From positions 1-64,000 of the forward strand of contig DASVWD010000264.1 in assembly GCA_036389795.1 (NCBI GenBank): DNA of 64,000 nucleotides. Direction: 5' to 3'. Shown piece by piece: positions 1-64,000 of the stretch (the first letter of the stretch is position 1; each line of letters opens with the position of its first letter). Source of the stretch: Longimicrobium sp. Lineage in GTDB: Bacteria; Gemmatimonadota; Gemmatimonadetes; Longimicrobiales; Longimicrobiaceae. The position numbers and the translations under genes are program-made. The notes under the pieces are model-generated. The model was not told where the DNA came from and made no database searches. It saw nothing but the letters and a program-made list of their open reading frames with translations.

Positions 1-279
1 ACGGAGGATGAAACGGGGTTGTAGTTCTCCCTCCCACCGCGCAGCGGGGGGAGGGCCGGGGAGGGGGGCTACCCGCGGCGAGCACCGAAGCCCGTCACAG
101 CGCACGAGCCAGGTAGTTTCTATTCAGGGAGCCGCTGCGCCCAACCTGTTCCAGCACCGATGTTTGGCGGACGCTCCCCCGGGACGACCCTTTCGTCTCC
201 AGTGGAATGCACGGTCGGTTCGGAAGATGAATGACTTTGCTGGTTCTGCGATGAGAAAAGCCCTTTGCCGGACTCGACA
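1..279. other. Intergenic segment at the window edge with a C/G hairpin
   Basis: I see no credible gene here. A hairpin formed by a CCCTCCC arm and a GGGGGAGGG arm lies at about 29-55. It resembles hairpins at 6767-6799 and 31035-31063, so it probably belongs to a dispersed intergenic family. Reading frames crossing the segment run through this hairpin and have no family resemblance. The DNA just after the permease stop is less GC-rich than the genes around it. Confidence 0.5.
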
Positions 280-2937
280 TCAGCCCTGCCTGAGCGCGAC
301 GGCCGGGTCCACCCCCGTCGCCCGCCTGGCCGGAAGGTAGCAGGCCGCCAGCGCCGTCGCGGCCAGCAGCAGCGAGACGCCCGCGAACACCGGCGGATCG
401 CCGGGGCCCACGCCGTAGAGCAGGCCCGCCATGACCCGGGTCGCGGCCAGCGCCCCCGCCAGTCCCAGGGCGATCCCGGCGAGGGCGGGCGCCATCCCCC
501 GCCCCACCACCAGCCGCAGCACGTCGCCCCTGCGCGCGCCGAGCGCCACGCGGATGCCGATCTCGTGCGTGCGCTGCGTGACCGTGTACGCCGTCACGCC
601 GTAGATGCCCAGGGTGGCCAGCACCAGCGCCGTGAGCGCGAAGCTCCCCAGCAGCAGCGTGTGGAAGCGGCGCCGGGCCACCGAGCGGCCCAGCAGCGCG
701 TCCATCGTCCTGGTCTCGTGCACGAGCGCGTCCGGAGCGACCTCCCGGACCGCGCGGCGCACGGCGGGCGCCAGCCTGGCCGGATCCGCCGCGGCGGCGC
801 GCACCACCAGGTGGAGCTCGGGCCGGGGAGCCTGGAGGTACGGCACGTAGAACTCGGGCTGCGCTTCCTCGTCCAGCCCCCGGTGCCGCACGTCCCCCAC
901 CACGCCGACGATCTCGCGCGGCGGCTGGTCTCCGATGGCGACGCGCCTGCCCAGCGGGTCCTCGCCCGGCAGGTGGCGGCGCGCGAACGCCTGGTTCACG
1001 ACCAGGACCGGCGGCGAGCCTTCCGCGTCCCCGTCGGTGAACGGCCTCCCCCGGAGCAGGGGAATGCCCATGGCGCGGAAGTAGCCGGGGCTCGCGACCT
1101 GGTAGCGGACGACGGGCTCCGCGCCGGGAGCGAAGGGCGCCCGCCCCACGACGCGGAAGACGTCGTAGCTGTCCCTGCCGCCGAGCGGCAGGAACCTCGC
1201 CGCGCCCACCGCCTCCACGCCCGGCACCGCCTCGACCCGCCGCAGCACCTGCCGGAAGACCGCCGCCTGCCGGGCGGGCTCCGGGTGGCGGGCCTCCGAC
1301 AGCGAGACGCGGCTGGTGAGGACCCGCCCGGTCTCGTACCCCGGCTCGGTCTGGAGCAGGCGCGCGAAGCTCTTGGCCAGCAGCCCCGCGCCGGCCAGGA
1401 GCATCAGCGACAGCGCGGCCTCCGAGGCCACCAGCACCCCGCGCAGGCGGGTGCGGCGCACCCCGTCCGTGGCGCCCCTGCCACCTTCCTTCAGCGAGCC
1501 GCCCGGGCTCCCCCGCGACCCCTGCAGCGCCGGGGCGAGCCCGAAGACGATTCCCGTGACGACGGACAGCGCCAGCGCGAAGCCGAGCACGGGAGCGTTC
1601 AGCCCGGCGTCGGCCAGGCGCGGGACGTCGGCGGGGCCCGCCCGGGCGATGGCGCGCACCAGCCAGCCGGCGAGCAGCAGCCCCAGGGCCCCGCCCGCGA
1701 GCGAGAGCAGCAGGCTCTCGGTGAGCAGCTGCCGCACGATGCGCGCGCGGCTCGCGCCGAGCGCGCGGCGGACGGCGATCTCGTCGGCGCGCGCGGCGGC
1801 CCGGGCGAGCAGCAGGTTGGCCACGTTGGCACAGGAGATCAGGAGCACCAGGCCGACCGCGCCGAGCAGGACGAGCAGCGCCGGCCGCGCGCCGCCCACC
1901 ACGTCTTCCCGCAGCGGGACGAGGCGGAAGCGCCACCCCGTGTTCGCGTCCGGGTACTGCGCTTCGAGCCGGCGGCCGATGGTCTCGATCTCCGCCCGGG
2001 CCCGCTCGAGCCCGACGCCCGGCCCGAGGCGCGCGATCACCAGCAGGTACTTGCCGCGGCGGTTCGGCAGGCGCTCGGCGGAGCCCGGGTCGCTCGCCAC
2101 CGGCACCCAGTACTCGGACCTCTCCCCTTCCACGGGGAAGCGGAACCCCGGCGGCATCACCCCCACCACCGTGACGCTCCGGTCGTCCAGCGTGACCTGC
2201 CGCCCGACGACGCCCGGGTCGGAGGCGAAGCGGCGCCGCCACAGCTCGTGGCCCAGGACCACCACCGGGGGGCCGTCCGGCCGGTCTTCTTCCGGCGAGT
2301 AGGCGCGCCCCAGCTCCGGGCGCACGCCCAGCAGCGGGAACAGGTCCGCCGACGCGCGCGCGCCCCATACGCTCTCCGGCTCGCCCCCCGGCGCTCTCAG
2401 CACCGCGCTGGTCGGGGAGTAGGCGGCGACGTTCCGGAGGGTGCGGGCCTGGCTGCGGTAGTCGGCGAAGTTGGGGTACGAGACCGGGATCCGCTCGGCG
2501 GTCCCGTCCGCGAGCCCGCCCCACAGCCTCGCCAGCCGCCCGGGGTCCTCGAACGGCAGCGGCCGGAGCAGCACGGCGTCGACCACGCTGAAGATCGCCG
2601 TGTTCGCGCCGATCGCGAGGGCCGAGGTGAGCACCACGGTGAGGGCGAAGGCCGGGGCCCTGCGCAGGGTGCGGGCGCCGTAGCGCAGGTCCTGCAGCAG
2701 CGTCTCCGGCAGCCCGCCTCCGCGCACGTCGCGGGCGGCGTCCTTGATGCGGGCCAGGTTGCCGAAGCTCCGCTCCGCCGCGCGGCGCGCCTCCTCCGGC
2801 GCCATGCCGCGCCGGACGTTCTCCTCCGCGCGCATCCGGATGTGGAAGCGCATCTCCTCGTCCATCTCGCGCTCGATCCGGCCCTTGCGGAGCAGGCCGT
2901 ACAGGCGCGCGCGGACCACCCTCGCCCAGGCCGTCAT
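280..2937 (-). CDS. ADOP-family ABC transporter permease (MacB-like, duplicated)
   Basis: Inner-membrane permease of the acidobacterial duplicated orphan permease (ADOP) type, related to MacB/FtsX. The 885-aa product opens with the charged ADOP prefix (EEMRFHIRMRAEE near residue 25, then RRAAERSFGN). A first transmembrane segment near residue 80 follows (FALTVVLTSALAIGANTAIFSVV), then a large extracytoplasmic MacB-PCD domain and an FtsX block. The second half repeats this plan and ends in a further FtsX block (TLGIYGVTAYTVTQRTHEIG). No ATPase gene is adjacent, as is usual for ADOP. The ATG at 2937 overlaps the PadR stop by 4 bp (ATGA), which fixes the start and implies translational coupling. 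The substrate is unknown; efflux or lipoprotein/peptide export is the usual guess. Confidence 0.93.
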   Translation of the reverse strand: MTAWARVVRARLYGLLRKGRIEREMDEEMRFHIRMRAEENVRRGMAPEEARRAAERSFGNLARIKDAARDVRGGGLPETLLQDLRYGARTLRRAPAFALTVVLTSALAIGANTAIFSVVDAVLLRPLPFEDPGRLARLWGGLADGTAERIPVSYPNFADYRSQARTLRNVAAYSPTSAVLRAPGGEPESVWGARASADLFPLLGVRPELGRAYSPEEDRPDGPPVVVLGHELWRRRFASDPGVVGRQVTLDDRSVTVVGVMPPGFRFPVEGERSEYWVPVASDPGSAERLPNRRGKYLLVIARLGPGVGLERARAEIETIGRRLEAQYPDANTGWRFRLVPLREDVVGGARPALLVLLGAVGLVLLISCANVANLLLARAAARADEIAVRRALGASRARIVRQLLTESLLLSLAGGALGLLLAGWLVRAIARAGPADVPRLADAGLNAPVLGFALALSVVTGIVFGLAPALQGSRGSPGGSLKEGGRGATDGVRRTRLRGVLVASEAALSLMLLAGAGLLAKSFARLLQTEPGYETGRVLTSRVSLSEARHPEPARQAAVFRQVLRRVEAVPGVEAVGAARFLPLGGRDSYDVFRVVGRAPFAPGAEPVVRYQVASPGYFRAMGIPLLRGRPFTDGDAEGSPPVLVVNQAFARRHLPGEDPLGRRVAIGDQPPREIVGVVGDVRHRGLDEEAQPEFYVPYLQAPRPELHLVVRAAAADPARLAPAVRRAVREVAPDALVHETRTMDALLGRSVARRRFHTLLLGSFALTALVLATLGIYGVTAYTVTQRTHEIGIRVALGARRGDVLRLVVGRGMAPALAGIALGLAGALAATRVMAGLLYGVGPGDPPVFAGVSLLLAATALAACYLPARRATGVDPAVALRQG

Positions 2938-3278
2938 CCGGCCTCCTGCGCGGTTCGCATCACCTTGATGACCGCCCCGGCGAGCCGCTCCCAGTTCGCC
3001 GCCTCGACCTGGAGCTGCCTGCGGCCGGCCGGGGTCAGCCGGTAGAAGCGCGCCCGCTGGTTGTTCTCCGACGTGCCCCACTCCGACTCGATCCAGCCCT
3101 GCTGCTCGATGCGGTAGAGGGCCGGGTAGAGCGAGCCTTCCTCGACCCTGAGCACCTCGTCGGACATCTGCATGATGCGCTGCCCGACGCCGTAGCCGTG
3201 CAGCGGCCCCAGGGAGAGCGCCTTGAGCACCAGCATGTCGAGCGTCCCCTGCAGCAGCTTGGTGTTCGTCCTGGTCAC
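2934..3278 (-). CDS. PadR-family transcriptional regulator
   Basis: A 114-aa winged-helix repressor of the PadR family. It shows the typical order LLQGTLDMLVLKAL, then GPLHGYGVGQRI, then the wing motif EEGSLYPALYRIEQQGWI, then RARFYRLTPAGRRQL. The C-terminal helix is a short dimerisation helix (PadR-s1 type). It is the first gene of an operon with the ADOP permease, overlapping it by 4 bp. PadR plus ADOP is a recurrent pair in Acidobacteriota and Gemmatimonadota, and the regulator probably controls the permease and itself through the inverted repeat just upstream. The ligand cannot be deduced. Confidence 0.95.
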   Translation of the reverse strand: MTRTNTKLLQGTLDMLVLKALSLGPLHGYGVGQRIMQMSDEVLRVEEGSLYPALYRIEQQGWIESEWGTSENNQRARFYRLTPAGRRQLQVEAANWERLAGAVIKVMRTAQEAG

Positions 3279-3296
3279 CGCGCCTCCCGGGAAGCC

Positions 3297-3341
3297 ATAG
3301 ATGGTCTAGGACATAGTGCGGCGCTGGCCCTAGACTGTCAA
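3297..3341 (-). promoter_or_regulatory. Promoter and probable PadR operator
   Basis: On the minus strand a perfect -35 TTGACA (3341-3336) is followed after 17 bp by CACTAT (3318-3313). GTCTAGG at 3304-3310 and CCTAGAC at 3329-3335 form an inverted repeat around this core, suiting autoregulation by the PadR protein encoded 35 bp downstream. The binding role is inferred from position and symmetry. Confidence 0.6.
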
Positions 3342-3437
3342 GGGCCTCGGCCAGCGGGTGCCGGAGCGGCCTGATCCCTGCTGTCTTCACCCGCAGCCGA
3401 TCCTGTTCTCCACACCGTCAGCCACGGGAGGGATGAC

Positions 3438-3845
3438 ATGGAAACCCGCCGTGGAATGCCTCCCGCCACTTTCATCTCCCGGCCGGTCCCCGTTTTCCTC
3501 GCCACCGGCGCGCTGGCCGCCGCCGCCACCGCGTGGCTGGTCTGGAGCTGGTTCCCCTACGAGCGGCTGGAACGCTACTCTCTCGAGGACAAGCTCCTGG
3601 CGTGGGAAGACATCGTCTGGCTGCTCGCGCTCGCGCTCGGGTACCTTGGAGTCGCGTGCGTTCTCCAGGTGGCGGGCCTGCGTATTCGCGAGGGGGCCGC
3701 GGAGCTGAGGCGGCGCCTGCGCAACGCGCGCACTCCCGAGGGCCGGCTGTTCGCCGTCGCGGGCGCGGTGCCGTGGTGGATGATCGGGTATGCGGTCTTC
3801 CTCGTCGTCATCGCATCGGCGGTGCGCGCGCTGGCCGCACCCTGA
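3438..3845 (+). CDS. Small multi-pass membrane protein, function unknown
   Basis: A 135-aa protein I cannot place in a named family. After a basic N-terminus it has three hydrophobic segments: VPVFLATGALAAAATAWLVW near residue 18, IVWLLALALGYLGVACVLQV near residue 58, and WWMIGYAVFLVVIASAVRAL near the end. A basic, partly helical loop (RIREGAAELRRRLRNARTPEGR) separates the second and third. The ATG has a GGGAGGG ribosome-binding site just upstream. It stands alone, divergent from the PadR operon. Confidence 0.7.
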   Translation: METRRGMPPATFISRPVPVFLATGALAAAATAWLVWSWFPYERLERYSLEDKLLAWEDIVWLLALALGYLGVACVLQVAGLRIREGAAELRRRLRNARTPEGRLFAVAGAVPWWMIGYAVFLVVIASAVRALAAP

Positions 3846-3988
3846 CCCGCCCTCCTCACCGGCTTCGGGCTAGCATCGGCCGGAACAATGTCGAGCAGCG
3901 GATCGATGCCATCATGAGGTGGAGCCACTCCCACCTCTTGTCGACCCACCTCATTTCATCATCTCGGGATAACGCAGACAGGCAATAA

Positions 3989-4264
3989 TCACCTACGATA
4001 GGGACCCTTTTCGCACCAGAAGCGTGTGAGGATCCCCGGCTGTTGTTGAAGGAGCTCCCGCGCGTGCTCGCAGTTTTCGCGGTTGTATGCCTCGGTCTCA
4101 TTCGCATCGAAGGTGGCCACATGAATGCGTGCGCCGTCGTCCATCGCGCTGTTGCGATACAAAGTGTATGTCTGGTCTGTACCTGGCTGGCAGCCGCCAA
4201 GTACAAGGGCGACAGAGGTACTGATGAGCAGAACGAGAGACCAAGATATGTGTCGGGGTTTCAC
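3989..4264 (-). CDS. Small conserved lipoprotein of unknown function
   Basis: With GTG at 4264 the product is 91 aa and begins with a clean lipoprotein signal: basic KPRH, a hydrophobic stretch, and the lipobox LVLGGC. The mature part (TYTLYRNS, RIHVATFDANE, NRENCEHAR, RFWCEKG) has the look of a conserved hypothetical protein found in diverse Proteobacteria; that is recollection, not a search. A second GTG at 4297 overlaps the stop of the spermidine-synthase-like gene by 4 bp (GTGA) and would give 102 aa with a longer leader, so the start is uncertain. Base composition is clearly less GC-rich than the neighbours, hinting at acquisition by transfer. Confidence 0.7.
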   Translation of the reverse strand: MKPRHISWSLVLLISTSVALVLGGCQPGTDQTYTLYRNSAMDDGARIHVATFDANETEAYNRENCEHARELLQQQPGILTRFWCEKGPYRR

Positions 4265-4293
4265 GAGGTGGTCCAATTTCAGCCCAGAGGATA

Positions 4294-6603
4294 TCACCAG
4301 TTGAACACGCTCAGCAGGCTGGAGTAGTCGTCCGTCCAGGGGCGCACGTCCGCTCGCGTGGCGGGGGGCTTCCAGCGCGGGTCGCGGGCCAGCACGCCCA
4401 GGTCCGCCTCGGTGCGCGCGGCCACCAGGAAGGTGGCGTACTGCTCGTAGCGGCCGCTGCGGCGGTCGGGGCCGCTGCCCACGCGCGCGGCCAGGCCGCG
4501 CTCCTTCACCAGCGCCCCCACCACCGGCTCCAGGTCGTAGTAGCGGTTGCTCAGGTGGAAGACGATCACGCCGCCGGGGGCCAGCCGCCGCAGGTACACG
4601 TCCAGCGCCTCGCGCGTGAGCAGGTGCGTGGGAATGGCGTCGGAGCTGAACGCGTCCAGCCAGAGGAGGTGGTACCGGGGCTCCGTCTCCCGCGCCAGCG
4701 ACAGCCGAGCGTCGCCCAGCACCACGCGGATCGGCGCCCGGGCATCGGCGAGGTAGGTGAAGTACGCGGGGTTGCGGGCGATCTTCTCGATGCCGGGGTC
4801 GATCTCGTAGTACGTCCACTCCTCGCCCTCGGCGGCGTACGCGGCCGTGGTCCCCGTGCCGAGCCCGACGATGGCGATGCGGCGCGTGCCGGTGACGATC
4901 GGCGTGCCGTTGAAGATCCGCCCCACCGGCCCGTGGCGCAGGTAGTAGGTGATGGGGTCGCGGCGGCGCGCGGGGTCCAGGCTCTGCGCGCCGTGCAGCG
5001 TGGAGCCGTGCGTCAGCACGTGGTAGCGGTCGCGGACGCCGATCTCGTACACGCGGTAGCTGCCGAAGAACGAGCGCGCGGCCAGGAGCGTCCCGTCGTC
5101 CTGCACCGACGTCCAGATCCGCACCAGCAGCATCCCCCCGATGCAGAGCGCCAGGTAGAGCGGCGCCCGCTGCAGCACCACGGCCACCAGGTTGATCACC
5201 AGGCCGATCACCACGATCCCCACCACCGACATCTGCTCCGCGTCGGGCTGCACGGCGGCGATCAGGACGCCCGCGAACACGAACGCGGCCAGCGCCGTCC
5301 CCGCGTGCCAGCCGACGGGCCTCTTCTCCTCCGGCCAGGGCCGCGCCAGGCACGCCAGCGCCAACACCAGCGGGTACTCCCACACGCGCGGGAAGACGAC
5401 CGGCGCCACCAGCACGTTGAAGATCCCGCCCAGCACGCCGCCCACCGAGATCCACAGGTAGAACTCGGTGAGGTGCCGCACCGCGGGCCGCCGCCGCGCC
5501 AGCTCGCCGTGGCAGACCATGGCGGTGACGAAGAGCCCCAGCAGGTGCAGGGGGATGAAGAGCATCGGCTCGCTGACGTAGCGGAAGAGCAGGAGGATGG
5601 CCGTGAGCGTGAGGATCGACGGCTGCACCGCCACCATCCACCGGTGCGGGATCACCTGCCGCGGCGCGAACACCAGCGTGAAGCTGAGCAGGTACAGCGC
5701 GAGCGGCACCACCCACAGCAGCGCCATCGCCGACAGGTCGGTGGAGATGTACGACGTCACCCCCAGCAGCAGGGAGGAGGGGACGAAGGCCAGCATCACC
5801 CAGACGGCGCGCTGCCATCCGCCTACGGCGGAGTGCGCGAGTGCGGGAGTGCGGGAGTGCGGGAGTGCGTCGGCCGCGGTCGGATCGTCGGCGGCGGGCC
5901 GGGCCGGCGGCGCCTGGGCGCGCCAGACGGCCGCCGCGCACCCGGCGACCAGGAGCGCGAGCAGCGCGTAGCCGAGGGTCCACACGCCGCTCTGCTCCGC
6001 CAGGCGCAGGCGCGGCTCCAGGAGGAACGGGTAGCCGAGCAGCCCCAGCATGCTCCCCAGGTTGCTGCCGGCGTAGAGCCAGTACGGGTTCGCGGCGCCG
6101 GGGTGGCCGGACGCGGCGAACCAGCGCTGCAGCATCGGCCCGGTGCCGGAGAGCACGAAGAAGGGCAGCCCCACCGTGGTCGTCATCAGCAGCAGGAGCC
6201 ACGGGATCGGCGCGCGGCCGCCCTCCGGCGCCGCGCCCGCCACCCCGATCGGCAGCGCCAGCGCGGCGGCGAGGAGGAGGGCGAGATGGAGCGCCGCCTG
6301 CCCGCGCACCCCCAGCCGCTCGCTGGAGAGGTGGGCGTAGAGGTAGCCGCCCAGCAGCGCCGCCTGGAAGAAGAGCATGCAGGTGTTCCACACCGCCGGC
6401 GAGCCGCCCAGCAGCGGGAGCACCATCTTCCCGAACATCGGCTGCACCAGGAAGAGCAGGAAGGCGCTGGTGAAGACGGCGGTGGCGAAGACGACCAGGA
6501 CCGCGGCCGGGGCGCGGGTCCGGGCGGCCGCGGCGGGTCGGGATTCGACAGGCGCGTCGGTGGTGACGGCGGGGTCGGCGATGAGAGGGACTTCCGAGCT
6601 CAA
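4294..6603 (-). CDS. Fused multi-pass membrane / spermidine synthase-like protein
   Basis: A 769-aa fusion. The N-terminal half is a polytopic membrane region starting near residue 33 (VLVVFATAVFTSAFLLFLVQP, then GGSPAVWNTCMLFFQAALL). The C-terminal part is a spermidine-synthase/SAM-methyltransferase fold (IAIVGLGTGTTAAYA, then YYEIDPGIEKIA, then LVLGDARLSLA, then LDAFSSDAIPTHL). The fused family is widespread, but aminopropyltransferase activity is unproven for it, and the D of the SAM-binding loop is followed by a non-canonical sequence, so I do not assign spermidine synthase activity. The start is TTG at 6603 with GAAGAG upstream; it precedes the first membrane segment. A GAGTGCGG 8-bp array lies in the linker between two membrane segments. 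Confidence 0.85.
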   Translation of the reverse strand: MSSEVPLIADPAVTTDAPVESRPAAAARTRAPAAVLVVFATAVFTSAFLLFLVQPMFGKMVLPLLGGSPAVWNTCMLFFQAALLGGYLYAHLSSERLGVRGQAALHLALLLAAALALPIGVAGAAPEGGRAPIPWLLLLMTTTVGLPFFVLSGTGPMLQRWFAASGHPGAANPYWLYAGSNLGSMLGLLGYPFLLEPRLRLAEQSGVWTLGYALLALLVAGCAAAVWRAQAPPARPAADDPTAADALPHSRTPALAHSAVGGWQRAVWVMLAFVPSSLLLGVTSYISTDLSAMALLWVVPLALYLLSFTLVFAPRQVIPHRWMVAVQPSILTLTAILLLFRYVSEPMLFIPLHLLGLFVTAMVCHGELARRRPAVRHLTEFYLWISVGGVLGGIFNVLVAPVVFPRVWEYPLVLALACLARPWPEEKRPVGWHAGTALAAFVFAGVLIAAVQPDAEQMSVVGIVVIGLVINLVAVVLQRAPLYLALCIGGMLLVRIWTSVQDDGTLLAARSFFGSYRVYEIGVRDRYHVLTHGSTLHGAQSLDPARRRDPITYYLRHGPVGRIFNGTPIVTGTRRIAIVGLGTGTTAAYAAEGEEWTYYEIDPGIEKIARNPAYFTYLADARAPIRVVLGDARLSLARETEPRYHLLWLDAFSSDAIPTHLLTREALDVYLRRLAPGGVIVFHLSNRYYDLEPVVGALVKERGLAARVGSGPDRRSGRYEQYATFLVAARTEADLGVLARDPRWKPPATRADVRPWTDDYSSLLSVFNW
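5831..5870. repeat. 8-bp tandem repeat (AGTGCGGG type) inside a coding region
   Basis: Five consecutive copies of an 8-bp unit, GAGTGCGC then GAGTGCGG three times then GAGTGCGT. It lies in frame in the fused spermidine-synthase-like gene and encodes a Pro/His/Ser/Thr-rich linker (PHSRTPALAHS) between membrane segments. Because 8 is not divisible by 3, gain or loss of one unit would shift the frame. The same AGTRCGRR unit occurs in intergenic arrays at 27142-27175, 37635-37652 and 40680-40734. Confidence 0.85.
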
Positions 6604-6766
6604 GCGCAGCTCTTCAGAGGGTGACGGGGTGCGGGGCGGGAGTTGAACCCGGCGCGCGGCGGCGCGTTCCCGACGAAAGGGGACGCGCCGGCAAACAACA
6701 GGCTAGGCGATGGGACACCGCCGGCGCAACCGGCGGGGGGCCCTCTCCCTGGCGCCTGAGGCGCCT

Positions 6767-6799
6767 GTCCCTCCCCCACAAACAGCGTGGGGGAGGGAC
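6767..6799. repeat. Perfect 13-bp-stem hairpin, CCCTCCCCC family
   Basis: GTCCCTCCCCCAC (6767-6779) and GTGGGGGAGGGAC (6787-6799) are exact inverted complements around a 7-nt loop. No T-run follows, so it does not look like an intrinsic terminator. Related CCCTCCCC/GGGGAGGG hairpins occur at 29-55 and 31035-31063. Confidence 0.75.
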
Positions 6800-6886
6800 C
6801 TCCTCGCTGCGCTCGTAACGGGCAGGACCAGCATCGGCGCGGGAAGGCAAGGCGGTTCGCCGGCTGTACCCTGTCCCCTGCCGTTC

Positions 6887-7032
6887 CGCGTGAGGGATGC
6901 GCGCCCGACAGGGCCGGGACCGTGGCGGCCGGGCAGTTTCGGCCGACGCGGACCCGGCGCCGTTGGGCACAGCCGTACCGTGCCCTACGGCGCGCGCAGC
7001 CCGGCCCGGAGCGCAGCGGAGGGACACGCCCA
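6887..7032. repeat. 146-bp dispersed repeat, copy 1
   Basis: This stretch runs from CGCGTGAGGGATGCGCGCCCG to GAGCGCAGCGGAGGGACACG and CCCA. A second copy, 147 bp, is at 37483-37629 in the same orientation. The two ends are nearly identical while about 40 bp in the middle diverges. No reading frame makes sense and no transposase is nearby. The preserved ends suggest a structured or mobile non-coding element rather than random similarity. Confidence 0.8.
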
Positions 7033-7213
7033 CGTCCGCGGCCGGTTTTCCGGGGCGCCCGGCCGCTTCGCACCGATTGTCGTTAATCGATGCGGCGCAA
7101 AGGGGTTGCGTGGCCTGCCGCGCCGACGCATTCTTCAGGACCGCTTCGAGCCCGTTCCCAGCCGGCCCTCGCGTGCGCGCGCGGGCCCCGGCAGGCTTTC
7201 CCACGGAGGCCGT

Positions 7214-9238
7214 TTGATCCGTCTGCTCGGCGACCTCGCCGTCGCCGCCGCCCTGGCGCTGGCGCTCGGGGGCGTGCTGTCCGCCTTCCGGCGCGGCCCC
7301 GCCGGCCCGCGCGCCGCGCTGGCCGAGGTGAAGACCTTCGCCGGCCTGGTCTTCGCCTGCCTCACCGTGGCCGCCCTGGCGATGGTCGTGGCGCTGGTGA
7401 CGCACGACTTCAGCGTGGGGTACGTGGCCCAGGTGGGGAGCCGCTCCACCCCGCTCTTCTACACGGTGATCTCCCTGTGGGGGGCGCTGGAGGGCTCGAT
7501 CCTCTTCTGGGGATGGGTGCTGGCGCTGTACACCGCCGTGGTCGCCTTCCGCGCGTCCGACTCGCTGGGCGAGCTCAAGCGCTACGCGCTGGGGACGCTG
7601 CTGGCGATCGGGTGCTTCTTCTTCCTCCTCCTGGCGGGCCCGGCCTCGCCGTTCACCCTGGTGAGCCCGGCGCCGCCCGACGGCCCCGGGCCCAACCCGC
7701 TGCTGCAGAACCACGTGCTGATGGGGGTGCACCCGCCGCTCCTGTACCTGGGCTACGTGGGGATGAGCGTGCCCTTCGCCTTCGCGGTGGGCTCGCTCCT
7801 GGCGCGGCGCGACGACCTGGCGTGGATCCGCGTCACCCGCCGCTGGACGCTCACGGCGTGGCTCTTCCTGTCGCTGGCGATCGTGGCCGGGATGTGGTGG
7901 AGCTACGAGGTGCTGGGGTGGGGCGGCTACTGGGCGTGGGACCCGGTCGAGAACGCCTCCTTCATGCCCTGGCTCACGGCGACGGCGTTCCTGCACTCGG
8001 TGCTGGTGCAGGAGCGGCGGGGGATGCTGAAGCTGTGGAACGTGTCGCTGATCGTCTCCACCTTCCTGCTGACGATCCTGGGGACGTTCCTCACCCGGAG
8101 CGGCGTGCTCTCCTCGGTGCACGCCTTCGCCAACGGGCCGATCGGCTACTACTTCCTGGGCTTCATCGCGCTCACGCTCGTCCTCTCCCTGGCGCTGGTC
8201 GCCGGGCGGAGCGACGCGCTGAAAAGCGAGGGGCACCTGGACAGCGCGGCGTCGCGGGAGACGGTGTTCCTCTTCAACAACCTGCTGCTGACGGCCTTCA
8301 CCTTCACGGTGCTGCTGGGGACGCTCTTCCCGCTGGTGGCCGAGGCGGTGCGGGGGGTGAAGCTCAGCGTGGGCGGCCCCTTCTTCAACCGGATGACGCT
8401 GCCGCTCTGCGTGGCGCTCCTCTTCCTGGCCGGCGTGGGCCCCGCGCTCCCCTGGCGGGCGGCGCGCCGCGAGGTGCTGCGCGAGAAGCTGCTCTGGCCC
8501 ACGGCGGCGTTCGCGCTCGTGGTCGTCCTTTCCCTCGTCTTCCGCGTCCCGAACGCCTACGCGGTGCTGGCGTTCGGCTTCGGCGCGTTCTGCCTGACGA
8601 GCAACGCGCAGGAGTTCGCGCGGGGAACGGCCAGCCGGGTGCGCGCGAACGGCGAGAACCCGCTGGCCGCGCTGGGTCGCCTGGTGGCGGCCAACCGGCA
8701 CCGCTACGGGGGGTACGTGGCGCACCTGGGGGTGGTGACGCTGGCGGTGGGCGTGGCCGCCTCGTCCACCTACCGCGCGGAGTACGAGCGGACGCTCCGG
8801 ATGGGCGAGACGATGCGCGCCGGCGGCTACGAGCTGCAGCTGGTGCGGCTGTGGGCGGCGGACGAGCCGCAGCGCTTCGTCGTCGGCGCCGACGTGAAGG
8901 TGTCGCGGGAGGGGCGCGAGCTGGGCGTGCTGGACCCGCGCACCAACTTCTACCGCACCCGCGCCGAGCCCGTCCCCACGCCGGCGGTGCGCAGCCGGCT
9001 GACGGACCTGTACCTGAACCTGATGGCGTTCGAGCGCGACGGCTCCTCGGCCACGATCTCGGCGGTGGTCGAGCCGCTGGTGGCGGCGATCTGGATCGGC
9101 GGGGCGATCGTGGCGCTGGGCGCGCTGATCGCGCTCTGGCCGGAGCGCAGGAGGCCCGCGCCGCGCCGCGTCCCCGCGCCGCCCGGGCCGGCGCGGGAGG
9201 CGCTCCCGGAGCGCGAGGCCGTGGGCGCCGGAGACTGA
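7214..9238 (+). CDS. ccmF: Cytochrome c maturation heme lyase subunit CcmF
   Basis: A 674-aa polytopic inner-membrane protein that, with CcmH, ligates heme from holo-CcmE to apocytochrome c. It carries the tryptophan-rich WWD heme-handling motif near residues 236-250 (WGGYWAWDPVENASFMPWL). The CcmF-specific stretches PLLQNHVLMGVHPPLLYLGY and GTFLTRSGVLSSVHAFA are also present. A large periplasmic segment precedes the last membrane helix, as is usual, and the length fits the family. TTG at 7214 is chosen because GGAGG sits 4 nt upstream and because translation further upstream runs into repeat DNA. It is followed after 3 bp by ccmG and heads the ccmFGH-AB operon. Confidence 0.96.
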   Translation: MIRLLGDLAVAAALALALGGVLSAFRRGPAGPRAALAEVKTFAGLVFACLTVAALAMVVALVTHDFSVGYVAQVGSRSTPLFYTVISLWGALEGSILFWGWVLALYTAVVAFRASDSLGELKRYALGTLLAIGCFFFLLLAGPASPFTLVSPAPPDGPGPNPLLQNHVLMGVHPPLLYLGYVGMSVPFAFAVGSLLARRDDLAWIRVTRRWTLTAWLFLSLAIVAGMWWSYEVLGWGGYWAWDPVENASFMPWLTATAFLHSVLVQERRGMLKLWNVSLIVSTFLLTILGTFLTRSGVLSSVHAFANGPIGYYFLGFIALTLVLSLALVAGRSDALKSEGHLDSAASRETVFLFNNLLLTAFTFTVLLGTLFPLVAEAVRGVKLSVGGPFFNRMTLPLCVALLFLAGVGPALPWRAARREVLREKLLWPTAAFALVVVLSLVFRVPNAYAVLAFGFGAFCLTSNAQEFARGTASRVRANGENPLAALGRLVAANRHRYGGYVAHLGVVTLAVGVAASSTYRAEYERTLRMGETMRAGGYELQLVRLWAADEPQRFVVGADVKVSREGRELGVLDPRTNFYRTRAEPVPTPAVRSRLTDLYLNLMAFERDGSSATISAVVEPLVAAIWIGGAIVALGALIALWPERRRPAPRRVPAPPGPAREALPEREAVGAGD

Positions 9239-9241
9239 CCG

Positions 9242-9805
9242 ATGAACTGGAAGCGCGTGGCGATCGTGCTGGCGGCGCTGGTGCCGCTGATCGGGCTGCT
9301 GGCCTTCGGGCTCACCCGCGACCCGCGGGAGCTGGACTCGCCGCTCCCCGGGCGGGCGGCGCCGCGGTTCGCGCTCCCGGTCTTCACCGACCCCACCGGC
9401 CAGCCGCTGGGGCGCACGGTGAGCCTGGACCAGCACCGGGGGCAGGTGGTGGTGCTGAACTTCTGGGCGAGCTGGTGCCTGGCCTGCCGCGACGAGCACC
9501 GCACCCTCTCCGCGGTGGCCGAGCGCTACCGGGGGAGGGGGGTGCAGTTCTACGGCGTGCTCTACAACGACTCGCCCGAGAACGGCGAGCGCTGGATCGA
9601 GGAGATGGGCGGGCAGGTGTACCCCGGCCTGCGGGACGCCGGCGCGCGCACGGCCATCGACTACGGCCTCTACGGCGTGCCGGAGACGTTCTTCATCGCC
9701 CCCGACGGCCGCGTCGCCTACAAGCACGTGGGCCCGGTGACCGAGGCCGTGCTGGTGCAGTGGATCGAAAAGCTGCGCGCCCCCGGGCAGGACGGCGCGT
9801 CGTGA
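9242..9805 (+). CDS. ccmG: Thiol:disulfide oxidoreductase CcmG/DsbE (TlpA-like)
   Basis: A 187-aa membrane-anchored periplasmic thioredoxin-fold protein that reduces apocytochrome c cysteines before heme attachment. One N-terminal membrane anchor (VAIVLAALVPLIGLLAFGL) precedes a TlpA-type fold. The active site is WASWCLACRDEH, with Cys79 and Cys82 as the redox pair. The family acidic and cis-Pro features follow (GVPETFFIAPDGRVAYKHVGP, with the cis-Pro in GVPET). It lies between ccmF (3-bp gap) and ccmH (4-bp GTGA overlap), so cotranslation is likely. Confidence 0.95.
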   Translation: MNWKRVAIVLAALVPLIGLLAFGLTRDPRELDSPLPGRAAPRFALPVFTDPTGQPLGRTVSLDQHRGQVVVLNFWASWCLACRDEHRTLSAVAERYRGRGVQFYGVLYNDSPENGERWIEEMGGQVYPGLRDAGARTAIDYGLYGVPETFFIAPDGRVAYKHVGPVTEAVLVQWIEKLRAPGQDGAS

Positions 9806-10398
9806 GGATCCGCCTCCCGCTCTTCCCCCTCGTGGTTTTCGTCGTACTCGGGACGACGGCCGCCGGCGCGCAGGAGCCGGCCGCGTCCGCTCCCTCGGCC
9901 GGCGCGCAGGCGGTGGACCCCGACGCCCCGCACGCGGCGCCGCCGGAGCAGACGGCGCCCGCGCCGGACGCCGCGCGGGCCGCGGCCGCGACTCAGGCGT
10001 ACCCGCCGGAAGTCGAGGAACAGACCCGCCGGCTCGCCGCGGAGCTGCGCTGCCCCGTGTGCCAGGGGCTCTCGATCGAGGACTCCCCCACGGAGCTCTC
10101 GCACCAGATGAAGGACGTGATCCGCCGGCAGCTGGCGGCGGGGAAGACGCCCGAGGAGGTGAAGGCGTACTTCGTCGCCCGCTACGGCGAGTGGATCCTG
10201 CTGAAGCCGAAGGCCGCGGGGTTCAACCTGCTGATCTACCTCCTCCCCCTGCTGGCCGTGCTCGCCGGCGCCGCGGTGATCGCGCTCGCCGTCCGCCGCT
10301 GGACCCGCGCGCCCTCCCCCGCCCCGGCGGGAGACGCCGCCGCCGCGGAGGCGGCCGCCGAGGACGCGGAGGCCGACGACCCCGTGCTGTCCGCGTGA
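9802..10398 (+). CDS. ccmH: Cytochrome c maturation protein CcmH (CycL-like)
   Basis: A 198-aa protein with a signal peptide, a long Ala/Pro-rich spacer (residues about 25-70) and the CcmH redox motif LRCPVCQ with Cys84 and Cys87, which relays reductant to apocytochrome c. A single membrane segment follows (LLIYLLPLLAVLAGAAVIAL, near residue 145), then an acidic Ala-rich tail. GTG at 9802 overlaps the ccmG stop by 4 bp and fixes the start. The Ala/Pro spacer is longer than in most CcmH proteins. No separate CcmI gene is present in the locus. Confidence 0.94.
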   Translation: MRIRLPLFPLVVFVVLGTTAAGAQEPAASAPSAGAQAVDPDAPHAAPPEQTAPAPDAARAAAATQAYPPEVEEQTRRLAAELRCPVCQGLSIEDSPTELSHQMKDVIRRQLAAGKTPEEVKAYFVARYGEWILLKPKAAGFNLLIYLLPLLAVLAGAAVIALAVRRWTRAPSPAPAGDAAAAEAAAEDAEADDPVLSA

Positions 10399-10411
10399 CG
10401 CCGGCCAGGGC

Positions 10412-11884
10412 ATGCCTTCCCCCTCCCTGATGGCCGAGGCCGCGCCCGCCGCCGCGCCGCCCGCGGCCGGTCCCGCCGCGACGCCCGCGCTGCAGCTGGA
10501 GCGCGTCGCCCAGCGCTTCGGGAAGAGCTGGGTGCTGCGCGGCTGCTCGCTCGCGGTGGCCCCGGGCGAGGCGGTGGCGCTGCTGGGGAGCAACGGCGCG
10601 GGGAAGACCACGCTGCTGCGCATCGCCGCCACGCTGCTCTCCCCCACGCGCGGCGGGGGGCGCGTGCTGGGGCGCGACCTGCGGCGCGAGGCGGCCGCCG
10701 TCCGCGAGGAGGTGGGCCTGCTGGGCTCGTCCGCCGCGCTCTACGAGGACCTGACCGCCGCCGAGAACCTGCGCTTCGCCTGCCGGATGCGCGGCGCGCC
10801 CGCCGACGAGGCCCGGATCGCCCACGTGCTGGAGGAGGTCGGGCTCGCGGGCCGGGCCGACGTGCGGGTACGCGAGTTCTCGTCCGGCATGCGGCGCCGC
10901 GTGGGGCTGGCGCGCCTCCTCCTCCACCCCCCGCGCCTCCTGCTGCTGGACGAGCCGTACGCCAGCTTCGATGCCGACGGGATCGAGCGGGTGAACGCGC
11001 TGGTGGCGCGGGTGAAGGAGGCGGGCGGCGCGGTGCTGATCGCCACGCACGACCTGCCGCGCGCCGTCCCGGTGGTCGAGCGGGTGCTGCGGCTGGAGGA
11101 CGGGGTGCTGCTGGACGTGCCGCACGAGCCGGCGCCGGCGTCCCGCCAGACCGCCGCGGCGTTCCCTCCCCTTTCCTCTGTCGGGAGGCCGGAGGGCGCG
11201 CGGCGGCCGAGCGAGCTGCGGCGTGCGGCGGCGGTGGCGTGGAAGGACCTGACGGCGGAGCGGAGGACGCGCGCCAACCTGAACGCGGTGCTCTTCTTCG
11301 CGGGGCTGATGCTGCTCCTCTTCGGCTTCGCGCTGGGGCCCGACGCGGCGGCGCTGCGGGCGGCGGGGGCGGGGATCGTGTGGCTGACGGTGCTCTACAG
11401 CGGGGTGCTGGTGTTCCAGCGCTCGTACCAGCTGGAGCTGGAGGGCGGCGGCCTGGAGGTGCTGCTCCTCTCGCCGGGGGACCGCAGGTCGATCTTCCTG
11501 GGCAAGCTGGCGGCGAACCTGGCGCTGGTGCTGCTGGTGGAGGCGGTGGTGCTCCCGCTCTCCGCGGCGCTCTTCCACCTGCCGCTCGGCGAGAGCTTCC
11601 TCGGCATCGTTGGGATCCTGCTGCTGGGGACGCTCGGCTTCGTGACGCTGGGCACCTTCTACGCGGCGCTGGCCAGCCGGGTGCGCGCGCGCGAGGTGCT
11701 GCTCCCGCTGCTCCTCTTCCCGATGCTGGTGCCGCTGCTGGTGGGCGCGGTGGAGGCCACCGACGCGCTGCTCTCGCGCAACGCCATGGGCGACGCGGGG
11801 TCGTGGGCGCGGCTGCTGGCGGCGTTCGACCTGATCTTCCTGGTGGCGTCGACCCTGGCCTTCGAGTACGTGATCGAGGATTGA
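10412..11884 (+). CDS. ccmA/ccmB: Fused CcmA-CcmB heme-release ABC transporter
   Basis: A 490-aa fusion of two subunits normally encoded separately. Residues about 25-240 are the CcmA ATPase: Walker A GSNGAGKTT near residue 59, signature FSSGMRRRVGLARLLL, Walker B LLLLDEPYASFD, and the His switch ATHDLP. Residues about 268-490 are the CcmB permease: RRAAAVAWKDLTAERRTRANL, then six hydrophobic segments, including GGLEVLLLSPGDR, typical of CcmB. With CcmC it forms the CcmABCD complex that releases holo-CcmE. It starts 14 bp after ccmH; an in-frame ATG also exists at residue 7. The joint is uninterrupted in the sequence given. Confidence 0.94.
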   Translation: MPSPSLMAEAAPAAAPPAAGPAATPALQLERVAQRFGKSWVLRGCSLAVAPGEAVALLGSNGAGKTTLLRIAATLLSPTRGGGRVLGRDLRREAAAVREEVGLLGSSAALYEDLTAAENLRFACRMRGAPADEARIAHVLEEVGLAGRADVRVREFSSGMRRRVGLARLLLHPPRLLLLDEPYASFDADGIERVNALVARVKEAGGAVLIATHDLPRAVPVVERVLRLEDGVLLDVPHEPAPASRQTAAAFPPLSSVGRPEGARRPSELRRAAAVAWKDLTAERRTRANLNAVLFFAGLMLLLFGFALGPDAAALRAAGAGIVWLTVLYSGVLVFQRSYQLELEGGGLEVLLLSPGDRRSIFLGKLAANLALVLLVEAVVLPLSAALFHLPLGESFLGIVGILLLGTLGFVTLGTFYAALASRVRAREVLLPLLLFPMLVPLLVGAVEATDALLSRNAMGDAGSWARLLAAFDLIFLVASTLAFEYVIED

Positions 11885-11941
11885 GGCTGGGCGGGATCGG
11901 CGGCGGGATCGCGCCGTGTCGAATCGCATCGGCGCGAGGGG

Positions 11942-12004
11942 CCTCACCCGCCGCCTTGGAGCGGCAACCCTCTCCCAACTTCGGGAGAGGGTGGACTTTA
12001 CGAG
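11942..12004. repeat. 63-bp dispersed repeat, copy 1
   Basis: It is identical to 37275-37337 except for one base (G/A). It contains a short inverted repeat, CTCTCCC-AACTTC-GGGAGAG. It lies between ccmAB and the convergent TPR lipoprotein gene. No coding capacity is apparent. Confidence 0.85.
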
Positions 12005-12066
12005 GCGGCGCGGGGACGGAAGGGGGTGCTGGCTATCCCTGTAACCTGTTCCCTGTCCCCTGCGGT

Positions 12067-12486
12067 TCACTCGCTCTCCGGAGCGGGGACGGCGCTCGCG
12101 GACTCGGGAGGGACGGTGCCGCCGGGGTGGTGGACGTCGCCGCCCATGCCGGGCGACAGCTCGCGCAGGCGCGCCCGGGCCGAGTCGCCGAGCGCCCGGT
12201 CGCCGGTCTTCTCGGCCGCCATCGCCACGCCGAACCAGGGGGCCGCCTGGTCGGGGCCGCGGCGGGCGGCCTCGCGGTAGTGGCCGAGCGCCGCCCGGTA
12301 GTCGCCCGCGCGGTACGCCGCGTTGCCGCTGTCGAGCTGCGCCTGCACGGCGGGCGGCAGCCTCGGGGCGGACCCGGCGCCGGAAGCGGCTTCGCCCAGG
12401 GGGACGCGCTCGGCGGGCTCCCCTCCCCCGCAGGCGGAGGACGCGGCGGCCAGCAGGAGGAGCGGGACCAGGCGGGCGGGACGCAT
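12067..12486 (-). CDS. TPR lipoprotein embedded in the ccm locus
   Basis: A 139-aa predicted lipoprotein: a signal ending in the lipobox SSAC (LLLLAAASSACGGGEP), then one clear TPR unit (DSGNAAYRAGDYRAALGHYREAARRGP, then QAAPWFGVAMAAEKTGDRALGDSARARL) and a Pro/Gly-rich tail. It lies on the strand opposite to the ccm genes, between ccmAB and ccmC. Since CcmI, the TPR apocytochrome-binding chaperone of System I, is missing here, a CcmI-like role is conceivable but is only inference from position and the TPR. The ATG at 12486 is chosen because it begins the signal peptide. Confidence 0.8.
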   Translation of the reverse strand: MRPARLVPLLLLAAASSACGGGEPAERVPLGEAASGAGSAPRLPPAVQAQLDSGNAAYRAGDYRAALGHYREAARRGPDQAAPWFGVAMAAEKTGDRALGDSARARLRELSPGMGGDVHHPGGTVPPESASAVPAPESE

Positions 12487-12758
12487 CGTCGTGGGCCGTG
12501 GGAGGAGGAGCGGGCGGCCGACCCGGCGGCGGCCTCGGCGGACAAGATACACCCCGCGGCCGAGCCTCCGGAAGGGCGGACCTCCTCACGTCGCGCGGAG
12601 ATTCGGGGTGGGGTGCCGTTGCGGGACCGGTCTGGCGGGGCCCGCGCAACAACACACTGTTTCGGACGATTGTTTCGCATTATGATGGCAGATACGCAGA
12701 CAGCCCGGAGCCCTCGGGCCGGCGCGCGCCGGCTTCGCCTTCCACCCGGAGGCCGTCG

Positions 12759-13517
12759 ATGAGCACGGTCGTGGAGCAGCCACGCGGTTCCGATCCCCAC
12801 GCCGGTGCGGCGCCGCCGCCGCGGGCGGTGGCCTCCCCCCGCTGGATCTCCATGCTGGGGTGGCTGGCGCTGCTGGCGTTCGTGGGGGCGCAGGCGTTCG
12901 GCTTCACGCACGCGCCCGACCGCGACATGGGGCACCTGCAGAAGATCATGTACGTGCACGTGCCCGTGGCGTGGAACTTCCTGATCGCCTTCCTGATGGT
13001 GTTCGTGGCGAGCATCCTGTACCTGTGGAAGCGGCGCGAGAGCTACGACCTGTTCGCGGCCTCGGCGGCGGAGGTGGGCGTGGTGTTCACGGCGCTCACG
13101 CTCTGCCTGGGCTCCCTCTGGGGGCGGCCCACCTGGGGCGTGTGGTGGACGTGGGACCCGCGGCTCACCTCCACGGCCATCACGCTCCTCCTCTACGCCG
13201 GCTACCTGGCCCTGCGCGCCTTCACCGACGACGCCGAGCGGCGGGCGCGCTGGAGCGCGGCGGTGGGGATCCTGGCGTTCCTGAACGTGCCGATCGTGTA
13301 CATGTCGGTGCGCTGGTGGCGGACGCTCCACCAGCCGCAGTCGAGCCCCGCCACCGTCGACACGGCGTACGCGTGGGGGCTGCGCTTGAACGCCATCGCG
13401 GTTTTGATGATCTTGATCTACTTCGTGAACCGGCGGTACCAGGCGGCGCGCATGGAGCGGGCGGCCGAGGCCAGGCGGGAGGAGATCGCCCTGACCGAAA
13501 GGGGAGCGCATGTCTGA
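12759..13517 (+). CDS. ccmC: Heme handling protein CcmC
   Basis: A 252-aa inner-membrane protein that loads heme onto CcmE. It has six membrane segments and the CcmC signature WGRPTWGVWWTWDPRLTS near residues 122-139, the WWD motif, with conserved histidines in MYVHVPVAW and in TLHQPQSS. GGAGG is placed 6 nt before the ATG at 12759, fixing the start. It begins the second ccm block, ccmC-ccmD-ccmE, in which each gene overlaps the next. Confidence 0.96.
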   Translation: MSTVVEQPRGSDPHAGAAPPPRAVASPRWISMLGWLALLAFVGAQAFGFTHAPDRDMGHLQKIMYVHVPVAWNFLIAFLMVFVASILYLWKRRESYDLFAASAAEVGVVFTALTLCLGSLWGRPTWGVWWTWDPRLTSTAITLLLYAGYLALRAFTDDAERRARWSAAVGILAFLNVPIVYMSVRWWRTLHQPQSSPATVDTAYAWGLRLNAIAVLMILIYFVNRRYQAARMERAAEARREEIALTERGAHV

Positions 13518-13641
13518 GTGGTACTTCATCGGGGCGGCGTACGGGCTGACCTGGCTCACGCTGGGCGGCTATGCCCTCTACCTGCGCGCCCGCACGCGGC
13601 GCGCGCGCGCGGAGCTGGCGGCCGCGGAGGTGCTCCGGTGA
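13510..13641 (+). CDS. ccmD: Heme exporter protein CcmD
   Basis: A 43-aa single-membrane-segment protein. After MSEWYFIGAAYG comes one hydrophobic helix (LTWLTLGGYALYL) and a strongly basic cytoplasmic tail (RARTRRARAELAAAEV), exactly the plan of CcmD, which stabilises the CcmABC-CcmE complex. It starts inside the last codons of ccmC (8-bp overlap) and its stop overlaps the ccmE GTG by 4 bp. Position between ccmC and ccmE plus topology make the call; at this length sequence motifs alone would not. Confidence 0.88.
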   Translation: MSEWYFIGAAYGLTWLTLGGYALYLRARTRRARAELAAAEVLR

Positions 13642-14099
13642 GCGCGCACCCGAAGCGGCGCCTGGGGCTCGTCGCCGCGAGCGTCGTGGTGGTCGGCGCG
13701 TTCGGCTACCTGGCCTGGGGCGGGATCGGGGACAACCTGGTCTACTTCCTCACCCCCAGCGAGCTGCTGGCGCGCGGGACGAGCGGCTACGGCGAGGCGG
13801 TGCGCCTGGGCGGCGAGGTGAAGCCCGGGAGCGTGCGCTGGGACGCGGCCGCGCTGGACCTGCGCTTCCGGCTGACCGACGGCACCCGCGAGGTGGAGGT
13901 GCACTCGAAGGGCGCGCCCCCGCAGATGTTCCGCGACGGGATGGGGGTGGTGGTGGAGGGGACGTACGACCGCGGCGGCGTCTTCCGCTCCACCAACCTG
14001 ATGGTGAAGCACTCCAACGAGTACCGCGCCCCGCCCCACGGCCAGAAGCCGCAGCAGATCTACCAGGAGCTGCCCAGGAAGGCGGCCGCGGGCGGCTGA
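13638..14099 (+). CDS. ccmE: Heme chaperone CcmE
   Basis: A 153-aa periplasmic heme chaperone with one N-terminal anchor (LGLVAASVVVVGAFGYLAWGG) and a small beta-barrel OB domain. The covalent heme-binding histidine is His125 in LMVKHSNEYRAP, with the ligand Tyr129, matching the HxxxY form of the family. The conserved GTYDRGGVF precedes it. Start GTG at 13638 overlaps ccmD. It is the last gene before a strong terminator. Confidence 0.96.
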   Translation: MSAHPKRRLGLVAASVVVVGAFGYLAWGGIGDNLVYFLTPSELLARGTSGYGEAVRLGGEVKPGSVRWDAAALDLRFRLTDGTREVEVHSKGAPPQMFRDGMGVVVEGTYDRGGVFRSTNLMVKHSNEYRAPPHGQKPQQIYQELPRKAAAGG

Positions 14100-14130
14100 G
14101 GCCCGCCCCGCGTCGGCCGGGCGACCGCGG

Positions 14131-14174
14131 AGCCGGCGCCGGAGACCATCTCCGGCGCCGGCTTCCGTTTTTTT
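14131..14174 (+). terminator. Strong rho-independent terminator after ccmE
   Basis: A perfect 15-bp stem, AGCCGGCGCCGGAGA (14131-14145) and its complement (14149-14163), with a 3-nt loop, is followed by TCCG and seven T residues. It closes the ccmCDE transcript. Confidence 0.92.
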
Positions 14175-14283
14175 CTCCATCTCGCCGCGCCCCGCCTCCG
14201 GCGGAATCCGCACCCGGGCGTCCGTCTAATCTCCAGAGGAAAACACCGCCCCGTGCAGGCCGGACCTCTCCGCGAGGACGAAC

Positions 14284-14712
14284 GTGAGCGACCTCTCTCT
14301 CCCCCCTCCGGCCGGCGGACCTCCCGCGGGCTCACTCCGCAGCTGGACGCCGCACCTCGCGGGCCTCCCGGCTTTTTTCGTGGCCCTGCTCCCCAAGTGT
14401 CCCGCCTGCCTGATGGTCGTGTTCGGCGCCCTGGGGCTGGGCCACGGCGTGCACGAGCTCGCGTTCGGGCTCCTCCAGATCGTGATTCTGACCCTGCTGG
14501 TGGGGATGCTCGCGCTCCGCCGCCGGGGCGGCGGGCCCGGGCCGCTCCTGCTGGGAACGGCCGGAGGAGCGGGAGTCGTCGCGGGACAGCTCGCGGGCCT
14601 TTCGCCGGCCGTCTGGCCGGGGGCGCTGCTGCTGGGGGCGGCGTGGCTCTGGAACGAGCGCCGGCGACCGGGCGCGCCGGCGTGCGGATGCCGCGTGGGG
14701 CGGGCCGGGTAA
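14284..14712 (+). CDS. Membrane protein with CPxC motif (MerC-like), function unknown
   Basis: A 142-aa protein with four hydrophobic segments. The first contains LPAFFVALLPKCPACLMVVF, placing a Cys-Pro-Ala-Cys at the membrane edge, as in small MerC-like membrane proteins of uncertain function; a lone pair of Cys (ACGC) closes the C-terminus. Metal or thiol chemistry is a reasonable guess from the cysteines but not demonstrated. The GTG at 14284 has GAGGA 5 nt upstream. It follows the ccm terminator, so it is transcribed separately. Confidence 0.72.
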   Translation: MSDLSLPPPAGGPPAGSLRSWTPHLAGLPAFFVALLPKCPACLMVVFGALGLGHGVHELAFGLLQIVILTLLVGMLALRRRGGGPGPLLLGTAGGAGVVAGQLAGLSPAVWPGALLLGAAWLWNERRRPGAPACGCRVGRAG

Positions 14713-14847
14713 CGGCAATTCTCCGATTCACCGGACTCCCACGGACCGGGATCCGGAGTGTCCCACGCAGAGCTCGAGAGCAATTTCGCCTGTCGAATGA
14801 TCAGTCGATCAGCGATCTTCCGAACGATGTCGGCAAGATGTGTGAAC

Positions 14848-14885
14848 CGGCGCCGGAGGCGACCTCCGGCGCCGATCGTTCTTTC
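14848..14885 (+). terminator. Hairpin resembling a terminator
   Basis: CGGCGCCGGAGG (14848-14859) and CCTCCGGCGCCG (14863-14874) form a perfect 12-bp stem with a 3-nt loop, followed by ATCGTTCTTT. It shares its core with the ccmE terminator and probably ends transcription of the MerC-like gene 135 bp upstream. The T-run is weak. Confidence 0.65.
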
Positions 14886-15414
14886 CAGGCGGTTACCTGC
14901 GGGTGAGCCGCTGCCCATCCCCGCCCCCTACAACGCTCGCACGCGCGTGCGCAGGCGGAGACGCGGATCCCATCGGTCGTTCACTGGCCGAGTCTTCGTA
15001 TTTCCGAAATTTCGCAGGGCAAGTGTTGGGAAGATCAGGTGGGTTTGCGGAAGCGACACAGGAGGGGGATGCGCTGTTCGGCGGTCCACGATCTGGGCCG
15101 GTGACAGGAAGATATAGCGCGTAGCACATGACCACTCCAGGTCGTGCGCTGCTACCCTTTTTCCGAATTCGTCCGGAGGCGCGAGAACGGAAAGGACGCC
15201 TGCAAGTCACTTGTGTTTGCGCCCCGGGCGCCGCACCTTGTCGGAAGTGAGCCTTTGCGCCACCGACCGCACGGATATGCTCCTGCGGTGGCGGACCTGG
15301 TGCGATCTCCCGTGGGGAATCGCTGCAGGTGTGCCGGACGCGGCGCGAAGGCTCGTGGATTATACGAGGTATGCATGAAGTCCTCCCGCCTATCGCCTCC
15401 AGCCTGCCGTCCCA
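14886..15414. other. Intergenic, no gene recognised
   Basis: About 530 bp before the CHAT gene. Several open frames cross it (for example 14903-15124) but none has a ribosome-binding site, a signal or a family resemblance. Base composition is a little less GC-rich than the flanking genes. I see no clear promoter pair and no RNA structure. Confidence 0.5.
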
Positions 15415-18400
15415 ATGCAGATTCGCACCAGGAGGGCGGCAGTTCCACCGCACGCCGGCCGCGTCGCACCATTCCCTGATGCCGACCTCCTCCGCCGGAC
15501 GCGATACCGCCTCGCGCTGATCCTGCTCCTCTGCCAGGCGTGCAGCGACCACTCCCCCGGCCGTTCCACCGACGCGGAACAGCTGCTTCGGGAACTGGGG
15601 CGGCCGGGAGCGGCGCCGATGCTGGTCGCGCGCATTTCCATCCGCTCCGAGCACCGCCAGTGCACGTGGCCGGCGGACGCCACCACGCCCCCCGTCTGTC
15701 CCGGCGCGACCTCGGCGCGCCCCGCCTCACCCTCGAAGGGCACGGTCGAGGCCGCTCGGGGCCGCGCCGACCCGCAGGCGCTCCACGCGGTCGCTCTCCA
15801 CGAACTGCTCTGGTCGAGAGGCGTGGGAATTCGACTTCAGAAGGCCATCTCATACCTCCAGACCGCCGCGCGACTGGCAGGCCGGCCGGCGCCGGTGCTG
15901 GCGGACCTGAGCGCCGCGTACATGACGCGGGCGGGATGGACCGGGAATGCCCGCGACCTGCTGGAGGCGGTCGAGTTCGCCGAGCAGGCGCTCGAGCTCG
16001 AGCCGCAGAACGAGACTGCGCTCTTCAACCTGGCGCTGGCGCTGGACCGGCTCGGAATGGACGGGGAAGCGGCGGAAGCGTGGAGGCGGTACCTCATGGT
16101 CGACTCGACATCCGGCTGGGCCGCGGAAGCAAGGGGCCGGACGCGCGCGCTGCGGTGGGCGCCCACTCCGCGGAGGCCGCTTCCGGCGGGCGCGAGCGAA
16201 GCCGACATCGCGGCCTTCGTGAACCGCGACCCACAGGCGGCGCGCCTCCTGGCGATGGACACCCTGCTGGCCGAGTGGGGCGCCGCGCTCCTCCGTGGAG
16301 ACTCCGCGCTCGCGGCGGACCGGCTCCGCCGCGCGGACGCCATCGGCCGGGCGCGCGAGAAGCGCGGAGGAGACGCCTCCACGGCGGACGCCGTGCGGGC
16401 GATCCGGGCCGCCGCGAACGATTCCTCCGCGCTGCGGACGCTCGCGCGGGCGCACCAGGCGTACGCGGCGGGCCGCTCGGCGTTCGACGCGACGAACTTC
16501 CATGGGGCGGACAGCGCCTTCGCGAGGGTCCTGGCGATGCGCCCCCCCTCGCCCGCGCTGGAGCTGTGGACCAGGTACTACCGCGAGGCGGTGCGAGTCA
16601 ACCTGGGATCGCACGAGGAGCCCGCGCGGGTGCTGCGGCGGCTCGCGGCGCGGACGGACACGGTCCGGGACCCGACGCTGGCGTCCCACATCCAGTCCTC
16701 CCTCGGTGCGGCGCTCTACCGCAGCGGCCACTACCAGCCGGCGCTGGACGCGTTCGACGTGGCGGCCCGCCTGGCGGGGCGGTCGCACGAGGGCGAGCGG
16801 GCGGGAGGAGCCCGGTACTTCGTGATGGACGCGGAGTTCGCCCTGGGGGCGGCGCCCCAGGCGTACGCATCGATGCTGCAGGCCCTCCTCGCCCTGCGGC
16901 CGTACCGCGACTCGGAGTACCTGCACACCCTTCTCTCCGTCGCGGCCGAGGAAGCGGCGGGCGACGGGCTCCTTCGCGCCGCGCTGCGGCTGCAGGACGA
17001 GGGCGTCGCCGTCGCGCGGCGGACCGGCCCCCTGTACCTGGCCGAGGCGCTCCTGTGGCGCGCCCGGCTCCGGGTGGCCGCGGGCGATTCGCGGGGGGCG
17101 CTGGCGGACATCGCGGCCGGGGAGGGCCTCGTCGGGAAGCTCGAGTTCGAGGACCGGGAGTGGCTCGTGACGGACCTGCGGGCGGCGCGCGCCAGCGCCC
17201 TGCTCCGCGGCGACCCGCGGCGGGCGGCCGCCGCGCTCGATTCCATCATCACCGATTCCGCGGGAGCCGGAAGCACCCTCCGCCTGCTGCAGGCGCTGGT
17301 GGAGCGCGCCGAAGCCAGGCTCGCGCTGAACGACCGGCCGGGCGCGCTCGCGGACCTGGACCGCGCGACCGCCCTCCTGGCCACGCAGCGCGACGCCGTG
17401 ACCAGCGCGCCGCTACGCGCATCGCTGCTCGACGCGATGCGCGCCGTCTTCGACCGCGGCGTCATGCTGCAGGTGGCCGAGGAGAACGCGGCCGCGGCGC
17501 TGACCTACCTGGAGCGGGGACGCGCCTCGTTCGCGCCGACGGGGCCGAACGACGCCGGGGAGCAGTCCGGGTCCGGGAGGTGGAGGGTCCCACGGGGGAG
17601 CGTCGCCGTGGAGTACGCCCTGATCGGCGACACCCTCCTGATCTGGACCGTCTCCGACACGGCCGTCGCCCTCACCCGGCGCCGGGTGGACCGGGCCGCG
17701 CTGGTGGAGAGCATCCAGCGGGTGCGCTCGGCGCTCGAGACCCGCGCCGCCGAGCGCGCCGGCTCGGCAGAGGAGCTCCGCGCGGGCCAGGCGGCGGTGC
17801 GGGCCCAGCTGGCGGCGCTGTACGGATTGCTGGTGGAGCCGGTGCGGGAGCGGCTCGGCCCGAAGGAGACCGGGCTCGTCCTGATCGCGGACGGAGCGCT
17901 CGCCGAGGTCCCCTTCGCCGCGCTCCACGACACCGCCTCGCACCGCTACCTGATCCAGGACCATCCGCTGCGCTTCGCGGGGAGCCTGCGCGACGCGGCC
18001 CCCGCGGCGCGCCCGCTCGGGGAGCCCCGCGGCCTGGCGCTGTTCGTGGCCGACCCCGCGTTCGACGTGCGCGCGCACCCCGGCCTCCCCCCGCTTCCCC
18101 GCATCGCGGAGGGGGCTCGGCGAATCGCGGAGCGGTATCCGCGGCGAAGGGTGGTCAGCGGGCCCCAGGCCGGCCGCGACTCGGTGCTGGCGGCGCTCTC
18201 CGCCGCGAGCCTCTTCTACTTCGCCGGCCACGCCGTCTACGACGAGCAGCGCCCGGAGCGCTCGTTCCTCCTCCTGGCCGCGGGCGCCGGGCGGAGCGAC
18301 CCCGGCCGGATGACGGCGGCGGAGCTCGGCGCGCGGGACCTCTCCCACGTGCGCCTGGTGGTGCTCGCGGCGTGCGAGACGCTCCGCGCGCGGGACGGGA

Positions 18401-18648
18401 GCTCCGCGGGGTTCGCCGGGTTCGCCGGCGCGCTGCTCGCCGCGGGCGCGGGAGGCGTGGTCGGGAGCCTGTGGCGCGTCGACGAGGAGCGGACGAACGC
18501 GCTGATGGAGGAGTTCCACGCCGCGTACCGCCGATCCTGGGACGGAGACGGCGCCCTGCGCCAGGCGCAGCTCGCGCTGCTGGGGTCGGACGACCCCGCG
18601 CTCAGCTCGCCGTCCGCGTGGGCCGGGTTCCGGTTCGCGGGCAACTGA
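15415..18648 (+). CDS. CHAT-domain TPR lipoprotein (caspase-like protease fold)
   Basis: A 1077-aa protein. A lipoprotein-type leader ends in the lipobox CQAC (LALILLLCQAC, residues about 33-43). Helical TPR repeats span roughly residues 120-700 (YLQTAARLAGRPAPVLADLSAAY, EFAEQALELEPQNETALFNLALALDR, HYQPALDAFDVAARL, DRPGALADLDRATALL). The C-terminal CHAT domain spans about 760-1077. Its catalytic dyad is intact: His939 in FYFAGHAVYDE and Cys987 in VVLAACETLRA, followed by GFAGALLAAGAGGVVGSLW. CHAT peptidases act in programmed death and defence-like cascades, and related ones are activated by TPR-mediated assembly. The ATG at 15415 lies about 30 residues before the leader; no better in-frame start is visible. 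The next gene follows after 26 bp. Confidence 0.9.
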   Translation: MQIRTRRAAVPPHAGRVAPFPDADLLRRTRYRLALILLLCQACSDHSPGRSTDAEQLLRELGRPGAAPMLVARISIRSEHRQCTWPADATTPPVCPGATSARPASPSKGTVEAARGRADPQALHAVALHELLWSRGVGIRLQKAISYLQTAARLAGRPAPVLADLSAAYMTRAGWTGNARDLLEAVEFAEQALELEPQNETALFNLALALDRLGMDGEAAEAWRRYLMVDSTSGWAAEARGRTRALRWAPTPRRPLPAGASEADIAAFVNRDPQAARLLAMDTLLAEWGAALLRGDSALAADRLRRADAIGRAREKRGGDASTADAVRAIRAAANDSSALRTLARAHQAYAAGRSAFDATNFHGADSAFARVLAMRPPSPALELWTRYYREAVRVNLGSHEEPARVLRRLAARTDTVRDPTLASHIQSSLGAALYRSGHYQPALDAFDVAARLAGRSHEGERAGGARYFVMDAEFALGAAPQAYASMLQALLALRPYRDSEYLHTLLSVAAEEAAGDGLLRAALRLQDEGVAVARRTGPLYLAEALLWRARLRVAAGDSRGALADIAAGEGLVGKLEFEDREWLVTDLRAARASALLRGDPRRAAAALDSIITDSAGAGSTLRLLQALVERAEARLALNDRPGALADLDRATALLATQRDAVTSAPLRASLLDAMRAVFDRGVMLQVAEENAAAALTYLERGRASFAPTGPNDAGEQSGSGRWRVPRGSVAVEYALIGDTLLIWTVSDTAVALTRRRVDRAALVESIQRVRSALETRAAERAGSAEELRAGQAAVRAQLAALYGLLVEPVRERLGPKETGLVLIADGALAEVPFAALHDTASHRYLIQDHPLRFAGSLRDAAPAARPLGEPRGLALFVADPAFDVRAHPGLPPLPRIAEGARRIAERYPRRRVVSGPQAGRDSVLAALSAASLFYFAGHAVYDEQRPERSFLLLAAGAGRSDPGRMTAAELGARDLSHVRLVVLAACETLRARDGSSAGFAGFAGALLAAGAGGVVGSLWRVDEERTNALMEEFHAAYRRSWDGDGALRQAQLALLGSDDPALSSPSAWAGFRFAGN

Positions 18649-18674
18649 CCAACCTCAACCATTGTAGAGGAGCC

Positions 18675-19508
18675 ATGCCCTTCAACTTACACATCGAGAT
18701 CGCGGGGATCTGCCTGTTCGTGCGCAGGTCCCGGGATGGGAAGCTGCACGTGCTGTTGCCCCCCGTCGCGGGGATGGAACCGCACGTAAAGGTCATTGGC
18801 TGGCCAGCCAAATACAACCCGAAAGCCCCGACGGGGAAGACTCACCAGGAGCTTTCGCTGGAAGCCGGGACGCTCGACCTGAGCCAACTCGTCGAAGGCG
18901 GCGACTCCTTGGTGGTGGACCTGCCGGGTGTGGTGGACATATCGGACATCGTCAACATGCCGGCCGACCAGACCAAGGCGCTGGCGCACGTGGTGATCGG
19001 TCACGGCACCCTCTGCCCGAGCCCCCCCTGCCAGCATCGGAAAGGGGCGCGGTGGAGGATCAACAGCCGGCCACCCACACATATGGCGACCTCAATCCAA
19101 TGGCGGATCACGGGCGTCACGAACGAAGTGGAGGACGACAACGGAGTCAGGCGTCCGGGCCTCAAGATCAAAACCTCGAACGGCGGCACGCTCGCCACAC
19201 TGCGTCCGGACTCGGATGGGCAGATCAGGATCTACGTGTACAACGCCCCGCACGACGAGCTCCCCTCCCAGCCGGAACCGACGAACCCGGTGCTGAACCC
19301 AGGCGACGAGGCGCACCACTTCCGCGGGTACTATGCCCTGTTCGGCGACAAGGCCGGACCGCTCCCGCAATTCGAGGACGAGGGAAGAGACGCTTCCGAC
19401 CCGAACTCCTCCTTCCGGGCTGCGAACAGCCTTCCGCCTGCGTTCACCGCCCCAAGCCTCTCCAGCGGACGGCGCTTCACCTGCATGCTAGCGGTCAACG
19501 AGGAGTGA
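18675..19508 (+). CDS. Unknown protein between CHAT and M28 peptidase genes
   Basis: A 277-aa protein without signal peptide or membrane segment. It opens with FNLHIEIAGICLFVRR, then HVLLPPV and PHVKVIGWPA, an alternating hydrophobic pattern suggesting a beta-rich domain; DGQIRIYVYNAPHDELP and HHFRGYYALFGDK lie in the C-terminal half. I recall similar openings (IxIxGxCxFV...VLLP) in uncharacterised bacterial proteins, but I cannot name a family or function. A GAGGAG site precedes the ATG by 2-3 nt. It sits 26 bp after the CHAT gene and 107 bp before the M28 fusion, so the three probably form one transcription unit; it may be a substrate or partner. Confidence 0.8.
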   Translation: MPFNLHIEIAGICLFVRRSRDGKLHVLLPPVAGMEPHVKVIGWPAKYNPKAPTGKTHQELSLEAGTLDLSQLVEGGDSLVVDLPGVVDISDIVNMPADQTKALAHVVIGHGTLCPSPPCQHRKGARWRINSRPPTHMATSIQWRITGVTNEVEDDNGVRRPGLKIKTSNGGTLATLRPDSDGQIRIYVYNAPHDELPSQPEPTNPVLNPGDEAHHFRGYYALFGDKAGPLPQFEDEGRDASDPNSSFRAANSLPPAFTAPSLSSGRRFTCMLAVNEE

Positions 19509-19615
19509 TGCCGGTGCAAGGGGCCGGCCGGAGGCGAGATCGCGCGCCATCCGGCTCCGGCCCCACCCACCCCAGACGGATCCCACGGACCGGCACTCCA
19601 ACCAGGCTCTCATCG

Positions 19616-21526
19616 ATGTACACTCTTGCGAATGCCACCGTTTTCTTTGACGTCAGCTCGCTCGCGTCGGTGCGGATCTCCCCGAAAGGAGATCGCATCG
19701 TGGAGTTGTCGGCCTTTCCGGAAGCCCTCGCCGTGCTCGGCGCGCTACGCGCAGAAGGGGCGCGACTCGGCATCCTCTCCCGACTCATGGCCATCCCCAA
19801 CAAGAGGGTTTACAGGTCGCTCCAGCGGAAGGGCCTGCTCCGGTACTTCGAGCCCGACCTCGTCCTGCGCGGGTGCACCGACTCGCCCCTGTTCCTCGAG
19901 CAGGCAGCAGCCCGCGCGCGGCGGGTGCACGGCACCGGGCGGGGCACGCCACCCCCGCTTTTCGTGAGCACCAACCCGGTTGAGCGGGTCGTAGCGCGGG
20001 CCGCCGACTTCCTGACCGCGCCGCACCCGCTCCTGACGCGTCCCGTGCTGCTGGGGCACGGCCCGCTACGCTACCTGCGCATCCGCGTCCCCCCTGCGGC
20101 GCCCGTCCTCGACTGGCGCGCCCGCCTGCAAGACTACCCCTTGGTGCCGCTCCACCTGACGCGCGAGCCCGCGCAGGCGGACTCCACCTCCGTGCTCTAC
20201 GCGATCGGCGACGACCGGACCGCGACGAAGCTCGACGCGCTCGGACTCTGGGTCGACCGGCTGGGGAAGGCGGATGAGCCGCAGACGACCGAACTCTTCC
20301 TCCTGCACTCAGACCTGCACACGGAGGCAGAGCCGGCCGCACCGGCCTGGGAGGAACGCGACGATGCTCCCACCGCCGGTGCGGCACGACGCATCCTCGC
20401 CTCCACGTGCGAGGGCCTCGTCGTCGCCATCCCGGCGGGGCGCTCCCTGACCAGTTACGCCTTTCCCGGCGTGCGGCACGGGCACAACCGACAACTCCTC
20501 GCTCCTCTGGAGTGGCTGGAGGAGCGCGGGGCCGCAAGCGATGCGCGTCCGCAAAGCGCAGTCGACGCGGCGCCTGCTCCCCGGCTGTCGAAGCGGGAAC
20601 GCAAGATCCTCCGGCAGCAGGTCGTGGCGAAAGACATGCTCTCCGACATTGAGCGCTACGCGAGCTTCGCAAGCCGCCACACTTGGCATGACGACAACAA
20701 GAAGGCGGTGGCCGCCCTAGTTAAGGATCTCGAAGGTCTCGGCGGGAGCCGCCTGGCCGTGAGGCTCCACCCGTTCACCTATCAGGGTCTGGACCTCTGT
20801 AACGTCGAGGCGAAGCTACCCGCGACGGTGCCTGGGCGCGAAATCATAATCGTGAGCGCACACCTGGACTCCACCTCGGAGCGGAACACCAGTTCGCAGC
20901 CGGCCTTCGACAGGGCGCCGGGCGCCGACGACGACGCCAGCGGGATTGCGGGCGTCCTCGCCGCCGCCCGCGCCGTGCTTCAGCTGGCCGCGCCCGGCGT
21001 GGAGCACGGCGAGATCCGCTTCGTGCTGTTCAACGCAGAAGAGACCGAACTGGCCGGCAGCAAGGCATACGCGGGCGAGGAATCCAAGAGCTGCACACGG
21101 ATCACGGCCGTCTTCCAGATGGACATGATCGGCTTCGACAAGAAGAAGGGGCGGACCTTCGAACTGCACGTCGGCCACCGGAAGGACCCGAACGTACAGG
21201 AGCGCTCGCTGGAGCTGGCCGAGCTGATCCGGGACCTCGTCGTCAACGACCAGGTCTCCGCTAACTTGGTCCCACAGGTGGTCCCTGACGCGGAAAATCC
21301 GAAGGACGAAGCAGATGGCCTGAGCGACCACAGCTCGTTCCACTCCCGGAAGATCGCCGCCTGCTTGATCTCGGAAGACCGCTACCCCGGCCCCGGCAGC
21401 GCACCTGAAGACGGGAACCCCCAGTACCACCTGGAGGGAGACACGGTGGACCTTATTACTCCGGAGTACGCCGCGGACATCGCCCGGGTGGTCGCTGCAG
21501 CGGCTTGGTACAAAGCTACCCGCTGA
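19616..21526 (+). CDS. HAD-like (probably inactive) domain fused to M28 metallopeptidase
   Basis: A 636-aa protein. Residues 1-130 resemble a HAD fold: VFFDVSSLA in place of the nucleophile loop, LGILSRL, then FEPDLVL. The second catalytic Asp of DxD is Ser here (DVSS), so phosphatase activity is unlikely. Residues 140-330 are unassigned. Residues 335-636 are an M28 zinc aminopeptidase: AHLDST (His416), GADDDASG (Asp438), NAEETE (Glu475 catalytic, Glu476 ligand), MDMIGFD (Asp503), SDHSSFH (His572), QYHLEGDT (His605). No signal peptide is visible, unlike most M28 enzymes, so it is probably cytoplasmic, or exported by some other route. Confidence 0.85.
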   Translation: MYTLANATVFFDVSSLASVRISPKGDRIVELSAFPEALAVLGALRAEGARLGILSRLMAIPNKRVYRSLQRKGLLRYFEPDLVLRGCTDSPLFLEQAAARARRVHGTGRGTPPPLFVSTNPVERVVARAADFLTAPHPLLTRPVLLGHGPLRYLRIRVPPAAPVLDWRARLQDYPLVPLHLTREPAQADSTSVLYAIGDDRTATKLDALGLWVDRLGKADEPQTTELFLLHSDLHTEAEPAAPAWEERDDAPTAGAARRILASTCEGLVVAIPAGRSLTSYAFPGVRHGHNRQLLAPLEWLEERGAASDARPQSAVDAAPAPRLSKRERKILRQQVVAKDMLSDIERYASFASRHTWHDDNKKAVAALVKDLEGLGGSRLAVRLHPFTYQGLDLCNVEAKLPATVPGREIIIVSAHLDSTSERNTSSQPAFDRAPGADDDASGIAGVLAAARAVLQLAAPGVEHGEIRFVLFNAEETELAGSKAYAGEESKSCTRITAVFQMDMIGFDKKKGRTFELHVGHRKDPNVQERSLELAELIRDLVVNDQVSANLVPQVVPDAENPKDEADGLSDHSSFHSRKIAACLISEDRYPGPGSAPEDGNPQYHLEGDTVDLITPEYAADIARVVAAAAWYKATR

Positions 21527-21584
21527 CGCGGCGGGTGGAAATGAGGAGATAGGAGGCGTCTAGGTGGAGGGCTGCGGAACAGCA

Positions 21585-22559
21585 TCAGGTTCCTACAGCC
21601 AGCAGTAACCGATCCAGCTCTGTCTGGACCTCTTCCCAGCGCAGCGTGCCGCCTCCACGAATGGCACGCCGAATCCGCTCGATGCTATCCTGAGCCGAGC
21701 CCGGTACGGGCAGCTCCGCGGCATGATCTAACGCCGCGCGCGTCTCGCGCGTCCGGAAGTACGCCTCGTCGCGACGAGCGGCGGCGAGGCGGGCGGCCTC
21801 GGCCCACGCACCGAGCCCCAGAAGGTCACGGTCCACCACGTCCGCCATTCCCGCGCGCCCCGCCGCGAGCAGGTACTGGAGCCTCTCCGGCGCCTCTGCT
21901 GCGCTCTCGCCGACCTGTCGATAGACATCCGCCACCTGCCCCGCGCCGTCGACGTCCTCCAGCAGCACCTGGACCTGGCTGGCCAGCAGCGAGGCCGTCG
22001 CGGCGTCCCGCTGCCGGACCGCCAGCTCGAGGTCCACCAGCAGGGCGCCGAGGCGGACGGCCCTCGCCTCGTCGGTCAGCGGGTCTCCCGCCCCGAGCGT
22101 CGAGCGCCAGGGGCGGCTCCGGACCCACTCGGGCGAGAGCGACGCCCCCCCTTCCGCGACGACCGTGGCCAGGCGGGCCGGGTCAACCGGGTCCGGAGCG
22201 TTCCGGCGCAGCCACAGGACGGAGCCGAGCGCCACCGCCGCGAGCACCGCGGCCAGCGCGAGCCGGCGCGCGCCCGGCCGATGCCACCCCCGCGCGCGGC
22301 GGGGCCGGAGCGGGATGACTCCCGGCTCGCTCGGCCGCTCGGACTCACCCGGATCCCCGGGCGCAGCCACTTCGGGAGCCCGGGGTTGACCCACCCCTGC
22401 CGCCTCGAGCTCCCGCAGCACGCCCGCGGTGTCGGCGAGCACCTCGTAGTCGTCGTCCGACTGCGCGAGGCGCGCCAGCAGCTCCGCGCGCTCGCGCTCG
22501 TCCAGCCGCCCGTCGAGCAGTGCCGCGAGGCGGTTGTCGTCGATGCCGGGATCTTTCAC
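21585..22559 (-). CDS. Anti-sigma-factor-like single-pass membrane protein
   Basis: A 324-aa protein. An acidic helical N-terminal part of about 55 residues (RLAALLDGRLDERERAELLARLAQSDDDYEVL) has the usual anti-sigma layout but no zinc-binding Cys. A Pro/Arg-rich stretch and one membrane segment follow (LALAAVLAAVALGSVLWL, about residues 100-117). The extracytoplasmic part of about 200 residues is mostly helical. The gene starts (GTG, 22559) 74 bp downstream of the sigma-factor gene, so it probably restrains that sigma factor. Its outer domain could sense the signal. It converges on the M28 gene. Confidence 0.75.
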   Translation of the reverse strand: MKDPGIDDNRLAALLDGRLDERERAELLARLAQSDDDYEVLADTAGVLRELEAAGVGQPRAPEVAAPGDPGESERPSEPGVIPLRPRRARGWHRPGARRLALAAVLAAVALGSVLWLRRNAPDPVDPARLATVVAEGGASLSPEWVRSRPWRSTLGAGDPLTDEARAVRLGALLVDLELAVRQRDAATASLLASQVQVLLEDVDGAGQVADVYRQVGESAAEAPERLQYLLAAGRAGMADVVDRDLLGLGAWAEAARLAAARRDEAYFRTRETRAALDHAAELPVPGSAQDSIERIRRAIRGGGTLRWEEVQTELDRLLLAVGT

Positions 22560-22632
22560 CGGGTGTCTCCTCGCATAGGCGGACCTATCCTGGTTGGATG
22601 GCCCCGCGTCGCAAAAGTCGCCACGTTCTGCC

Positions 22633-23424
22633 TCATGGCTCCTCCTCTCCCTCCTCTTCCTCCAAGAGCTCGCGCACGTCCTCGGCGGATACGCCCGCCT
22701 CTTCGAGGTACCTGCGCAGCAACGTGCGCAGGCGCTCGATCGGCCGGTACAGCGCCTTCGGCTCCAGCCCCAGCGCGCGCTCCACGTCCGCTACTTTTCG
22801 GCCGTCCGCGAAGTGCATCCGCACGATGATCCGCTCTTCCGGCTCCAGGCGGTCGAGCGCCCCGTCGAGCGCCGCCAGCAGGGTGCGGCGCCGCGACCTG
22901 GCCTCGCCCGCGATCACCCCGCTGTCGGCGGAACCTTCCGCGGGCGTGCGGTCGAGCACGTCGGGGTCGGCCGGCTCTGGACGCAGGGACGAGCGTGCCT
23001 TCAGCTGCGCGAAGAGTCGGGCCAGCTCGGCGTCGGAGGCCGTGGTGCGGCCGGCGGTGCGCAGCTTCTCCGCCGCCTCCTCCAGCCGGAAGCCATCGCG
23101 GTAGACCAGTGTCTCCAGCTCCTTCGCGAGCTGTCCGTGACGCTCCGCGGCCTTCGAGCACCGCCACCGCCCCCAGCGCTCGCGTGCGTGCTCGTGGAAG
23201 TACCGGTCGATCACCACGGCCAGGTACGTGGTGAGCTTGCACTCGCCGCGGAACTCGCGCAGCGCCTCGTAGTCGTTCTCGATCAGCTTCATCTTCGCCG
23301 TGGAGGCGAAGTCTTCGGCGTCGTCGCCCCAGACGCTGTTCCTGTGGCAGACCGTGGCGGCGACCTTCTCGATCCACTCGAGGTGGGCGAGGAAGAGGGA
23401 CTCGGGGTTCAGCCGGTCGAACAT
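22633..23424 (-). CDS. Sigma-70 family RNA polymerase sigma factor (ECF-like)
   Basis: A 263-aa sigma factor. Region 2 covers about residues 20-95 (WGDDAEDFASTAKMKLIENDYEAL, FRGECKLTTYLAVVIDRYFHEHARERWGRWR). A linker of about 80 residues follows. Region 4 is near 190-245 (LDRLEPEERIIVRMHFADGRKVADVERALGL, then YRPIERLRTLLRRYL), and the tail is very acidic (EEEEGEEE). The longer linker sets it apart from minimal ECF factors. ATG at 23424 precedes region 2. It is followed by the anti-sigma-like gene and is divergent from the membrane-protein gene at 23612, making it the likely regulator of this cluster. Confidence 0.88.
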   Translation of the reverse strand: MFDRLNPESLFLAHLEWIEKVAATVCHRNSVWGDDAEDFASTAKMKLIENDYEALREFRGECKLTTYLAVVIDRYFHEHARERWGRWRCSKAAERHGQLAKELETLVYRDGFRLEEAAEKLRTAGRTTASDAELARLFAQLKARSSLRPEPADPDVLDRTPAEGSADSGVIAGEARSRRRTLLAALDGALDRLEPEERIIVRMHFADGRKVADVERALGLEPKALYRPIERLRTLLRRYLEEAGVSAEDVRELLEEEEGEEEP

Positions 23425-23611
23425 CGGTCCGGACACCGGGGGGCGGGGGTCGCACGGGAGGAGAATGAACGCAGCAAAACTATTCCGCCACCGTGCGCAC
23501 ATCAACACCGGCGGCGGGAAAACGGCCGCCCGTGTCCATCTGAGAGGTGGCCGGAGCTCGACGTATCTGGCAGGCAGGACCGCTGACGAGCTTTGATGCG
23601 GAGGACCTCCC

Positions 23612-24988
23612 ATGTTCGCACGACCGCTCCAATCTCGCCCACTCGCCATGCGCGTCCCTGGGTTGCGGCCCGTGCACCTGCGGCTCCTGACCGTTGTGCT
23701 CGCGACCGCCGGAGTCCTCGCGAAGCGCGGCCCCGCCGCGGCGGCCGCACTGCCGCCCGACTCGACAGCCTCCAGCGCGTGGACGGTGCAGGGGCCCACC
23801 GGGGGCCGCTGGGTGCTCCGCTGGGGAAACGAGCTGGAGATCACCGTCGCTGCCGGGGACCAGCCGCTGCGAAACGTCCGGCTGGCCGGCTCCACGCTGC
23901 AGAGCGTTGAGACCGGCGCGCCACTGCGCGTCGGCAGGCTGCAGCTCTGCCGGGTGGATCCGCCTCAAACTCCGCCGCGGCGCGCGGCCGTCTGCACGCC
24001 GCCGCCGGAGATCGCTGCGGGGAACCAGGCCGTTTTCGCGCTGCGGCTGGAGCCCAAATCGGTGCCGGCGGGCATCTACACCGGCGCCGTGCTCCTCGCG
24101 GCCGACGGCGGCACGGGGGTGAAGACGGTCGAGCTGCGCGTGGAGAAGACCACGGTCGGGGAGTGGGGGCTCGGTGGAATCGCGATCGCGGCGGGGGTGC
24201 TGCTCGGGTGGCTGCTCACCGTCTTCCTCCGGCAGCTGAACGCGCGCGCCACGGCAAAGCTTCCCGCGTCCCTGATCCTGGACGGCGTCGAGGAGCTGCG
24301 CACGCAGGTGAAGGCGGCCTCGCAGCTCACCGAGGTCCCGTTCCCCACGCTCGCCACCCAGTTCAAAGCGCGCGAGGAGGCCCTGAAGCTGTCGGTGCTG
24401 GAGGGGAAGGGCTTCATCCCCCCGGCCGTGCCCAACCCCTTCGCGGCCTCGCCGGACAACACCGCCGCCTATCAGCAGTACCTGACGGAGCAGGGCACCC
24501 GCGTGCGCGCCCTGGAGGTCATCGTACGGCTCGGGATCGGCTATGCGGTGGCGAGGTGGCCGGATGCCCCCAACCGTCAGCCGATCAAGAAGGCCCTGGC
24601 GCGCCTGGACGCAGCCGCGTCGACCCACACCGAGCCCGCCGCCGCCGAGGCGGCAGTCCGGCAGATCCTGGCCGACATGCGCAACGAGCTCGGTGATCCT
24701 CCCGGAATGTTGAAACAGGAGGAGGCCGGCGGCGCCGCCATGCCGCCCGTGCGCGAGGTGCAACTCCAAATCCAGCGCGTGAGCCTTCTCGGCTGGGGCT
24801 TGACCACCCTGGTGACGATCCTGGCCGGCCTCGTGGTGCTCGTTGTCACCAACTACGGCTTCGGGACCTTGCTGGACTACATCAAGTGCGTTTTCTGGGG
24901 ACTGGGCCTGCCCATCGCCGGCCAGCAGCTCCAGCAGCTCACCCCCTCGAGCATCTACACCATCTTCCGCGTCCCCACCGTGCGGTGA
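23612..24988 (+). CDS. Membrane protein with extracytoplasmic beta domain, unknown
   Basis: A 458-aa protein I do not recognise. After a signal-like leader (LRLLTVVLATAGVLA), residues about 55-185 look like an Ig-like beta domain (WTVQGPTGGRWVLRWGNELEITV, then SVPAGIYTGAVLLAADGG). A membrane segment near 190-210 (GGIAIAAGVLLGWLLTVFL) follows. Then come about 180 helical cytoplasmic residues, a second membrane segment near 395-415 (LTTLVTILAGLVVLVVTNYGF) and a hydrophobic tail (VFWGLGLPIAGQQLQQL). GGAGG 7 nt before ATG at 23612 supports this start. It faces the sigma factor gene and may be a target or effector of the same circuit. Confidence 0.75.
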   Translation: MFARPLQSRPLAMRVPGLRPVHLRLLTVVLATAGVLAKRGPAAAAALPPDSTASSAWTVQGPTGGRWVLRWGNELEITVAAGDQPLRNVRLAGSTLQSVETGAPLRVGRLQLCRVDPPQTPPRRAAVCTPPPEIAAGNQAVFALRLEPKSVPAGIYTGAVLLAADGGTGVKTVELRVEKTTVGEWGLGGIAIAAGVLLGWLLTVFLRQLNARATAKLPASLILDGVEELRTQVKAASQLTEVPFPTLATQFKAREEALKLSVLEGKGFIPPAVPNPFAASPDNTAAYQQYLTEQGTRVRALEVIVRLGIGYAVARWPDAPNRQPIKKALARLDAAASTHTEPAAAEAAVRQILADMRNELGDPPGMLKQEEAGGAAMPPVREVQLQIQRVSLLGWGLTTLVTILAGLVVLVVTNYGFGTLLDYIKCVFWGLGLPIAGQQLQQLTPSSIYTIFRVPTVR

Positions 24989-25019
24989 GCGGCCGAGAAG
25001 CACGGATCTCTGGACGACG

Positions 25020-25050
25020 ACGGGCGCCGAGGACGATCCCCGGCGCCCGT
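25020..25050 (+). terminator. Hairpin after the two-segment membrane protein gene
   Basis: ACGGGCGCCG (25020-25029) pairs exactly with CGGCGCCCGT (25041-25050). There is no T-run. It lies 31 bp past the stop of the upstream gene, so it is a possible factor-dependent or weak terminator. Confidence 0.5.
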
Positions 25051-25198
25051 CACGCGTCATGGCTGATCTACCGTCACAACCGGGAGCGGAGCTGGGCCGC
25101 CCGAACCCCGCCGCCCTCGCGTGGTATTTGCACGCCGCCGTGGCCGGGATCGTCCCGGCACCAGATCCGAGCACACGACGAGAGGACGGACGCGAGAC

Positions 25199-27139
25199 AT
25201 GCATCCTCGAACCCTGACCCTGCTCGCCTGCCTGGGCGCGCTCGCCGCGTGCGCCCCCGCCGCGGCGCCGCCGCAGCAGCCGGCTCCCGCTCCCGCCCCG
25301 GCCCCGGCTCCGTCCGCCGCGGCCGAGGCGCGCGCGCCGCTGGACACGCTGGTACGCGACATCCACTCCTTCGCGCGGCCGAACGAGGCGCGGGTCACGC
25401 ACGTGGAGCTGGACCTCGCCACCGACTTCGCCGAGAAGCGGATCACCGGGACCGCCGCGCTCGACGTGGAGGCCGCCCCCGGCGCGCGCGAGATCGTCCT
25501 GGACACGAAAGACCTGGCGGTCCGCGAGGTCACCGATGCGGAAGGCCGCGCGCTCCGGTGGGCGCTCGGCCCGGCCGACTCGATCCTGGGCCGCCCGCTC
25601 ACCGTGCAGCTCCCCGCCGGCACGCGCCGGATCGTGGTCCGCTACGGGACCAGTCCGGACGCGGCGGCGCTGCAGTGGCTCACCCCCGAGCAGACGGCGG
25701 GGAAGCGCCACCCGTACCTGTTCTCGCAGGGGCAGGCGATCCTCACCCGCACCTGGATCCCCACGCAGGACTCGCCGGGGATCCGGCAGACGTACGCGGC
25801 CCGCATCACCGTCCCCGAGGGGCTCAAGGCGGTGATGAGCGCCGAGATGCTCACCCCCGGGGGCGAGCCGGCCGAGGGCGGCCGCCGCGCCTTCCGCTTC
25901 CGCCTGGACCGGCCCGTGCCGCCGTACCTGATCGCGCTGGCGGTGGGCGACCTGGCCTTCCGCGCGCTGGGGCCGCGCACGGGGGTGTGGACCGAGCCGG
26001 CGGTGCTGGAGCGCGCGGCGAACGAGCTGGCCGAGCTGGAGCGCTTCGTCGACGCGGCCGAGGCGCTGTACGGCCCCTACCGCTGGGGGCGCTACGACGT
26101 GCTGGTGCTGCCGCCCTCCTTCCCCTTCGGCGGGATGGAGAACCCGCGGCTGACCTTCGCCACCCCCACCATCCTGGCGGGCGACCGCTCGCTGGTGTCG
26201 CTGGTGGCGCACGAGCTGGCGCACTCGTGGAGCGGCAACCTGGTGACCAACGCCACCTGGAGCGACTTCTGGCTGAACGAGGGCTTCACCACCTACTTCG
26301 AGAACCGGATCATGGAGGCGCTCTACGGGCGCGAGCGCGCCGCCATGCTGGCCAACCTGGGGTGGCAGGAGCTGCAGGGCGAGATCGAGGGGGTGGGCGG
26401 CAAGGACTCGCCCGACACGCGGCTGCACATCGACCTGGCCGGGCGCGACCCCGATGCGGGGATGACGGAGATCGCCTACGAGAAGGGCGCCACCTTCCTG
26501 CGCACCCTGGAGGAGGCGGTGGGGCGCGAGCGGTGGGACGCCTACCTGCGCTCGTACTTCGACCGCCACGCCTTCCAGCCGATGACCACGGCGGGCTTCC
26601 TGGCCGACCTGCGCGCGAACCTGATCCGGGGCGACGCCACGCTGGAGCAGCGGCTCCGGCTGGACGAGTGGGTCTACGGCACCGGGGTCCCGCAGAACGC
26701 GGTGGTGCGGCAGTCCGACGCCTTCGCGCGGGTGGAGGAGCAGGCGCGGCGCTTCGTGGCCGGCACGCCCGCCGGTCAGCTGCAGACGCGGGGGTGGAGC
26801 ACGCAGGAGTGGCAGCATTTCCTGGGCGCGCTCCCGCAGAAGCTCACGGCGGCGCAGCTGGCGGACCTGGACCGCGCCTTCAATCTGTCGCGGCAGGGCA
26901 ACAGCGAGATCCTCTTCGCCTGGCTGGTGATGGCGGTGCGCAACCGCTACGAGCCGGCGGTCCCCGCGCTGGAGGCGTTCCTCACCGGCCAGGGGCGGCG
27001 CAAGTTCGTCCGGCCGCTCTTCGCCGGCCTGATGGAGCAGGGCGACTGGGGCCAGGCGCTCGCCCGGCGCATCTACGCCAGGGCGCGCCCCGGGTACCAC
27101 CCGGTCACCTCCGGCTCGGTGGACGCGATCGTGAAGTAG
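25199..27139 (+). CDS. M1 family zinc aminopeptidase, lipoprotein
   Basis: A 646-aa peptidase with a lipoprotein leader (LTLLACLGALAAC) and an Ala/Pro spacer. The M1 exopeptidase motif is GGMENPRLTFA. The zinc site is HELAHSW (His338, Glu339, His342) with Glu361 in WLNEGFTTYFE, the exact HExxH-x18-E spacing of the family. The C-terminal helical domain (TLEQRLRLDEWVYGTGVP, then LEQGDWGQALARRIY-like repeats) and overall length match leukotriene-A4-hydrolase-type M1 enzymes. It is probably anchored in the periplasm and trims peptides. It is transcribed alone and followed by an 8-bp repeat array and a hairpin. Confidence 0.95.
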   Translation: MHPRTLTLLACLGALAACAPAAAPPQQPAPAPAPAPAPSAAAEARAPLDTLVRDIHSFARPNEARVTHVELDLATDFAEKRITGTAALDVEAAPGAREIVLDTKDLAVREVTDAEGRALRWALGPADSILGRPLTVQLPAGTRRIVVRYGTSPDAAALQWLTPEQTAGKRHPYLFSQGQAILTRTWIPTQDSPGIRQTYAARITVPEGLKAVMSAEMLTPGGEPAEGGRRAFRFRLDRPVPPYLIALAVGDLAFRALGPRTGVWTEPAVLERAANELAELERFVDAAEALYGPYRWGRYDVLVLPPSFPFGGMENPRLTFATPTILAGDRSLVSLVAHELAHSWSGNLVTNATWSDFWLNEGFTTYFENRIMEALYGRERAAMLANLGWQELQGEIEGVGGKDSPDTRLHIDLAGRDPDAGMTEIAYEKGATFLRTLEEAVGRERWDAYLRSYFDRHAFQPMTTAGFLADLRANLIRGDATLEQRLRLDEWVYGTGVPQNAVVRQSDAFARVEEQARRFVAGTPAGQLQTRGWSTQEWQHFLGALPQKLTAAQLADLDRAFNLSRQGNSEILFAWLVMAVRNRYEPAVPALEAFLTGQGRRKFVRPLFAGLMEQGDWGQALARRIYARARPGYHPVTSGSVDAIVK

Positions 27140-27141
27140 GG

Positions 27142-27175
27142 GAAGTACGAAAGTACGGGAGTACGGGAGTACAGA
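27142..27175. repeat. 8-bp tandem repeat, AGTACGGG type
   Basis: Four consecutive 8-bp units, AGTACGAA, AGTACGGG twice and AGTACAGA, begin a few bases after the M1 peptidase stop. The unit is the A-for-G variant of the array inside the fused spermidine-synthase-like gene at 5831-5870. Confidence 0.85.
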
Positions 27176-27216
27176 GAGGAGCCCGGCTTGGGGATGATCC
27201 CTGGGCCGGGCTCCTC
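27176..27216. terminator. Bidirectional hairpin between convergent genes
   Basis: GAGGAGCCCGGC (27176-27187) and GCCGGGCTCCTC (27205-27216) form a perfect 12-bp stem. It sits between the M1 peptidase and the convergent symporter gene. The right flank (GCTT) is a weak T-stretch. Confidence 0.65.
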
Positions 27217-27263
27217 GCTTCGCGTTGCACCCGCACCGTCGACTCTTGACGCAGGACGCAGTT

Positions 27264-29069
27264 CTACTTCGCCGCGAGCGCCGGGACCGCCGGCTCGGCG
27301 GCGAGCTCCGCGGGCGCGGGGAGCGGCTCAGCCTGACGCAGGTTGCGGGCGATCAGGGCGAAGGCGGCGGCCGCGGCGAGCAGGTAGGCCAGCGCCTCGC
27401 CGTATCTGCCGAAGATCAGGCTGCCGACGCCGAACAGCGTCGCGTACACGCTCACCACGCCCGCCCCCCAGTTGACCCAGGAGAGCGCGCCGCCCGCCAT
27501 CGGCTCCGGCGCGAAACCGGCCGCGCGGGCCACGCGCGCCCACCCCGCGCCGCCGGGACGGACGCGGCGATAGAAGGCCACCAGCGTCTCCTCGGGCACG
27601 GGGCGGGTGAGAAAGGTGACCGCCACCCACGCCACGGTGGTGAGCGCGGTGGTGGCCAGCATCAGGTAGGCGCCCTCCAGCGGATCCACGGGGTCGAACA
27701 CGCCGAAGCCGGTGAGCACCGTGAAGGCGGCCAGCGCGGCGGCCATGGCGCTGATCTCGCTCCAGGCGTTGATTCGCCACCAGTACCAGCGGAGGATGTA
27801 CACCAGCCCCGTTCCCGCCCCCAGCGCGATGATGATCCGCCACGCCCCCTCGATGGACCCCACCGCGTAGAGCACCCAGGTGACCGCCGACGAGAGCGCG
27901 AAGATCACCGCGGTCGCCGCGCGCGAGAGCCGCACCAGCTTCCGCTCCTCGGCGTTCTGGTCGACGAAGCGCAGGTACAGGTCGTTCACCAGGTACGAGG
28001 CGCCCCAGTTGAGCTGCGTGGCGATGGTGCTCATGTAGGCGGCCGCGAAGCCGGCGATCATCAGCCCCTTGAAGCCGGTGGGGAGGAGGTCCACCACGGC
28101 GCGCACGTAGCCGGTGGCCGGGTCCTCGAGCCCCGGGTAGAGAACGACGACCGCCAGCGCGGTGAGGATCCACGGCCAGGGGCGCACGGCGTAGTGGGCG
28201 ATGTTGAACCAGAGCGTCGCCAGCACGCCGTCCCTCTCGGTGCGGGCGCTGAAGATGCGCTGCGCGATGTAGCCGCCGCCGCCCGGCTCGGCGCCGGGAT
28301 AGCTGGTGGCCCACCACTGCACGGCCAGGTACGCCAGGAACGCCGTCACCGGCATCCACGCCGCGCCCTCCGCCGGGAAGAAGGAAAGCGCGGCCTCGGC
28401 CGAGCCGTAGTGCTGCGGCAGCTTCTCCACCAGCCCGTCGATCCCGCCCACCGCGCGTACTGCGAAGACGGCCAGCACGATGGAGCCGCCCATGGCGATG
28501 GCGAACTGCACGAAGTCGGTCACCAGCACGCCCCAGAGGCCGGAGAGGGTGGAGTACAGCATGGTGACCACGAACATCGCCACCAGCGCCTGCACGGGGG
28601 CGATCCCCAGCGTGACGTCCAGGATCTTGAGCATGGCCAGGTTCACCCACCCGATCACGATCAGGTTGATCGGGAGCGCCATGTACAGCGCGCGGAAGCC
28701 CCGGAGCAGCGCCGCCGGCCGGCCGCTGTAGCGGATCTCGGTGAACTCGGCGTCGGTGAGCACCTCGGCGCGGCGCCAGAGGCGGGCGTAGAAGAACACG
28801 GTGAGCATCCCGCTCATCACCATGTTCCACCACAGCCAGTTCCCCGCGATCCCGTTGCTGGCCACCATCCCGGTGACGGCCAGCGGCGTGTCGGCCGCGA
28901 AGGTGGTGGCCACCATCGAGGTCCCCGCCAGCCACCAGGGCACCGAACGGCCGGAGACGAAGAACTCCGACACGTTCTTCCCCGCGCGGCGCGTGTAGGC
29001 CAGCCCGATGGCCGCGGAGAGCACGAAGTAGCCGGCGATGATCAGCCAGTCGGCCAGGGCGAGCTGCAT
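27264..29069 (-). CDS. Sodium:solute symporter (SSS family)
   Basis: A 601-aa polytopic carrier with about 13-14 hydrophobic segments. The SSS hallmarks are present: FVSGRSVPWWLAGTSMVATTFAADTPLAVTG (unwound first helix), GFRALYMALPINLIVIGWVNLA, and the substrate/sodium-site helix AAYMSTIATQLNWGASYLVNDLY. The C-terminus is Ala/Pro-rich. It follows the GH3 gene by 37 bp and ends the minus-strand carbohydrate operon, so sugar (for example N-acetylglucosamine or anhydro-muropeptide-derived sugar) is a plausible solute, inferred from context only. Confidence 0.9.
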   Translation of the reverse strand: MQLALADWLIIAGYFVLSAAIGLAYTRRAGKNVSEFFVSGRSVPWWLAGTSMVATTFAADTPLAVTGMVASNGIAGNWLWWNMVMSGMLTVFFYARLWRRAEVLTDAEFTEIRYSGRPAALLRGFRALYMALPINLIVIGWVNLAMLKILDVTLGIAPVQALVAMFVVTMLYSTLSGLWGVLVTDFVQFAIAMGGSIVLAVFAVRAVGGIDGLVEKLPQHYGSAEAALSFFPAEGAAWMPVTAFLAYLAVQWWATSYPGAEPGGGGYIAQRIFSARTERDGVLATLWFNIAHYAVRPWPWILTALAVVVLYPGLEDPATGYVRAVVDLLPTGFKGLMIAGFAAAYMSTIATQLNWGASYLVNDLYLRFVDQNAEERKLVRLSRAATAVIFALSSAVTWVLYAVGSIEGAWRIIIALGAGTGLVYILRWYWWRINAWSEISAMAAALAAFTVLTGFGVFDPVDPLEGAYLMLATTALTTVAWVAVTFLTRPVPEETLVAFYRRVRPGGAGWARVARAAGFAPEPMAGGALSWVNWGAGVVSVYATLFGVGSLIFGRYGEALAYLLAAAAAFALIARNLRQAEPLPAPAELAAEPAVPALAAK

Positions 29070-29106
29070 CGGGGTCGCTCCGGTTGCGGGGACGGTCGGT
29101 CGGGGA

Positions 29107-30930
29107 TCACTGCCGGGCGAGGCTCGCCGCGGCGGGCCGCTGGATGCCTTCGCCGCGCGCGTGGTACGGGGGGAGCGAGACCGGGAGGCGGCCGGTGATC
29201 GGCGCCTCGCCCAGCAGGGCGCGCGCGGCGGCCTCCTGGCTGGCATCCGCCCCGCCCCACGCCAGCAGGTAGGCGGGGACGTCGGGGAAGGAGCTCAGCA
29301 GGTACGGGGTGCCGAACGAGACGGCGACCACCGGCGTCCCCGCCTTCGCCAGCGCCTGGACGAACTCCGACAGCCCGCCGCGCGCGCCGATGAAGCCGGC
29401 GCGGTCCAGCCAGGCGGCGAAGACGGAGACCACCACCACGTCGGCCGAGTCGGCGCGGGCGCGCAGGGCGGCGAACTCGGCGGCGGTGGTGCGCGGGTCC
29501 ACCCGCGCGGCGTCGACCGCCCTCCCCCGCCCCGCCAGCGCGCGCGCGAAGACGCGTCCCGCCACGGGGTCGTACTCCTCGGCGTAGGTGACGACGAGGA
29601 GGCGGCGCGCGGCGGGGGCGAGCGGCACCAGCCCCCGCGCGTCGCGGGCGAGCGTGAGCGAGCGCTCGGCGACCAGGCGCGCCAGGTCGGTGTGGGCGCG
29701 GACGCCGACGACGCGGTCCACCGAGTCGAGCGGGACCAGGCGCGCGCGGGCCAGTCCGGCGCGCGCCTTCTCCCTGAGGATGCGGCGGACGGAGGCGTCG
29801 ATGCGCGCTTCGGGAAGGCGGCCGGAGCGCACCGCGGCGGCGACGGCGTCGATGGCGCCGCGGACGTCGCGGGGCATGAGGAGCACGTCCGCGCCCGCCT
29901 CCACCGAGAGGACGGCCGCCTCGGCGTCGCCGTAGCGGCTCACCACGCCGCCCATGTCGAGCGCGTCGGTGAAGAGCACGCCCCGGAAGCCCAGCTCGCG
30001 GCGGAGCAGCTCCGTCATGAAGTAGGGCGAGAGCGTGGCCGGCGGCGCGTCGCTCCCCAGGATGCCGACCGCGGCGATGTGGGCCGTCATGATCCCGTCG
30101 ATCCCCTCCAGCACGGCGGCGCGGTAGGGGAGCAGCTCCACGGCGTCCAGCCGGGCGCGGTCGGCGCGGATGGTGGGGAGCCCCAGATGCGAGTCGGTCT
30201 CGGTGTCGCCGTGCCCGGGGAAGTGCTTCGCCGTCGTGAGCAGCCCGCCCTCGCGCGCGCCGCGGACGTAGGCGCGGCCGAGACGTGCGACGGCCTCCGG
30301 GTCTTCGCCGAAGGAGCGGGTGTTGATGATCGGGTTGGCGGGGTTGGAGTTGACGTCCAGCACGGGGCCGAAGGTGACGTGGACGCCCACCGCCCGCGCC
30401 TCGCGCGCCGTCACCCGCCCCAGCGCGTACGCCAGCGAGTCGGAGCCGGCCGCGCCCAGCGCCATCAGCGGCGGGAAGTCGGTGCCGCCGCCCTGCGGGA
30501 GGAGGTGGGGGAAGGAGTAGATCCCCGCCATGCGCATCCCCGGCCCGTTCTCCATGTCCGAGGCCACCAGGAGCGGGACGCGGGCGATGGACTGCAGGGC
30601 GTTGAGCTTGGCCGCGTAGCTGTGCGGGAGCCCGACCGACATCACCACCCCGCCGATCCCCTCGCCCTCCACCCACTCGCGCAGGGCGTCGAACTGCCGC
30701 GAGTCGACCGCCGTGTAGTCCGCGCCGACCCACGGCATCACCATCTGCCCCACCTTCTCGCGCAGCGACAGCCCCGCCAGCGTCCGCTCCACCCACTCGT
30801 CGTCCGCGGCGGAGGCGTCCGCGGCCGGCGCGGGCGGGGGAACGGACGTCCGCGTCCGCGCCGCGGGCGCGCAGGCGGCGAGGATGGCGAGCGGGGGAAG
30901 CAGACGGAGCAGGCGGCGCGTGTAGGTCAT
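29107..30930 (-). CDS. Glycoside hydrolase family 3 beta-N-acetylhexosaminidase (NagZ-like), lipoprotein
   Basis: A 607-aa enzyme with a lipoprotein leader (LPPLAILAAC). The GH3 barrel shows the NagZ-type sequence KHFPGHGDTETDSHLGLP, whose His-Asp loop supplies the acid/base, and the nucleophile Asp in LFTDALDMGG. A C-terminal GH3 domain (residues about 400-600) makes it longer than E. coli NagZ, as in the two-domain enzymes of Bacillus. It cleaves terminal beta-linked N-acetylhexosamine, and the leader puts it in the periplasm or outer membrane. It is placed between SusD and the symporter, so it probably acts on sugars imported by SusCD. Confidence 0.93.
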   Translation of the reverse strand: MTYTRRLLRLLPPLAILAACAPAARTRTSVPPPAPAADASAADDEWVERTLAGLSLREKVGQMVMPWVGADYTAVDSRQFDALREWVEGEGIGGVVMSVGLPHSYAAKLNALQSIARVPLLVASDMENGPGMRMAGIYSFPHLLPQGGGTDFPPLMALGAAGSDSLAYALGRVTAREARAVGVHVTFGPVLDVNSNPANPIINTRSFGEDPEAVARLGRAYVRGAREGGLLTTAKHFPGHGDTETDSHLGLPTIRADRARLDAVELLPYRAAVLEGIDGIMTAHIAAVGILGSDAPPATLSPYFMTELLRRELGFRGVLFTDALDMGGVVSRYGDAEAAVLSVEAGADVLLMPRDVRGAIDAVAAAVRSGRLPEARIDASVRRILREKARAGLARARLVPLDSVDRVVGVRAHTDLARLVAERSLTLARDARGLVPLAPAARRLLVVTYAEEYDPVAGRVFARALAGRGRAVDAARVDPRTTAAEFAALRARADSADVVVVSVFAAWLDRAGFIGARGGLSEFVQALAKAGTPVVAVSFGTPYLLSSFPDVPAYLLAWGGADASQEAAARALLGEAPITGRLPVSLPPYHARGEGIQRPAAASLARQ

Positions 30931-31034
30931 GTGTCCGTTCTTCGCTGGCGGAACGATGTCGTCGTGAGGCCGCCGGGGATGCCCCCTCCCCCGCGCAACC
31001 CTCGGCTGCTCGTTCCTCGCAGCCAGAGGGTGCG

Positions 31035-31063
31035 CTCCCCTCCCCCGCTGCGCGGGAGAGGGA
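31035..31063. repeat. Hairpin, CCCTCCCCC family
   Basis: CCCCTCCCCCG pairs imperfectly with CGGGAGAGGG around a GCTGCG-type loop. It is related to 6767-6799 and 29-55. Confidence 0.6.
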
Positions 31064-31118
31064 CCGACCTGCCATGGGAGCGTGGACCCCCACGCACGCG
31101 CCGGAGCCTGCCCCCGCA

Positions 31119-31171
31119 GCCTCGCACGGTTTGCGAGGCTTCCTGCAGTTGTTGCCGCGGCTTCAGCCGCC
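31119..31171. repeat. 43-bp dispersed repeat with hairpin, copy 1
   Basis: The core 31129-31171 (GTTTGCGAGGCTTCCTG to GGCTTCAGCCGCC) recurs in inverse orientation at 59824-59866 with three mismatches. The hairpin AGCCTCGC/GCGAGGCT lies at its left end (31119-31141). A degenerate relative (CCGCGGCTGCAACC) is at about 39907-39932. Confidence 0.75.
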
Positions 31172-31273
31172 CGCGACCGCCCGCCCTCGCGCCGGACCAG
31201 CCTGCGAAGGCAGGCTTCTCGCCGTCGTTGCCGCGCCTCCAGGCGCCCGGGAACGGCGCCGATACCCGGGGAT

Positions 31274-32587
31274 CTACACGTTCGGGTTCGTGCTGCTCTC
31301 GCTCTGCCCGATCGGCCAGCACTCGGTGCTCCCGTACTGGTACGGCGCCGACGCCGGGTAGCCGCCGAGCCTCCCCCTGGGCCACAGGTCGATCCCGTAG
31401 AACTGCTTGTAGCGGATCAGGTCGGGCATGCGGTAGCCGGCGAAGTAGAAGTCCATCCGCCGCTGCTCGCGCAGCTCGCCCTTGAGGTCGCTCCCCGCGT
31501 ACGGCCCGTGCCCGCCCACCGCGCGCCGCTGGTCGACGAAGGCGCGCACCTGGCTCTCCGTCCACCCGCCCGCGCCCCCGTACAGGCTGGCCTCGGCGAT
31601 GATGTACTGCGCCTCGAGCCCCGAGGCGAAGCGGATGTCGGCGCCGCCCGGGATCATCTTCCGGTTCCCCGGCGTCCACCCCTCGAACGAGTAGGGGACG
31701 AAGGGGACGTGCCCCGAGCGCGCGAACGGCACGCTGGTGAACATCCGCCGGGTGCTGTCGTCCTCGAACGGCACCCGCAGGTCGCGCTTGACCGCCCACT
31801 CGGCCGGGTCGAGCGCCAGCGAGAACTCGGAGGGGCTGATGAATCCCGAGGTGCGGTGGTACAGGTTGTACTTCTCCACCCAGTCGCCGAAGTTGTCGCT
31901 GTCCACGAAGCGCACCCACGCCTGGAAGCCGGGGTCCACCTTCTTCGCGTACTCGATGGCCTTCGACAGGTCGTTCTTGTTCAGGTACGAGCGCGCGACG
32001 CCGACGTTGGCCAGGTCGGAGAGGAAGCGGTCGCTCCCCGCGGCCGCGGCCGCCTCCTGGAAGAGCGCGATCGCCGAGTCGTAGACCACCGCGCGCTCCA
32101 GCGCCGGCCCGCCGTTCAGCGGCGCCCTGCACAGGTAGTCGGCCAGCAGCACGGTGCTGTAGCCGGCGTAGGCGAGCGCCCGCGCCAGGGCGGACGAGGG
32201 CGCGCCGATCTCCTTCAGCTGCCGCGCGCTCCTCACGCCGGTCACCCGCGCCCGCTGCATCCAGCCGTAGCCGATCCCGTCGTGCGCGGGCGAGCCGGCC
32301 ACCACGTCGCGCTCGTCGAAGTCGTCCCACGGGCTCCAGCCGTGCGAGAAGATCGCCTCGTCGGTGGCCGCTGCGCCGCTGTTGCCCACCCAGTTGAAGG
32401 CCACGTGGTACTCGCCCTCGGCGGCCGCCACCAGGGCGTTCGCCAGCTGCGGGCCGGTGACCTGCCCCTCGGTGATCAGCCCGGGGCGCTCCACGTCCAG
32501 CAGCCCGTCGCACGCGCCCGCCCCCGCCGCCAGGACGAGCGCCACGAGCGCCCGCCCCCTGCCGAGGTGCGTCTGGTTCCGCTTCAT
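31274..32587 (-). CDS. SusD/RagB-family outer-membrane nutrient-binding lipoprotein
   Basis: A 437-aa lipoprotein: a leader ending in AGAGACDGLLDV, then the TPR-rich SusD fold (LANALVAAAEGEYHVAFNW, LARALAYAGYSTVLLADYLC, AIALFQEAAAAAG). Near the C-terminus it has the SusD ending ELREQRRMDFYFAGYRMPDLIRYK, with a tail GSTECWPIGQSESSTN. It captures oligosaccharide or another nutrient as lid of the SusC channel. The start at 32587 is preferred over the ATG at 32593 because the GGAGG lies 6 nt before it. It follows susC by 29 bp. Confidence 0.93.
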   Translation of the reverse strand: MKRNQTHLGRGRALVALVLAAGAGACDGLLDVERPGLITEGQVTGPQLANALVAAAEGEYHVAFNWVGNSGAAATDEAIFSHGWSPWDDFDERDVVAGSPAHDGIGYGWMQRARVTGVRSARQLKEIGAPSSALARALAYAGYSTVLLADYLCRAPLNGGPALERAVVYDSAIALFQEAAAAAGSDRFLSDLANVGVARSYLNKNDLSKAIEYAKKVDPGFQAWVRFVDSDNFGDWVEKYNLYHRTSGFISPSEFSLALDPAEWAVKRDLRVPFEDDSTRRMFTSVPFARSGHVPFVPYSFEGWTPGNRKMIPGGADIRFASGLEAQYIIAEASLYGGAGGWTESQVRAFVDQRRAVGGHGPYAGSDLKGELREQRRMDFYFAGYRMPDLIRYKQFYGIDLWPRGRLGGYPASAPYQYGSTECWPIGQSESSTNPNV

Positions 32588-32616
32588 GACCATCCTCCGG
32601 TTCGGGGTGAGGGCCT

Positions 32617-35600
32617 TCAGAAGCTCAGGTCGATCGCCGCGGTGATGCGGCGCGTCATCGGCACCGTCCAGTAGTCCATCCGCGTCCAGCCGAACGCCTG
32701 CCCGTCGTCGCCCGGCTGGTTGATCCCGTTGAAGGTCACCTCGGGGTCGAGCCCGCGGTAATCGGGCTTCCACAGGTAGCCCAGGTTGTGGCCGGCGAGC
32801 GTCAGCGCCACGCGCTCCGCCCCGAAGCGGCGGCTGAACCGGGGCGAAAGCGTGTAGGTGAGCGAGACGTCGCGGATCTTCACGTGGTCCGCCCGCTGGG
32901 TGTAGAGGGCGTCGTTGGAGCCCAGGTCGGCCGTGAGCTGCGCCTTGCGCTCGGCGGAGACGCTCGCGTCGTTGACCTCCTCGCAGAGCTCCGCCCGGCA
33001 GCGCCGCCAGTCGGTCATGTTCAGCAGGTAGTAGCCGCCCTTGTAGTCCAGCAGCGTGAAGAGGCGCAGGTTCCCGAAGAGGGTGAAGGTGTTGGTGAGC
33101 GAGGCCTCGCGGGTGGGCATCGAGGGCCCCAGGTAGCGCGCCTCGCCCGGGACGTACTTGTTCTGCTCCGCGTCCCAGACGGGGTCGTGCACCCAGTAGC
33201 CGGCCAGCGGGTAGCCTTCCACGTGGCGCTGGTTGAGGGTGGTGACGCCGATCAGGATGGGATCGGTGTCGAAGCCGAAGTCCTCCAGCCGGTTGCGGTT
33301 GGTGGAGAAGCCCAGCCGCGCGTCCCAGGTGAGCGGCCGGGTCTGCAGCGGCGTGCCGCTCACGGCCACCTCCAGGCCGCGGTTGCTGATCTCGCCCAGG
33401 TTGCGGAACTGGCTCCCGCCCGCGATCCCCGACTCCGACGGCGCCAGCGGCACCCGCACCAGTGCGTCGCGGGTCCGCTTGTCGTAGAAGGTGAGCTCCA
33501 CCCCCATGCGGCCGCGCAGGAGCGAGGCGTCGAAGCCGGCCTCCAGCTCGCTGCCGCGCTCGGGCTTCACGTCCGGGTTCCCCAGCGTCACCAGGCGCAC
33601 GCCCGAGGTCACCTCGCCGGTGATGGGGTCCACCGACTGCCAGACGCCGTAGCTGGTGACCTCGGCGAAGGGGTCGGGGGCGTTGCCCGCCTGCCCCCAC
33701 GCCGCGCGCAGCTTCAGGTTGTCGAGCCAGGAGAGGCGCGCGAGGAAGGGCTCCTCGGAGATCACGTACGAGGCGGAGAGCTTGGGGTAGTAGAGCTGGT
33801 CGATCTCGTCGCCGAAGATGGAGCTGTTGTCCACCCGCACGGCGCCGGTCAGGAAGAGCCGGTCGCGCCAGGCCACCTGCTCCTGCACGAAGAAGCCGAG
33901 CGACTTGACGGCCAGGTACTCGTCCCACGAGTGCCGGTTGGTGGCCGAGCCGATGTTGCGCACCAGGTCGGTGCTGAACCCGGTCCCCTGGGCGATGGTG
34001 TTGCGGTACTCGCTGTTGGTGTACTGCACGCCGAAGGAGAGCGCCGAGGTCAGGCTGGTGAACGGCAGCGGCGTCTCGACGGTCCCCGCGTAGTCGAAGG
34101 TGTAGACGCTGTTGCGCGGCGCCCCCTGCGTCATCTGCCCGCTGGTGGGGGCGAAGAGCCCGCCCGGCGGCACGAAGCGGTTGGCCTGGCGCGAGTTGAT
34201 GTCGCCGCCCACCGTCAGCCGGTTCCTGAACCAGGGGAAGGGGCGGAAGTTGAGCGTGGTGCCGAGCGTCACCCGGTCGCCGCGCAGGGTGTTCTCGTAC
34301 GCCTCGTACTGCTCGGGCGTCCCCCCGGCGAAGCCGTAGGTCTGCCCCCGCTGCGGGGCGCGCCCCGGCTGGTAGGTCCAGGCGGCCTCCAGCACGTTCG
34401 GCCCGTTGTCGGTCATCGGGAAGGCGGTCTCGCTCTTCGTGTAGCGGACGCTCACGGTGAAGTCGACGCGGTCCGACGGGTAGAAGGCGAAGTTGGCGCG
34501 CCCGCCCGTCCGCTCGGTCTGGCTGTTGGCGAAGATCCCCTCCTCCTGGTCGTTGTCGACCGCGGCGAAGAAGGAGTAGCCCTGCCCGCCGCCGCGCACC
34601 GAGAGCTCCAGGTTGCGCAGCGCCCCGCTCCGGAGCGCCCCGTCCAGGAACGACTCGCGCAGGACGGTCCCCGGCGCCACGCCCTGGCACCCCGGCCACT
34701 CGGCGGGGTCGGCGACGCGCACGGCGTCGCAGGTGGTGAAGGAGGCGCGGCGGTCGAGCCCCCAGTCGGTGGTCCCGAACTGCACGCGGGCGTTCCACTG
34801 CAGCTCCTGGCTCCCGGGGCGGCCCTTCTTGGTGATGATCTGGATGACGCCGTTGGCCGCGTCGGCGCCGTAGAGGGTGGCGGCGGCCGGGCCCTTGATC
34901 ACCTCGATCGACTCGATGTCCTCGGGGTTCACCGCGTCGAGCGCGGAGGCCGTCTGCCCGCCGCCCGCGAGCTGCCCCTCGGTGGGCGACTGCCAGTTGT
35001 TGCGGAAGGAGCCGCCCGCGCCGGAGTGGATGCGCACGCCGTCGACGTAGATCACCGGCTCGGACGAGCCGGAGAGCGAGCCCAGGCCGCGGATGCGGAT
35101 GTTGCCGGCGGCGCCGGGGGTGCCGGTGCTCTGCAGCACGGTGACGCCGGTGGCCTTGGCCTGCAGCAGCTCGGCTACGGTGGTGTTCACCACGTTCTGC
35201 GTCACCTGGTCGGCGTCGATGGTGGTGACGGCGTTGCCCACCGAGCGCCGCGAGGTGGCGCCGGGGGTGCCGGTGACCACCAGCGCGTCGAGCTCCACGG
35301 CGGCCTGCGTGAGGGCGAAGCCCACCTCGACGGTCTGCCGGCCGGCGACCTCCACTCTCTGCTCGGCGCTGCGGTAGCCGACGCGGACGGCGCGCAGGGT
35401 GTGGGCCCCGGCGGGGACGCCGACGAGGACGTACTCGCCCGCGGCGCCGGTGACGGCCGCGCGGCTGGTGCCGACCACCACCACCTGGGCGCCGTTCACC
35501 GGGCGCGCCGAGCCGGCCTCCACCACGCTGCCGCGGATGGTGCCGCCCTCCTGCGCGTCGAGCCAGGCGGGGACGCTCAAGGCTCCGCCGGCGATCACCG

Positions 35601-36036
35601 TGCGCGCGGCGCGCGCCTCCAGCGGCGGTGCGGCGGCGGGCGGGGCGCGGTGCACGATGGCCACCCGGTTGCGCGCGGAGGGGACGGCCTCGAGCCCGGT
35701 GCCCTCCAGCACCACGGCGAACGCCTGCTCGGCGGAGACGGAGGTCAGGTGCGCCGAGACGCGCCGGGCGGGGTCGAGCGACTCGCGGCTGTAGGTGAGG
35801 CGCAGCTGGGCCTGGCGCGCGATCTCGTGGAGCGCCGCCTCCAGCGGCGCGGCGTCGAGCCGCAGCGTGACGGTGCGCTCGCCGGAGCGCGCCTGTGCGG
35901 CGGGGGCCTGCTCGGCCGGCGCGCGCACGTATCCCGCGACCCGGGCCTGGGTCCCCTGCGCCAGCGAGAGCGTGGCCGCGCCCAGGAGAGCGGCGAGCGC
36001 GTGGGCGAAGCTCCGAACCACTCTGGTGGTCTTCAT
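32617..36036 (-). CDS. SusC/RagA-family TonB-dependent outer-membrane transporter with STN domain
   Basis: A 1139-aa receptor. Signal peptide, then an STN signalling domain at residues about 50-130 (VTLRLDAAPLEAALHEIARQAQLRLTY). A carboxypeptidase-regulatory-like beta domain follows near 165-245 (GTIRGSVVEAGSARPVNGAQVVV), then the plug (VVNTTVAELLQAKATGVTVLQ, RIRGLGSLSGSSEPVIYVDGV, IESIEVIKGPAAATLYGADAANG) and a 22-strand barrel ending in aromatic residues. The STN domain talks to a FecR anti-sigma factor, and one is encoded immediately upstream. ATG at 36036 has GGAGG upstream. The cargo is unknown. Confidence 0.95.
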   Translation of the reverse strand: MKTTRVVRSFAHALAALLGAATLSLAQGTQARVAGYVRAPAEQAPAAQARSGERTVTLRLDAAPLEAALHEIARQAQLRLTYSRESLDPARRVSAHLTSVSAEQAFAVVLEGTGLEAVPSARNRVAIVHRAPPAAAPPLEARAARTVIAGGALSVPAWLDAQEGGTIRGSVVEAGSARPVNGAQVVVVGTSRAAVTGAAGEYVLVGVPAGAHTLRAVRVGYRSAEQRVEVAGRQTVEVGFALTQAAVELDALVVTGTPGATSRRSVGNAVTTIDADQVTQNVVNTTVAELLQAKATGVTVLQSTGTPGAAGNIRIRGLGSLSGSSEPVIYVDGVRIHSGAGGSFRNNWQSPTEGQLAGGGQTASALDAVNPEDIESIEVIKGPAAATLYGADAANGVIQIITKKGRPGSQELQWNARVQFGTTDWGLDRRASFTTCDAVRVADPAEWPGCQGVAPGTVLRESFLDGALRSGALRNLELSVRGGGQGYSFFAAVDNDQEEGIFANSQTERTGGRANFAFYPSDRVDFTVSVRYTKSETAFPMTDNGPNVLEAAWTYQPGRAPQRGQTYGFAGGTPEQYEAYENTLRGDRVTLGTTLNFRPFPWFRNRLTVGGDINSRQANRFVPPGGLFAPTSGQMTQGAPRNSVYTFDYAGTVETPLPFTSLTSALSFGVQYTNSEYRNTIAQGTGFSTDLVRNIGSATNRHSWDEYLAVKSLGFFVQEQVAWRDRLFLTGAVRVDNSSIFGDEIDQLYYPKLSASYVISEEPFLARLSWLDNLKLRAAWGQAGNAPDPFAEVTSYGVWQSVDPITGEVTSGVRLVTLGNPDVKPERGSELEAGFDASLLRGRMGVELTFYDKRTRDALVRVPLAPSESGIAGGSQFRNLGEISNRGLEVAVSGTPLQTRPLTWDARLGFSTNRNRLEDFGFDTDPILIGVTTLNQRHVEGYPLAGYWVHDPVWDAEQNKYVPGEARYLGPSMPTREASLTNTFTLFGNLRLFTLLDYKGGYYLLNMTDWRRCRAELCEEVNDASVSAERKAQLTADLGSNDALYTQRADHVKIRDVSLTYTLSPRFSRRFGAERVALTLAGHNLGYLWKPDYRGLDPEVTFNGINQPGDDGQAFGWTRMDYWTVPMTRRITAAIDLSF

Positions 36037-36059
36037 GGTCGGTCCTCCGGTGGGCGGGA

Positions 36060-37133
<1,074 letters not shown>

Positions 37134-37274
37134 GGAAACCGGCTCCTGTCAGGGGGTGGGGATCGCGACGACGACGCGTGCGTCACCCAGTGAGATGATC
37201 GAGCGGGGCGCTACCCGTACAAGCGGCGCTCGCGGTCTCGCGCGCTCGGCGGACTGCGGCGTGGCGGCGGGGGC

Positions 37275-37337
37275 CCTCACCCGCCGCCTTAGAGCGGCAA
37301 CCCTCTCCCAACTTCGGGAGAGGGTGGACTTTACGAG
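37275..37337. repeat. 63-bp dispersed repeat, copy 2
   Basis: It differs from 11942-12004 at a single base. The internal CTCTCCC/GGGAGAG inverted repeat is retained. It has the same orientation as copy 1. Confidence 0.85.
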
Positions 37338-37350
37338 CGGCAGACGAACG

Positions 37351-37462
37351 GTTCGCAGGGGCGAGGCCTGCCTCGACCGGCGGGTCCTGACCCGTGCGCG
37401 ACAGGCGGCCACTCGCGCGGAGGCGGCCTGTGCTCGGACTCGTGGGCTCGTCCCTACGGAAC
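37351..37462. mobile_element. MITE-like element, copy 1
   Basis: About 112 bp with imperfect terminal inverted repeats: GTTCGCAGGGGCGAGGCCTGC at the left and CGTGGGCTCGTCCCTACGGAAC at the right. The second copy at 39745-39853 has much better ends. There is no coding capacity. No matching transposase or flanking target duplication is evident in the window. Confidence 0.6.
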
Positions 37463-37482
37463 TTCTTCCCGCGGCGAAGCCC

Positions 37483-37629
37483 CGCGTGAGGGATGCGCGC
37501 CCGGAGGGCCGGGACGCCGCGGCCACGGGGGGTATCGTGGCCGCGGTGGCCCGGCGCGGTTGGGCACGGTCGTATCGTGCCCTACCGCGCGCGCAGCCCG
37601 GCCCGGAGCGCAGCGGAGGGACACGCCCA
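37483..37629. repeat. 146-bp dispersed repeat, copy 2
   Basis: Homologous to 6887-7032: the outer parts match closely (CGCGTGAGGGATGCGCGCCC at the left, AGCGCAGCGGAGGGACACGC at the right), the centre differs. Both copies lie beside regulatory gaps upstream or downstream of genes. Confidence 0.8.
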
Positions 37630-37634
37630 AAACC

Positions 37635-37652
37635 GAAGTGCGAAGTGCGCGG
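37635..37652. repeat. 8-bp tandem repeat, AGTGCGAA type (two units)
   Basis: The units AGTGCGAA and AGTGCGCG are in tandem between the 146-bp repeat copy and the stop of the sigma factor gene. It belongs to the same family as 5831-5870, 27142-27175 and 40680-40734. Confidence 0.65.
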
Positions 37653-37659
37653 AACGGAG

Positions 37660-38319
37660 CTACAGGAGGGCGCTGAAGAGAGTGAGGAGGAGGACGAGGA
37701 AGCCGCCGAGCTGGGTGCGGAGCGCCTGGAACGCCCGGCGGATGAGCACCTCGACGGTGCGGGGGGAGATGCCCATCGTCTGGGCGACTTCGGCGTAGCT
37801 GAGGCCGTGCCGGCGGTGCAGCACGAACGCCTCGCGGGTGCGCTCGGGGAGGCGCGCGGTGGCCCGCTCGACGGCGTCGGCCAGCTCGTGCGCCTGCACC
37901 TGGGCGTCGGCCGCGGCGGGGGGGCCGCCCATCCCGGGACGGCGCTCGTCGCGGACCAGGTCGGCGTGGGCGCGCTCCACCATCTTCCGGCGCCTGAGCC
38001 ACGCCAGCGCCTCGTTGCGCACCGCGGCGTACAGGTAGCTCTTCGGGCCGCCGCGCAGGCTCCACTCGGCGCGCCGTTCCCAGATGCGCACGAACACGTC
38101 CACCGTGAGGTCTTCGGCGACTTCGGAGGAGCCCACGTACGTCTCGGCGAAGGCGTGCAGCCGCCGGTAGTACCGCCGGAAGAGCGCCTCGAAGGCCGCC
38201 CCGTCGCCCGAGCGGACGCGCGCCGCCAGCTCGCTCTCGGCGAGGTCGGGCTCCGGCGGGCCGGCCTGGCCGACCGCCGTCGCCGGTACCGCAGTCTCCG
38301 CGGGGCTGGACGTGTCCAC
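37660..38319 (-). CDS. ECF RNA polymerase sigma factor
   Basis: A 219-aa ECF sigma factor of the kind that controls SusC/SusD loci. Region 2 (FEALFRRYYRRLHAFAETYVGSSEVAEDLTVDVFVRIWERR, with SYLYAAVRNEALAWLRRRK) is followed by region 4 (LPERTREAFVLHRRHGLSYAEVAQTMGISPRTVEVLIRRA). The extreme C-terminus is very hydrophobic (LGGFLVLLLTLFSALL), which is unusual and might tether it to the membrane. GTG at 38319 follows AAGGTG. It starts the minus-strand cascade sigma, FecR, SusC, SusD. Confidence 0.94.
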   Translation of the reverse strand: MDTSSPAETAVPATAVGQAGPPEPDLAESELAARVRSGDGAAFEALFRRYYRRLHAFAETYVGSSEVAEDLTVDVFVRIWERRAEWSLRGGPKSYLYAAVRNEALAWLRRRKMVERAHADLVRDERRPGMGGPPAAADAQVQAHELADAVERATARLPERTREAFVLHRRHGLSYAEVAQTMGISPRTVEVLIRRAFQALRTQLGGFLVLLLTLFSALL

Positions 38320-38695
38320 GCATCACCTTCGCGGTGAGGCCAGGGAGGTGCCTGGAGCGGGCCGCCGTGCGCGCGGCGGCCGCGGGGAGGTTCCGGCGCG
38401 GAAGAGCTCCGCTTCGCGGGGGTGCCAGGAACGATAGTCGGCGCAATGCCGCGCATCAAGCGAAAACTTCTTCCCGCGCGCCCGCCTGTGACGCGTCTTC
38501 CCGCGCCACACCGGCCGGTGGGATCGTCACGTGCGGCGATGGGCTCGAAGGCGGCTCCCCTTGTGGATCGCCGCGCCGCGCCTAAGTTCGCCGCCTCATG
38601 AGCGACTACGAGATCCTGCCAGGGCCACGGGGTGGCGCACCGGCCGTGGGGCGCCCGGACGTCTCCGCCGCTCCCCGGCCGAGGGGAGGGGCGGC
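38320..38695. other. Divergent intergenic region upstream of galE and the ECF sigma gene
   Basis: About 376 bp between two divergent genes. It must hold promoters for both, but I find no confident -35/-10 pair. Open frames that extend galE upstream into this gap lack signals. Confidence 0.45.
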
Positions 38696-39718
38696 GTGAG
38701 GCTGCTGGTGACGGGGGGCGCCGGGTACATCGGCAGCGTCGTGGTGGCGCAGCTGGCCGACGCGGGGCACCGGGTGGTGGTCTTCGACGACCTGCGGCAG
38801 GGCCACCGTGCGGCCGTGGACCCGCGCGCCGAGCTGGTGCCGGGCGACCTGGCGGACGCGCCCGCGGTGGAGCGGGCGATGGCCGAGCACCGGCCGGAGG
38901 GGATCCTGCACTTCGCCTCGCACACGCTGGTGGGCGAGTCGATGGAGCGGCCGTTCCTGTACCTGGGCGCCAACCTCCGCAACGGGCTGAACCTGCTGGA
39001 GGCCGCCGTCCGCCACGGGGTGCGGCGCTTCATCCTCTCCTCCACCGCCAACCTGTTCGGCCTGCCGGACCGGGTGCCGATCGGCGAGGACGCGCCCGTG
39101 CGCCCCGGGAGCCCGTACGGCGAGTCGAAGCACATCCTGGAGCGCGTGCTGCACTGGATGGACAACCGCTTCGGGATGCGCTACGCGGCGCTGCGCTACT
39201 TCAACGCGGCCGGCGCCGCCTCGCCCGACCACGGCGAGGACCACGACCCCGAGACGCACCTGATCCCCCTGGTGCTGCAGGTGGCGCTGGGCCAGCGCGG
39301 GCACGTCACGATCTACGGCGACGACTACGACACGCCCGACGGCACCTGCGTGCGCGACTACGTCCACGTGGCGGACCTGGCGGACGCGCACGTGCGCGCC
39401 CTGCACGCGCTGGACTCGGGGAGCCGCACCTACAACCTGGGGAGCGGCCGCGGCTTCAGCGTGCGCGAGGTGGTGGAGACGGCGCGCGCGGTCACCGGCC
39501 ACCCGATCCCCGCCGTGGTGGGCCCGCGGCGCCCGGGCGACCCGGCGGTGCTGGTGGCCAGCAGCGAGCGCATCCGCCGCGAGCTGGGGTGGGAGCCGCG
39601 CTTCCCCGACCTGCGCTCGATCGTCGAGAGCGCCTGGGCCTGGCACCGCGCGCACCCCGACGGCTACGGGGACCGGGGGGCGCCTCCGGTTGATGCCGGC
39701 CCCGCGCCTGGCGAGTGA
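38696..39718 (+). CDS. galE: UDP-glucose 4-epimerase
   Basis: A 340-aa short-chain dehydrogenase-fold enzyme that interconverts UDP-glucose and UDP-galactose. The NAD-binding GGAGYIGS lies at residues 7-14. The catalytic residues lie in SSTANLFG (Ser/Thr) and SPYGESKH (Tyr141, Lys145), followed by RYFNAAGA and the GalE-type [20 protein letters not shown] at 38696 follows GAGGGGAGGGG closely and begins the Rossmann fold directly. It may supply sugars for surface polysaccharide; it is not part of an obvious operon. Confidence 0.94.
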
Positions 39719-40058
39719 TGCTCTTCGTGATTGCGATCAGGTGATTCGTAGGGGCGAGGCCTGCCTCGACCGGCGGATGCCGGGTCCGTGCGCGGTGGCC
39801 GCCTCCTGCGCCGATGCTGCCCATGCCCGGACTCGCAGGCTCGCCCCTACGAAACACGTCGCGTTGAGGAGCGGATCCGATTGCCGGATCAGATCCGCAA
39901 GAGCATAAACCGCGGCTGCAACCACAGGAAGTCGCCATCGCGGACCGGCGGCTCGCGGGATCGGCCGTCGAAATCCCTTGTCGGCGGGACGTGCCGGACG
40001 CATCCTGCGCGCGTGCCGATGCATCCCCCGCCGCGCCCACCTCCAACGCCGCGCACCC
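39719..40058. other. Intergenic region containing a MITE-like element
   Basis: A 340-bp gap between galE and the next lipoprotein gene. It holds the well-preserved MITE-like element copy (39745-39853) and a degenerate fragment of the 43-bp repeat family at about 39907-39932. No gene. Confidence 0.6.
39745..39853. mobile_element. MITE-like element, copy 2 (well-preserved ends)
   Basis: 109 bp with terminal inverted repeats TTCGTAGGGGCGAGGCCTGC (39745-39764) and GCAGGCTCGCCCCTACGAA (39835-39853), identical over 19 positions apart from one extra G. The core shares GGCGG and GGACTCG segments with copy 1 at 37351-37462. It is non-coding. A short target duplication is not obvious. Confidence 0.75.
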
Positions 40059-40592
40059 ATGCGAATCTTCCCCACTCCCCTCGCCGTGCTGGCACTCGCC
40101 GCCTGCACCTCCTCGCCGCCGCCGGCGCCGCCCCCGCAGCCATCGAGCGCCGCGGGGCCCGTGATGTCGGGCGCGGCGCCGGGAGACACGTGCAACCACG
40201 TCACCTACGCGGCCGACGTGGAGGCGGCGCGTGCCGCGTACGTCGCCGCGTGGCAGGGCGGCGATCCGCAGGCGGTCGCGCGCTTCTTCACGGACGACGC
40301 GCGCGTGCAGACCACCGACGAGACGTTCACCGGCCGCGACGCGATCCTGCGGGGATGGATCAGCAAGGACATCGGCAAGGTCGGCGCGCTGCGGCTGCTG
40401 GCGCACGTGGCCAACTACCCGCCGGGCGAGGTGATCGACGCCGGCACGGCGATGCTCCGCTTCCGCCAGGCCGACGGGACGTTCACCGAAGAGCGCGCCA
40501 CCTACCGCAACCGGTGGGTGCGGCAGCCCGACGGCTCCTGGCGCCTCCGCGAGGTCGTCCTCCACGCCGCCGCTCCCGGCCTCGTCTGCTGA
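40059..40592 (+). CDS. SnoaL/NTF2-like lipoprotein
   Basis: A 177-aa predicted lipoprotein (leader ends LALAAC) with a Pro-rich spacer, then an NTF2-like cone fold: AARAAYVAAWQGGDPQAVARFFTDDARVQTTDETFTGRDAI, and RNRWVRQPDGSWRLREVVLH at the end. This SgcJ/DUF4440-like pattern is common in secreted proteins of unknown substrate. A second protein of the same fold lies at 45657-46181. The start at 40059 begins the leader. Confidence 0.8.
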   Translation: MRIFPTPLAVLALAACTSSPPPAPPPQPSSAAGPVMSGAAPGDTCNHVTYAADVEAARAAYVAAWQGGDPQAVARFFTDDARVQTTDETFTGRDAILRGWISKDIGKVGALRLLAHVANYPPGEVIDAGTAMLRFRQADGTFTEERATYRNRWVRQPDGSWRLREVVLHAAAPGLVC

Positions 40593-40679
40593 CCCGGCTT
40601 CGCACTGGTCTCCGACGGCGCTTCTCGCGCGACGGTAGGCAGAACGGGCTCCTCGCCGTAGCTTGGAGCCCGCAGCCGC

Positions 40680-40734
40680 GAGGTGCGAAGTGCGGAACTT
40701 CGAGTAGCCGCACTTCGCACTTCGCACTTCGCAC
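40680..40734. repeat. 8-bp tandem repeat array forming a hairpin
   Basis: GTGCGAAGTGCGG (40683-40695) is an exact inverted complement of CCGCACTTCGCAC (40708-40720). The right arm continues as further tandem CGCACTTC units to 40734. The unit AGTGCGAA matches the family at 5831, 27142 and 37635, in inverse orientation on one arm. Confidence 0.8.
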
Positions 40735-40787
40735 CGGGGTTTCACAGCCGCGCACGTCGTTCCACCGAAACGCATGCGAACGGACCC

Positions 40788-42443
40788 ATGACCCACGACG
40801 CGGACGTGATCGTCGTCGGCGCCGGCCTGGCGGGGCTGGTGGCCGCCGCGGAGCTCGCCGAGGCGGGGCGGCGGGTGATCGTGCTGGAGCAGGAGCCCGA
40901 GGCGTCGCTGGGGGGCCAGGCGTTCTGGTCGTTCGGCGGGCTGGTCCTGGTCGACTCGCCCGAGCAGCGCCGGATGGGGATCCGCGACTCGCGCGAGCTG
41001 GCGCTGCAGGACTGGCTGGGCTCGGCGGGGTTCGACCGCGAGGAGGACCGCTGGCCCCGCCGCTGGGCCGAGGCCTACGTCGACTTCGCCGCGGGCGAGA
41101 AGCGCGCCTGGCTGCACGCGCGGGGGGTCCGCTTCTTCCCCGTGGTGGGGTGGGCCGAGCGCGGCGGCTACCTGGCCACGGGGCACGGCAACTCGGTCCC
41201 GCGCTTCCACGTCACCTGGGGCACCGGCCCGGCCGTGCTGGAGCCGTTCGTCCGCCGCGTCCGCGAGGCCGAGGCGCGCGGCCGGGTCTCGCTGCGCTTC
41301 CGCCACCGGGTCGGCGAGCTGACGGTGACGAACGGCGCGGTCGACGGGGTGCGCGGCGAGGTGCTGGAGCCCTGCGCCACCGGGCGCGGCTGCTCCAGCC
41401 CGCGCGCCGTCGTGGGCGAGTTCGCGCTCCGCGCGCAGGCGGTGGTCGTCACCTCGGGCGGGATCGGCGGCAACCACGAGCTGGTGCGCCGCAACTGGCC
41501 CGCGCGCCTGGGCCCGCCGCCGAAGCGCATGATCTCCGGCGTCCCCGAGCACGTGGACGGCCGCATGCTCGAGGTCACTCGGGCGGCGGGGGGGAACGTG
41601 ATCAACCCCGACCGCATGTGGCACTACACGGAGGGGATCCACAACTGGAGCCCGATCTGGCCCCTGCACGGCATCCGCATCCTCCCCGGCCCCTCCTCGC
41701 TCTGGCTCGACGCGCTGGGGAGGCGCCTGCCGCCGCCGCTCTTCCCCGGCTTCGACACGCTCGGCACGCTGGAGCACATCGCGAAGACGGGCTACGACTA
41801 CACCTGGTTCGTCCTCACCCAGAAGATCATCGAGAAGGAGTTCGCGCTCTCGGGCTCGGAGCAGAACCCCGACCTCACGGGGAAGAGCATCCGCCAGGTG
41901 CTCGGCCGCGTCCGCGCCGGCGCGCCCCCGCCCGTGGAGGCGTTCAAGCAGAAGGGGGTGGACTTCATCGTCGAGCCCGCGCTCCCCGAGCTGGTGCGGA
42001 GGATGAACGCGCTCGCCGGGGAGCCGCTCCTGGACCCGGCCGCGGTGGAGCGCGAGATCCGGGCGCGCGACCGCGAGCTCGACAACACCTTCTGCAAGGA
42101 CGCGCAGATCACCGCCATCCGCGGCGCGCGGGCCTACCTGGGCGACCGGCTGATCCGCGTGGCGAAGCCGCACCGGCTGCTGGACCCCAAGGCCGGGCCG
42201 CTGATCGCCGTGCGGCTCTCCATCCTCACCCGCAAGACGCTGGGCGGGCTGGAGACCGACCTCTCGGCCCGCGTGCTGCGCACGGACGGCGAACCGCTCC
42301 CCGGGCTCTACGCCGCGGGCGAGGTGGCGGGCTTCGGGGGCGGGGGGATGCACGGCTACCGGGCGCTGGAGGGGACGTTCCTGGGCGGATGCATCTTCTC
42401 CGGACGCGCGGCGGGACGCGCGGCGGCGGAAGCCGTGGGGTGA
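40788..42443 (+). CDS. FAD-dependent dehydrogenase (fumarate reductase / ketosteroid dehydrogenase-like)
   Basis: A 551-aa flavoprotein. The dinucleotide-binding motif VIVVGAGLAGLVAAAELAEAG is at residues 7-27; LGGQAFWSFGGLVLVDSPEQRR and RRWAEAYVDFAAGEKR follow. The C-terminal FAD-contact region is LPGLYAAGEVAGFGGGGMHGY. This matches the FAD_binding_2 family annotated as FAD-binding dehydrogenase; the substrate is unknown. ATG at 40788 immediately precedes the Rossmann fold. It stands alone, with no visible partner subunit. Confidence 0.88.
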   Translation: MTHDADVIVVGAGLAGLVAAAELAEAGRRVIVLEQEPEASLGGQAFWSFGGLVLVDSPEQRRMGIRDSRELALQDWLGSAGFDREEDRWPRRWAEAYVDFAAGEKRAWLHARGVRFFPVVGWAERGGYLATGHGNSVPRFHVTWGTGPAVLEPFVRRVREAEARGRVSLRFRHRVGELTVTNGAVDGVRGEVLEPCATGRGCSSPRAVVGEFALRAQAVVVTSGGIGGNHELVRRNWPARLGPPPKRMISGVPEHVDGRMLEVTRAAGGNVINPDRMWHYTEGIHNWSPIWPLHGIRILPGPSSLWLDALGRRLPPPLFPGFDTLGTLEHIAKTGYDYTWFVLTQKIIEKEFALSGSEQNPDLTGKSIRQVLGRVRAGAPPPVEAFKQKGVDFIVEPALPELVRRMNALAGEPLLDPAAVEREIRARDRELDNTFCKDAQITAIRGARAYLGDRLIRVAKPHRLLDPKAGPLIAVRLSILTRKTLGGLETDLSARVLRTDGEPLPGLYAAGEVAGFGGGGMHGYRALEGTFLGGCIFSGRAAGRAAAEAVG

Positions 42444-42523
42444 TCCTTGTCGAGATCCCGGACTGTGGCTGGGGTTTATCAATGTTGCCGGTTCACAATT
42501 CCACCACGGTGCAGGAGGGCGTC

Positions 42524-43063
42524 ATGACAACCGCGACAATTTCTCCGACGGCTTCCCTAGCTCATCCCAGCTCGCTCGAGAAGCTCGCAGCGGAGTGCGA
42601 GGAGCTCGCGCACACGGATTCCGACGACACGCACGCGATCGCTTCACTCCTGCAGCGGATGATGCTCGAATACTATGCCGATGTTCGCAAACAGGCGCGG
42701 CACAGCTTTCACTCCGCGCTCGGCGCTGCCGTCATCGGAACCGGGTTCTTCATCTACGCGGTGTGGGTTGCCATGAAGGCCGGGCAGAATTCCGAGGCAT
42801 TGATCGGGGTGATTGCCGGCGCCCTGGTGCAGGTCATATCAGCCATCAACTTCATCCTCTACGCCCGCGCCGCACGCCAGTTCGCGGCTTTCCATATCTG
42901 CCTGGAGCGAACCAATCGCTTCATTCTCGCCAACTCGCTCTGCGAAAAATTGCAGTCGCCGCATCGGGAGGAGATGCGGAAGGAACTCATCCAGGTTGTT
43001 GCTCATGCGCCAATGCTGACGATGGACGTGGTGACGGGTGAGCGCTCGTCCGAGGCTGCATAG
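42524..43063 (+). CDS. Two-TM protein resembling the TRADD-N-associated membrane domain
   Basis: A 179-aa protein. The N-terminal 60 residues are acidic and helical (LEKLAAECEELAHTDSDD). Next is YYADVRKQARHSFHSALGAAVIGTGFFIYAVWVAMKAG, a first membrane segment. A second follows, EALIGVIAGALVQVISAINFILYARAARQFAAFH, and then a helical tail (CLERTNRFILANSLCEKLQ). This order strongly recalls the TRADD-N-associated two-TM domain of predicted apoptosis-like and immune proteins; I have not verified it by search. AGGAGG lies 5 nt before ATG 42524, favouring it over ATG 42482. Its base composition is less GC-rich than neighbours. Confidence 0.68.
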   Translation: MTTATISPTASLAHPSSLEKLAAECEELAHTDSDDTHAIASLLQRMMLEYYADVRKQARHSFHSALGAAVIGTGFFIYAVWVAMKAGQNSEALIGVIAGALVQVISAINFILYARAARQFAAFHICLERTNRFILANSLCEKLQSPHREEMRKELIQVVAHAPMLTMDVVTGERSSEAA

Positions 43064-43118
43064 AGCGCGAGCAGCGCCCGGTGAAGCGCGCGTCCTTTCC
43101 AATCCAACGCGAATGCCG

Positions 43119-43652
43119 ATGCGCATCCTGTCCTGCCTCGCCGCCGTCGTGGCGCTCGGCGCGTGCGCGCGGACTCCCGCGCCAGCGCCCGAGCCGCCGG
43201 TCCCGCCGCCGGCACCGCCCCCGCCAGCAACACCAGCCCCGGCGCCGCGCGCGGCCGAGAGCCAGCCCATCTCCATCTGCGTGCTGCGCGACGGTGGGCT
43301 CGCGCGGATCGACGTCACATACCGCCCGGAGACCGGCGACACGCTGGTGAACGGCAGGCCGTTCTCCGAGGCGTACCCGGTGACCGCGCCGCCTTATGCC
43401 GCCGGCGCGGACTGGTTCGTGCGCCACGAGCCGGTCGCCATCAACGGCCGGCTCCTCGCGAAGTACGGCCTCGCCCGGGTCCTCTATCCCGAAGAAGTGA
43501 AGCGGGTGGGCGAGTACCGGGGCATTGCCGTCTTCGCGGAAACCGGGGCGACGGGGCCGGGCTACGACGTGGTCTACCTCATGGTCCGCCCAGGCTGCGA
43601 GTTCCAGCCTTACACGAACCCCTCCACCGTCGGTGAAGTCCGCGGCGGATAG
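43119..43652 (+). CDS. Lipoprotein of unknown function, paralog A
   Basis: A 177-aa lipoprotein (leader ends ALGAC) with a long Pro/Ala spacer and a compact domain. Key features are SICVLRDGGLARIDVTYRPETGDTLVNGRPF, then PPYAAGADWF, then AKYGLARVLYPEEVKRVGEYRG, and VRPGCEFQPY near the end. The two Cys (in ICVL and PGCEF) could form a disulfide. It is clearly paralogous to 44025-44549. I do not recognise the family. It lies 55 bp after the TRADD-N-like gene. Confidence 0.82.
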   Translation: MRILSCLAAVVALGACARTPAPAPEPPVPPPAPPPPATPAPAPRAAESQPISICVLRDGGLARIDVTYRPETGDTLVNGRPFSEAYPVTAPPYAAGADWFVRHEPVAINGRLLAKYGLARVLYPEEVKRVGEYRGIAVFAETGATGPGYDVVYLMVRPGCEFQPYTNPSTVGEVRGG

Positions 43653-44024
43653 GCGCGGATCGACCCGTTCCACTTCCGCCAGGCGACCCAAAGACCGGGG
43701 CACGTGAACACGCATGCTCCGGTCTTTCTTTCATGCGCGCCGTGGCGGTCCGTCAGCCGGGCGGACGCAGCCGGACTCCGCCGCGCGCCCGGGACCTCGC
43801 GGAAGCCGCCCTCGTATCTGCCCTCGGTCGGCGAGTTCAGGGAATTCCGGTGACCGGACAGTTGTGAGACAGTCGCGAGAAGTGCTGATACAACAAGGGG
43901 TAGCACTTCCTCTGGATGGAAACATTTGGTACATTTCTTTGCAACAAAGTTTTATCAGGGCGGGACGCTCCCCTCGAGGCCGGGGCACGCACGCGTCGCC
44001 GCGAAACCTCAACCAGAGCCGCCG
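43653..44024. other. Intergenic region between paralogous lipoprotein genes
   Basis: 372 bp, notably AT-richer at 43860-43960 than elsewhere. It contains a candidate promoter for the second paralog (listed). No gene is evident. Confidence 0.55.
43926..43955 (+). promoter_or_regulatory. Candidate promoter for the second paralogous lipoprotein
   Basis: TTGGTA (43926-43931) and TTTTAT (43950-43955) are spaced by 18 bp. CTTTG/CAAAG forms a small inverted repeat between them. It sits 70 bp ahead of the ATG at 44025 in unusually AT-rich DNA. The consensus match is moderate. Confidence 0.4.
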
Positions 44025-44549
44025 ATGCGAATCCCCCACTTTTTCGCCGCCGTCATGGTGCTCGGTGCCTGCGCGCGCACTCCCGATCCCGCCGCCGAGC
44101 CGCTGCCCGACCCGGGGCAGGCGCCGGCGCCTGCCCCTGCGCCGGCCGCCGCGACCGCCGAGCGGCCTCTCTCGGTGTGCGTGCTCCAGGACGAACGGGT
44201 CCTGGCGGTCCCCGCCGTCTACCGGTCCGAGACCCGCGATACCCTGGTGAGGGGGCGCCCCTGGCAGGAGGTGTATCCCGCGGGCTCGCCGCCCTACGCC
44301 GCCGGGGCGGACTGGTTTTTCAACGACGAGACGATGACGGCCGACAGCCGGCGCGCGAAGTACGGGACCGCCCGCATCATCGAGCCGCAGGAGCTGCAGC
44401 GGTACGGCGAGTACAGGGGGGTGCCGCTGTTCGTCGAGGCGGGGTTCCCCGGCGGGGTGGCGGACGTGGTCTACGTGCCCGTGCGCCCCGGCTGCGAATT
44501 CCAGCCGTACCGGCAGGTCCACAGCATCGGCGCCGTGCGCGGGCGGTGA
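44025..44549 (+). CDS. Lipoprotein of unknown function, paralog B
   Basis: A 174-aa lipoprotein (leader ends VLGAC). It aligns along its whole mature part with the protein at 43119-43652: SVCVLQDERVLAVPAVYRSETRDTLVRGRPW, PPYAAGADWFF, AKYGTARIIEPQELQRYGEYRG, VRPGCEFQPY. The two Cys are conserved. This is a tandem duplication separated by a 372-bp gap containing its own promoter candidate, so the copies may be expressed differently. Confidence 0.82.
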   Translation: MRIPHFFAAVMVLGACARTPDPAAEPLPDPGQAPAPAPAPAAATAERPLSVCVLQDERVLAVPAVYRSETRDTLVRGRPWQEVYPAGSPPYAAGADWFFNDETMTADSRRAKYGTARIIEPQELQRYGEYRGVPLFVEAGFPGGVADVVYVPVRPGCEFQPYRQVHSIGAVRGR

Positions 44550-44586
44550 GGCCGGCCCTCCCGCGCCGCCTCCTCCGCGCGGGATC

Positions 44587-45600
44587 TCAGTCGAGCGGGA
44601 CGTAATCCGAGTCCGCCGCCCGCGCCAGGGCCTCGCGGAAGCCCCTCTCGCCTTCCGGGTCGGCCGCGTGCTCGCAGCGCGCGGTGTAGGCGATCATGTA
44701 CGTGGCCGCGGCGGAGACGCGGCGCAGCTCGCGCGGTGAAAAGGGGCTCTCCCGCGCCCGCTCGTACGCGCGGACGAACGCCAGCGACTCCTCCGGCGCG
44801 GGCGTGAGCCGCACGTCCAGGTCCCACGTGGCCGGGAAGGTCGCTGCGGCGAAACCCAGCAGCACGCACTCGTCCTCCCGGCGCAGGCTGTCCCAGTCGT
44901 AGATCACGCACACCCGCCCGCCCTCGAAGCGGAAGTGCTTGGCGGACCAGTCGGCGTGCCCGACCACCTCGCGGCGCGGCCCGGCGGCGAGCGTCGCCCG
45001 GGCCCGGCGCGCGATGCCGTCGATCCAGGCCGCCCCGGACTCGTCGCGCGAGAAGTCGAAGAGCGCGTTGTGCGGCCGGGGCCAGAGCGCGGCGGCGTCC
45101 GGCTCGCCCCGGGGGATGCCGCCGGGGGACCGCATGCGCCCGGTCCGCGCGATCAGCTCCGCGAGGGCCTCGGCCATGGCGTCGCGGACCGCCGGCTCGT
45201 GCGCGTCGCGCTGGCGACCGCAGTCGGCGAAGGCCTCCACCGTCGCCGCGCCGCGCCCGAGCCGAGACGGCGGGTGCAGGACCGCGGGGCACGGGAAGCC
45301 GCCGCGGGCGAGCCCGGCCTGCACCGCGGACATCGCCGACAGCGCGTCGAGCGAGACGTCGGGGTGGTGCGCCTTGAGGAACACGGCCCGCCCGTCCGCC
45401 AGCACGAGCCCGAACCCGGCGCCGACGCTCATCTCGAAGAGCCGGCACCCCGCCACGGCCGCCCCGAGCTCGCGCCGGCAGAACGCGTCGACCTCGTCGC
45501 GGATGCGCGCGGGGTCCGCGGTCCCCAGGATCGACTCCGCCAGGATGCGGTCGTACGGGTCCCGGAGCACGGACTCGAGCGCGGACAGCAGGTCTTGCAT
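44587..45600 (-). CDS. Phosphotransferase of the aminoglycoside/choline kinase (APH) type
   Basis: A 337-aa kinase-like protein. The nucleotide-binding lobe includes GAGFGLVLADGRAVFLKAHHPD. The catalytic loop is VGHADWSAKHFRFE, where the usual HGDxxxxN is changed to HADxxxxH, followed by VIYDWDSL with the metal-binding Asp. The Asn-to-His exchange is odd and could alter activity. A second ATG at 45630 would add ten residues; the choice is uncertain. The substrate is unknown; antibiotic resistance is not implied. Confidence 0.8.
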   Translation of the reverse strand: MQDLLSALESVLRDPYDRILAESILGTADPARIRDEVDAFCRRELGAAVAGCRLFEMSVGAGFGLVLADGRAVFLKAHHPDVSLDALSAMSAVQAGLARGGFPCPAVLHPPSRLGRGAATVEAFADCGRQRDAHEPAVRDAMAEALAELIARTGRMRSPGGIPRGEPDAAALWPRPHNALFDFSRDESGAAWIDGIARRARATLAAGPRREVVGHADWSAKHFRFEGGRVCVIYDWDSLRREDECVLLGFAAATFPATWDLDVRLTPAPEESLAFVRAYERARESPFSPRELRRVSAAATYMIAYTARCEHAADPEGERGFREALARAADSDYVPLD

Positions 45601-45656
45601 GTGAGCGTGCGGATCTCCCGGCTGCTCCATACCCTCGCGACGACGAAGGGCGGGGC

Positions 45657-46181
45657 TCAGCTGCGCGCCGCCGAATCGGGCGGGCACCGCGGCGGGGGCG
45701 GCGACGCGGCCGACTCGTTTTCCACCCGGATGCGGAAGCGGCCGTCGTGGCGCACCAGGAGCGCGGTGTACGCGTACGGCGGCAGCTGGCGCTCGGCGCT
45801 CACCCCCCAGACGAACTGGCCGGTGACCACCACTGCGTCCGGACCCACCGGCTCGTACGACAGGTTGCGCCACTCGAAGCTGGCCGGCGGCCGCCAGCGG
45901 CCGTGGTAGATCGCCCGGATCGAGTCCGGCGGGAGGAAGGCCTTCTCGCCGTCGCCCACCATGTAGGCGCCCCGCGGATCGTAGCGCCCCACCAGCAGGT
46001 CCCGCTCGCCGGCCAGGAGGTCGCGCGCGTAGCTCTCCATGAACGCCTGCGCCTCGCCCACCAGCGCAGCCGAATTTCCAGGCGCCGACGCCGGATCGCC
46101 CGGCCGCGGACCCGCGCTGCAGCCGGCCGCGAGCAGGAGCGAGAGACAGGCGATGACGCGACGGTTGGCGAAGGCGGGCAT
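45657..46181 (-). CDS. SnoaL/NTF2-like lipoprotein
   Basis: A 174-aa predicted lipoprotein (leader ends LLAAGC). The mature domain reads AQAFMESYARDLLAGERDLLVGRYDPRGAYMVGDGEKAF, then IRAIYHGRWRPPASFEWRNLSYEPVGPDAVVVTGQFVW, then HDGRFRIRVENES, an NTF2-like cone fold in the DUF4440 group. It follows no operon partner closely, being 57 bp upstream of the phosphotransferase gene on the same strand, so the two may be cotranscribed. Confidence 0.8.
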   Translation of the reverse strand: MPAFANRRVIACLSLLLAAGCSAGPRPGDPASAPGNSAALVGEAQAFMESYARDLLAGERDLLVGRYDPRGAYMVGDGEKAFLPPDSIRAIYHGRWRPPASFEWRNLSYEPVGPDAVVVTGQFVWGVSAERQLPPYAYTALLVRHDGRFRIRVENESAASPPPPRCPPDSAARS

Positions 46182-46321
46182 CGGGTTCTCCACAGGACGC
46201 GAAGGGACGTCGGCCAAATGTCGGAAGGGGTCCTGCCCGCAACTGCGACCGGAGGCGGTCCTCGTCGACGAGTCTGATCCCACTTTGCAAGGATCGTTCT
46301 GGTATCAGACTCCGAAAAATT

Positions 46322-46381
46322 CTCACACGGAGGAACAGAGGAAAGCATCCGTTCCTCTGTTCCTCTGTTTCTCTGTGTGAG
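46322..46381. repeat. Long imperfect palindrome, CACAGAG family
   Basis: TCACACGGAGGAACAGAGGAA pairs with TTCCTCTGTTTCTCTGTGTGA with two mismatches, around a spacer of further CCTCTGTT units. It lies between the NTF2-like lipoprotein and the PAS kinase. Relatives are at 55918-55991, 61804-61868 and 63460-63515. Confidence 0.8.
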
Positions 46382-46432
46382 TTCATTCTGTGCAGAGCCG
46401 GAACGATGGCACTCGGCAGCATGGTACGAGGT

Positions 46433-47746
46433 CTACTCCACCCCGGCGCGCGGGAGGGTGAGGGTGAAGGTGGAGCCGCGGCCCTCCTCGCTGCGCACGC
46501 GCAGGTCGCCGCCCATCCCGCGCGCCAGGTCGCGGCTGATCGCCAGGCCCAGCCCCGTCCCCTCGGAGCGGCGCGTGCGGCTCATGTCCACCTGCACGAA
46601 CGGCTCGAACACCGACGCCTGCAGCTCGGGCGGGATGCCGATGCCGGTGTCGGCCACGCGCAGGTAGACCACGTCCGGACGCTCGGGGCGCGAGGCCGCG
46701 TTCACCGACACGCGGCCGCCCTGCGGGGTGAACTTGATGGCGTTGCTGAGCAGGTTGATCACGACCTGCTGCACCTTCTCGCGGTCGGCCCACGCCACCA
46801 CGCCGGGCTCCACTCCCACCTCGAGCGCCAGCCCCCGCGCGGCGAGCTGCGGCTCCACCATCGGCGCCACCGTGGCCAGGAGCTCCGCCAGGTCCACGTC
46901 CTCGAGCACGTACTCCACGCGCCCGGACTCGATGCGGGCCAGGTTCAGCACGTCGTTGATCAGCCGCAGCAGGTGCTGCTGGCTGCGCCCGATGCGGCCC
47001 AGCGCCAGGAGCTGCGCCTCGGTGACGGGGCCGTGGATCCCCATCTCCAGCAGCTGCACGTAGCCGGCGATGGCGTTCAGCGGGGTGCGCAGCTCGTGGC
47101 TCATCACCGCCAGGAAGCTGCTCTTGGCCCGGTTGGCCTCCTCGGCGGCGGCCCTCTGGCGCTCCAGCTCCCGGCCGTGCTCCACCAGCGCGCCGTTGGC
47201 GGCCTCCAGCTCCGTCGCCTGCTCCTGGAGGCGCTCCTGCTGGAGCTCCAGCTCCACCGCCTGCTCCTCGAGCAGCGCGTTGGCCCGGCGCAGCTCCGCC
47301 TCGCTGGCCTCGGCCGCGGCGCGCGCCCGTTCGGCCTCCTTCCGCGCCCGCAACAGCTCGTCCTCGAACTTCCGCCGCTCGACCACGCGCATGAGCACGC
47401 AGTCGTTGGCGAAGGCGCCGCCGCGCTCGCGCCGCGCCGCGTTGGCCAGCACGCCGACGTCGCCGCCGTCCTTCGCCCGGAGGAGGAGGAACACCTCCTC
47501 GGCGCGGCCGTGCAGGCGGACGAGGGGGAAGAAGTGCGTCTGGTAGAAGATGCGGCTGCCCGTGGTGAGGATGGCGTCGATCGGCCGGCCCTCCAGCTCG
47601 CCGCGGGCGTAGCCGAGCATCTCCGCCAGCGTGGCGTTGGCGGCGGTGATGGTGCCGTCGTCGGCGAACGAGACGAAGCCGCACGGGGCATGGTCCAGAA
47701 GCTCGCCCAGCGCGGCGCCGTCCGCGGCCGGGGTGGCGCGGGCCAT
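46433..47746 (-). CDS. PAS-domain sensor histidine kinase partnered with RsbQ-like hydrolase
   Basis: A 437-aa cytoplasmic kinase. The PAS domain spans about 12-120 (DHAPCGFVSFADDGTITAANATLAEMLGY, GSRIFYQTHFFPLVRL). A coiled coil at about 125-208 follows. The phosphoacceptor His217 is in FLAVMSHELRTPLNAI. The ATPase has N box VVINLLSNAIKFTPQGG, G1 VADTGIGIP, F box FEPFVQVD and G2 GTGLGLAI. No membrane segment is present. Its ATG overlaps the RsbQ-like stop by one base (TGATG). By analogy with RsbQ-RsbP, the hydrolase probably feeds a signal to this PAS domain. No response regulator is adjacent. Confidence 0.93.
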   Translation of the reverse strand: MARATPAADGAALGELLDHAPCGFVSFADDGTITAANATLAEMLGYARGELEGRPIDAILTTGSRIFYQTHFFPLVRLHGRAEEVFLLLRAKDGGDVGVLANAARRERGGAFANDCVLMRVVERRKFEDELLRARKEAERARAAAEASEAELRRANALLEEQAVELELQQERLQEQATELEAANGALVEHGRELERQRAAAEEANRAKSSFLAVMSHELRTPLNAIAGYVQLLEMGIHGPVTEAQLLALGRIGRSQQHLLRLINDVLNLARIESGRVEYVLEDVDLAELLATVAPMVEPQLAARGLALEVGVEPGVVAWADREKVQQVVINLLSNAIKFTPQGGRVSVNAASRPERPDVVYLRVADTGIGIPPELQASVFEPFVQVDMSRTRRSEGTGLGLAISRDLARGMGGDLRVRSEEGRGSTFTLTLPRAGVE

Positions 47747-48555
47747 CAGCCCGCGCGCGCCGGGTGGAGGTACTCCTGCATCAGCCGGATCGTCTCCTCC
47801 GGGTGGCTCATGTGCGGGCAGTGCCCGGTGGCGCTCATCACCTTCAGCGTGCTGCCGCGCAGCTCGCGGTGCAGGTAGTCGCCCACCTCCAGCGGCGCCA
47901 CCATGTCGTCGGTGCACTGCAGGATGAGCGAGGGCACCGTCACGTGCGCCAGGTCGGCGCGGTTGTCGGCCAGAAAGGTGGCCTCCGCGAAGCGGCGGGC
48001 GACCACGGGGTCGGTGGAGCAGAAGCTCTCCGTGAGCTCTTCCCCCAGCTCCGGGCGGTCGGGGTTCTTCATGATGGCGGGCGCCAGGAAGCCGGCCCAG
48101 CCGATGAAGTTGCGGTCCATCATCTCCAGCAGCCCCTCGATGTCGGCGGGCTCGAAGCCGCCCACGTACGGCGGGTCGTTCACGTAGCGCGGCGAGGGCC
48201 CGATCAGCACCAGCCGGTCGAAGCGCTCCGGCTCGCGGTTGGCCGCCAGCACCGCCACCATGCTGCTCACCGAGTGGCCGACCAGGACCACGTCGCGCAG
48301 GTCGAGGGCGTGCACCACGTCCAGCACGTCCTGCGCGTAGCCGCCCAAGGTGGAGTAGCGCCCGGCGTCCCACGCGCCCACGTCGCTCTTCCCCGCGCCC
48401 ACGTAGTCGAAGAGCACCACCCGGTAGTCGTCCTCGAACGCCGGCGCCACGAAGCGCCACATGTTCTGGTCGCACCCGAAGCCGTGCGCGAAGAGCATCG
48501 GCTGCGTGCCGCGCCCGGAGACCTTCACGTTGTTGCGCCGCAGGATGTCGGTCAC
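47746..48555 (-). CDS. rsbQ: RsbQ-like alpha/beta hydrolase
   Basis: A 269-aa alpha/beta hydrolase of the RsbQ/D14/KAI2 family, the same length as I recall for B. subtilis RsbQ. It has [37 protein letters not shown]-type sequence. The triad is Ser95 in GHSVSS, Asp217 and His245 in [32 protein letters not shown] follows the nucleophile region. GTG at 48555 is chosen because it aligns with the RsbQ start (TDILRRNNV); upstream in-frame codons have no family match. In Bacillus RsbQ, with RsbP (PAS plus phosphatase), senses energy stress. Confidence 0.93.
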
Positions 48556-48731
48556 GTTTCCGTCTTTGTCGAAGGGGATGGAGAAAGCCAAGCACCTCCG
48601 GCACCGCAAGCATCGTGCAGTACGGATGCGGTGCGGGCGCCTGCGCACAGCGCCCGGCGAGTGCTCATACTGTCGCAAAAGGAAACCTCGGACTATAATG
48701 CGTTCAATTTGTTCACCTTTCTCGGCGGGTC

Positions 48732-50030
48732 ATGAGCGCGCGTCCTCACCGGTCCCACGAACTCCAACCGCACGATCAGGAGCGTACGAGCCGATCCAGG
48801 GTGGCGGCCGCGCCCCGCATGCCGGCGTGGCGGGAGCCCTGGCGCATGGCCGACGAGCGGCTCCCGCGGGAAACCCGGTTCGTCGTCTGGCGCGTGCTCG
48901 CCGACTTCGAGCTCTGGACGGCGGAGCGGTCTCCGGACCTGTTCTGGCCGCGCGGCATCGGCTTCGTCCGAAGCCTGTACCCGGACGAGTTGAAGGGCGC
49001 GCTGAAGGCGCTGGAAGCGATCTGGATCAGCCCGCACCTGGTGGACGAGGGCAGGATGGCCGGCGCCTGCGAGGCGATCTGGCTGTGGGCGGAGGCGAGG
49101 GAGCACCTGGAGATCGCCCTGCAGTTCGCCGAGCTCGCCGCCAGGCTGGAGCCGGACCGGGCGGACCGGGCTTCCACGGCGGGGAGGCTGGCGAGGCGCC
49201 GCGGCGAGTTCGCGCGCGGGACCGTCTGGTTCGCGCGCGCGCTGAGGCAGGCGACCCGCGACAAGGACCTGATCAACAAGGCGATCGCCCAGCTGGGCTG
49301 GAGTGCGCTCGAACTGGAGCTGGGAAACCTGGGCCAAGCCATCCACCATGCCACGAAGGCGTTCCGGGCTGCGATGCGGGCTGGCAGGAGAAGCCTTGCA
49401 GCATCAGCTTCGCACGATCTAATGGCCTGCTACATCCACCGGGAGCGCTACGAGGAAGCTCTGATGCACTCGCGCAGCGCGGTGGCGATGTACAAGCTGG
49501 ACCATCCGCGCTTCCCGGGCCTCGCGCACGACGTCGCGGTCCTCTGGAGCCGGCTGGGATACCATTCGAGTGCTCTCGTTGTCTTCCAGATGATCCTGGC
49601 GGACATGCAGCGAGTGGAGGATCACACGACGGCCCTGGCCAACATCGCCAGGTCTGCCGCGGCGTGCAGGGACCGCGTGAGTTACCAGCGGGCGATGGAA
49701 GAGGCCCTGGCGGCAGTGAAGGCCAAAGCCCCGGTTCGGACCTCGACCTACTTCCATCTCGCATGGGCAGCCCGCACCTACGAAGACTGGACTCTGGCCG
49801 AGAAGCTCGCGAAGGCGTATCTCGCCCGCTGCCCCGACACGCACAAGCCGCGCGCACGGAAGCTCCTCGAGGAGATCTGCGAGCGAAAGCCCGGGGAGGC
49901 GGACATCATCCCTGATCCGGGATCGGAACTCGAGCAGTCTCGTACGACGCTGCTTCGGAAGCTGCGGAGGCGTGCCGCCTCAGGGCCTGACGCGGCGACG
50001 CCCCCACCTGAGCGCTACCCCCTCGGCTAA
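48732..50030 (+). CDS. TPR protein, possible peptide-sensing regulator
   Basis: A 432-aa soluble all-helical protein. After a basic start, helical TPR-like pairs run from about residue 110 to 395: AREHLEIALQFAELAARLEPDRA, AIAQLGWSALELELGNLGQAIHHATKAFRA, HRERYEEALMHSRSAVAMYKL, WTLAEKLAKAYLARCPD. No DNA-binding, catalytic or membrane element is evident. Its 3' end overlaps by 4 bp the stop of a convergent mini-lipoprotein gene. The arrangement recalls Rap/Phr-like pairs of TPR receptor and exported peptide, but no relation to that family is shown. Confidence 0.78.
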   Translation: MSARPHRSHELQPHDQERTSRSRVAAAPRMPAWREPWRMADERLPRETRFVVWRVLADFELWTAERSPDLFWPRGIGFVRSLYPDELKGALKALEAIWISPHLVDEGRMAGACEAIWLWAEAREHLEIALQFAELAARLEPDRADRASTAGRLARRRGEFARGTVWFARALRQATRDKDLINKAIAQLGWSALELELGNLGQAIHHATKAFRAAMRAGRRSLAASASHDLMACYIHRERYEEALMHSRSAVAMYKLDHPRFPGLAHDVAVLWSRLGYHSSALVVFQMILADMQRVEDHTTALANIARSAAACRDRVSYQRAMEEALAAVKAKAPVRTSTYFHLAWAARTYEDWTLAEKLAKAYLARCPDTHKPRARKLLEEICERKPGEADIIPDPGSELEQSRTTLLRKLRRRAASGPDAATPPPERYPLG

Positions 50031-50218
50031 TAGCCGCTGCCCACCGTGCCGCCGATCTTGGGCGTGGTGTCCGGTGGGGTAGTGTTGTAGCCACTCCCGA
50101 CCATCCCCGTCTCCATTCTCGCCTCACCACCCGACAACTCTGCCGGCGCGGTGGAGTTGCCGCACGCACCGACACCGAGCAGCGCCAGGCAGGCCACGAC
50201 CGTCGCGATCCTCCTCAT
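50027..50218 (-). CDS. Mini-lipoprotein with repeated G-x-VGSGY motif
   Basis: A 63-aa protein. The leader ATVVACLALLGVGAC (lipobox GVGAC) is followed by a short acidic/Pro segment and two copies of a motif: GMVGSGYNTTPPDTT and, at the very C-terminus, GTVGSGY. ATG at 50218 has GGAGG 5 nt upstream. The codons for the two GSGY copies differ (AGT GGC TAC and AGC GGC TAT), so this is not a recent DNA duplication. Exported and short, it could be a peptide-signal precursor; the neighbouring TPR gene supports that idea only by position. Confidence 0.75.
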   Translation of the reverse strand: MRRIATVVACLALLGVGACGNSTAPAELSGGEARMETGMVGSGYNTTPPDTTPKIGGTVGSGY

Positions 50219-50467
50219 TCCTTCCTCCATCTTTGGGGTTCACATCGACTTGCACGCGCAGGACGCCGGGCGTGCGAGTTGGGACAGCAATGGTAGTATA
50301 CAGGTTGGACACGCTCAGGGGGACAGGATGTGTGGTATCCTGGCGAGCGGGCGTACCGCACTCCCTGGCGGCGTCGGCACGATCGGCGGCAAAGCTTTGA
50401 TGTGCTGGAATGCGGGTCGGTATCCTGGCGCCAGGAAAGCGGTCCACCACGCGCCAGGAGGCGGAAA

Positions 50468-51121
50468 ATGGGGAGGAGGAAGATCGATGCCGACGAGGAG
50501 GAGGTGCTCGCGGTACTGAGCGAGGCGGCGGCGGAGGGCAGGGGCTGGAAGCGGGGCCGGGTGCGAGGCTGGCTGCTGGGAAGCGAGATCAACGGCGCCA
50601 CGGGAAGCCCGGTCGCGTCCGACTCGTGCCAGCGCCTGCGCAAGGCGGGGCTCGTGCGCGGAGAGGCCGTGTGGGATCCCGGCCGGCTCGACCGCCCCAT
50701 GGTCCTGTGGCGCATCACCCGGCGCGGCGAGGAGGAGATCGCCGGGAAGCACGGGCGGACGCCCGCGCAGCTCCCGGTCCCCCGCGTGGGAGCGCGGGAC
50801 GACCGCGTGATCTACGTCTCGCGCGAGGTGTGGCGGTGCCTGGCGGCGCTGCAGGAGAACGACGGATGGGTGCGTTGGGTCGAGCTGCAGGAGCAGGTGG
50901 AGCGGCGATACCGTGAGTGGGCGCACCTGGACGATGTCCGCCTGCTGGTCCGGCGCGGGCTGGCGGAGCGAGAGGCGAGGCCCGGGGAGCGCAGGTCGGT
51001 CCTGTGGCTTCGCGCAACGGACCGTGGGCGCGGGGTGAGTCTGCTGGACGGAAGGACGAGCCCGGCCCTCGTCCAGATCCGCCTTCCGCCCGAGGGGGAC
51101 GAGCGCGGGAGGGAGGGATGA
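50468..51121 (+). CDS. Winged-helix-like DNA-binding protein, unknown
   Basis: A 217-aa basic protein. Two related helical blocks can be seen: EEVLAVLSEAAAEGRGWKRGRVRGWLLGS, then CQRLRKAGLVRGEAVW and RRGEEEIAGKHG, and again EVWRCLAALQENDGWVRWVELQEQVERR, then VRLLVRRGLAEREAR. This is the spacing of tandem winged helices; the match is by pattern and not to a named family. AGGAGG lies 6 nt before ATG. It overlaps the next gene by 4 bp (ATGA), so the two are coupled. Confidence 0.65.
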   Translation: MGRRKIDADEEEVLAVLSEAAAEGRGWKRGRVRGWLLGSEINGATGSPVASDSCQRLRKAGLVRGEAVWDPGRLDRPMVLWRITRRGEEEIAGKHGRTPAQLPVPRVGARDDRVIYVSREVWRCLAALQENDGWVRWVELQEQVERRYREWAHLDDVRLLVRRGLAEREARPGERRSVLWLRATDRGRGVSLLDGRTSPALVQIRLPPEGDERGREG

Positions 51122-51597
51122 CCGCCCCTCCCGCGGGTCACCCGCTCGTCTCGCTGCTGCTCCAGAGCCGGGCCACGCCAGAGTTTTTCCGCCGTTACCT
51201 GGCGGATGCCGTCGCCAGCAGGCGCATCAGCAGGAAGGGGCTCGGGGAGCAGATCGGGATCAGCAGGCAGGCCGTCGCGGATTTCCTTACGGGGCGCGAG
51301 CCGACGGCGGAGACGCTCCGGAAGATGCGCGGGTGGCTCGTGTCCGACGCCTTGGAGCGGGAAGACGACGGGCCGCCCGAAGCCTACCTGGTGGCCGCCG
51401 GCATCCTCCTGCGTGACTGCCGTGGGGAGGATGCCGCGCAGGCGCTGTCCGAGGTGCTGGAGGTGGTCGAGAGGGCGGCGGAACGCGCGGGAGAGCCCGT
51501 ACCGGAATGGATCGCGGAGGTGCGGCGCGAGGCGGGAATCGGGGGCGAAGGCCCCCCGTTGCGCCGCCGGGCGAGAGGGAGAGGCCCGGCGGCATGA
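51118..51597 (+). CDS. XRE-like helix-turn-helix protein
   Basis: A 159-aa protein. A helix-turn-helix near residues 35-70 (RRISRKGLGEQIGISRQAVADFLTGREPTAETLRKMRGWL) shows the Xre/Cro pattern with QAVADFL in the recognition helix. The remainder is helical (LRDCRGEDAAQALSEVLEVVERAAERAG) with a basic tail. It begins in the ATGA overlap with the winged-helix-like gene. The pair may form a small regulatory operon; the targets are not evident. Confidence 0.78.
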   Translation: MTAPPAGHPLVSLLLQSRATPEFFRRYLADAVASRRISRKGLGEQIGISRQAVADFLTGREPTAETLRKMRGWLVSDALEREDDGPPEAYLVAAGILLRDCRGEDAAQALSEVLEVVERAAERAGEPVPEWIAEVRREAGIGGEGPPLRRRARGRGPAA

Positions 51598-51828
51598 ACT
51601 TTCGCGACCGGCACGCGGCCGGAGACCATCACGTTGTCACGTTTCCGTTTCGTCGCGGGGGGGAGGAGAGGGAGCAAGGGTCTTCGACTCCGCAGGGACA
51701 GCAGTGGCTGCTCCGGCGCGGGGGACGGACGGGGCGTGCGCGGGGGCGCCCCGCATCCTATCTTGGCCCGCCCGAAGCGGCCCCGGCGCGAGCGCCGCAT
51801 CCCCGCGAACCCTGGAGACGAATCCGCC

Positions 51829-53019
51829 ATGCACCGGCCCAGCATCGCCCTTCCCGTGTTCCTGGCGCTCCTGGCTGCGGCGGCGCCCGCGCGCGCCGCC
51901 GCGCAGCAGGCGGCGGACAGCGCCGCGCTGGTGACGGTGCTGGGGGCGGACACGCTCGCCCTGGAGCGCTGGGTGCGCGCCGGAGACCGGGTGACGGCCG
52001 ACGTGGTGGTGCGCTCGCCGCGGACCACGCTCAGGCGCTACCTGCTGGAGCTGGGACCGGACGGGGCCATGCGGCGCTTCGAGGAGCGCACCTTCGACCC
52101 CGCCGCTCCCGAGCGCGGGCCGCTGCGCACGGAGCGGCTGGAGCGCCAGGGCGACGGGTGGGCGCGCACGGTGGTGGAGGGCGACAGCACGGCCTCCGGC
52201 ACCGTGGCAGGGCCGGCGGAGGCGCTCCCCTTCGTGGACCTGGTGCACTGGCCGTTCGAGCTGGTGCTGGCGCGCCCCCGGGGCGCGGCGGCGGACGCGG
52301 AGGAAGAGGCGCCGCTCCTTGCCGGCGGGCGCGTCCTCCCCTTCCGCGTCCGCCGCTTCGGCGCGGACTCGGTGGCGCTCACCCACCCGCTGCGGGGGAC
52401 GACGACGGCGCGGGTGGACGCCCGCGGCCGCCTGCTGAGCCTGGACGCGGGGCGGACCACGCGCAAGGTGCGGGTCACCCGCACCCCGTGGCCGGCGCTG
52501 GAAGAGCGCGCCCGCGCCTGGGCGGCGGCCGACGCGGCGGGGCGCGGGATCGGGGAGCTGTCGGGGCGCGGACGCGCGGAAGCGGTGGTGGCGGGGGCGC
52601 GCATCGCGGTGGACTACGGGACGCCGATGAAGCGGGGGCGCGAGATCTTCGGCGCGGTGGTGCCGTGGGGGCAGGTGTGGAGGACGGGCGCCAACCGCGC
52701 CACGCACTTCTCCACCGACCGCGCGCTCGTCCTGGGCGACCCGGCCACGGGCACGCTGGCGGTGCCGCCGGGCGAGTACACGCTCTTCTCCATCCCCGCC
52801 CCCGACGGCGGGCTGCTGATCGTCAACCGCCAGACGGGCCAGAACGGCACCGCCTACGACGTCGCGCAGGACCTGGGGCGCGTGCGGATGCGCATCGGCA
52901 AGCTCCCCGACGTGGTGGAGCGCTTCACCGTCGAGGTCGAGGAAGAGGCCCGCGGCGGCGGCGCGCTGCACCTGCGGTGGGACCGGACGCAGTTCACCGT
53001 GCCGTTCGCGGTGCAGTGA
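51829..53019 (+). CDS. DUF2911 domain protein, secreted
   Basis: A 396-aa protein with a signal peptide (PVFLALLAAAAPARAAAQQ). Residues about 20-250 are an unassigned beta-rich region. The C-terminal 150 residues are DUF2911: RIAVDYGTPMKRGREIFGAVVPWGQVWRTGANRATHF-type sequence, then VPPGEYTLFSIPA, then LIVNRQTGQNG and LGRVRMRIGKLPDVVERFTVEVE. DUF2911 has no established activity. The start at 51829 begins the signal peptide. It converges on the transpeptidase gene across a strong hairpin. Confidence 0.86.
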   Translation: MHRPSIALPVFLALLAAAAPARAAAQQAADSAALVTVLGADTLALERWVRAGDRVTADVVVRSPRTTLRRYLLELGPDGAMRRFEERTFDPAAPERGPLRTERLERQGDGWARTVVEGDSTASGTVAGPAEALPFVDLVHWPFELVLARPRGAAADAEEEAPLLAGGRVLPFRVRRFGADSVALTHPLRGTTTARVDARGRLLSLDAGRTTRKVRVTRTPWPALEERARAWAAADAAGRGIGELSGRGRAEAVVAGARIAVDYGTPMKRGREIFGAVVPWGQVWRTGANRATHFSTDRALVLGDPATGTLAVPPGEYTLFSIPAPDGGLLIVNRQTGQNGTAYDVAQDLGRVRMRIGKLPDVVERFTVEVEEEARGGGALHLRWDRTQFTVPFAVQ

Positions 53020-53061
53020 AGACGGGGCCGGATGCGCCTGGCGCCGTCTCAAGCACATGAA

Positions 53062-53096
53062 AAGACCCGGCGAGGAACAGATCCTCGCCGGGTCTT
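53062..53096. terminator. Bidirectional terminator hairpin
   Basis: AAGACCCGGCGAGGA (53062-53076) and TCCTCGCCGGGTCTT (53082-53096) form a perfect 15-bp stem with a 5-nt loop, flanked by A on the left and T on the right. It serves both the DUF2911 gene and the convergent transpeptidase gene. Confidence 0.85.
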
Positions 53097-53121
53097 CGTA
53101 TGCCTCTTTGGGTGATCGTCC

Positions 53122-54051
53122 TCAGTCGCCCATGGCCGGCACGGGCGGGACCTCGCCGCCGCTGGCCCACGGGTCCTCGCGCAGCCAGGTGCGGTCGCGC
53201 GGGGAGAAGAGGAAGACGAGGCCGCCGCCGCCGAGCTTCGGGAGGAGCTCCCGCGCCCGCTCCGGCTCCATGGCCGGGCAGCCCTCGCTCCTGCCGGCCT
53301 TGTCGGGTGTGACGTACGGGGCGCCGTGGGCCACCACCCGCCGCTCGCGCGCGGCGCTGTTGAAGCGCCCGGACAGGCCGCGCATCCGCATCCCGATGGA
53401 GCGGTAGACCTGGCCGCCGGCGTGGCCGGTGAACTCGTAGACCTCCTGCGCCAGGAAGAGGCCCAGCGACGACGTGGCGCTCCCCGAGCGGTTGGAGAAC
53501 AGCGTCGGCACGCCCTCGCCCTCGGGCGCGGACCCGCGGCCGTGGGCCACGGTGAAGGGCCCGTCCACCACCTTCAGGGCGTCCATGTCGAACACCCACC
53601 CGCGCGGCGTGCGGCTGTCGAGCCCGTAGTCCACGAAGTACAGGTACGGCTTGCGGACCTCTTCGGGGTGCGCCGCCCGGTAGTTGAAGTAGGCGCGGAA
53701 CGCCATCCGCAGCGCGTCGGGGTCGCTCTTCCTCCCCACCCGGGCCGACAGGCGGCTGAGCGCGGTCTGCACCTCGGCCGCCCGCGCGCCGCTCTCGATC
53801 CCCGCGCTGGCCAGCACGGCGCGCGCGGCCACGAGCGCCGGGCTCGCGGGCCGCGGGGCCGGAGCCTCCACGGCGGCCGCGGAGTCGGCGCGGCCGAGGA
53901 GCCGCTCCAGATCGGCCCCCATCTCCTCGCCCGTCGTGTCGCGGCGGGCTTCCACGGCGCCCGCGGACGCGGGCGGATGCACGGCTTCTCCCAGGCCGGC
54001 GCCGATCCCTATGGAGACGGCGGCGGCGATCATCAACAGATTCGAACGCAT
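53122..54051 (-). CDS. Murein L,D-transpeptidase catalytic domain protein (YkuD_2-like)
   Basis: A 309-aa protein with a signal-type start (MRSNLLMIAAAVSIGIGAG). After a linker region, the domain shows FVDYGLDSRTPRGWVFDMDALKV, VAHGRGSAPEGEGVPTLFSN, a conserved His242 in VVAHGAPYVTP, and the active-site Cys258 in RSEGCPAMEPE, the S-x-GCP-type centre of this family. It should act in the periplasm on peptidoglycan crosslinks or on lipoprotein attachment. ATG at 54051. A TTGACA promoter is 130 bp upstream. Confidence 0.9.
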   Translation of the reverse strand: MRSNLLMIAAAVSIGIGAGLGEAVHPPASAGAVEARRDTTGEEMGADLERLLGRADSAAAVEAPAPRPASPALVAARAVLASAGIESGARAAEVQTALSRLSARVGRKSDPDALRMAFRAYFNYRAAHPEEVRKPYLYFVDYGLDSRTPRGWVFDMDALKVVDGPFTVAHGRGSAPEGEGVPTLFSNRSGSATSSLGLFLAQEVYEFTGHAGGQVYRSIGMRMRGLSGRFNSAARERRVVAHGAPYVTPDKAGRSEGCPAMEPERARELLPKLGGGGLVFLFSPRDRTWLREDPWASGGEVPPVPAMGD

Positions 54052-54182
54052 TTCCTGCTATCACTGACGGGGCGCGCCACACGGGCACGGTCCCGAAGGT
54101 TTCCGGGTCGAGTCAACGAAAGCGCCCCCGTACTTGGCGGTACGGGAGCGCGGTCCCCCTGGCGTTGTTTCTCAGGACAAGA

Positions 54183-54211
54183 AAACTAGCGTATTTGTAA
54201 ACATTTGTCAA
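54183..54211 (-). promoter_or_regulatory. Promoter of the L,D-transpeptidase-like gene
   Basis: On the minus strand TTGACA (54211-54206) is separated by 17 bp from TAGTTT (54188-54183). The surrounding DNA (54180-54240) is AT-rich against the GC-rich background. The -35 is perfect; the -10 is weak. Confidence 0.55.
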
Positions 54212-54414
54212 CCAACGAGATGTGGGATTTTTCCCGATTCCGTGCCGGGAAAATCAGAGGGATCGAGGGATTACGGCAGCAAGCCAGGGCGGCTCCCGGT
54301 CAGCCCCGGCGGGCGGGCTGGAGCCGCCGCGGTACGGGGGGTGCAAACCGACGCGGCGCCGCCGCCCGGAAGCGCGGGGCGGCGGCCGTTCATCACCCGG
54401 ATCCGGACCGTCAG

Positions 54415-55884
54415 GTGAAGGAAGTCACCACCCACCGCTCGCTGGTGCTCGCCGCGCTCCTGCTGGCGATGTTCATGGCGGCCATCGAGGGGACCATCGT
54501 GGCCACGGCCATGCCCAGCATCGCCGCCGAGCTGGGCGGGTTCTCGCTCTACAGCTGGGTGTTCTCGTCGTTCCTGCTGATGCAGGCCGTCACCATCCCG
54601 ATCTTCGGCAAGCTCTCGGATCTGCTGGGGCGCAAGCCCGTGTTCATCGCCGGGATCGTGGTGTTCCTGGCCGGCTCGGTGTTGTGCGGGCTGGCGCGCT
54701 CGATGGGCGTGCTGGTGGCGTTCCGCTTCCTGCAGGGCCTGGGCGCGGGCGCGGTGCAGCCGATCACGGTGACGCTGGCCGGCGACCTGTACTCGCTGGA
54801 GGAGCGCGGCCGCATCCAGGGGTGGATCTCCAGCGTCTGGGGGATCTCGTCGATCGTGGGGCCGTTGGCGGGCGGGCTGGTCGTGCACAGCGTGGGGTGG
54901 CCGTGGATCTTCTGGATCAACCTGCCGTTCGGCGTGGCGGCCATCGTGCTGGTGACGCTGTACCTGCACGAGGGGGTGGAGCGCGAGGAGAAGAGCATCG
55001 ACTACGCGGGCGCCGCGCTGCTCCTGGCCGGCGTGGGCGCGCTGATGCTGGCGCTCACGCAGGCGGGCACCTGGGGCGCCGGCGCGCTCGTTCCGCTGCT
55101 GGCGGCGTTCGCCGTGGCGCTCGCGCTCTTCGTGCGGCAGGAGCGCCGCGCCCCGGACCCGCTGATGCACCTGGAGCTGTGGCGGAGCCGGCTGATCCGC
55201 TACGCCAACCTGGCCGCGCTGGCGTCGGGGGTGCTGATGATCGGCCTCATCACCTTCCTGCCCACGTACGTGCAGGGGGTGCTGGGCGGCTCGGCGCTGC
55301 TGGCGGGCTTCACCCTCTCGGCCATGACGCTGGGGTGGCCGCTGGCCGCCTTCGCCGCGGGGCCGCGGATCGCGCGCCGGGGGGTGCGCCGCTTCGTGCG
55401 CGTGGGGGGGTGCGCGCTGGTGCTGGGCACGCTGCTGATCGCGGCGCTCTCCGGGCGGGGCGCGCTCCCGGCGGGGGCCGGGTCGTTCCTGGTGGGCGTG
55501 GGGATGGGGCTGGTGAACAGCGTCACGCTGGTGGCCATCCAGGCCAGCGTGCCGTGGAGCCAGCGCGGCGTGGCCACCGCGTCGAACATGCTGATGCGCA
55601 TCCTGGGCAACGCGCTGGGCGCGGCGCTCTTCGGCGGGCTGCTGAACCTGCTGATGGGCCGCTGGGTGGGGCGCGGGCCGCTCCGGGGCCGGGTGTCGCT
55701 GGACAGCATCCAGGACCTGCTGGGCGAGCCCTCGCGCGCCGCCGGCCTCACCGAGGGCATGCTGGCGCTGCTGCGCCGGGGGCTGTCGGAGAGCCTGCAC
55801 TGGGTGTTCTGGGGGATCGTGCTGTTCGCCGTGATCACCCTTCTGGCCGCCTGGCGCATCCCCGAGCTGGAGCGCGGCGAGTGA
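54415..55884 (+). CDS. MFS transporter, DHA2 (EmrB-like) drug efflux family
   Basis: A 489-aa major facilitator with 14 predicted membrane segments. Motif A is GKLSDLLGRKPVF near residue 65. Motif C-like GISSIVGPLAGGLVV and IEGTIVATAMPSIAAEL of the DHA2 subfamily are present. It exports hydrophobic compounds using the proton gradient in characterised members; the substrate here is unknown. GTG at 54415 begins just before the first membrane segment; no strong ribosome-binding site is visible. It is followed by a long palindrome. Confidence 0.92.
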   Translation: MKEVTTHRSLVLAALLLAMFMAAIEGTIVATAMPSIAAELGGFSLYSWVFSSFLLMQAVTIPIFGKLSDLLGRKPVFIAGIVVFLAGSVLCGLARSMGVLVAFRFLQGLGAGAVQPITVTLAGDLYSLEERGRIQGWISSVWGISSIVGPLAGGLVVHSVGWPWIFWINLPFGVAAIVLVTLYLHEGVEREEKSIDYAGAALLLAGVGALMLALTQAGTWGAGALVPLLAAFAVALALFVRQERRAPDPLMHLELWRSRLIRYANLAALASGVLMIGLITFLPTYVQGVLGGSALLAGFTLSAMTLGWPLAAFAAGPRIARRGVRRFVRVGGCALVLGTLLIAALSGRGALPAGAGSFLVGVGMGLVNSVTLVAIQASVPWSQRGVATASNMLMRILGNALGAALFGGLLNLLMGRWVGRGPLRGRVSLDSIQDLLGEPSRAAGLTEGMLALLRRGLSESLHWVFWGIVLFAVITLLAAWRIPELERGE

Positions 55885-55917
55885 CACGCGTCCGACGACT
55901 GAAAGACGACTGCTTTT

Positions 55918-55991
55918 CTCACGCAGAGGAAGCAGAGCTGGCAGAGGGTTAGCAGAGGGGTTCTCTGCTACCTCTGCTTCCTCTGCGTGAG
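55918..55991. repeat. Long near-perfect palindrome, CACAGAG family
   Basis: CTCACGCAGAGGAAGCAGAG plus nine more bases (55918-55946) pairs with 55963-55991, 27 of 29 positions. It sits directly after the MFS gene. GAAAGACGACTGCTTTT precedes it, and the same lead-in plus only CTCACGC occurs at 58231-58254 as a truncated copy. Confidence 0.85.
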
Positions 55992-56080
55992 GCCTGATGT
56001 TTTTCCGGCCCGGGATGAGTGGCTCCCACGTGCGTCTCCGGATCGCCGGACCGGTACACAACGTGCGCGGCTCGCGGGTC

Positions 56081-57586
56081 ATGGCCACCCCCGCGACGCA
56101 GACGCCCTCCGAGCCGGCCTCCCTGGCCGGCGTCCCGCGGAGGAGCACGCCGCTCGCGCTCCTCCCCTTCGCCTTCGTGATCGCCGCCCTGCTGGCGCTG
56201 GCGGTCTCTCCCATCCTCATGGTGCGCCGCCTGGACGAGCTCCGCGACGAGACCGAGTCCACCATCGGGCCGTCCAGCTCCCTGGTGCCCCAGCTCAGCC
56301 TCGTGTTCACCCAGGAGGCCACGGAGCACGACCACTGGAGGCTGACCCGCGACACCGCCGCCCTGGCGCGCTACCGCGGCTTCCGTGGCAGGGAGGACAC
56401 CATCTTCGCGCGCCTCGACACGCTTGCGCCCCGCATCGACACGGCCGTGGTCGCGCGCGTGGCGGAGCTGCGGCGGCTCGCCGGGCGCTGGCACGGCGCG
56501 CTCGACGCCCGCGTCGGCGGGCGCATCGCCGACACGGAGTTCGAGTCGCCCCCGGTGGTGGCGCTCGCGGATTCGCTGCGCGCGGCCACCGACTCGCTCG
56601 AGGGGGCGCTCCACGGCGCCATGGAGGCGGACATCGCGGAGGGGGAGGGCGTGGTGCGCGGCCAGCGGCGGATCTCCGTCGCGCTCGGCCTGCTCGCCCT
56701 GCTGGCCGTGCTGATGGTCGCCCGGTCGGCGCGGCGCGAGCGCGAGCTGACCCGGCGGCTGGCGCGGGCGGTGGAGGAGGAGGCGCGGCTCCGGGCGGTG
56801 GCCGAGCAGCGGCGCGAGGACGTGGAGCGCATCGGCGAGAGCAAGGCCCGGCTGATGCGCGGCTTCGGGCACGACGTGAAGAACCCCCTGGGGGCCGCCG
56901 ACGGCTACCTCCAGCTCCTGGAGGAGGGGATGATGGACCCCGTCACCCCGCGCCAGAAGGAGGGCCTGGAGAAGGCCCGCCGCTCGGTCGCCGCGGCGCT
57001 CAACCTGATCGAGGACCTGCTGGAGATCGCGCGGGCGGAGACGGGGAACATCGCGGTGGCGCGCGTGCCCACCGACGTGTGCCGGGTGGTACGCGAGGCG
57101 GCCGAGGAGTACCGGGCCCAGGCCGAGGCGAAGGGGCTGGCGCTGGAGGTGGAGCTCCCGGACGGGCTCCCCCTGGTGGAGAGCGACCCCGTGCGCGTGC
57201 GGCAGGTGCTCGGCAACCTGATTTCCAACGCGGTCAAGTACACGCCGCGGGGCCGCGTGTCGGTGCGCGCGGGCGTGCGGCCGTACGGGCGGGGGCCCGG
57301 CGCCCGGCCCCGCCTGGCCGTGGAGGTCTCCGACACCGGCCTGGGGATCCCGCGGGAGAAGCAGCGCCTCCTCTTCCAGGAGTTCGTCCGCTTCGAGCCC
57401 GGCGCCGCGCAGGGGACGGGGCTGGGGCTGGCGATCAGCAGCCGGATCGTGCAGGCGCTCGGGGGCGACATCACGCTGGAGAGCGACGCCGGCCGGGGGA
57501 GCACCTTCGTCCTCTGGCTCCCCCTGGAAGGCGCGCCCTCCGCGGCTGAGCGCGGGGCGGGCGTCCTGGCGCACCCCGCCGGGTGA
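56081..57586 (+). CDS. Membrane sensor histidine kinase
   Basis: A 501-aa kinase. Two membrane segments (PLALLPFAFVIAALLALAVSPIL near 25 and VALGLLALLAVLMVARS near 200) flank a periplasmic helical sensor of about 150 residues. A coiled coil follows, then the phosphoacceptor motif FGHDVKNPLGAADGYLQLL, N box VLGNLISNAVKYTPRG, G1 VSDTGLGIP, F LFQEFVRF and G2 GTGLGLAI. ATG at 56081 is preferred to 55997 because the preceding DNA is a repeat lead-out and lacks signals. No response regulator is adjacent. Confidence 0.9.
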   Translation: MATPATQTPSEPASLAGVPRRSTPLALLPFAFVIAALLALAVSPILMVRRLDELRDETESTIGPSSSLVPQLSLVFTQEATEHDHWRLTRDTAALARYRGFRGREDTIFARLDTLAPRIDTAVVARVAELRRLAGRWHGALDARVGGRIADTEFESPPVVALADSLRAATDSLEGALHGAMEADIAEGEGVVRGQRRISVALGLLALLAVLMVARSARRERELTRRLARAVEEEARLRAVAEQRREDVERIGESKARLMRGFGHDVKNPLGAADGYLQLLEEGMMDPVTPRQKEGLEKARRSVAAALNLIEDLLEIARAETGNIAVARVPTDVCRVVREAAEEYRAQAEAKGLALEVELPDGLPLVESDPVRVRQVLGNLISNAVKYTPRGRVSVRAGVRPYGRGPGARPRLAVEVSDTGLGIPREKQRLLFQEFVRFEPGAAQGTGLGLAISSRIVQALGGDITLESDAGRGSTFVLWLPLEGAPSAAERGAGVLAHPAG

Positions 57587-57689
57587 GCCTCCTTCCGCCG
57601 CGCCCCAACGCTCCCGCGCCCCGAGAGGTACGCCACGCCGCGCCGGCCCCGGCCGGGACCGGCGGGAAACCCTGTCCCGGAGGCGAGCG

Positions 57690-58226
57690 GTGGGACGAAC
57701 CGCCGAGGAGGAGCTGCGCGATGCGGCGCTCGACTTCAGGATCCTCGTCGTCCTGGTGCTGGCGCTCCTCGGCGCGATCACGCTGCTGCTCTGGCCCCTG
57801 GGCGAGCTGAAGCTGGCCTTCTCGCTCGCGAAGGGGATGGGCGTGCTCTACGTGACCACATACGTCGTGTTCCTGATCGCGCTGGTCGTCCAGAAGCTCT
57901 TCCGCGTGGACCTCGAGGACCGCGTCGACGCGTTCCTGCTCTCGAACCTGGCCGTCAGCGCGCTCCTGCACGTGGGCTGGGCGGCGTTCGCGGCGCTCGC
58001 CGTGCGCGCGGCGGCCGCGGGCGAGCCGGTGTGGCGCGCGGCCGTCCTGTGGCTGGTGGGGCTGTTCACCTGCTGGATGGCGTACAACGTGGTGGGCACG
58101 TGGTACTCGGGGCGCTTCTACCGCTACAAGAACCTGCCGCTCGCGGCCGCCGGCTTCGCCGTCTTCGCGCTGTGGCCGGCCGCCGCGTGCTTCCTCTTCG
58201 GCTGGTACTTCGGCGTGTGGTCTTGA
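57690..58226 (+). CDS. Small multi-pass membrane protein, unknown
   Basis: A 178-aa protein with five hydrophobic segments. It opens with a short charged N-terminus (AEEELRDAALD), then LVVLVLALLGAITLLLWPL, VLYVTTYVVFLIALVVQKLF and others. I know no family for it. GTG at 57690 follows GGAGG. It lies 103 bp after the sensor kinase gene, so cotranscription is possible. Confidence 0.7.
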   Translation: MGRTAEEELRDAALDFRILVVLVLALLGAITLLLWPLGELKLAFSLAKGMGVLYVTTYVVFLIALVVQKLFRVDLEDRVDAFLLSNLAVSALLHVGWAAFAALAVRAAAAGEPVWRAAVLWLVGLFTCWMAYNVVGTWYSGRFYRYKNLPLAAAGFAVFALWPAAACFLFGWYFGVWS

Positions 58227-58230
58227 ACAT

Positions 58231-58254
58231 CAAAGACAACTGCTTTTTCTCACG
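58231..58254. repeat. Truncated copy of a palindrome lead-in
   Basis: AAAGACAACTGCTTTTTCTCACGCC matches the lead-in of the 55918-55991 element (AAAGACGACTGCTTTTCTCACGC) and then diverges. It is probably a remnant. Confidence 0.55.
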
Positions 58255-58342
58255 CCATGCTGTTTCCATTCGGGGTATGATTCTGTCATGGAGAATCGTG
58301 CGGCCCGGGAGGGGACTTTTCTCAGAATACGGGTGAAGGACG

Positions 58343-59290
58343 ATGAGCGTGACGGGGCAGTTTCCGGCGGAGACCAGCGCCAAAGGCGAATTCGTGCGGC
58401 AGAAGTACTCGATCCGCGGCCGCATCACGGCGGACGGGTCGTCGGGGTTCCCCGCCGAGCCGGGGCGCTACCACCTGTACGTGTCGCTGGCGTGCCCGTG
58501 GGCGCACCGGGCCATCATCGTCCGGCGCCTGCTGGGGCTGGAGGACGTGATCTCAATGTCCGTGGTCGACCCGGTCCGCGACGAGCGGGGGTGGGCGTTC
58601 CGCGAGGGGCCCGGCCACGGCCCCGACCCGGTGTGCGGCTTCCAGTTCCTGTCCGAGGCGTACCTGCGCACCGACCCGGGCTACACCGGCCGCTACACCG
58701 TGCCGTGCATCTGGGACCGCGTCGCCGGGCGGCTGGTGACCAACAACTACCCCGACATCACCATCGACTTCGAGACGCAGTTCACCGCCTTCCACCGCCC
58801 CGGCGCGCCCGACCTGTACCCCGCGCACCTCCGCGCCGAGATCGACGCCGTCAACGATGCGGTCTACGACGACGTCAACAACGGCGTCTACAGGGCCGGC
58901 TTCGCCACCTCGCAGGAGGCGTACGAGCGGGCGGTGGACGCGCTCTTCGCGCGGCTCGACTGGCTGGAGGAGCGGCTCGCGGACCGGCGCTACCTGGTCG
59001 GCGGCCAGCTCACCGAGGCGGACGTGCGGCTCTTCACCACGCTCGCGCGCTTCGACGCCGTGTACGTGGGCCACTTCAAGTGCAACCTGCGGCGGCTGGT
59101 CGACTACCCGAGCCTGTGGGGCTACGCGCGCGACCTCTACCAGCGCCCGGAGTTCGGCGAGACGGTGGACTTCGACCACATCAAGCGGCACTACTACATG
59201 ACGCACGAGCGCCTGAACCCCTCGCGCATCGTGCCCAAGGGCCCCCTGGTGGACTGGACGGCGCCGCACGGCCGCGAGCGGCTCTCCTGA
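58343..59290 (+). CDS. Glutathionyl-hydroquinone reductase-like GST (xi class)
   Basis: A 315-aa glutathione S-transferase of the ECM4/YqjG type. The N-terminal thioredoxin fold contains the catalytic CPWAHR motif. VVDPVRDERGWAF and NNYPDITIDFETQF are family stretches. The helical C-terminal domain includes RRYLVGGQLTEADVRLFTTLARFDAVYVGHFKCN and YPSLWGYARDLYQ. It reduces glutathionyl-hydroquinones in characterised members. The gene overlaps the GNAT start by one base (TGATG). Confidence 0.93.
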   Translation: MSVTGQFPAETSAKGEFVRQKYSIRGRITADGSSGFPAEPGRYHLYVSLACPWAHRAIIVRRLLGLEDVISMSVVDPVRDERGWAFREGPGHGPDPVCGFQFLSEAYLRTDPGYTGRYTVPCIWDRVAGRLVTNNYPDITIDFETQFTAFHRPGAPDLYPAHLRAEIDAVNDAVYDDVNNGVYRAGFATSQEAYERAVDALFARLDWLEERLADRRYLVGGQLTEADVRLFTTLARFDAVYVGHFKCNLRRLVDYPSLWGYARDLYQRPEFGETVDFDHIKRHYYMTHERLNPSRIVPKGPLVDWTAPHGRERLS

Positions 59291-59832
59291 TGGCCGCCGG
59301 GGAGGGCGTCGTCGTCCGCGACGCGCGCGACGACGAGCGCGACGCGGTGCGCGAGCTGACGCTGCGGGCGTACGCGGAGTACGCGGGCGTGATGGAGCCG
59401 TCCGCGTGGGCCGGGCTCGAGCGGTCGGTGCGGAGCGCGCTCGACTCGGAGGCGGGGGCGGAGCGGATCGTCGCGGAGCACCGGGGGGCGCTGGTGGGGA
59501 GCGTGATGCTCTTTCCGCCGGCGGCGGCCACCTACGGCGGCGGCGCGAAGCCGGCGGGCTGGCCCGAGCTGCGCCTCCTCGCGGTCGCGCCCGAGGCACG
59601 GGGGCTGGGCGTGGGCCGGGCGCTGGTGGACGAGTGCGTGCGGCGGGCGCGGGCGGCCGGGGCGGCGGAGCTGGGGCTGCACACCTCGAAGAGCATGCGG
59701 GCCGCCATCCGCATGTACGAGCGGATGGGCTTTGTCCGCGCCCCCGAGTACGACTTCCGGCCCGAGGGCGCCGAGCTGGTCACGGCGTACCGGCTGCCGC
59801 TGGACGGTCCCCGGCGGGTCGAGGGCGGCTGA
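59290..59832 (+). CDS. GNAT-family N-acetyltransferase
   Basis: A 180-aa acetyltransferase. The acetyl-CoA motif is LRLLAVAPEARGLGVGRALVDECVRRARAAGAAELGLHTSK, followed by AAIRMYERMGFVRAPEYDF. The N-terminal strand reads VVVRDARDDERDAV. Start ATG 59290 overlaps the GST stop. The substrate cannot be inferred. Confidence 0.93.
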   Translation: MAAGEGVVVRDARDDERDAVRELTLRAYAEYAGVMEPSAWAGLERSVRSALDSEAGAERIVAEHRGALVGSVMLFPPAAATYGGGAKPAGWPELRLLAVAPEARGLGVGRALVDECVRRARAAGAAELGLHTSKSMRAAIRMYERMGFVRAPEYDFRPEGAELVTAYRLPLDGPRRVEGG

Positions 59833-59879
59833 AGCCGCGGCTACAACGGCAGGAAGCCTCGCAAACCCCGCGAGGCTTC
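59824..59879. repeat. 43-bp dispersed repeat with hairpin, copy 2
   Basis: 59824-59866 is the reverse complement of 31129-31171 at 40 of 43 positions. GAAGCCTCGC and GCGAGGCTTC (59853-59879) form a hairpin just past the GNAT stop, which lies inside the repeat; it could act as a terminator. Confidence 0.75.
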
Positions 59880-60191
59880 ACCTGACCCGAAACCAGGCCC
59901 CGGTGCGCGCCGCCGAACCTGGCGAGGACTCGAATCCCAAACGGTGTCAGCCCGAGGGCGCACGCACCGAAGCCGCGTCTGCACAGGAGCTTGTGCGCCC
60001 GAAGGATGACAGGCGTGACGATTCGGGTCGCAGACGATCTCCGACGACATCCTGGGCCGTAACGTGGACACAGTGCCTCTTGTGAATCGCGGGCGCGCGC
60101 GTATAAATTGGAAACTTACCTTCCAATATTGGGGTAGACTCCGCCCGGCGGTTCCAGGCGAACGCGTGCGATTTCCAGCGGGAGACTCGAG
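59880..60191. other. Intergenic region with promoter and operator-like palindrome
   Basis: 312 bp before the small unknown gene. It holds the promoter and the ATTGGAA/TTCCAAT palindrome listed separately. I see no gene here. Confidence 0.55.
60080..60127 (+). promoter_or_regulatory. Promoter with operator-like palindrome
   Basis: TTGTGA (60080-60085) is separated by 16 bp from TATAAA (60102-60107). The inverted repeat ATTGGAA-7-TTCCAAT (60107-60127) overlaps the start region of transcription. It lies 65 bp before the gene at 60192. Its regulator is unknown; the adjacent ROK protein is a candidate. Confidence 0.5.
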
Positions 60192-60458
60192 ATGGAGTGG
60201 ACGAACACCGAATCGGGGACCGGAGACGGACTGCTCGGCGCGACGTTCACCACGCCGAAGGACCTCCGGCACCTGGCCGAGCAGTGCCTGGGGCAGCTCT
60301 TCGTGCCCACCGAGGTGGTGCACGCCGGCGACCGCGCCGCCACGCTCGTGCTGCGCCCCGAGGGGATGGGCGAGATCCTGGTGCAGGCCGAGCGGGAGCG
60401 CCACTTCTCGCCCTACGTGAGCACCCGCGTCGAGCACGTCGGCCGGGCCGCCCGCTGA
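60192..60458 (+). CDS. Small protein of unknown function
   Basis: An 88-aa protein, soluble and without Cys clusters or membrane segments except one Cys. The pattern is LRHLAEQCLGQLFVPTEVVHAGDRAATLVLRPEGMGEILV, then VSTRVEHVG. I know no family. GGGAG lies about 7 nt before the ATG. It precedes the ROK regulator gene by 111 bp. Confidence 0.65.
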   Translation: MEWTNTESGTGDGLLGATFTTPKDLRHLAEQCLGQLFVPTEVVHAGDRAATLVLRPEGMGEILVQAERERHFSPYVSTRVEHVGRAAR

Positions 60459-60569
60459 GGCGGCGGGCCCGCCGCCGGCGGGCTCACCTTGCGTCGATCC
60501 CGCCCCTCCGCCCATCTTCCGCCGCGCCCAGCAGCCCGGGCCGATCCGTCTCCCCCTGCACCGGCATCC

Positions 60570-61784
60570 GTGCGCAAGATCGATCCGCGGAACTTCCAGC
60601 GTGCCACGCGCACGACCAGCAAGGAGATCAACCGCCAGATCGTCCTCAACCTGATCCGCGAGTACCAGCCGATCTCGCGGGCCGACCTGGCCCGCCGCAT
60701 GGAGGTGGCCCGGGCCATCGTGAGCCCGCTGGTCAACGAGCTGATCGAGTGCGGGCTGGTCTACGAGGGGGCGGCGGGGCAGTCGCGCCGCGGCCGCAAG
60801 CCCACCCTCCTGCACGTGCGCGCGCACGACCGGCTGGCGGCGGCGGCCGACGTGCGGCTCTCCGAGACGCACGTGATGCTCTGCGACTTCAGCGGGCGGC
60901 CGCTGGCGCTGGAGGTGTTCAGGACGCCGCTGGAGCCGGCGGAGCTGGTGGCGGAGCTGGGCGCGCGCGTGCGGCGGCTGCTGGACGCCAACGCGGCGGC
61001 CGGCGAGTGCCAGGGGATCGGACTGGTGGTGCCGGGGATGGTGGACCACCGCAGCGGCCGGCTGATGAACGCGCCCACCCTGGGCTGGCGCGACGTGGAC
61101 CTGCGCGAGCCCCTGGAAGCGGCCGCGGGGCTGCCGGTGCACATCGAGCGCGACGCGGTGGCCTGCGCCCACGCCCGCATGTGGCTGGGGCAGGACCCCG
61201 GCGAGGACAGCTTCGCCTACGTGACCTTCTCCGACGGCGTGGGCGCGGGGCTGGTGGTGGGCGGGCGGGTGGTGCGCGGGCACCGCGACGCCGCGGGCGA
61301 GTTCGGGCACATCCCGCTCACGCTCGACGGGCCGGCGTGCATGTGCGGCTCGCGCGGGTGCTGGGAGGCGTACACCTCCAACCCCGCCATCGTCGCCCGC
61401 TACCTGGGGCGCGAGCTGGCCACCCGCGACAGCTACCGCCAGGTGCGCGAGACGGGGCTCACCGTCTCGGACGTGGTCGCGCGGGCGCGCTCGGGCGACC
61501 CGGCGGCGCGCGGGGCGCTGCAGGAGAGCGCGCGCTGGATCGGGCTGGGGCTGGCGGCCATCGTCAACGCGCTGAACCCGGGGCGCATCATCGTGGGCGG
61601 CGAGGTGGCGGCGGCGTGGGACCTGGTGGGCCCGCCCGCCTTGGCGGCGATGGCCGAGCGCACGCTCACGCAGGGCACCGCCGCCACCCCCGTGGTCCCC
61701 GAGCCGGCCGACGAGCAGACGCGGCTGCGCGGGGCCGCCGCGCTGGTGGTGGCGCCCGTCTTCGCCGCGCCCACCATCGGCTGA
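60570..61784 (+). CDS. ROK-family transcriptional regulator (NagC/XylR-like)
   Basis: A 404-aa protein. An N-terminal winged HTH covers about 10-75 (NLIREYQPISRADLARRMEVARAIVSPLVNELIECGLV). The ROK domain (ADVRLSETHVMLCDFSG, GIGLVVPGMVDHRSG) follows, with AAGEFGHIPL and the zinc cluster CMCGSRGCWEAY, and NPGRIIVGGEVAAA near the end. GTG 60570 is chosen because it opens directly on the conserved HTH lead-in. It is likely a sugar-responsive repressor. No sugar kinase gene is adjacent; the trehalase at the window end may be a relative in function. Confidence 0.92.
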   Translation: MRKIDPRNFQRATRTTSKEINRQIVLNLIREYQPISRADLARRMEVARAIVSPLVNELIECGLVYEGAAGQSRRGRKPTLLHVRAHDRLAAAADVRLSETHVMLCDFSGRPLALEVFRTPLEPAELVAELGARVRRLLDANAAAGECQGIGLVVPGMVDHRSGRLMNAPTLGWRDVDLREPLEAAAGLPVHIERDAVACAHARMWLGQDPGEDSFAYVTFSDGVGAGLVVGGRVVRGHRDAAGEFGHIPLTLDGPACMCGSRGCWEAYTSNPAIVARYLGRELATRDSYRQVRETGLTVSDVVARARSGDPAARGALQESARWIGLGLAAIVNALNPGRIIVGGEVAAAWDLVGPPALAAMAERTLTQGTAATPVVPEPADEQTRLRGAAALVVAPVFAAPTIG

Positions 61785-61803
61785 AACGGCGAGAGAATTC
61801 AGG

Positions 61804-61868
61804 CTCACACAGAGGCGCAGAGACGCAGAGAAAAAGCAGTTCTCTGTGTCTCTGCGCCTCTGCGTGAG
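61804..61868. repeat. Long near-perfect palindrome, CACAGAG family
   Basis: 61804-61831 (CTCACACAGAGGCGCAGAGA and eight further bases) pairs with 61841-61868, 26 of 28 positions, around a short AAAAGCAG-type loop. It lies between convergent genes, so it may double as a bidirectional terminator. Confidence 0.88.
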
Positions 61869-61932
61869 ATTCAAGCTGTTTCTTCGGAAACCCAGAGCTG
61901 CAGGAGGAGCGTCGGCTCGCGGACCGGACCGG

Positions 61933-62730
61933 TCAGCGGCAGGGGACGACGACATCCACCTGGACGCCGGGGAGGAAGGGGAGCTGCACCCGCACCGCGG
62001 CGTCGCGCCAGGGCGGCGCGCCGGAGAGGAGCACGGTGCGGCTGCGCACCCGCAGCCGCCCGCCCCACCCCGCCACCAGCTCCCCCACGCGCCGCAGCCC
62101 CGTCCCCCGCCCTTCCCCGCGGACGGCGCCGTGCACCAGCCCCCGCAGGAGCGCCTCCGGCTCGTCCGGCAGCCCCAGCGACCCCGAGAACCCCACCCCG
62201 GCGTCGGCCACCGCGATGCGCAGCTCGCCCGGCGCCGTGCGCCAGGCGGCGGCCCACCCCAGGGCGCCGGAGTGCTCGACGGCGTTCCGGGCCAGCTCGG
62301 CCACCACCCACGCGAGCCGGCCGGCGTCCGCCCGCCTCCAGCCGAGCGCACCCAGCCGGTCGAGGAACGGCGCCGACTCCACCGCCTGGCGGAGGGTGTC
62401 CGCGCCGCCCGAGTCGGGCACCGGCAGCGGCGGGACCAGCGCGTCGGACGGCACCGGGAGGGCGGGCGCCTCCACGCCCAGGTAGCCGGCCAGGACGGCG
62501 AGCGTGAGCAGCGCGCCCGGGTCCGCCGCGCGCACGTGGCGCGCGTCGAGCCGCGGCGGCGCGGCGACGGGCGGGAGCCGCTCCAGCAGCTCCTCCACCG
62601 CGTCGGCGTGCAGGCGCAGCGGCAGCGCCACGGGCGGCGCTTCGGCCGCCGCGCTGGAGTACGGGCCCGCCTCCTCCTGGTCCACCAGACGCTCCGTCGT
62701 TCCCGTCCCTGCGTACGGCCAGCTTCGCAT
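61933..62730 (-). CDS. GHKL ATPase-domain protein (RsbW/anti-sigma-regulator-like)
   Basis: A 265-aa protein with no phosphoacceptor His. The N-terminal half is a helical/beta region (LPLRLHADAVEELLERLPPV, LLTLAVLAGYLG) of unassigned fold. The C-terminal half is a histidine-kinase-type ATPase: N box LAWVVAELARNAVEHSGALGW, G1 IAVADAGVGFSGS, G2 GEGRGTGLRRVGELVAGWGG. Such stand-alone ATPases act as anti-sigma or partner-switch kinases; the target is unknown. ATG at 62730 is used; TTG at 62772 would lengthen it by 14 residues. Confidence 0.8.
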   Translation of the reverse strand: MRSWPYAGTGTTERLVDQEEAGPYSSAAAEAPPVALPLRLHADAVEELLERLPPVAAPPRLDARHVRAADPGALLTLAVLAGYLGVEAPALPVPSDALVPPLPVPDSGGADTLRQAVESAPFLDRLGALGWRRADAGRLAWVVAELARNAVEHSGALGWAAAWRTAPGELRIAVADAGVGFSGSLGLPDEPEALLRGLVHGAVRGEGRGTGLRRVGELVAGWGGRLRVRSRTVLLSGAPPWRDAAVRVQLPFLPGVQVDVVVPCR

Positions 62731-62832
62731 GCTCCCTCGCTGCAACCTCGGACGTGGCGGAACCGCGCGCAACCCGCCGGGCCGCCGCGCCGCACTGGAG
62801 ACGATCTCCCGCGGTGCGGGTCACCCCCTGGC

Positions 62833-62860
62833 GTAAATTGGAACGATCATTTACAAATTG
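62833..62860. promoter_or_regulatory. Shared TAAATTGGAA element
   Basis: GTAAAT and ATTTAC (62833-62854) form an inverted repeat, followed by AAATTG. The string TAAATTGGAA also occurs at about 60104-60113 in front of the 60192 gene, hinting at common control of two unrecognised small proteins. It lies between the divergent GHKL ATPase gene and the gene at 62905. Confidence 0.4.
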
Positions 62861-62904
62861 AAAGGGGTGCGGGTTCCATCTGACTTCCCGAAGGCGAGGG
62901 CGAG

Positions 62905-63393
62905 ATGAGACGGCGCAGCGGCGCGTACCGGCCGGGTGAGCGATACGTCCTCCAGCACGTGGGAGGCGGCGAGCGGATCGCGCAGGTCGGCCGCGCGCCG
63001 GGGCCGTCGGGGCTCGCCCTGTTCCCGGCCGGGGCCGGGGAAGAGCGGGCGGAGCCCACGCTGGCGGGCGGCGAGTGGCTGGTGGAGCCGGGGGAGCGCC
63101 TGGTCCGCGACTGGGCGGGGCGCTACTGGAGCGTGACGGCGCGCGCCGCGGACGGCCGGGACGGCGACGGCCCGGGCCCGCGGCCGCCGGGCGGGTGCGA
63201 GGTGGTGTTCGCGCGCTTCACGCCCGCCGGCGAGGCCATGTCGTACCGCGTCGCGTCGGCGGTGTGGCCCGGCGAACTGGGCGACGCGGAGCTGGTGCGG
63301 ATGCTCCGGCGCGCCTGGGACTCGCTCGCCACCGACCGGGCCGAGCGGCTCCGGCGCCTGGGGGCGGGCATGCCCGAGGGGGTCGAGCTCTGA
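62905..63393 (+). CDS. Protein of unknown function
   Basis: A 162-aa soluble protein. The N-terminus is RSGAYRPGERYVLQHVGGGERIAQV, followed by GEWLVEPGERLVRDWAGRYWSVTAR and VVFARFTPAGEAMSYRVASAVWPGELGDAELVRMLRRAWDSL. Alternating hydrophobic residues suggest a beta-rich body with a C-terminal helix. I cannot assign a family. A purine-rich stretch precedes ATG 62905. It is divergent from the GHKL ATPase gene. Confidence 0.7.
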   Translation: MRRRSGAYRPGERYVLQHVGGGERIAQVGRAPGPSGLALFPAGAGEERAEPTLAGGEWLVEPGERLVRDWAGRYWSVTARAADGRDGDGPGPRPPGGCEVVFARFTPAGEAMSYRVASAVWPGELGDAELVRMLRRAWDSLATDRAERLRRLGAGMPEGVEL

Positions 63394-63459
63394 TCCCGGT
63401 TCCCTGCAGGATCACACCGGTTTCTGAATTCATACCGACAGGGCAGGGATCGAGCGTCC

Positions 63460-63515
63460 CACACAGAGCAGCAGGGTCAGCAGAGAACGACAGGTTCCTC
63501 TGCTGACCCTGCGTG
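63460..63515. repeat. Imperfect palindrome, CACAGAG family
   Basis: CAGCAGGGTCAGCAGAG pairs with CTCTGCTGACCCTGCGTG with two mismatches. The left arm begins CACACAGAG. It lies between convergent genes (unknown gene and trehalase). Confidence 0.75.
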
Positions 63516-63561
63516 CGATTTCTGGGGGTCGAGCAGGGCGCTTCTTCGGGAAACGACGTCG

Positions 63562-64000
63562 TCAGAACCGCCCCGCCGGCCGTCGCCTCTCGCGTCCGGC
63601 GTGCCGCGAAGGAACGGTGACGGACGGACCGGATGTCGAGGCGCGCATCGCCTCCTGCGCGAGGAGGGCGAGGGCGACGCCGTTGGTCCAGCCGAAGCCG
63701 TCCTGGGTGGGGTACTCGCCGCCGCCGGCGGGGCGGGCGGGGTCGACCACGTCGTACTTCTCCATCATCCGCCCCGTGGAGCGGTACGTCCGCCGGACGA
63801 GCGCCAGCCAGCGGCGGCGGGCCTCGTCGGCCAGGTCGCCGCGGCCGTAGCGGCGCGCGCCCTCGATGGCGAGCCACTGCAGCGGCGGCCACCCGTTCGG
63901 CGCGTCCCACTGCTGGCCCGAGGCGACGGGGGTGGTCACGAACCCGCCGGGGCGGAGGAAGTCGCGCTCTAGGCGGGTGGCCACCGCGCGCCCCTGCTCG
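63562..64000 (-). CDS. Trehalase (GH37), C-terminal part; cut by window end
   Basis: The visible 146 codons are the 3' end of a larger gene on the minus strand running past 64000. They contain the trehalase signature QWDAPNGWPPLQWLAIEGARRYG and the second signature region EKYDV...GGEYPTQDGFGWTNGV, which are typical of GH37 alpha,alpha-trehalases. The C-terminal tail is basic and short. The enzyme hydrolyses trehalose to glucose. The N-terminal domain and any signal peptide are outside the window, so its cellular location cannot be stated. Confidence 0.9.
   Translation of the reverse strand, partial: EQGRAVATRLERDFLRPGGFVTTPVASGQQWDAPNGWPPLQWLAIEGARRYGRGDLADEARRRWLALVRRTYRSTGRMMEKYDVVDPARPAGGGEYPTQDGFGWTNGVALALLAQEAMRASTSGPSVTVPSRHAGRERRRPAGRF

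Follow-up and report, generated by a model that had tools for sequence, protein, structure and literature searches.

We propose that two convergent genes in a 64,000-nucleotide stretch of Longimicrobium sp. DNA (hereafter the window) probably form one of ∼17 parallel precursor/receptor pairs in the genome, working like the RRNPP (Rap-Phr-type) peptide signalling systems. One gene encodes a tetratricopeptide repeat (TPR) protein and the other a mini-lipoprotein, and their features are collected in Table 1. The first-pass annotation had described the two open reading frames (ORFs), their tail-to-tail overlap by 4 bp, a lipobox and two G-x-VGSGY motifs, one of them at the very C-terminus, and all of these were confirmed from the sequence. 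The TPR gene ends with TAA at 50028-50030 and the mini-lipoprotein gene with TAG at 50027-50029 on the minus strand.

Table 1. Features of the TPR/mini-lipoprotein locus (positions are those of the window).
Feature	Position	Strand	Evidence
TPR protein, 432 aa, candidate cytoplasmic peptide receptor	48732..50030	+	ORF, Pfam, AlphaFold2 model
TATAAT, possible -10 element of TPR gene	48694..48699	+	Consensus match only
N-terminal helical region (residues 46-99), ahead of TPR superhelix	48867..49028	+	Model; RapH/RapF structural alignments
TPR superhelix (residues 106-384), paired helices	49047..49883	+	AlphaFold2 model
C-terminal helix (residues 396-417)	49917..49982	+	AlphaFold2 model
Overlap of the two stop codons (CTAA), 4 bp	50027..50030	.	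Sequence
Mini-lipoprotein gene, 63 aa, candidate peptide precursor	50027..50218	-	ORF; recurs convergent with TPR paralogues
Second core TVGSGY (residues 58-63), very C-terminus	50030..50047	-	Sequence
First core MVGSGY (residues 39-44)	50087..50104	-	Sequence
Lipoprotein signal peptide and lipobox cysteine (residues 1-19, V-G-A-C)	50162..50218	-	Sequence
Shine-Dalgarno-like GGAGGAAGG before mini-lipoprotein start	50220..50229	-	Sequence

The mini-lipoprotein is MRRIATVVACLALLGVGACGNSTAPAELSGGEARMETGMVGSGYNTTPPDTTPKIGGTVGSGY, with the lipobox cysteine at residue 19. The 63-aa product was favoured over a 67-aa alternative because the Shine-Dalgarno-like GGAGGAAGG lies just upstream of the start at 50218. 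It consists of a charged n-region, a hydrophobic stretch, the lipobox cysteine, a linker rich in P, T, and E, and the two cores. The segment MRRIATVVACLALLGVGA-C agrees with the bacterial lipoprotein signature (positive n-region, hydrophobic h-region, invariant Cys), and in the family alignment of the mini-lipoproteins the lipobox Cys is invariant and the Ala at -1 nearly so. A sub-threshold match to LptM was confined to the signal peptide and identity with LptM was rejected. By DNA-pattern search, DNA encoding the G-x-VGSGY motif was found at only these two sites in the 7.5-Mb genome. The two VGSGY copies are equal at all five residues and differ synonymously at four of the five codons, which points to selection on the predicted peptide rather than recent duplication.

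The TPR partner is, as judged from its sequence and model, a soluble and all-helical protein without a helix-turn-helix (HTH): no signal peptide was seen by inspection and no HTH was found in the AlphaFold2 model (pLDDT 83, pTM 0.77). The earlier TPR label is correct; the window copy matches Pfam TPR_12 with an E value of 1.6e-5, which alone is below the curated cut-off, and 18 of the 21 paralogues in the same genome match TPR_12. Neither window protein belongs to a PADLOC, NCBIfam, or Pfam family above cut-off, the TPR matches being sub-threshold only. The model has a disordered start, helices within residues 46-99 (46-65, 76-80, and 85-99, at lower confidence in this part), the superhelix, in which W119, H228, and D267 are conserved, and a C-terminal helix.

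We found 21 TPR paralogues in the Longimicrobium genome by single-sequence search (24-34% identity, window copy included) and 25 by profile search, spread over many contigs. At 17 of the 21, a short lipobox ORF converges on the 3' end of the TPR gene. Most of these mini-lipoproteins carry a core matching GGGx[LMIF]GSGx, either internally or as their C-terminal end, and its glycine core is mostly G-S-G-x. Several carry more than one core (GLGFGSGH twice, GYGMGSGS twice, five GSGN-type cores in locus L007), up to 5-6 per precursor in the family. The synonymous codons of the VGSGY copies and the convergence at 17 of 21 paralogues indicate that the arrangement in the window is not due to chance. 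As side observations, one TPR gene (L019) has two similar 46-aa mini-lipoproteins in tandem (2702-2842 and 3227-3367), ending in GSGH and GSDH, and clusters of two to four TPR genes with mini-lipoproteins are present at C215:5600-13000 and C179:12000-17200 of the Longimicrobium genome, suggesting local duplication as a source of new pairs.

The TPR family is present in all 21 searched genomes of the same GTDB family, at 2-25 copies each, and in some genomes of a sister family; those relatives that carry a name are Gemmatimonadota assemblies, Longimicrobium sp. among them. To 143 non-redundant loci of the Longimicrobium and related genomes with enough 3' sequence we applied a strict detector that required an ATG start, a lipobox, and a core. 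It was positive at 96 of the 143 convergent TPR 3' ends, a lower bound as several further loci have a mini-lipoprotein that was missed by the detector and found by hand. The control rate was 0-0.7% overall (1/143 downstream on the same strand, 0/35 further downstream, and 1/309 each for antisense and sense positions inside the gene). The TPR paralogues are about 400-470 aa long and most mini-lipoproteins 42-96 aa including the signal. An overlap of 4 bp is the commonest single spacing, and nearly all others fall between -52 and +273 bp. A Shine-Dalgarno-like site precedes 88 of 105 mini-lipoproteins; no convincing shared -35/-10 pair was found upstream of them (4/113, compared to 1.7 in shuffles). 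In one member of the window's own family (L129) the tail consists of four NQGTYGPKV copies. Certain TPR clades lack a mini-lipoprotein altogether, e.g., the L005 clade, and in another clade (L013, L132, L144, and L151) its place is taken by a different, larger lipoprotein of about 180-207 aa, likewise convergent with the TPR gene, with the motif ADAR...GPLxxDVxSFxGG.

Tiny lipoproteins and convergent, sometimes overlapping genes would also be expected of a small entericidin-like lipoprotein toxin that is restrained by the TPR protein or by convergent antisense transcription. One mini-lipoprotein with a tail ending in PW matches entericidin B weakly, over the signal peptide only (E 0.0084, far below the cut-off). 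Entericidin-type homology over the mature part was not found, the window mini-lipoprotein has no NCBIfam entericidin match, and PADLOC matched neither window protein. The spacing, from -52 to more than 100 bp, shows that the overlap itself is not conserved, and conserved, repeated C-terminal peptides are to our knowledge not a feature of entericidins. We regard a toxin as very unlikely.

Next, we examined selection on the cores and their co-variation with the TPR proteins. Within the multi-core precursors the repeat codons differ and the residues are kept (7/8 codons for GLGFGSGH and 6/7 for GPGLGSG). Between orthologues, pN/pS was lowest for the signal peptide (0.41), followed by the core (0.47) and the linker (0.58); the core is only slightly more constrained than the linker, a weak difference. 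Signal-peptide distances track TPR distances (Mantel r 0.44, with 0 of 5000 permutations as high), which is co-inheritance, and for whole-core distances the relation is not significant (r 0.08, equalled or exceeded by 465 of 5000 permutations). We compared the residue that follows GSG between each mini-lipoprotein and the one paired with the nearest relative of its TPR protein; it is identical in 27 of 82 cases versus 11.6 expected (p = 0.0002; a post hoc test against shuffled labels, with relatives closer than 1.0 substitution per site skipped), and other distance cut-offs gave p ≤ 0.006; shared ancestry contributes to this concordance. The closest relative of the window TPR protein (L173, 40.5% identity, from another genus) is the only other GSGY carrier, with several copies.

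Remote TPR homologues were detected in other families of the class (profile E values 1e-10 to 1e-30; profile-profile probability of 99.6% with the window TPR family). A profile of these homologues recruited 24 loci, in a group that we infer to be Gemmatimonadaceae, and a convergent mini-lipoprotein is present at 21 of the 24. Their tails are unlike GSG and unlike one another, and many are in perfect tandem: NFVNPNV or DFVNPHI/V in 2-4 copies, four copies each of DYVNPLG, DFVNPNA, or APTLPW, and single C-terminal D-T-L-P-W-N, D-T-I-P-W-V, or D-V-K-P-W-G (pattern D-[TSV]-x-P-W-x). Other families of the class have GHQGSGT in two copies and GFPTTGN. Since the tails differ between lineages while the pairing stays, the pairing must predate the present tail sequences. 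The first-pass annotation had staked its proposal on such pairs existing elsewhere, and they recur, at 17/21, at least 96/143, and 21/24 loci. Two of the remote homologues (L074 and L076), whose convergent mini-lipoproteins have the GFPTTGN tail, carry a long extra N-terminal domain that is GAF-like by eye. Outside the phylum, a contig scan with a single pattern from an alignment subset gave two weak actinobacterial matches only, and both were rejected as family members, being multidomain TPR proteins without the pair.

Could the recurrence reflect no more than a conserved order of two functionally unlinked genes? The difference between 96/143 and the 0-0.7% at control positions argues against this, as do the pairing in several families of the class with independently changed tails and the scattering of the paralogous loci over many contigs. 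We consider it extremely improbable.

At 23 of the 24 remote loci, the gene of a ∼265-aa AraC-type HTH protein (HTH_18, E 1e-13 to 1e-17) follows past the mini-lipoprotein on the strand of the TPR gene. In the model of a Longimicrobiaceae-type member its N-terminal domain has a (beta-alpha)5 receiver-like fold, and the nearest solved folds to the model were FixJ, StyR, NarL, and AraC-type DNA-binding domains. The phospho-acceptor position is seemingly Asp in many members and Asn or another residue in the rest, as estimated by a rough motif count. Among 123 loci from other genomes in the window's family and the sister family, many of them truncated on the 3' side, 49 have the regulator after the TPR gene. 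In the Longimicrobium genome 7 of 21 loci have it, and 7 of the 9 regulator copies adjoin a TPR gene. One of the two copies not by a known TPR gene (L232, C241:41417-42232) lies beside a gene resembling a non-ribosomal peptide synthetase (NRPS) by eye. In the L005 clade (L034-L042 and relatives), found in many genomes, the regulator is directly downstream of a TPR gene without a mini-lipoprotein, and this TPR protein is possibly a fixed or peptide-independent copy.

The window locus has the mini-lipoprotein and no receiver-like/AraC regulator; the genes downstream of the pair encode a winged-helix protein with a weak MarR-like match and a small HTH_3 protein. The latter (51118-51594, plus strand) has ∼18 divergent copies in the genome, and several copies of its family are found near TPR loci, e.g., on contigs C39, C179, C215, and C285, at no fixed position. 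On the other side of the pair, at 46433-48678 on the minus strand, an alpha/beta hydrolase gene is followed by a PAS-histidine-kinase-like gene (kinase by eye only), reminiscent of RsbQ-RsbP pairs.

The regulator linkage, the lineage-specific tails, and the small difference in constraint between core and linker also bear on the possibility that the mini-lipoprotein has an envelope job of its own, as an adhesive or structural protein with glycine, NPNV, or PW repeats or as a surface tether, and that the TPR protein is an assembly, sorting, or regulatory partner which recognizes the repeats only to handle or count them. TPR proteins are often chaperones for short C-terminal motifs, tail repeats occur in structural surface proteins too, and the cores are only mildly more conserved than the linkers. 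However, the genes lie on opposite strands and would be driven by separate promoters instead of forming an operon. Most precursors have just 42-96 residues including the signal, tails of completely different chemistry go with the TPR protein in different lineages, and a linked receiver-like/AraC regulator speaks for a role in gene control. We find an envelope role quite unlikely.

Solved structures matching the TPR model were ranked by VIA-align on the list obtained from Foldseek. The best match was LGN (Z 22.5), followed by RapI (Z 20.7), the RapH-Spo0F complex (Z 20.6; 320 residues aligned, starting at model residue 45), pLS20 Rap-Phr* (Z 20.5), phi3T Rap (Z 19.9), MalT domain III (Z 19.7), RapF (Z 19.1), and NprR (Z 18.0). 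Rap proteins have a 3-helix bundle ahead of their TPRs, and the alignments to RapH and RapF begin at model residue 45-47 and cover the N-terminal helical region, which is modelled with lower confidence. We did not count the top rank of LGN for or against a kinship with Rap. Because the Z differences are small and LGN and MalT domain III fit as well as the Raps, the fold alone is generic, and Rap chains were absent among the 60 sequence-profile matches listed. What the model says is that the window protein would have a superhelix of the peptide-binding type, Rap-sized and Rap-like, and not that it is a 'Rap'. A conserved Asn fixes the peptide backbone in such receptors, Asn227 in RapF (PMC3601957). 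The invariant D267 of the window family aligns with an invariant N262 of the remote homologues, and this position may be the counterpart of that Asn, which we take as a lead only.

In the favoured precursor/receptor reading, the precursor would be exported via its Sec/lipobox signal and lipid-anchored, and proteases would free a short core peptide from it. The peptide, from the same cell or from neighbours, would re-enter the cytoplasm via an oligopeptide permease (five OppA-type binding proteins are present in the genome) and would bind the concave groove of the TPR superhelix. At many sister loci the target of the TPR protein would be the adjacent receiver-like/AraC-HTH regulator, as suggested by gene linkage and comparable to the response regulators controlled by Raps. 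As there is no AraC-type neighbour at the window locus, the window TPR protein would have to act on an unlinked target encoded elsewhere. The first-pass annotation had proposed the mini-lipoprotein as the source of a signalling peptide read by the TPR protein; the recurrent pairing supports this in part, and cutting, release, re-import, and binding are steps that we infer. The reading also gains from the perfect C-terminal tandem repeats, whose residues are conserved, the co-variation of the last residue with the TPR protein, the Raps among the best structural matches, and the response-regulator-like third gene in many loci. Against it, the GSG core varies rather little among the paralogues if the signals are to be private, and a lipid-anchored precursor is unusual for RRNPP systems.

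The main rival keeps the binding and drops the export. Here the TPR protein would be an export or envelope sensor that binds the C-terminal core of the unexported precursor in the cytoplasm, without cell-cell signalling; when lipoprotein export slows, the precursor would pile up and switch the TPR protein and its regulator. With a TPR protein lacking a signal peptide by inspection and a precursor made in the same compartment, neither protease nor importer is needed, the C-terminal cores stay accessible before export, and the signal peptides co-vary with the TPR proteins, as noted above. Yet one sensor would suffice, and the genome has ∼17 pairs whose cores differ; excision into several peptides also accounts better for the perfect 6-10-residue tandem repeats. 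We judge the sensor unlikely.

We compared the pair with known systems. The published RRNPP signature comprises five criteria: a precursor of 10-100 aa, Sec export, a receptor of 250-500 aa, TPRs, and adjacency within -60 to 400 bp (PMC10075063). The window pair agrees with four of them, having a 63-aa precursor, a 432-aa receptor, TPRs in the receptor, and a distance of -4 bp; export is predicted only in the form of a lipoprotein-type Sec signal (n-region, h-region, and lipobox by pattern) in place of a plain signal. Since homology to RRNPP receptors and the peptide-fixing Asn are not established, we did not file the pair as an RRNPP member. Like Rap-Phr of Bacillus, it combines a TPR protein that lacks an HTH, is similar in size, and has a helical region near its N-terminus in the model with a small neighbouring precursor that is predicted to be exported and carries its peptide at the C-terminus and in internal repeats. 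Multi-copy paralogy and, here by gene linkage only, a response-regulator-type target are further shared traits. Unlike Rap-Phr, it comes from a diderm phylum, the precursor has a lipobox instead of a plain Sec signal, the genes are convergent, the cores are rich in Gly/Ser or NP/PW, and no sequence homology to Rap is established.

The individual peculiarities of the pairs, i.e., repeated pheromones, numerous pairs per genome, and convergent overlap, each have a precedent in Bacillota. Group III Rgg/SHP of streptococci resembles the window pair in that the two genes are transcribed towards each other and the peptide gene extends into the 3' end of the receptor gene (PMC13361665). SHP is exported by PptAB and not by Sec (PMC10075063), and Rgg has an HTH, whereas the TPR protein here has none and a separate AraC-type regulator lies by the pair in many loci. 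AloR-AloP of Paenibacillus is reported to reach more than 25 receptor-peptide pairs in one genome (PMC7425212) and likewise includes receptors without a findable peptide, but AloR has an HTH, the hosts are Gram-positive, and the genes are co-directional. Phr3T and Phr105 carry several pheromone copies per precursor, kept by selection (PMC11343458); these are not lipoproteins, in contrast to the precursors described here with their up to 5-6 cores. Peptide signalling through cytoplasmic TPR proteins has been described for Bacillota, to which the published detector and survey were confined (PMC10075063; PMC9765709), and we found no report of RRNPP-type signalling in Gemmatimonadota in the literature searched.

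A wider reading, to which we give slightly less than an even chance, is a class- or phylum-wide peptide-signalling network in the diderm Gemmatimonadota, which either arose separately from the RRNPP systems of Bacillota or branched off from them very early, with repeated lipidated pheromone cores, Rap-like TPR readers, and a receiver-like AraC-type output, and with up to ∼20 channels in Longimicrobiaceae-type genomes. The pairs offer testable peptides (GTVGSGY, NFVNPNV, DYVNPLG, and KDTLPWN) together with the receptors that match them, and a candidate output regulator is suggested by the three-gene loci. If the reading is true, an abundant soil phylum would use a multi-channel peptide language with lipidated precursors and multi-copy pheromones, and outer-membrane bacteria may run many parallel peptide channels such as are known in Gram-positive bacteria alone.
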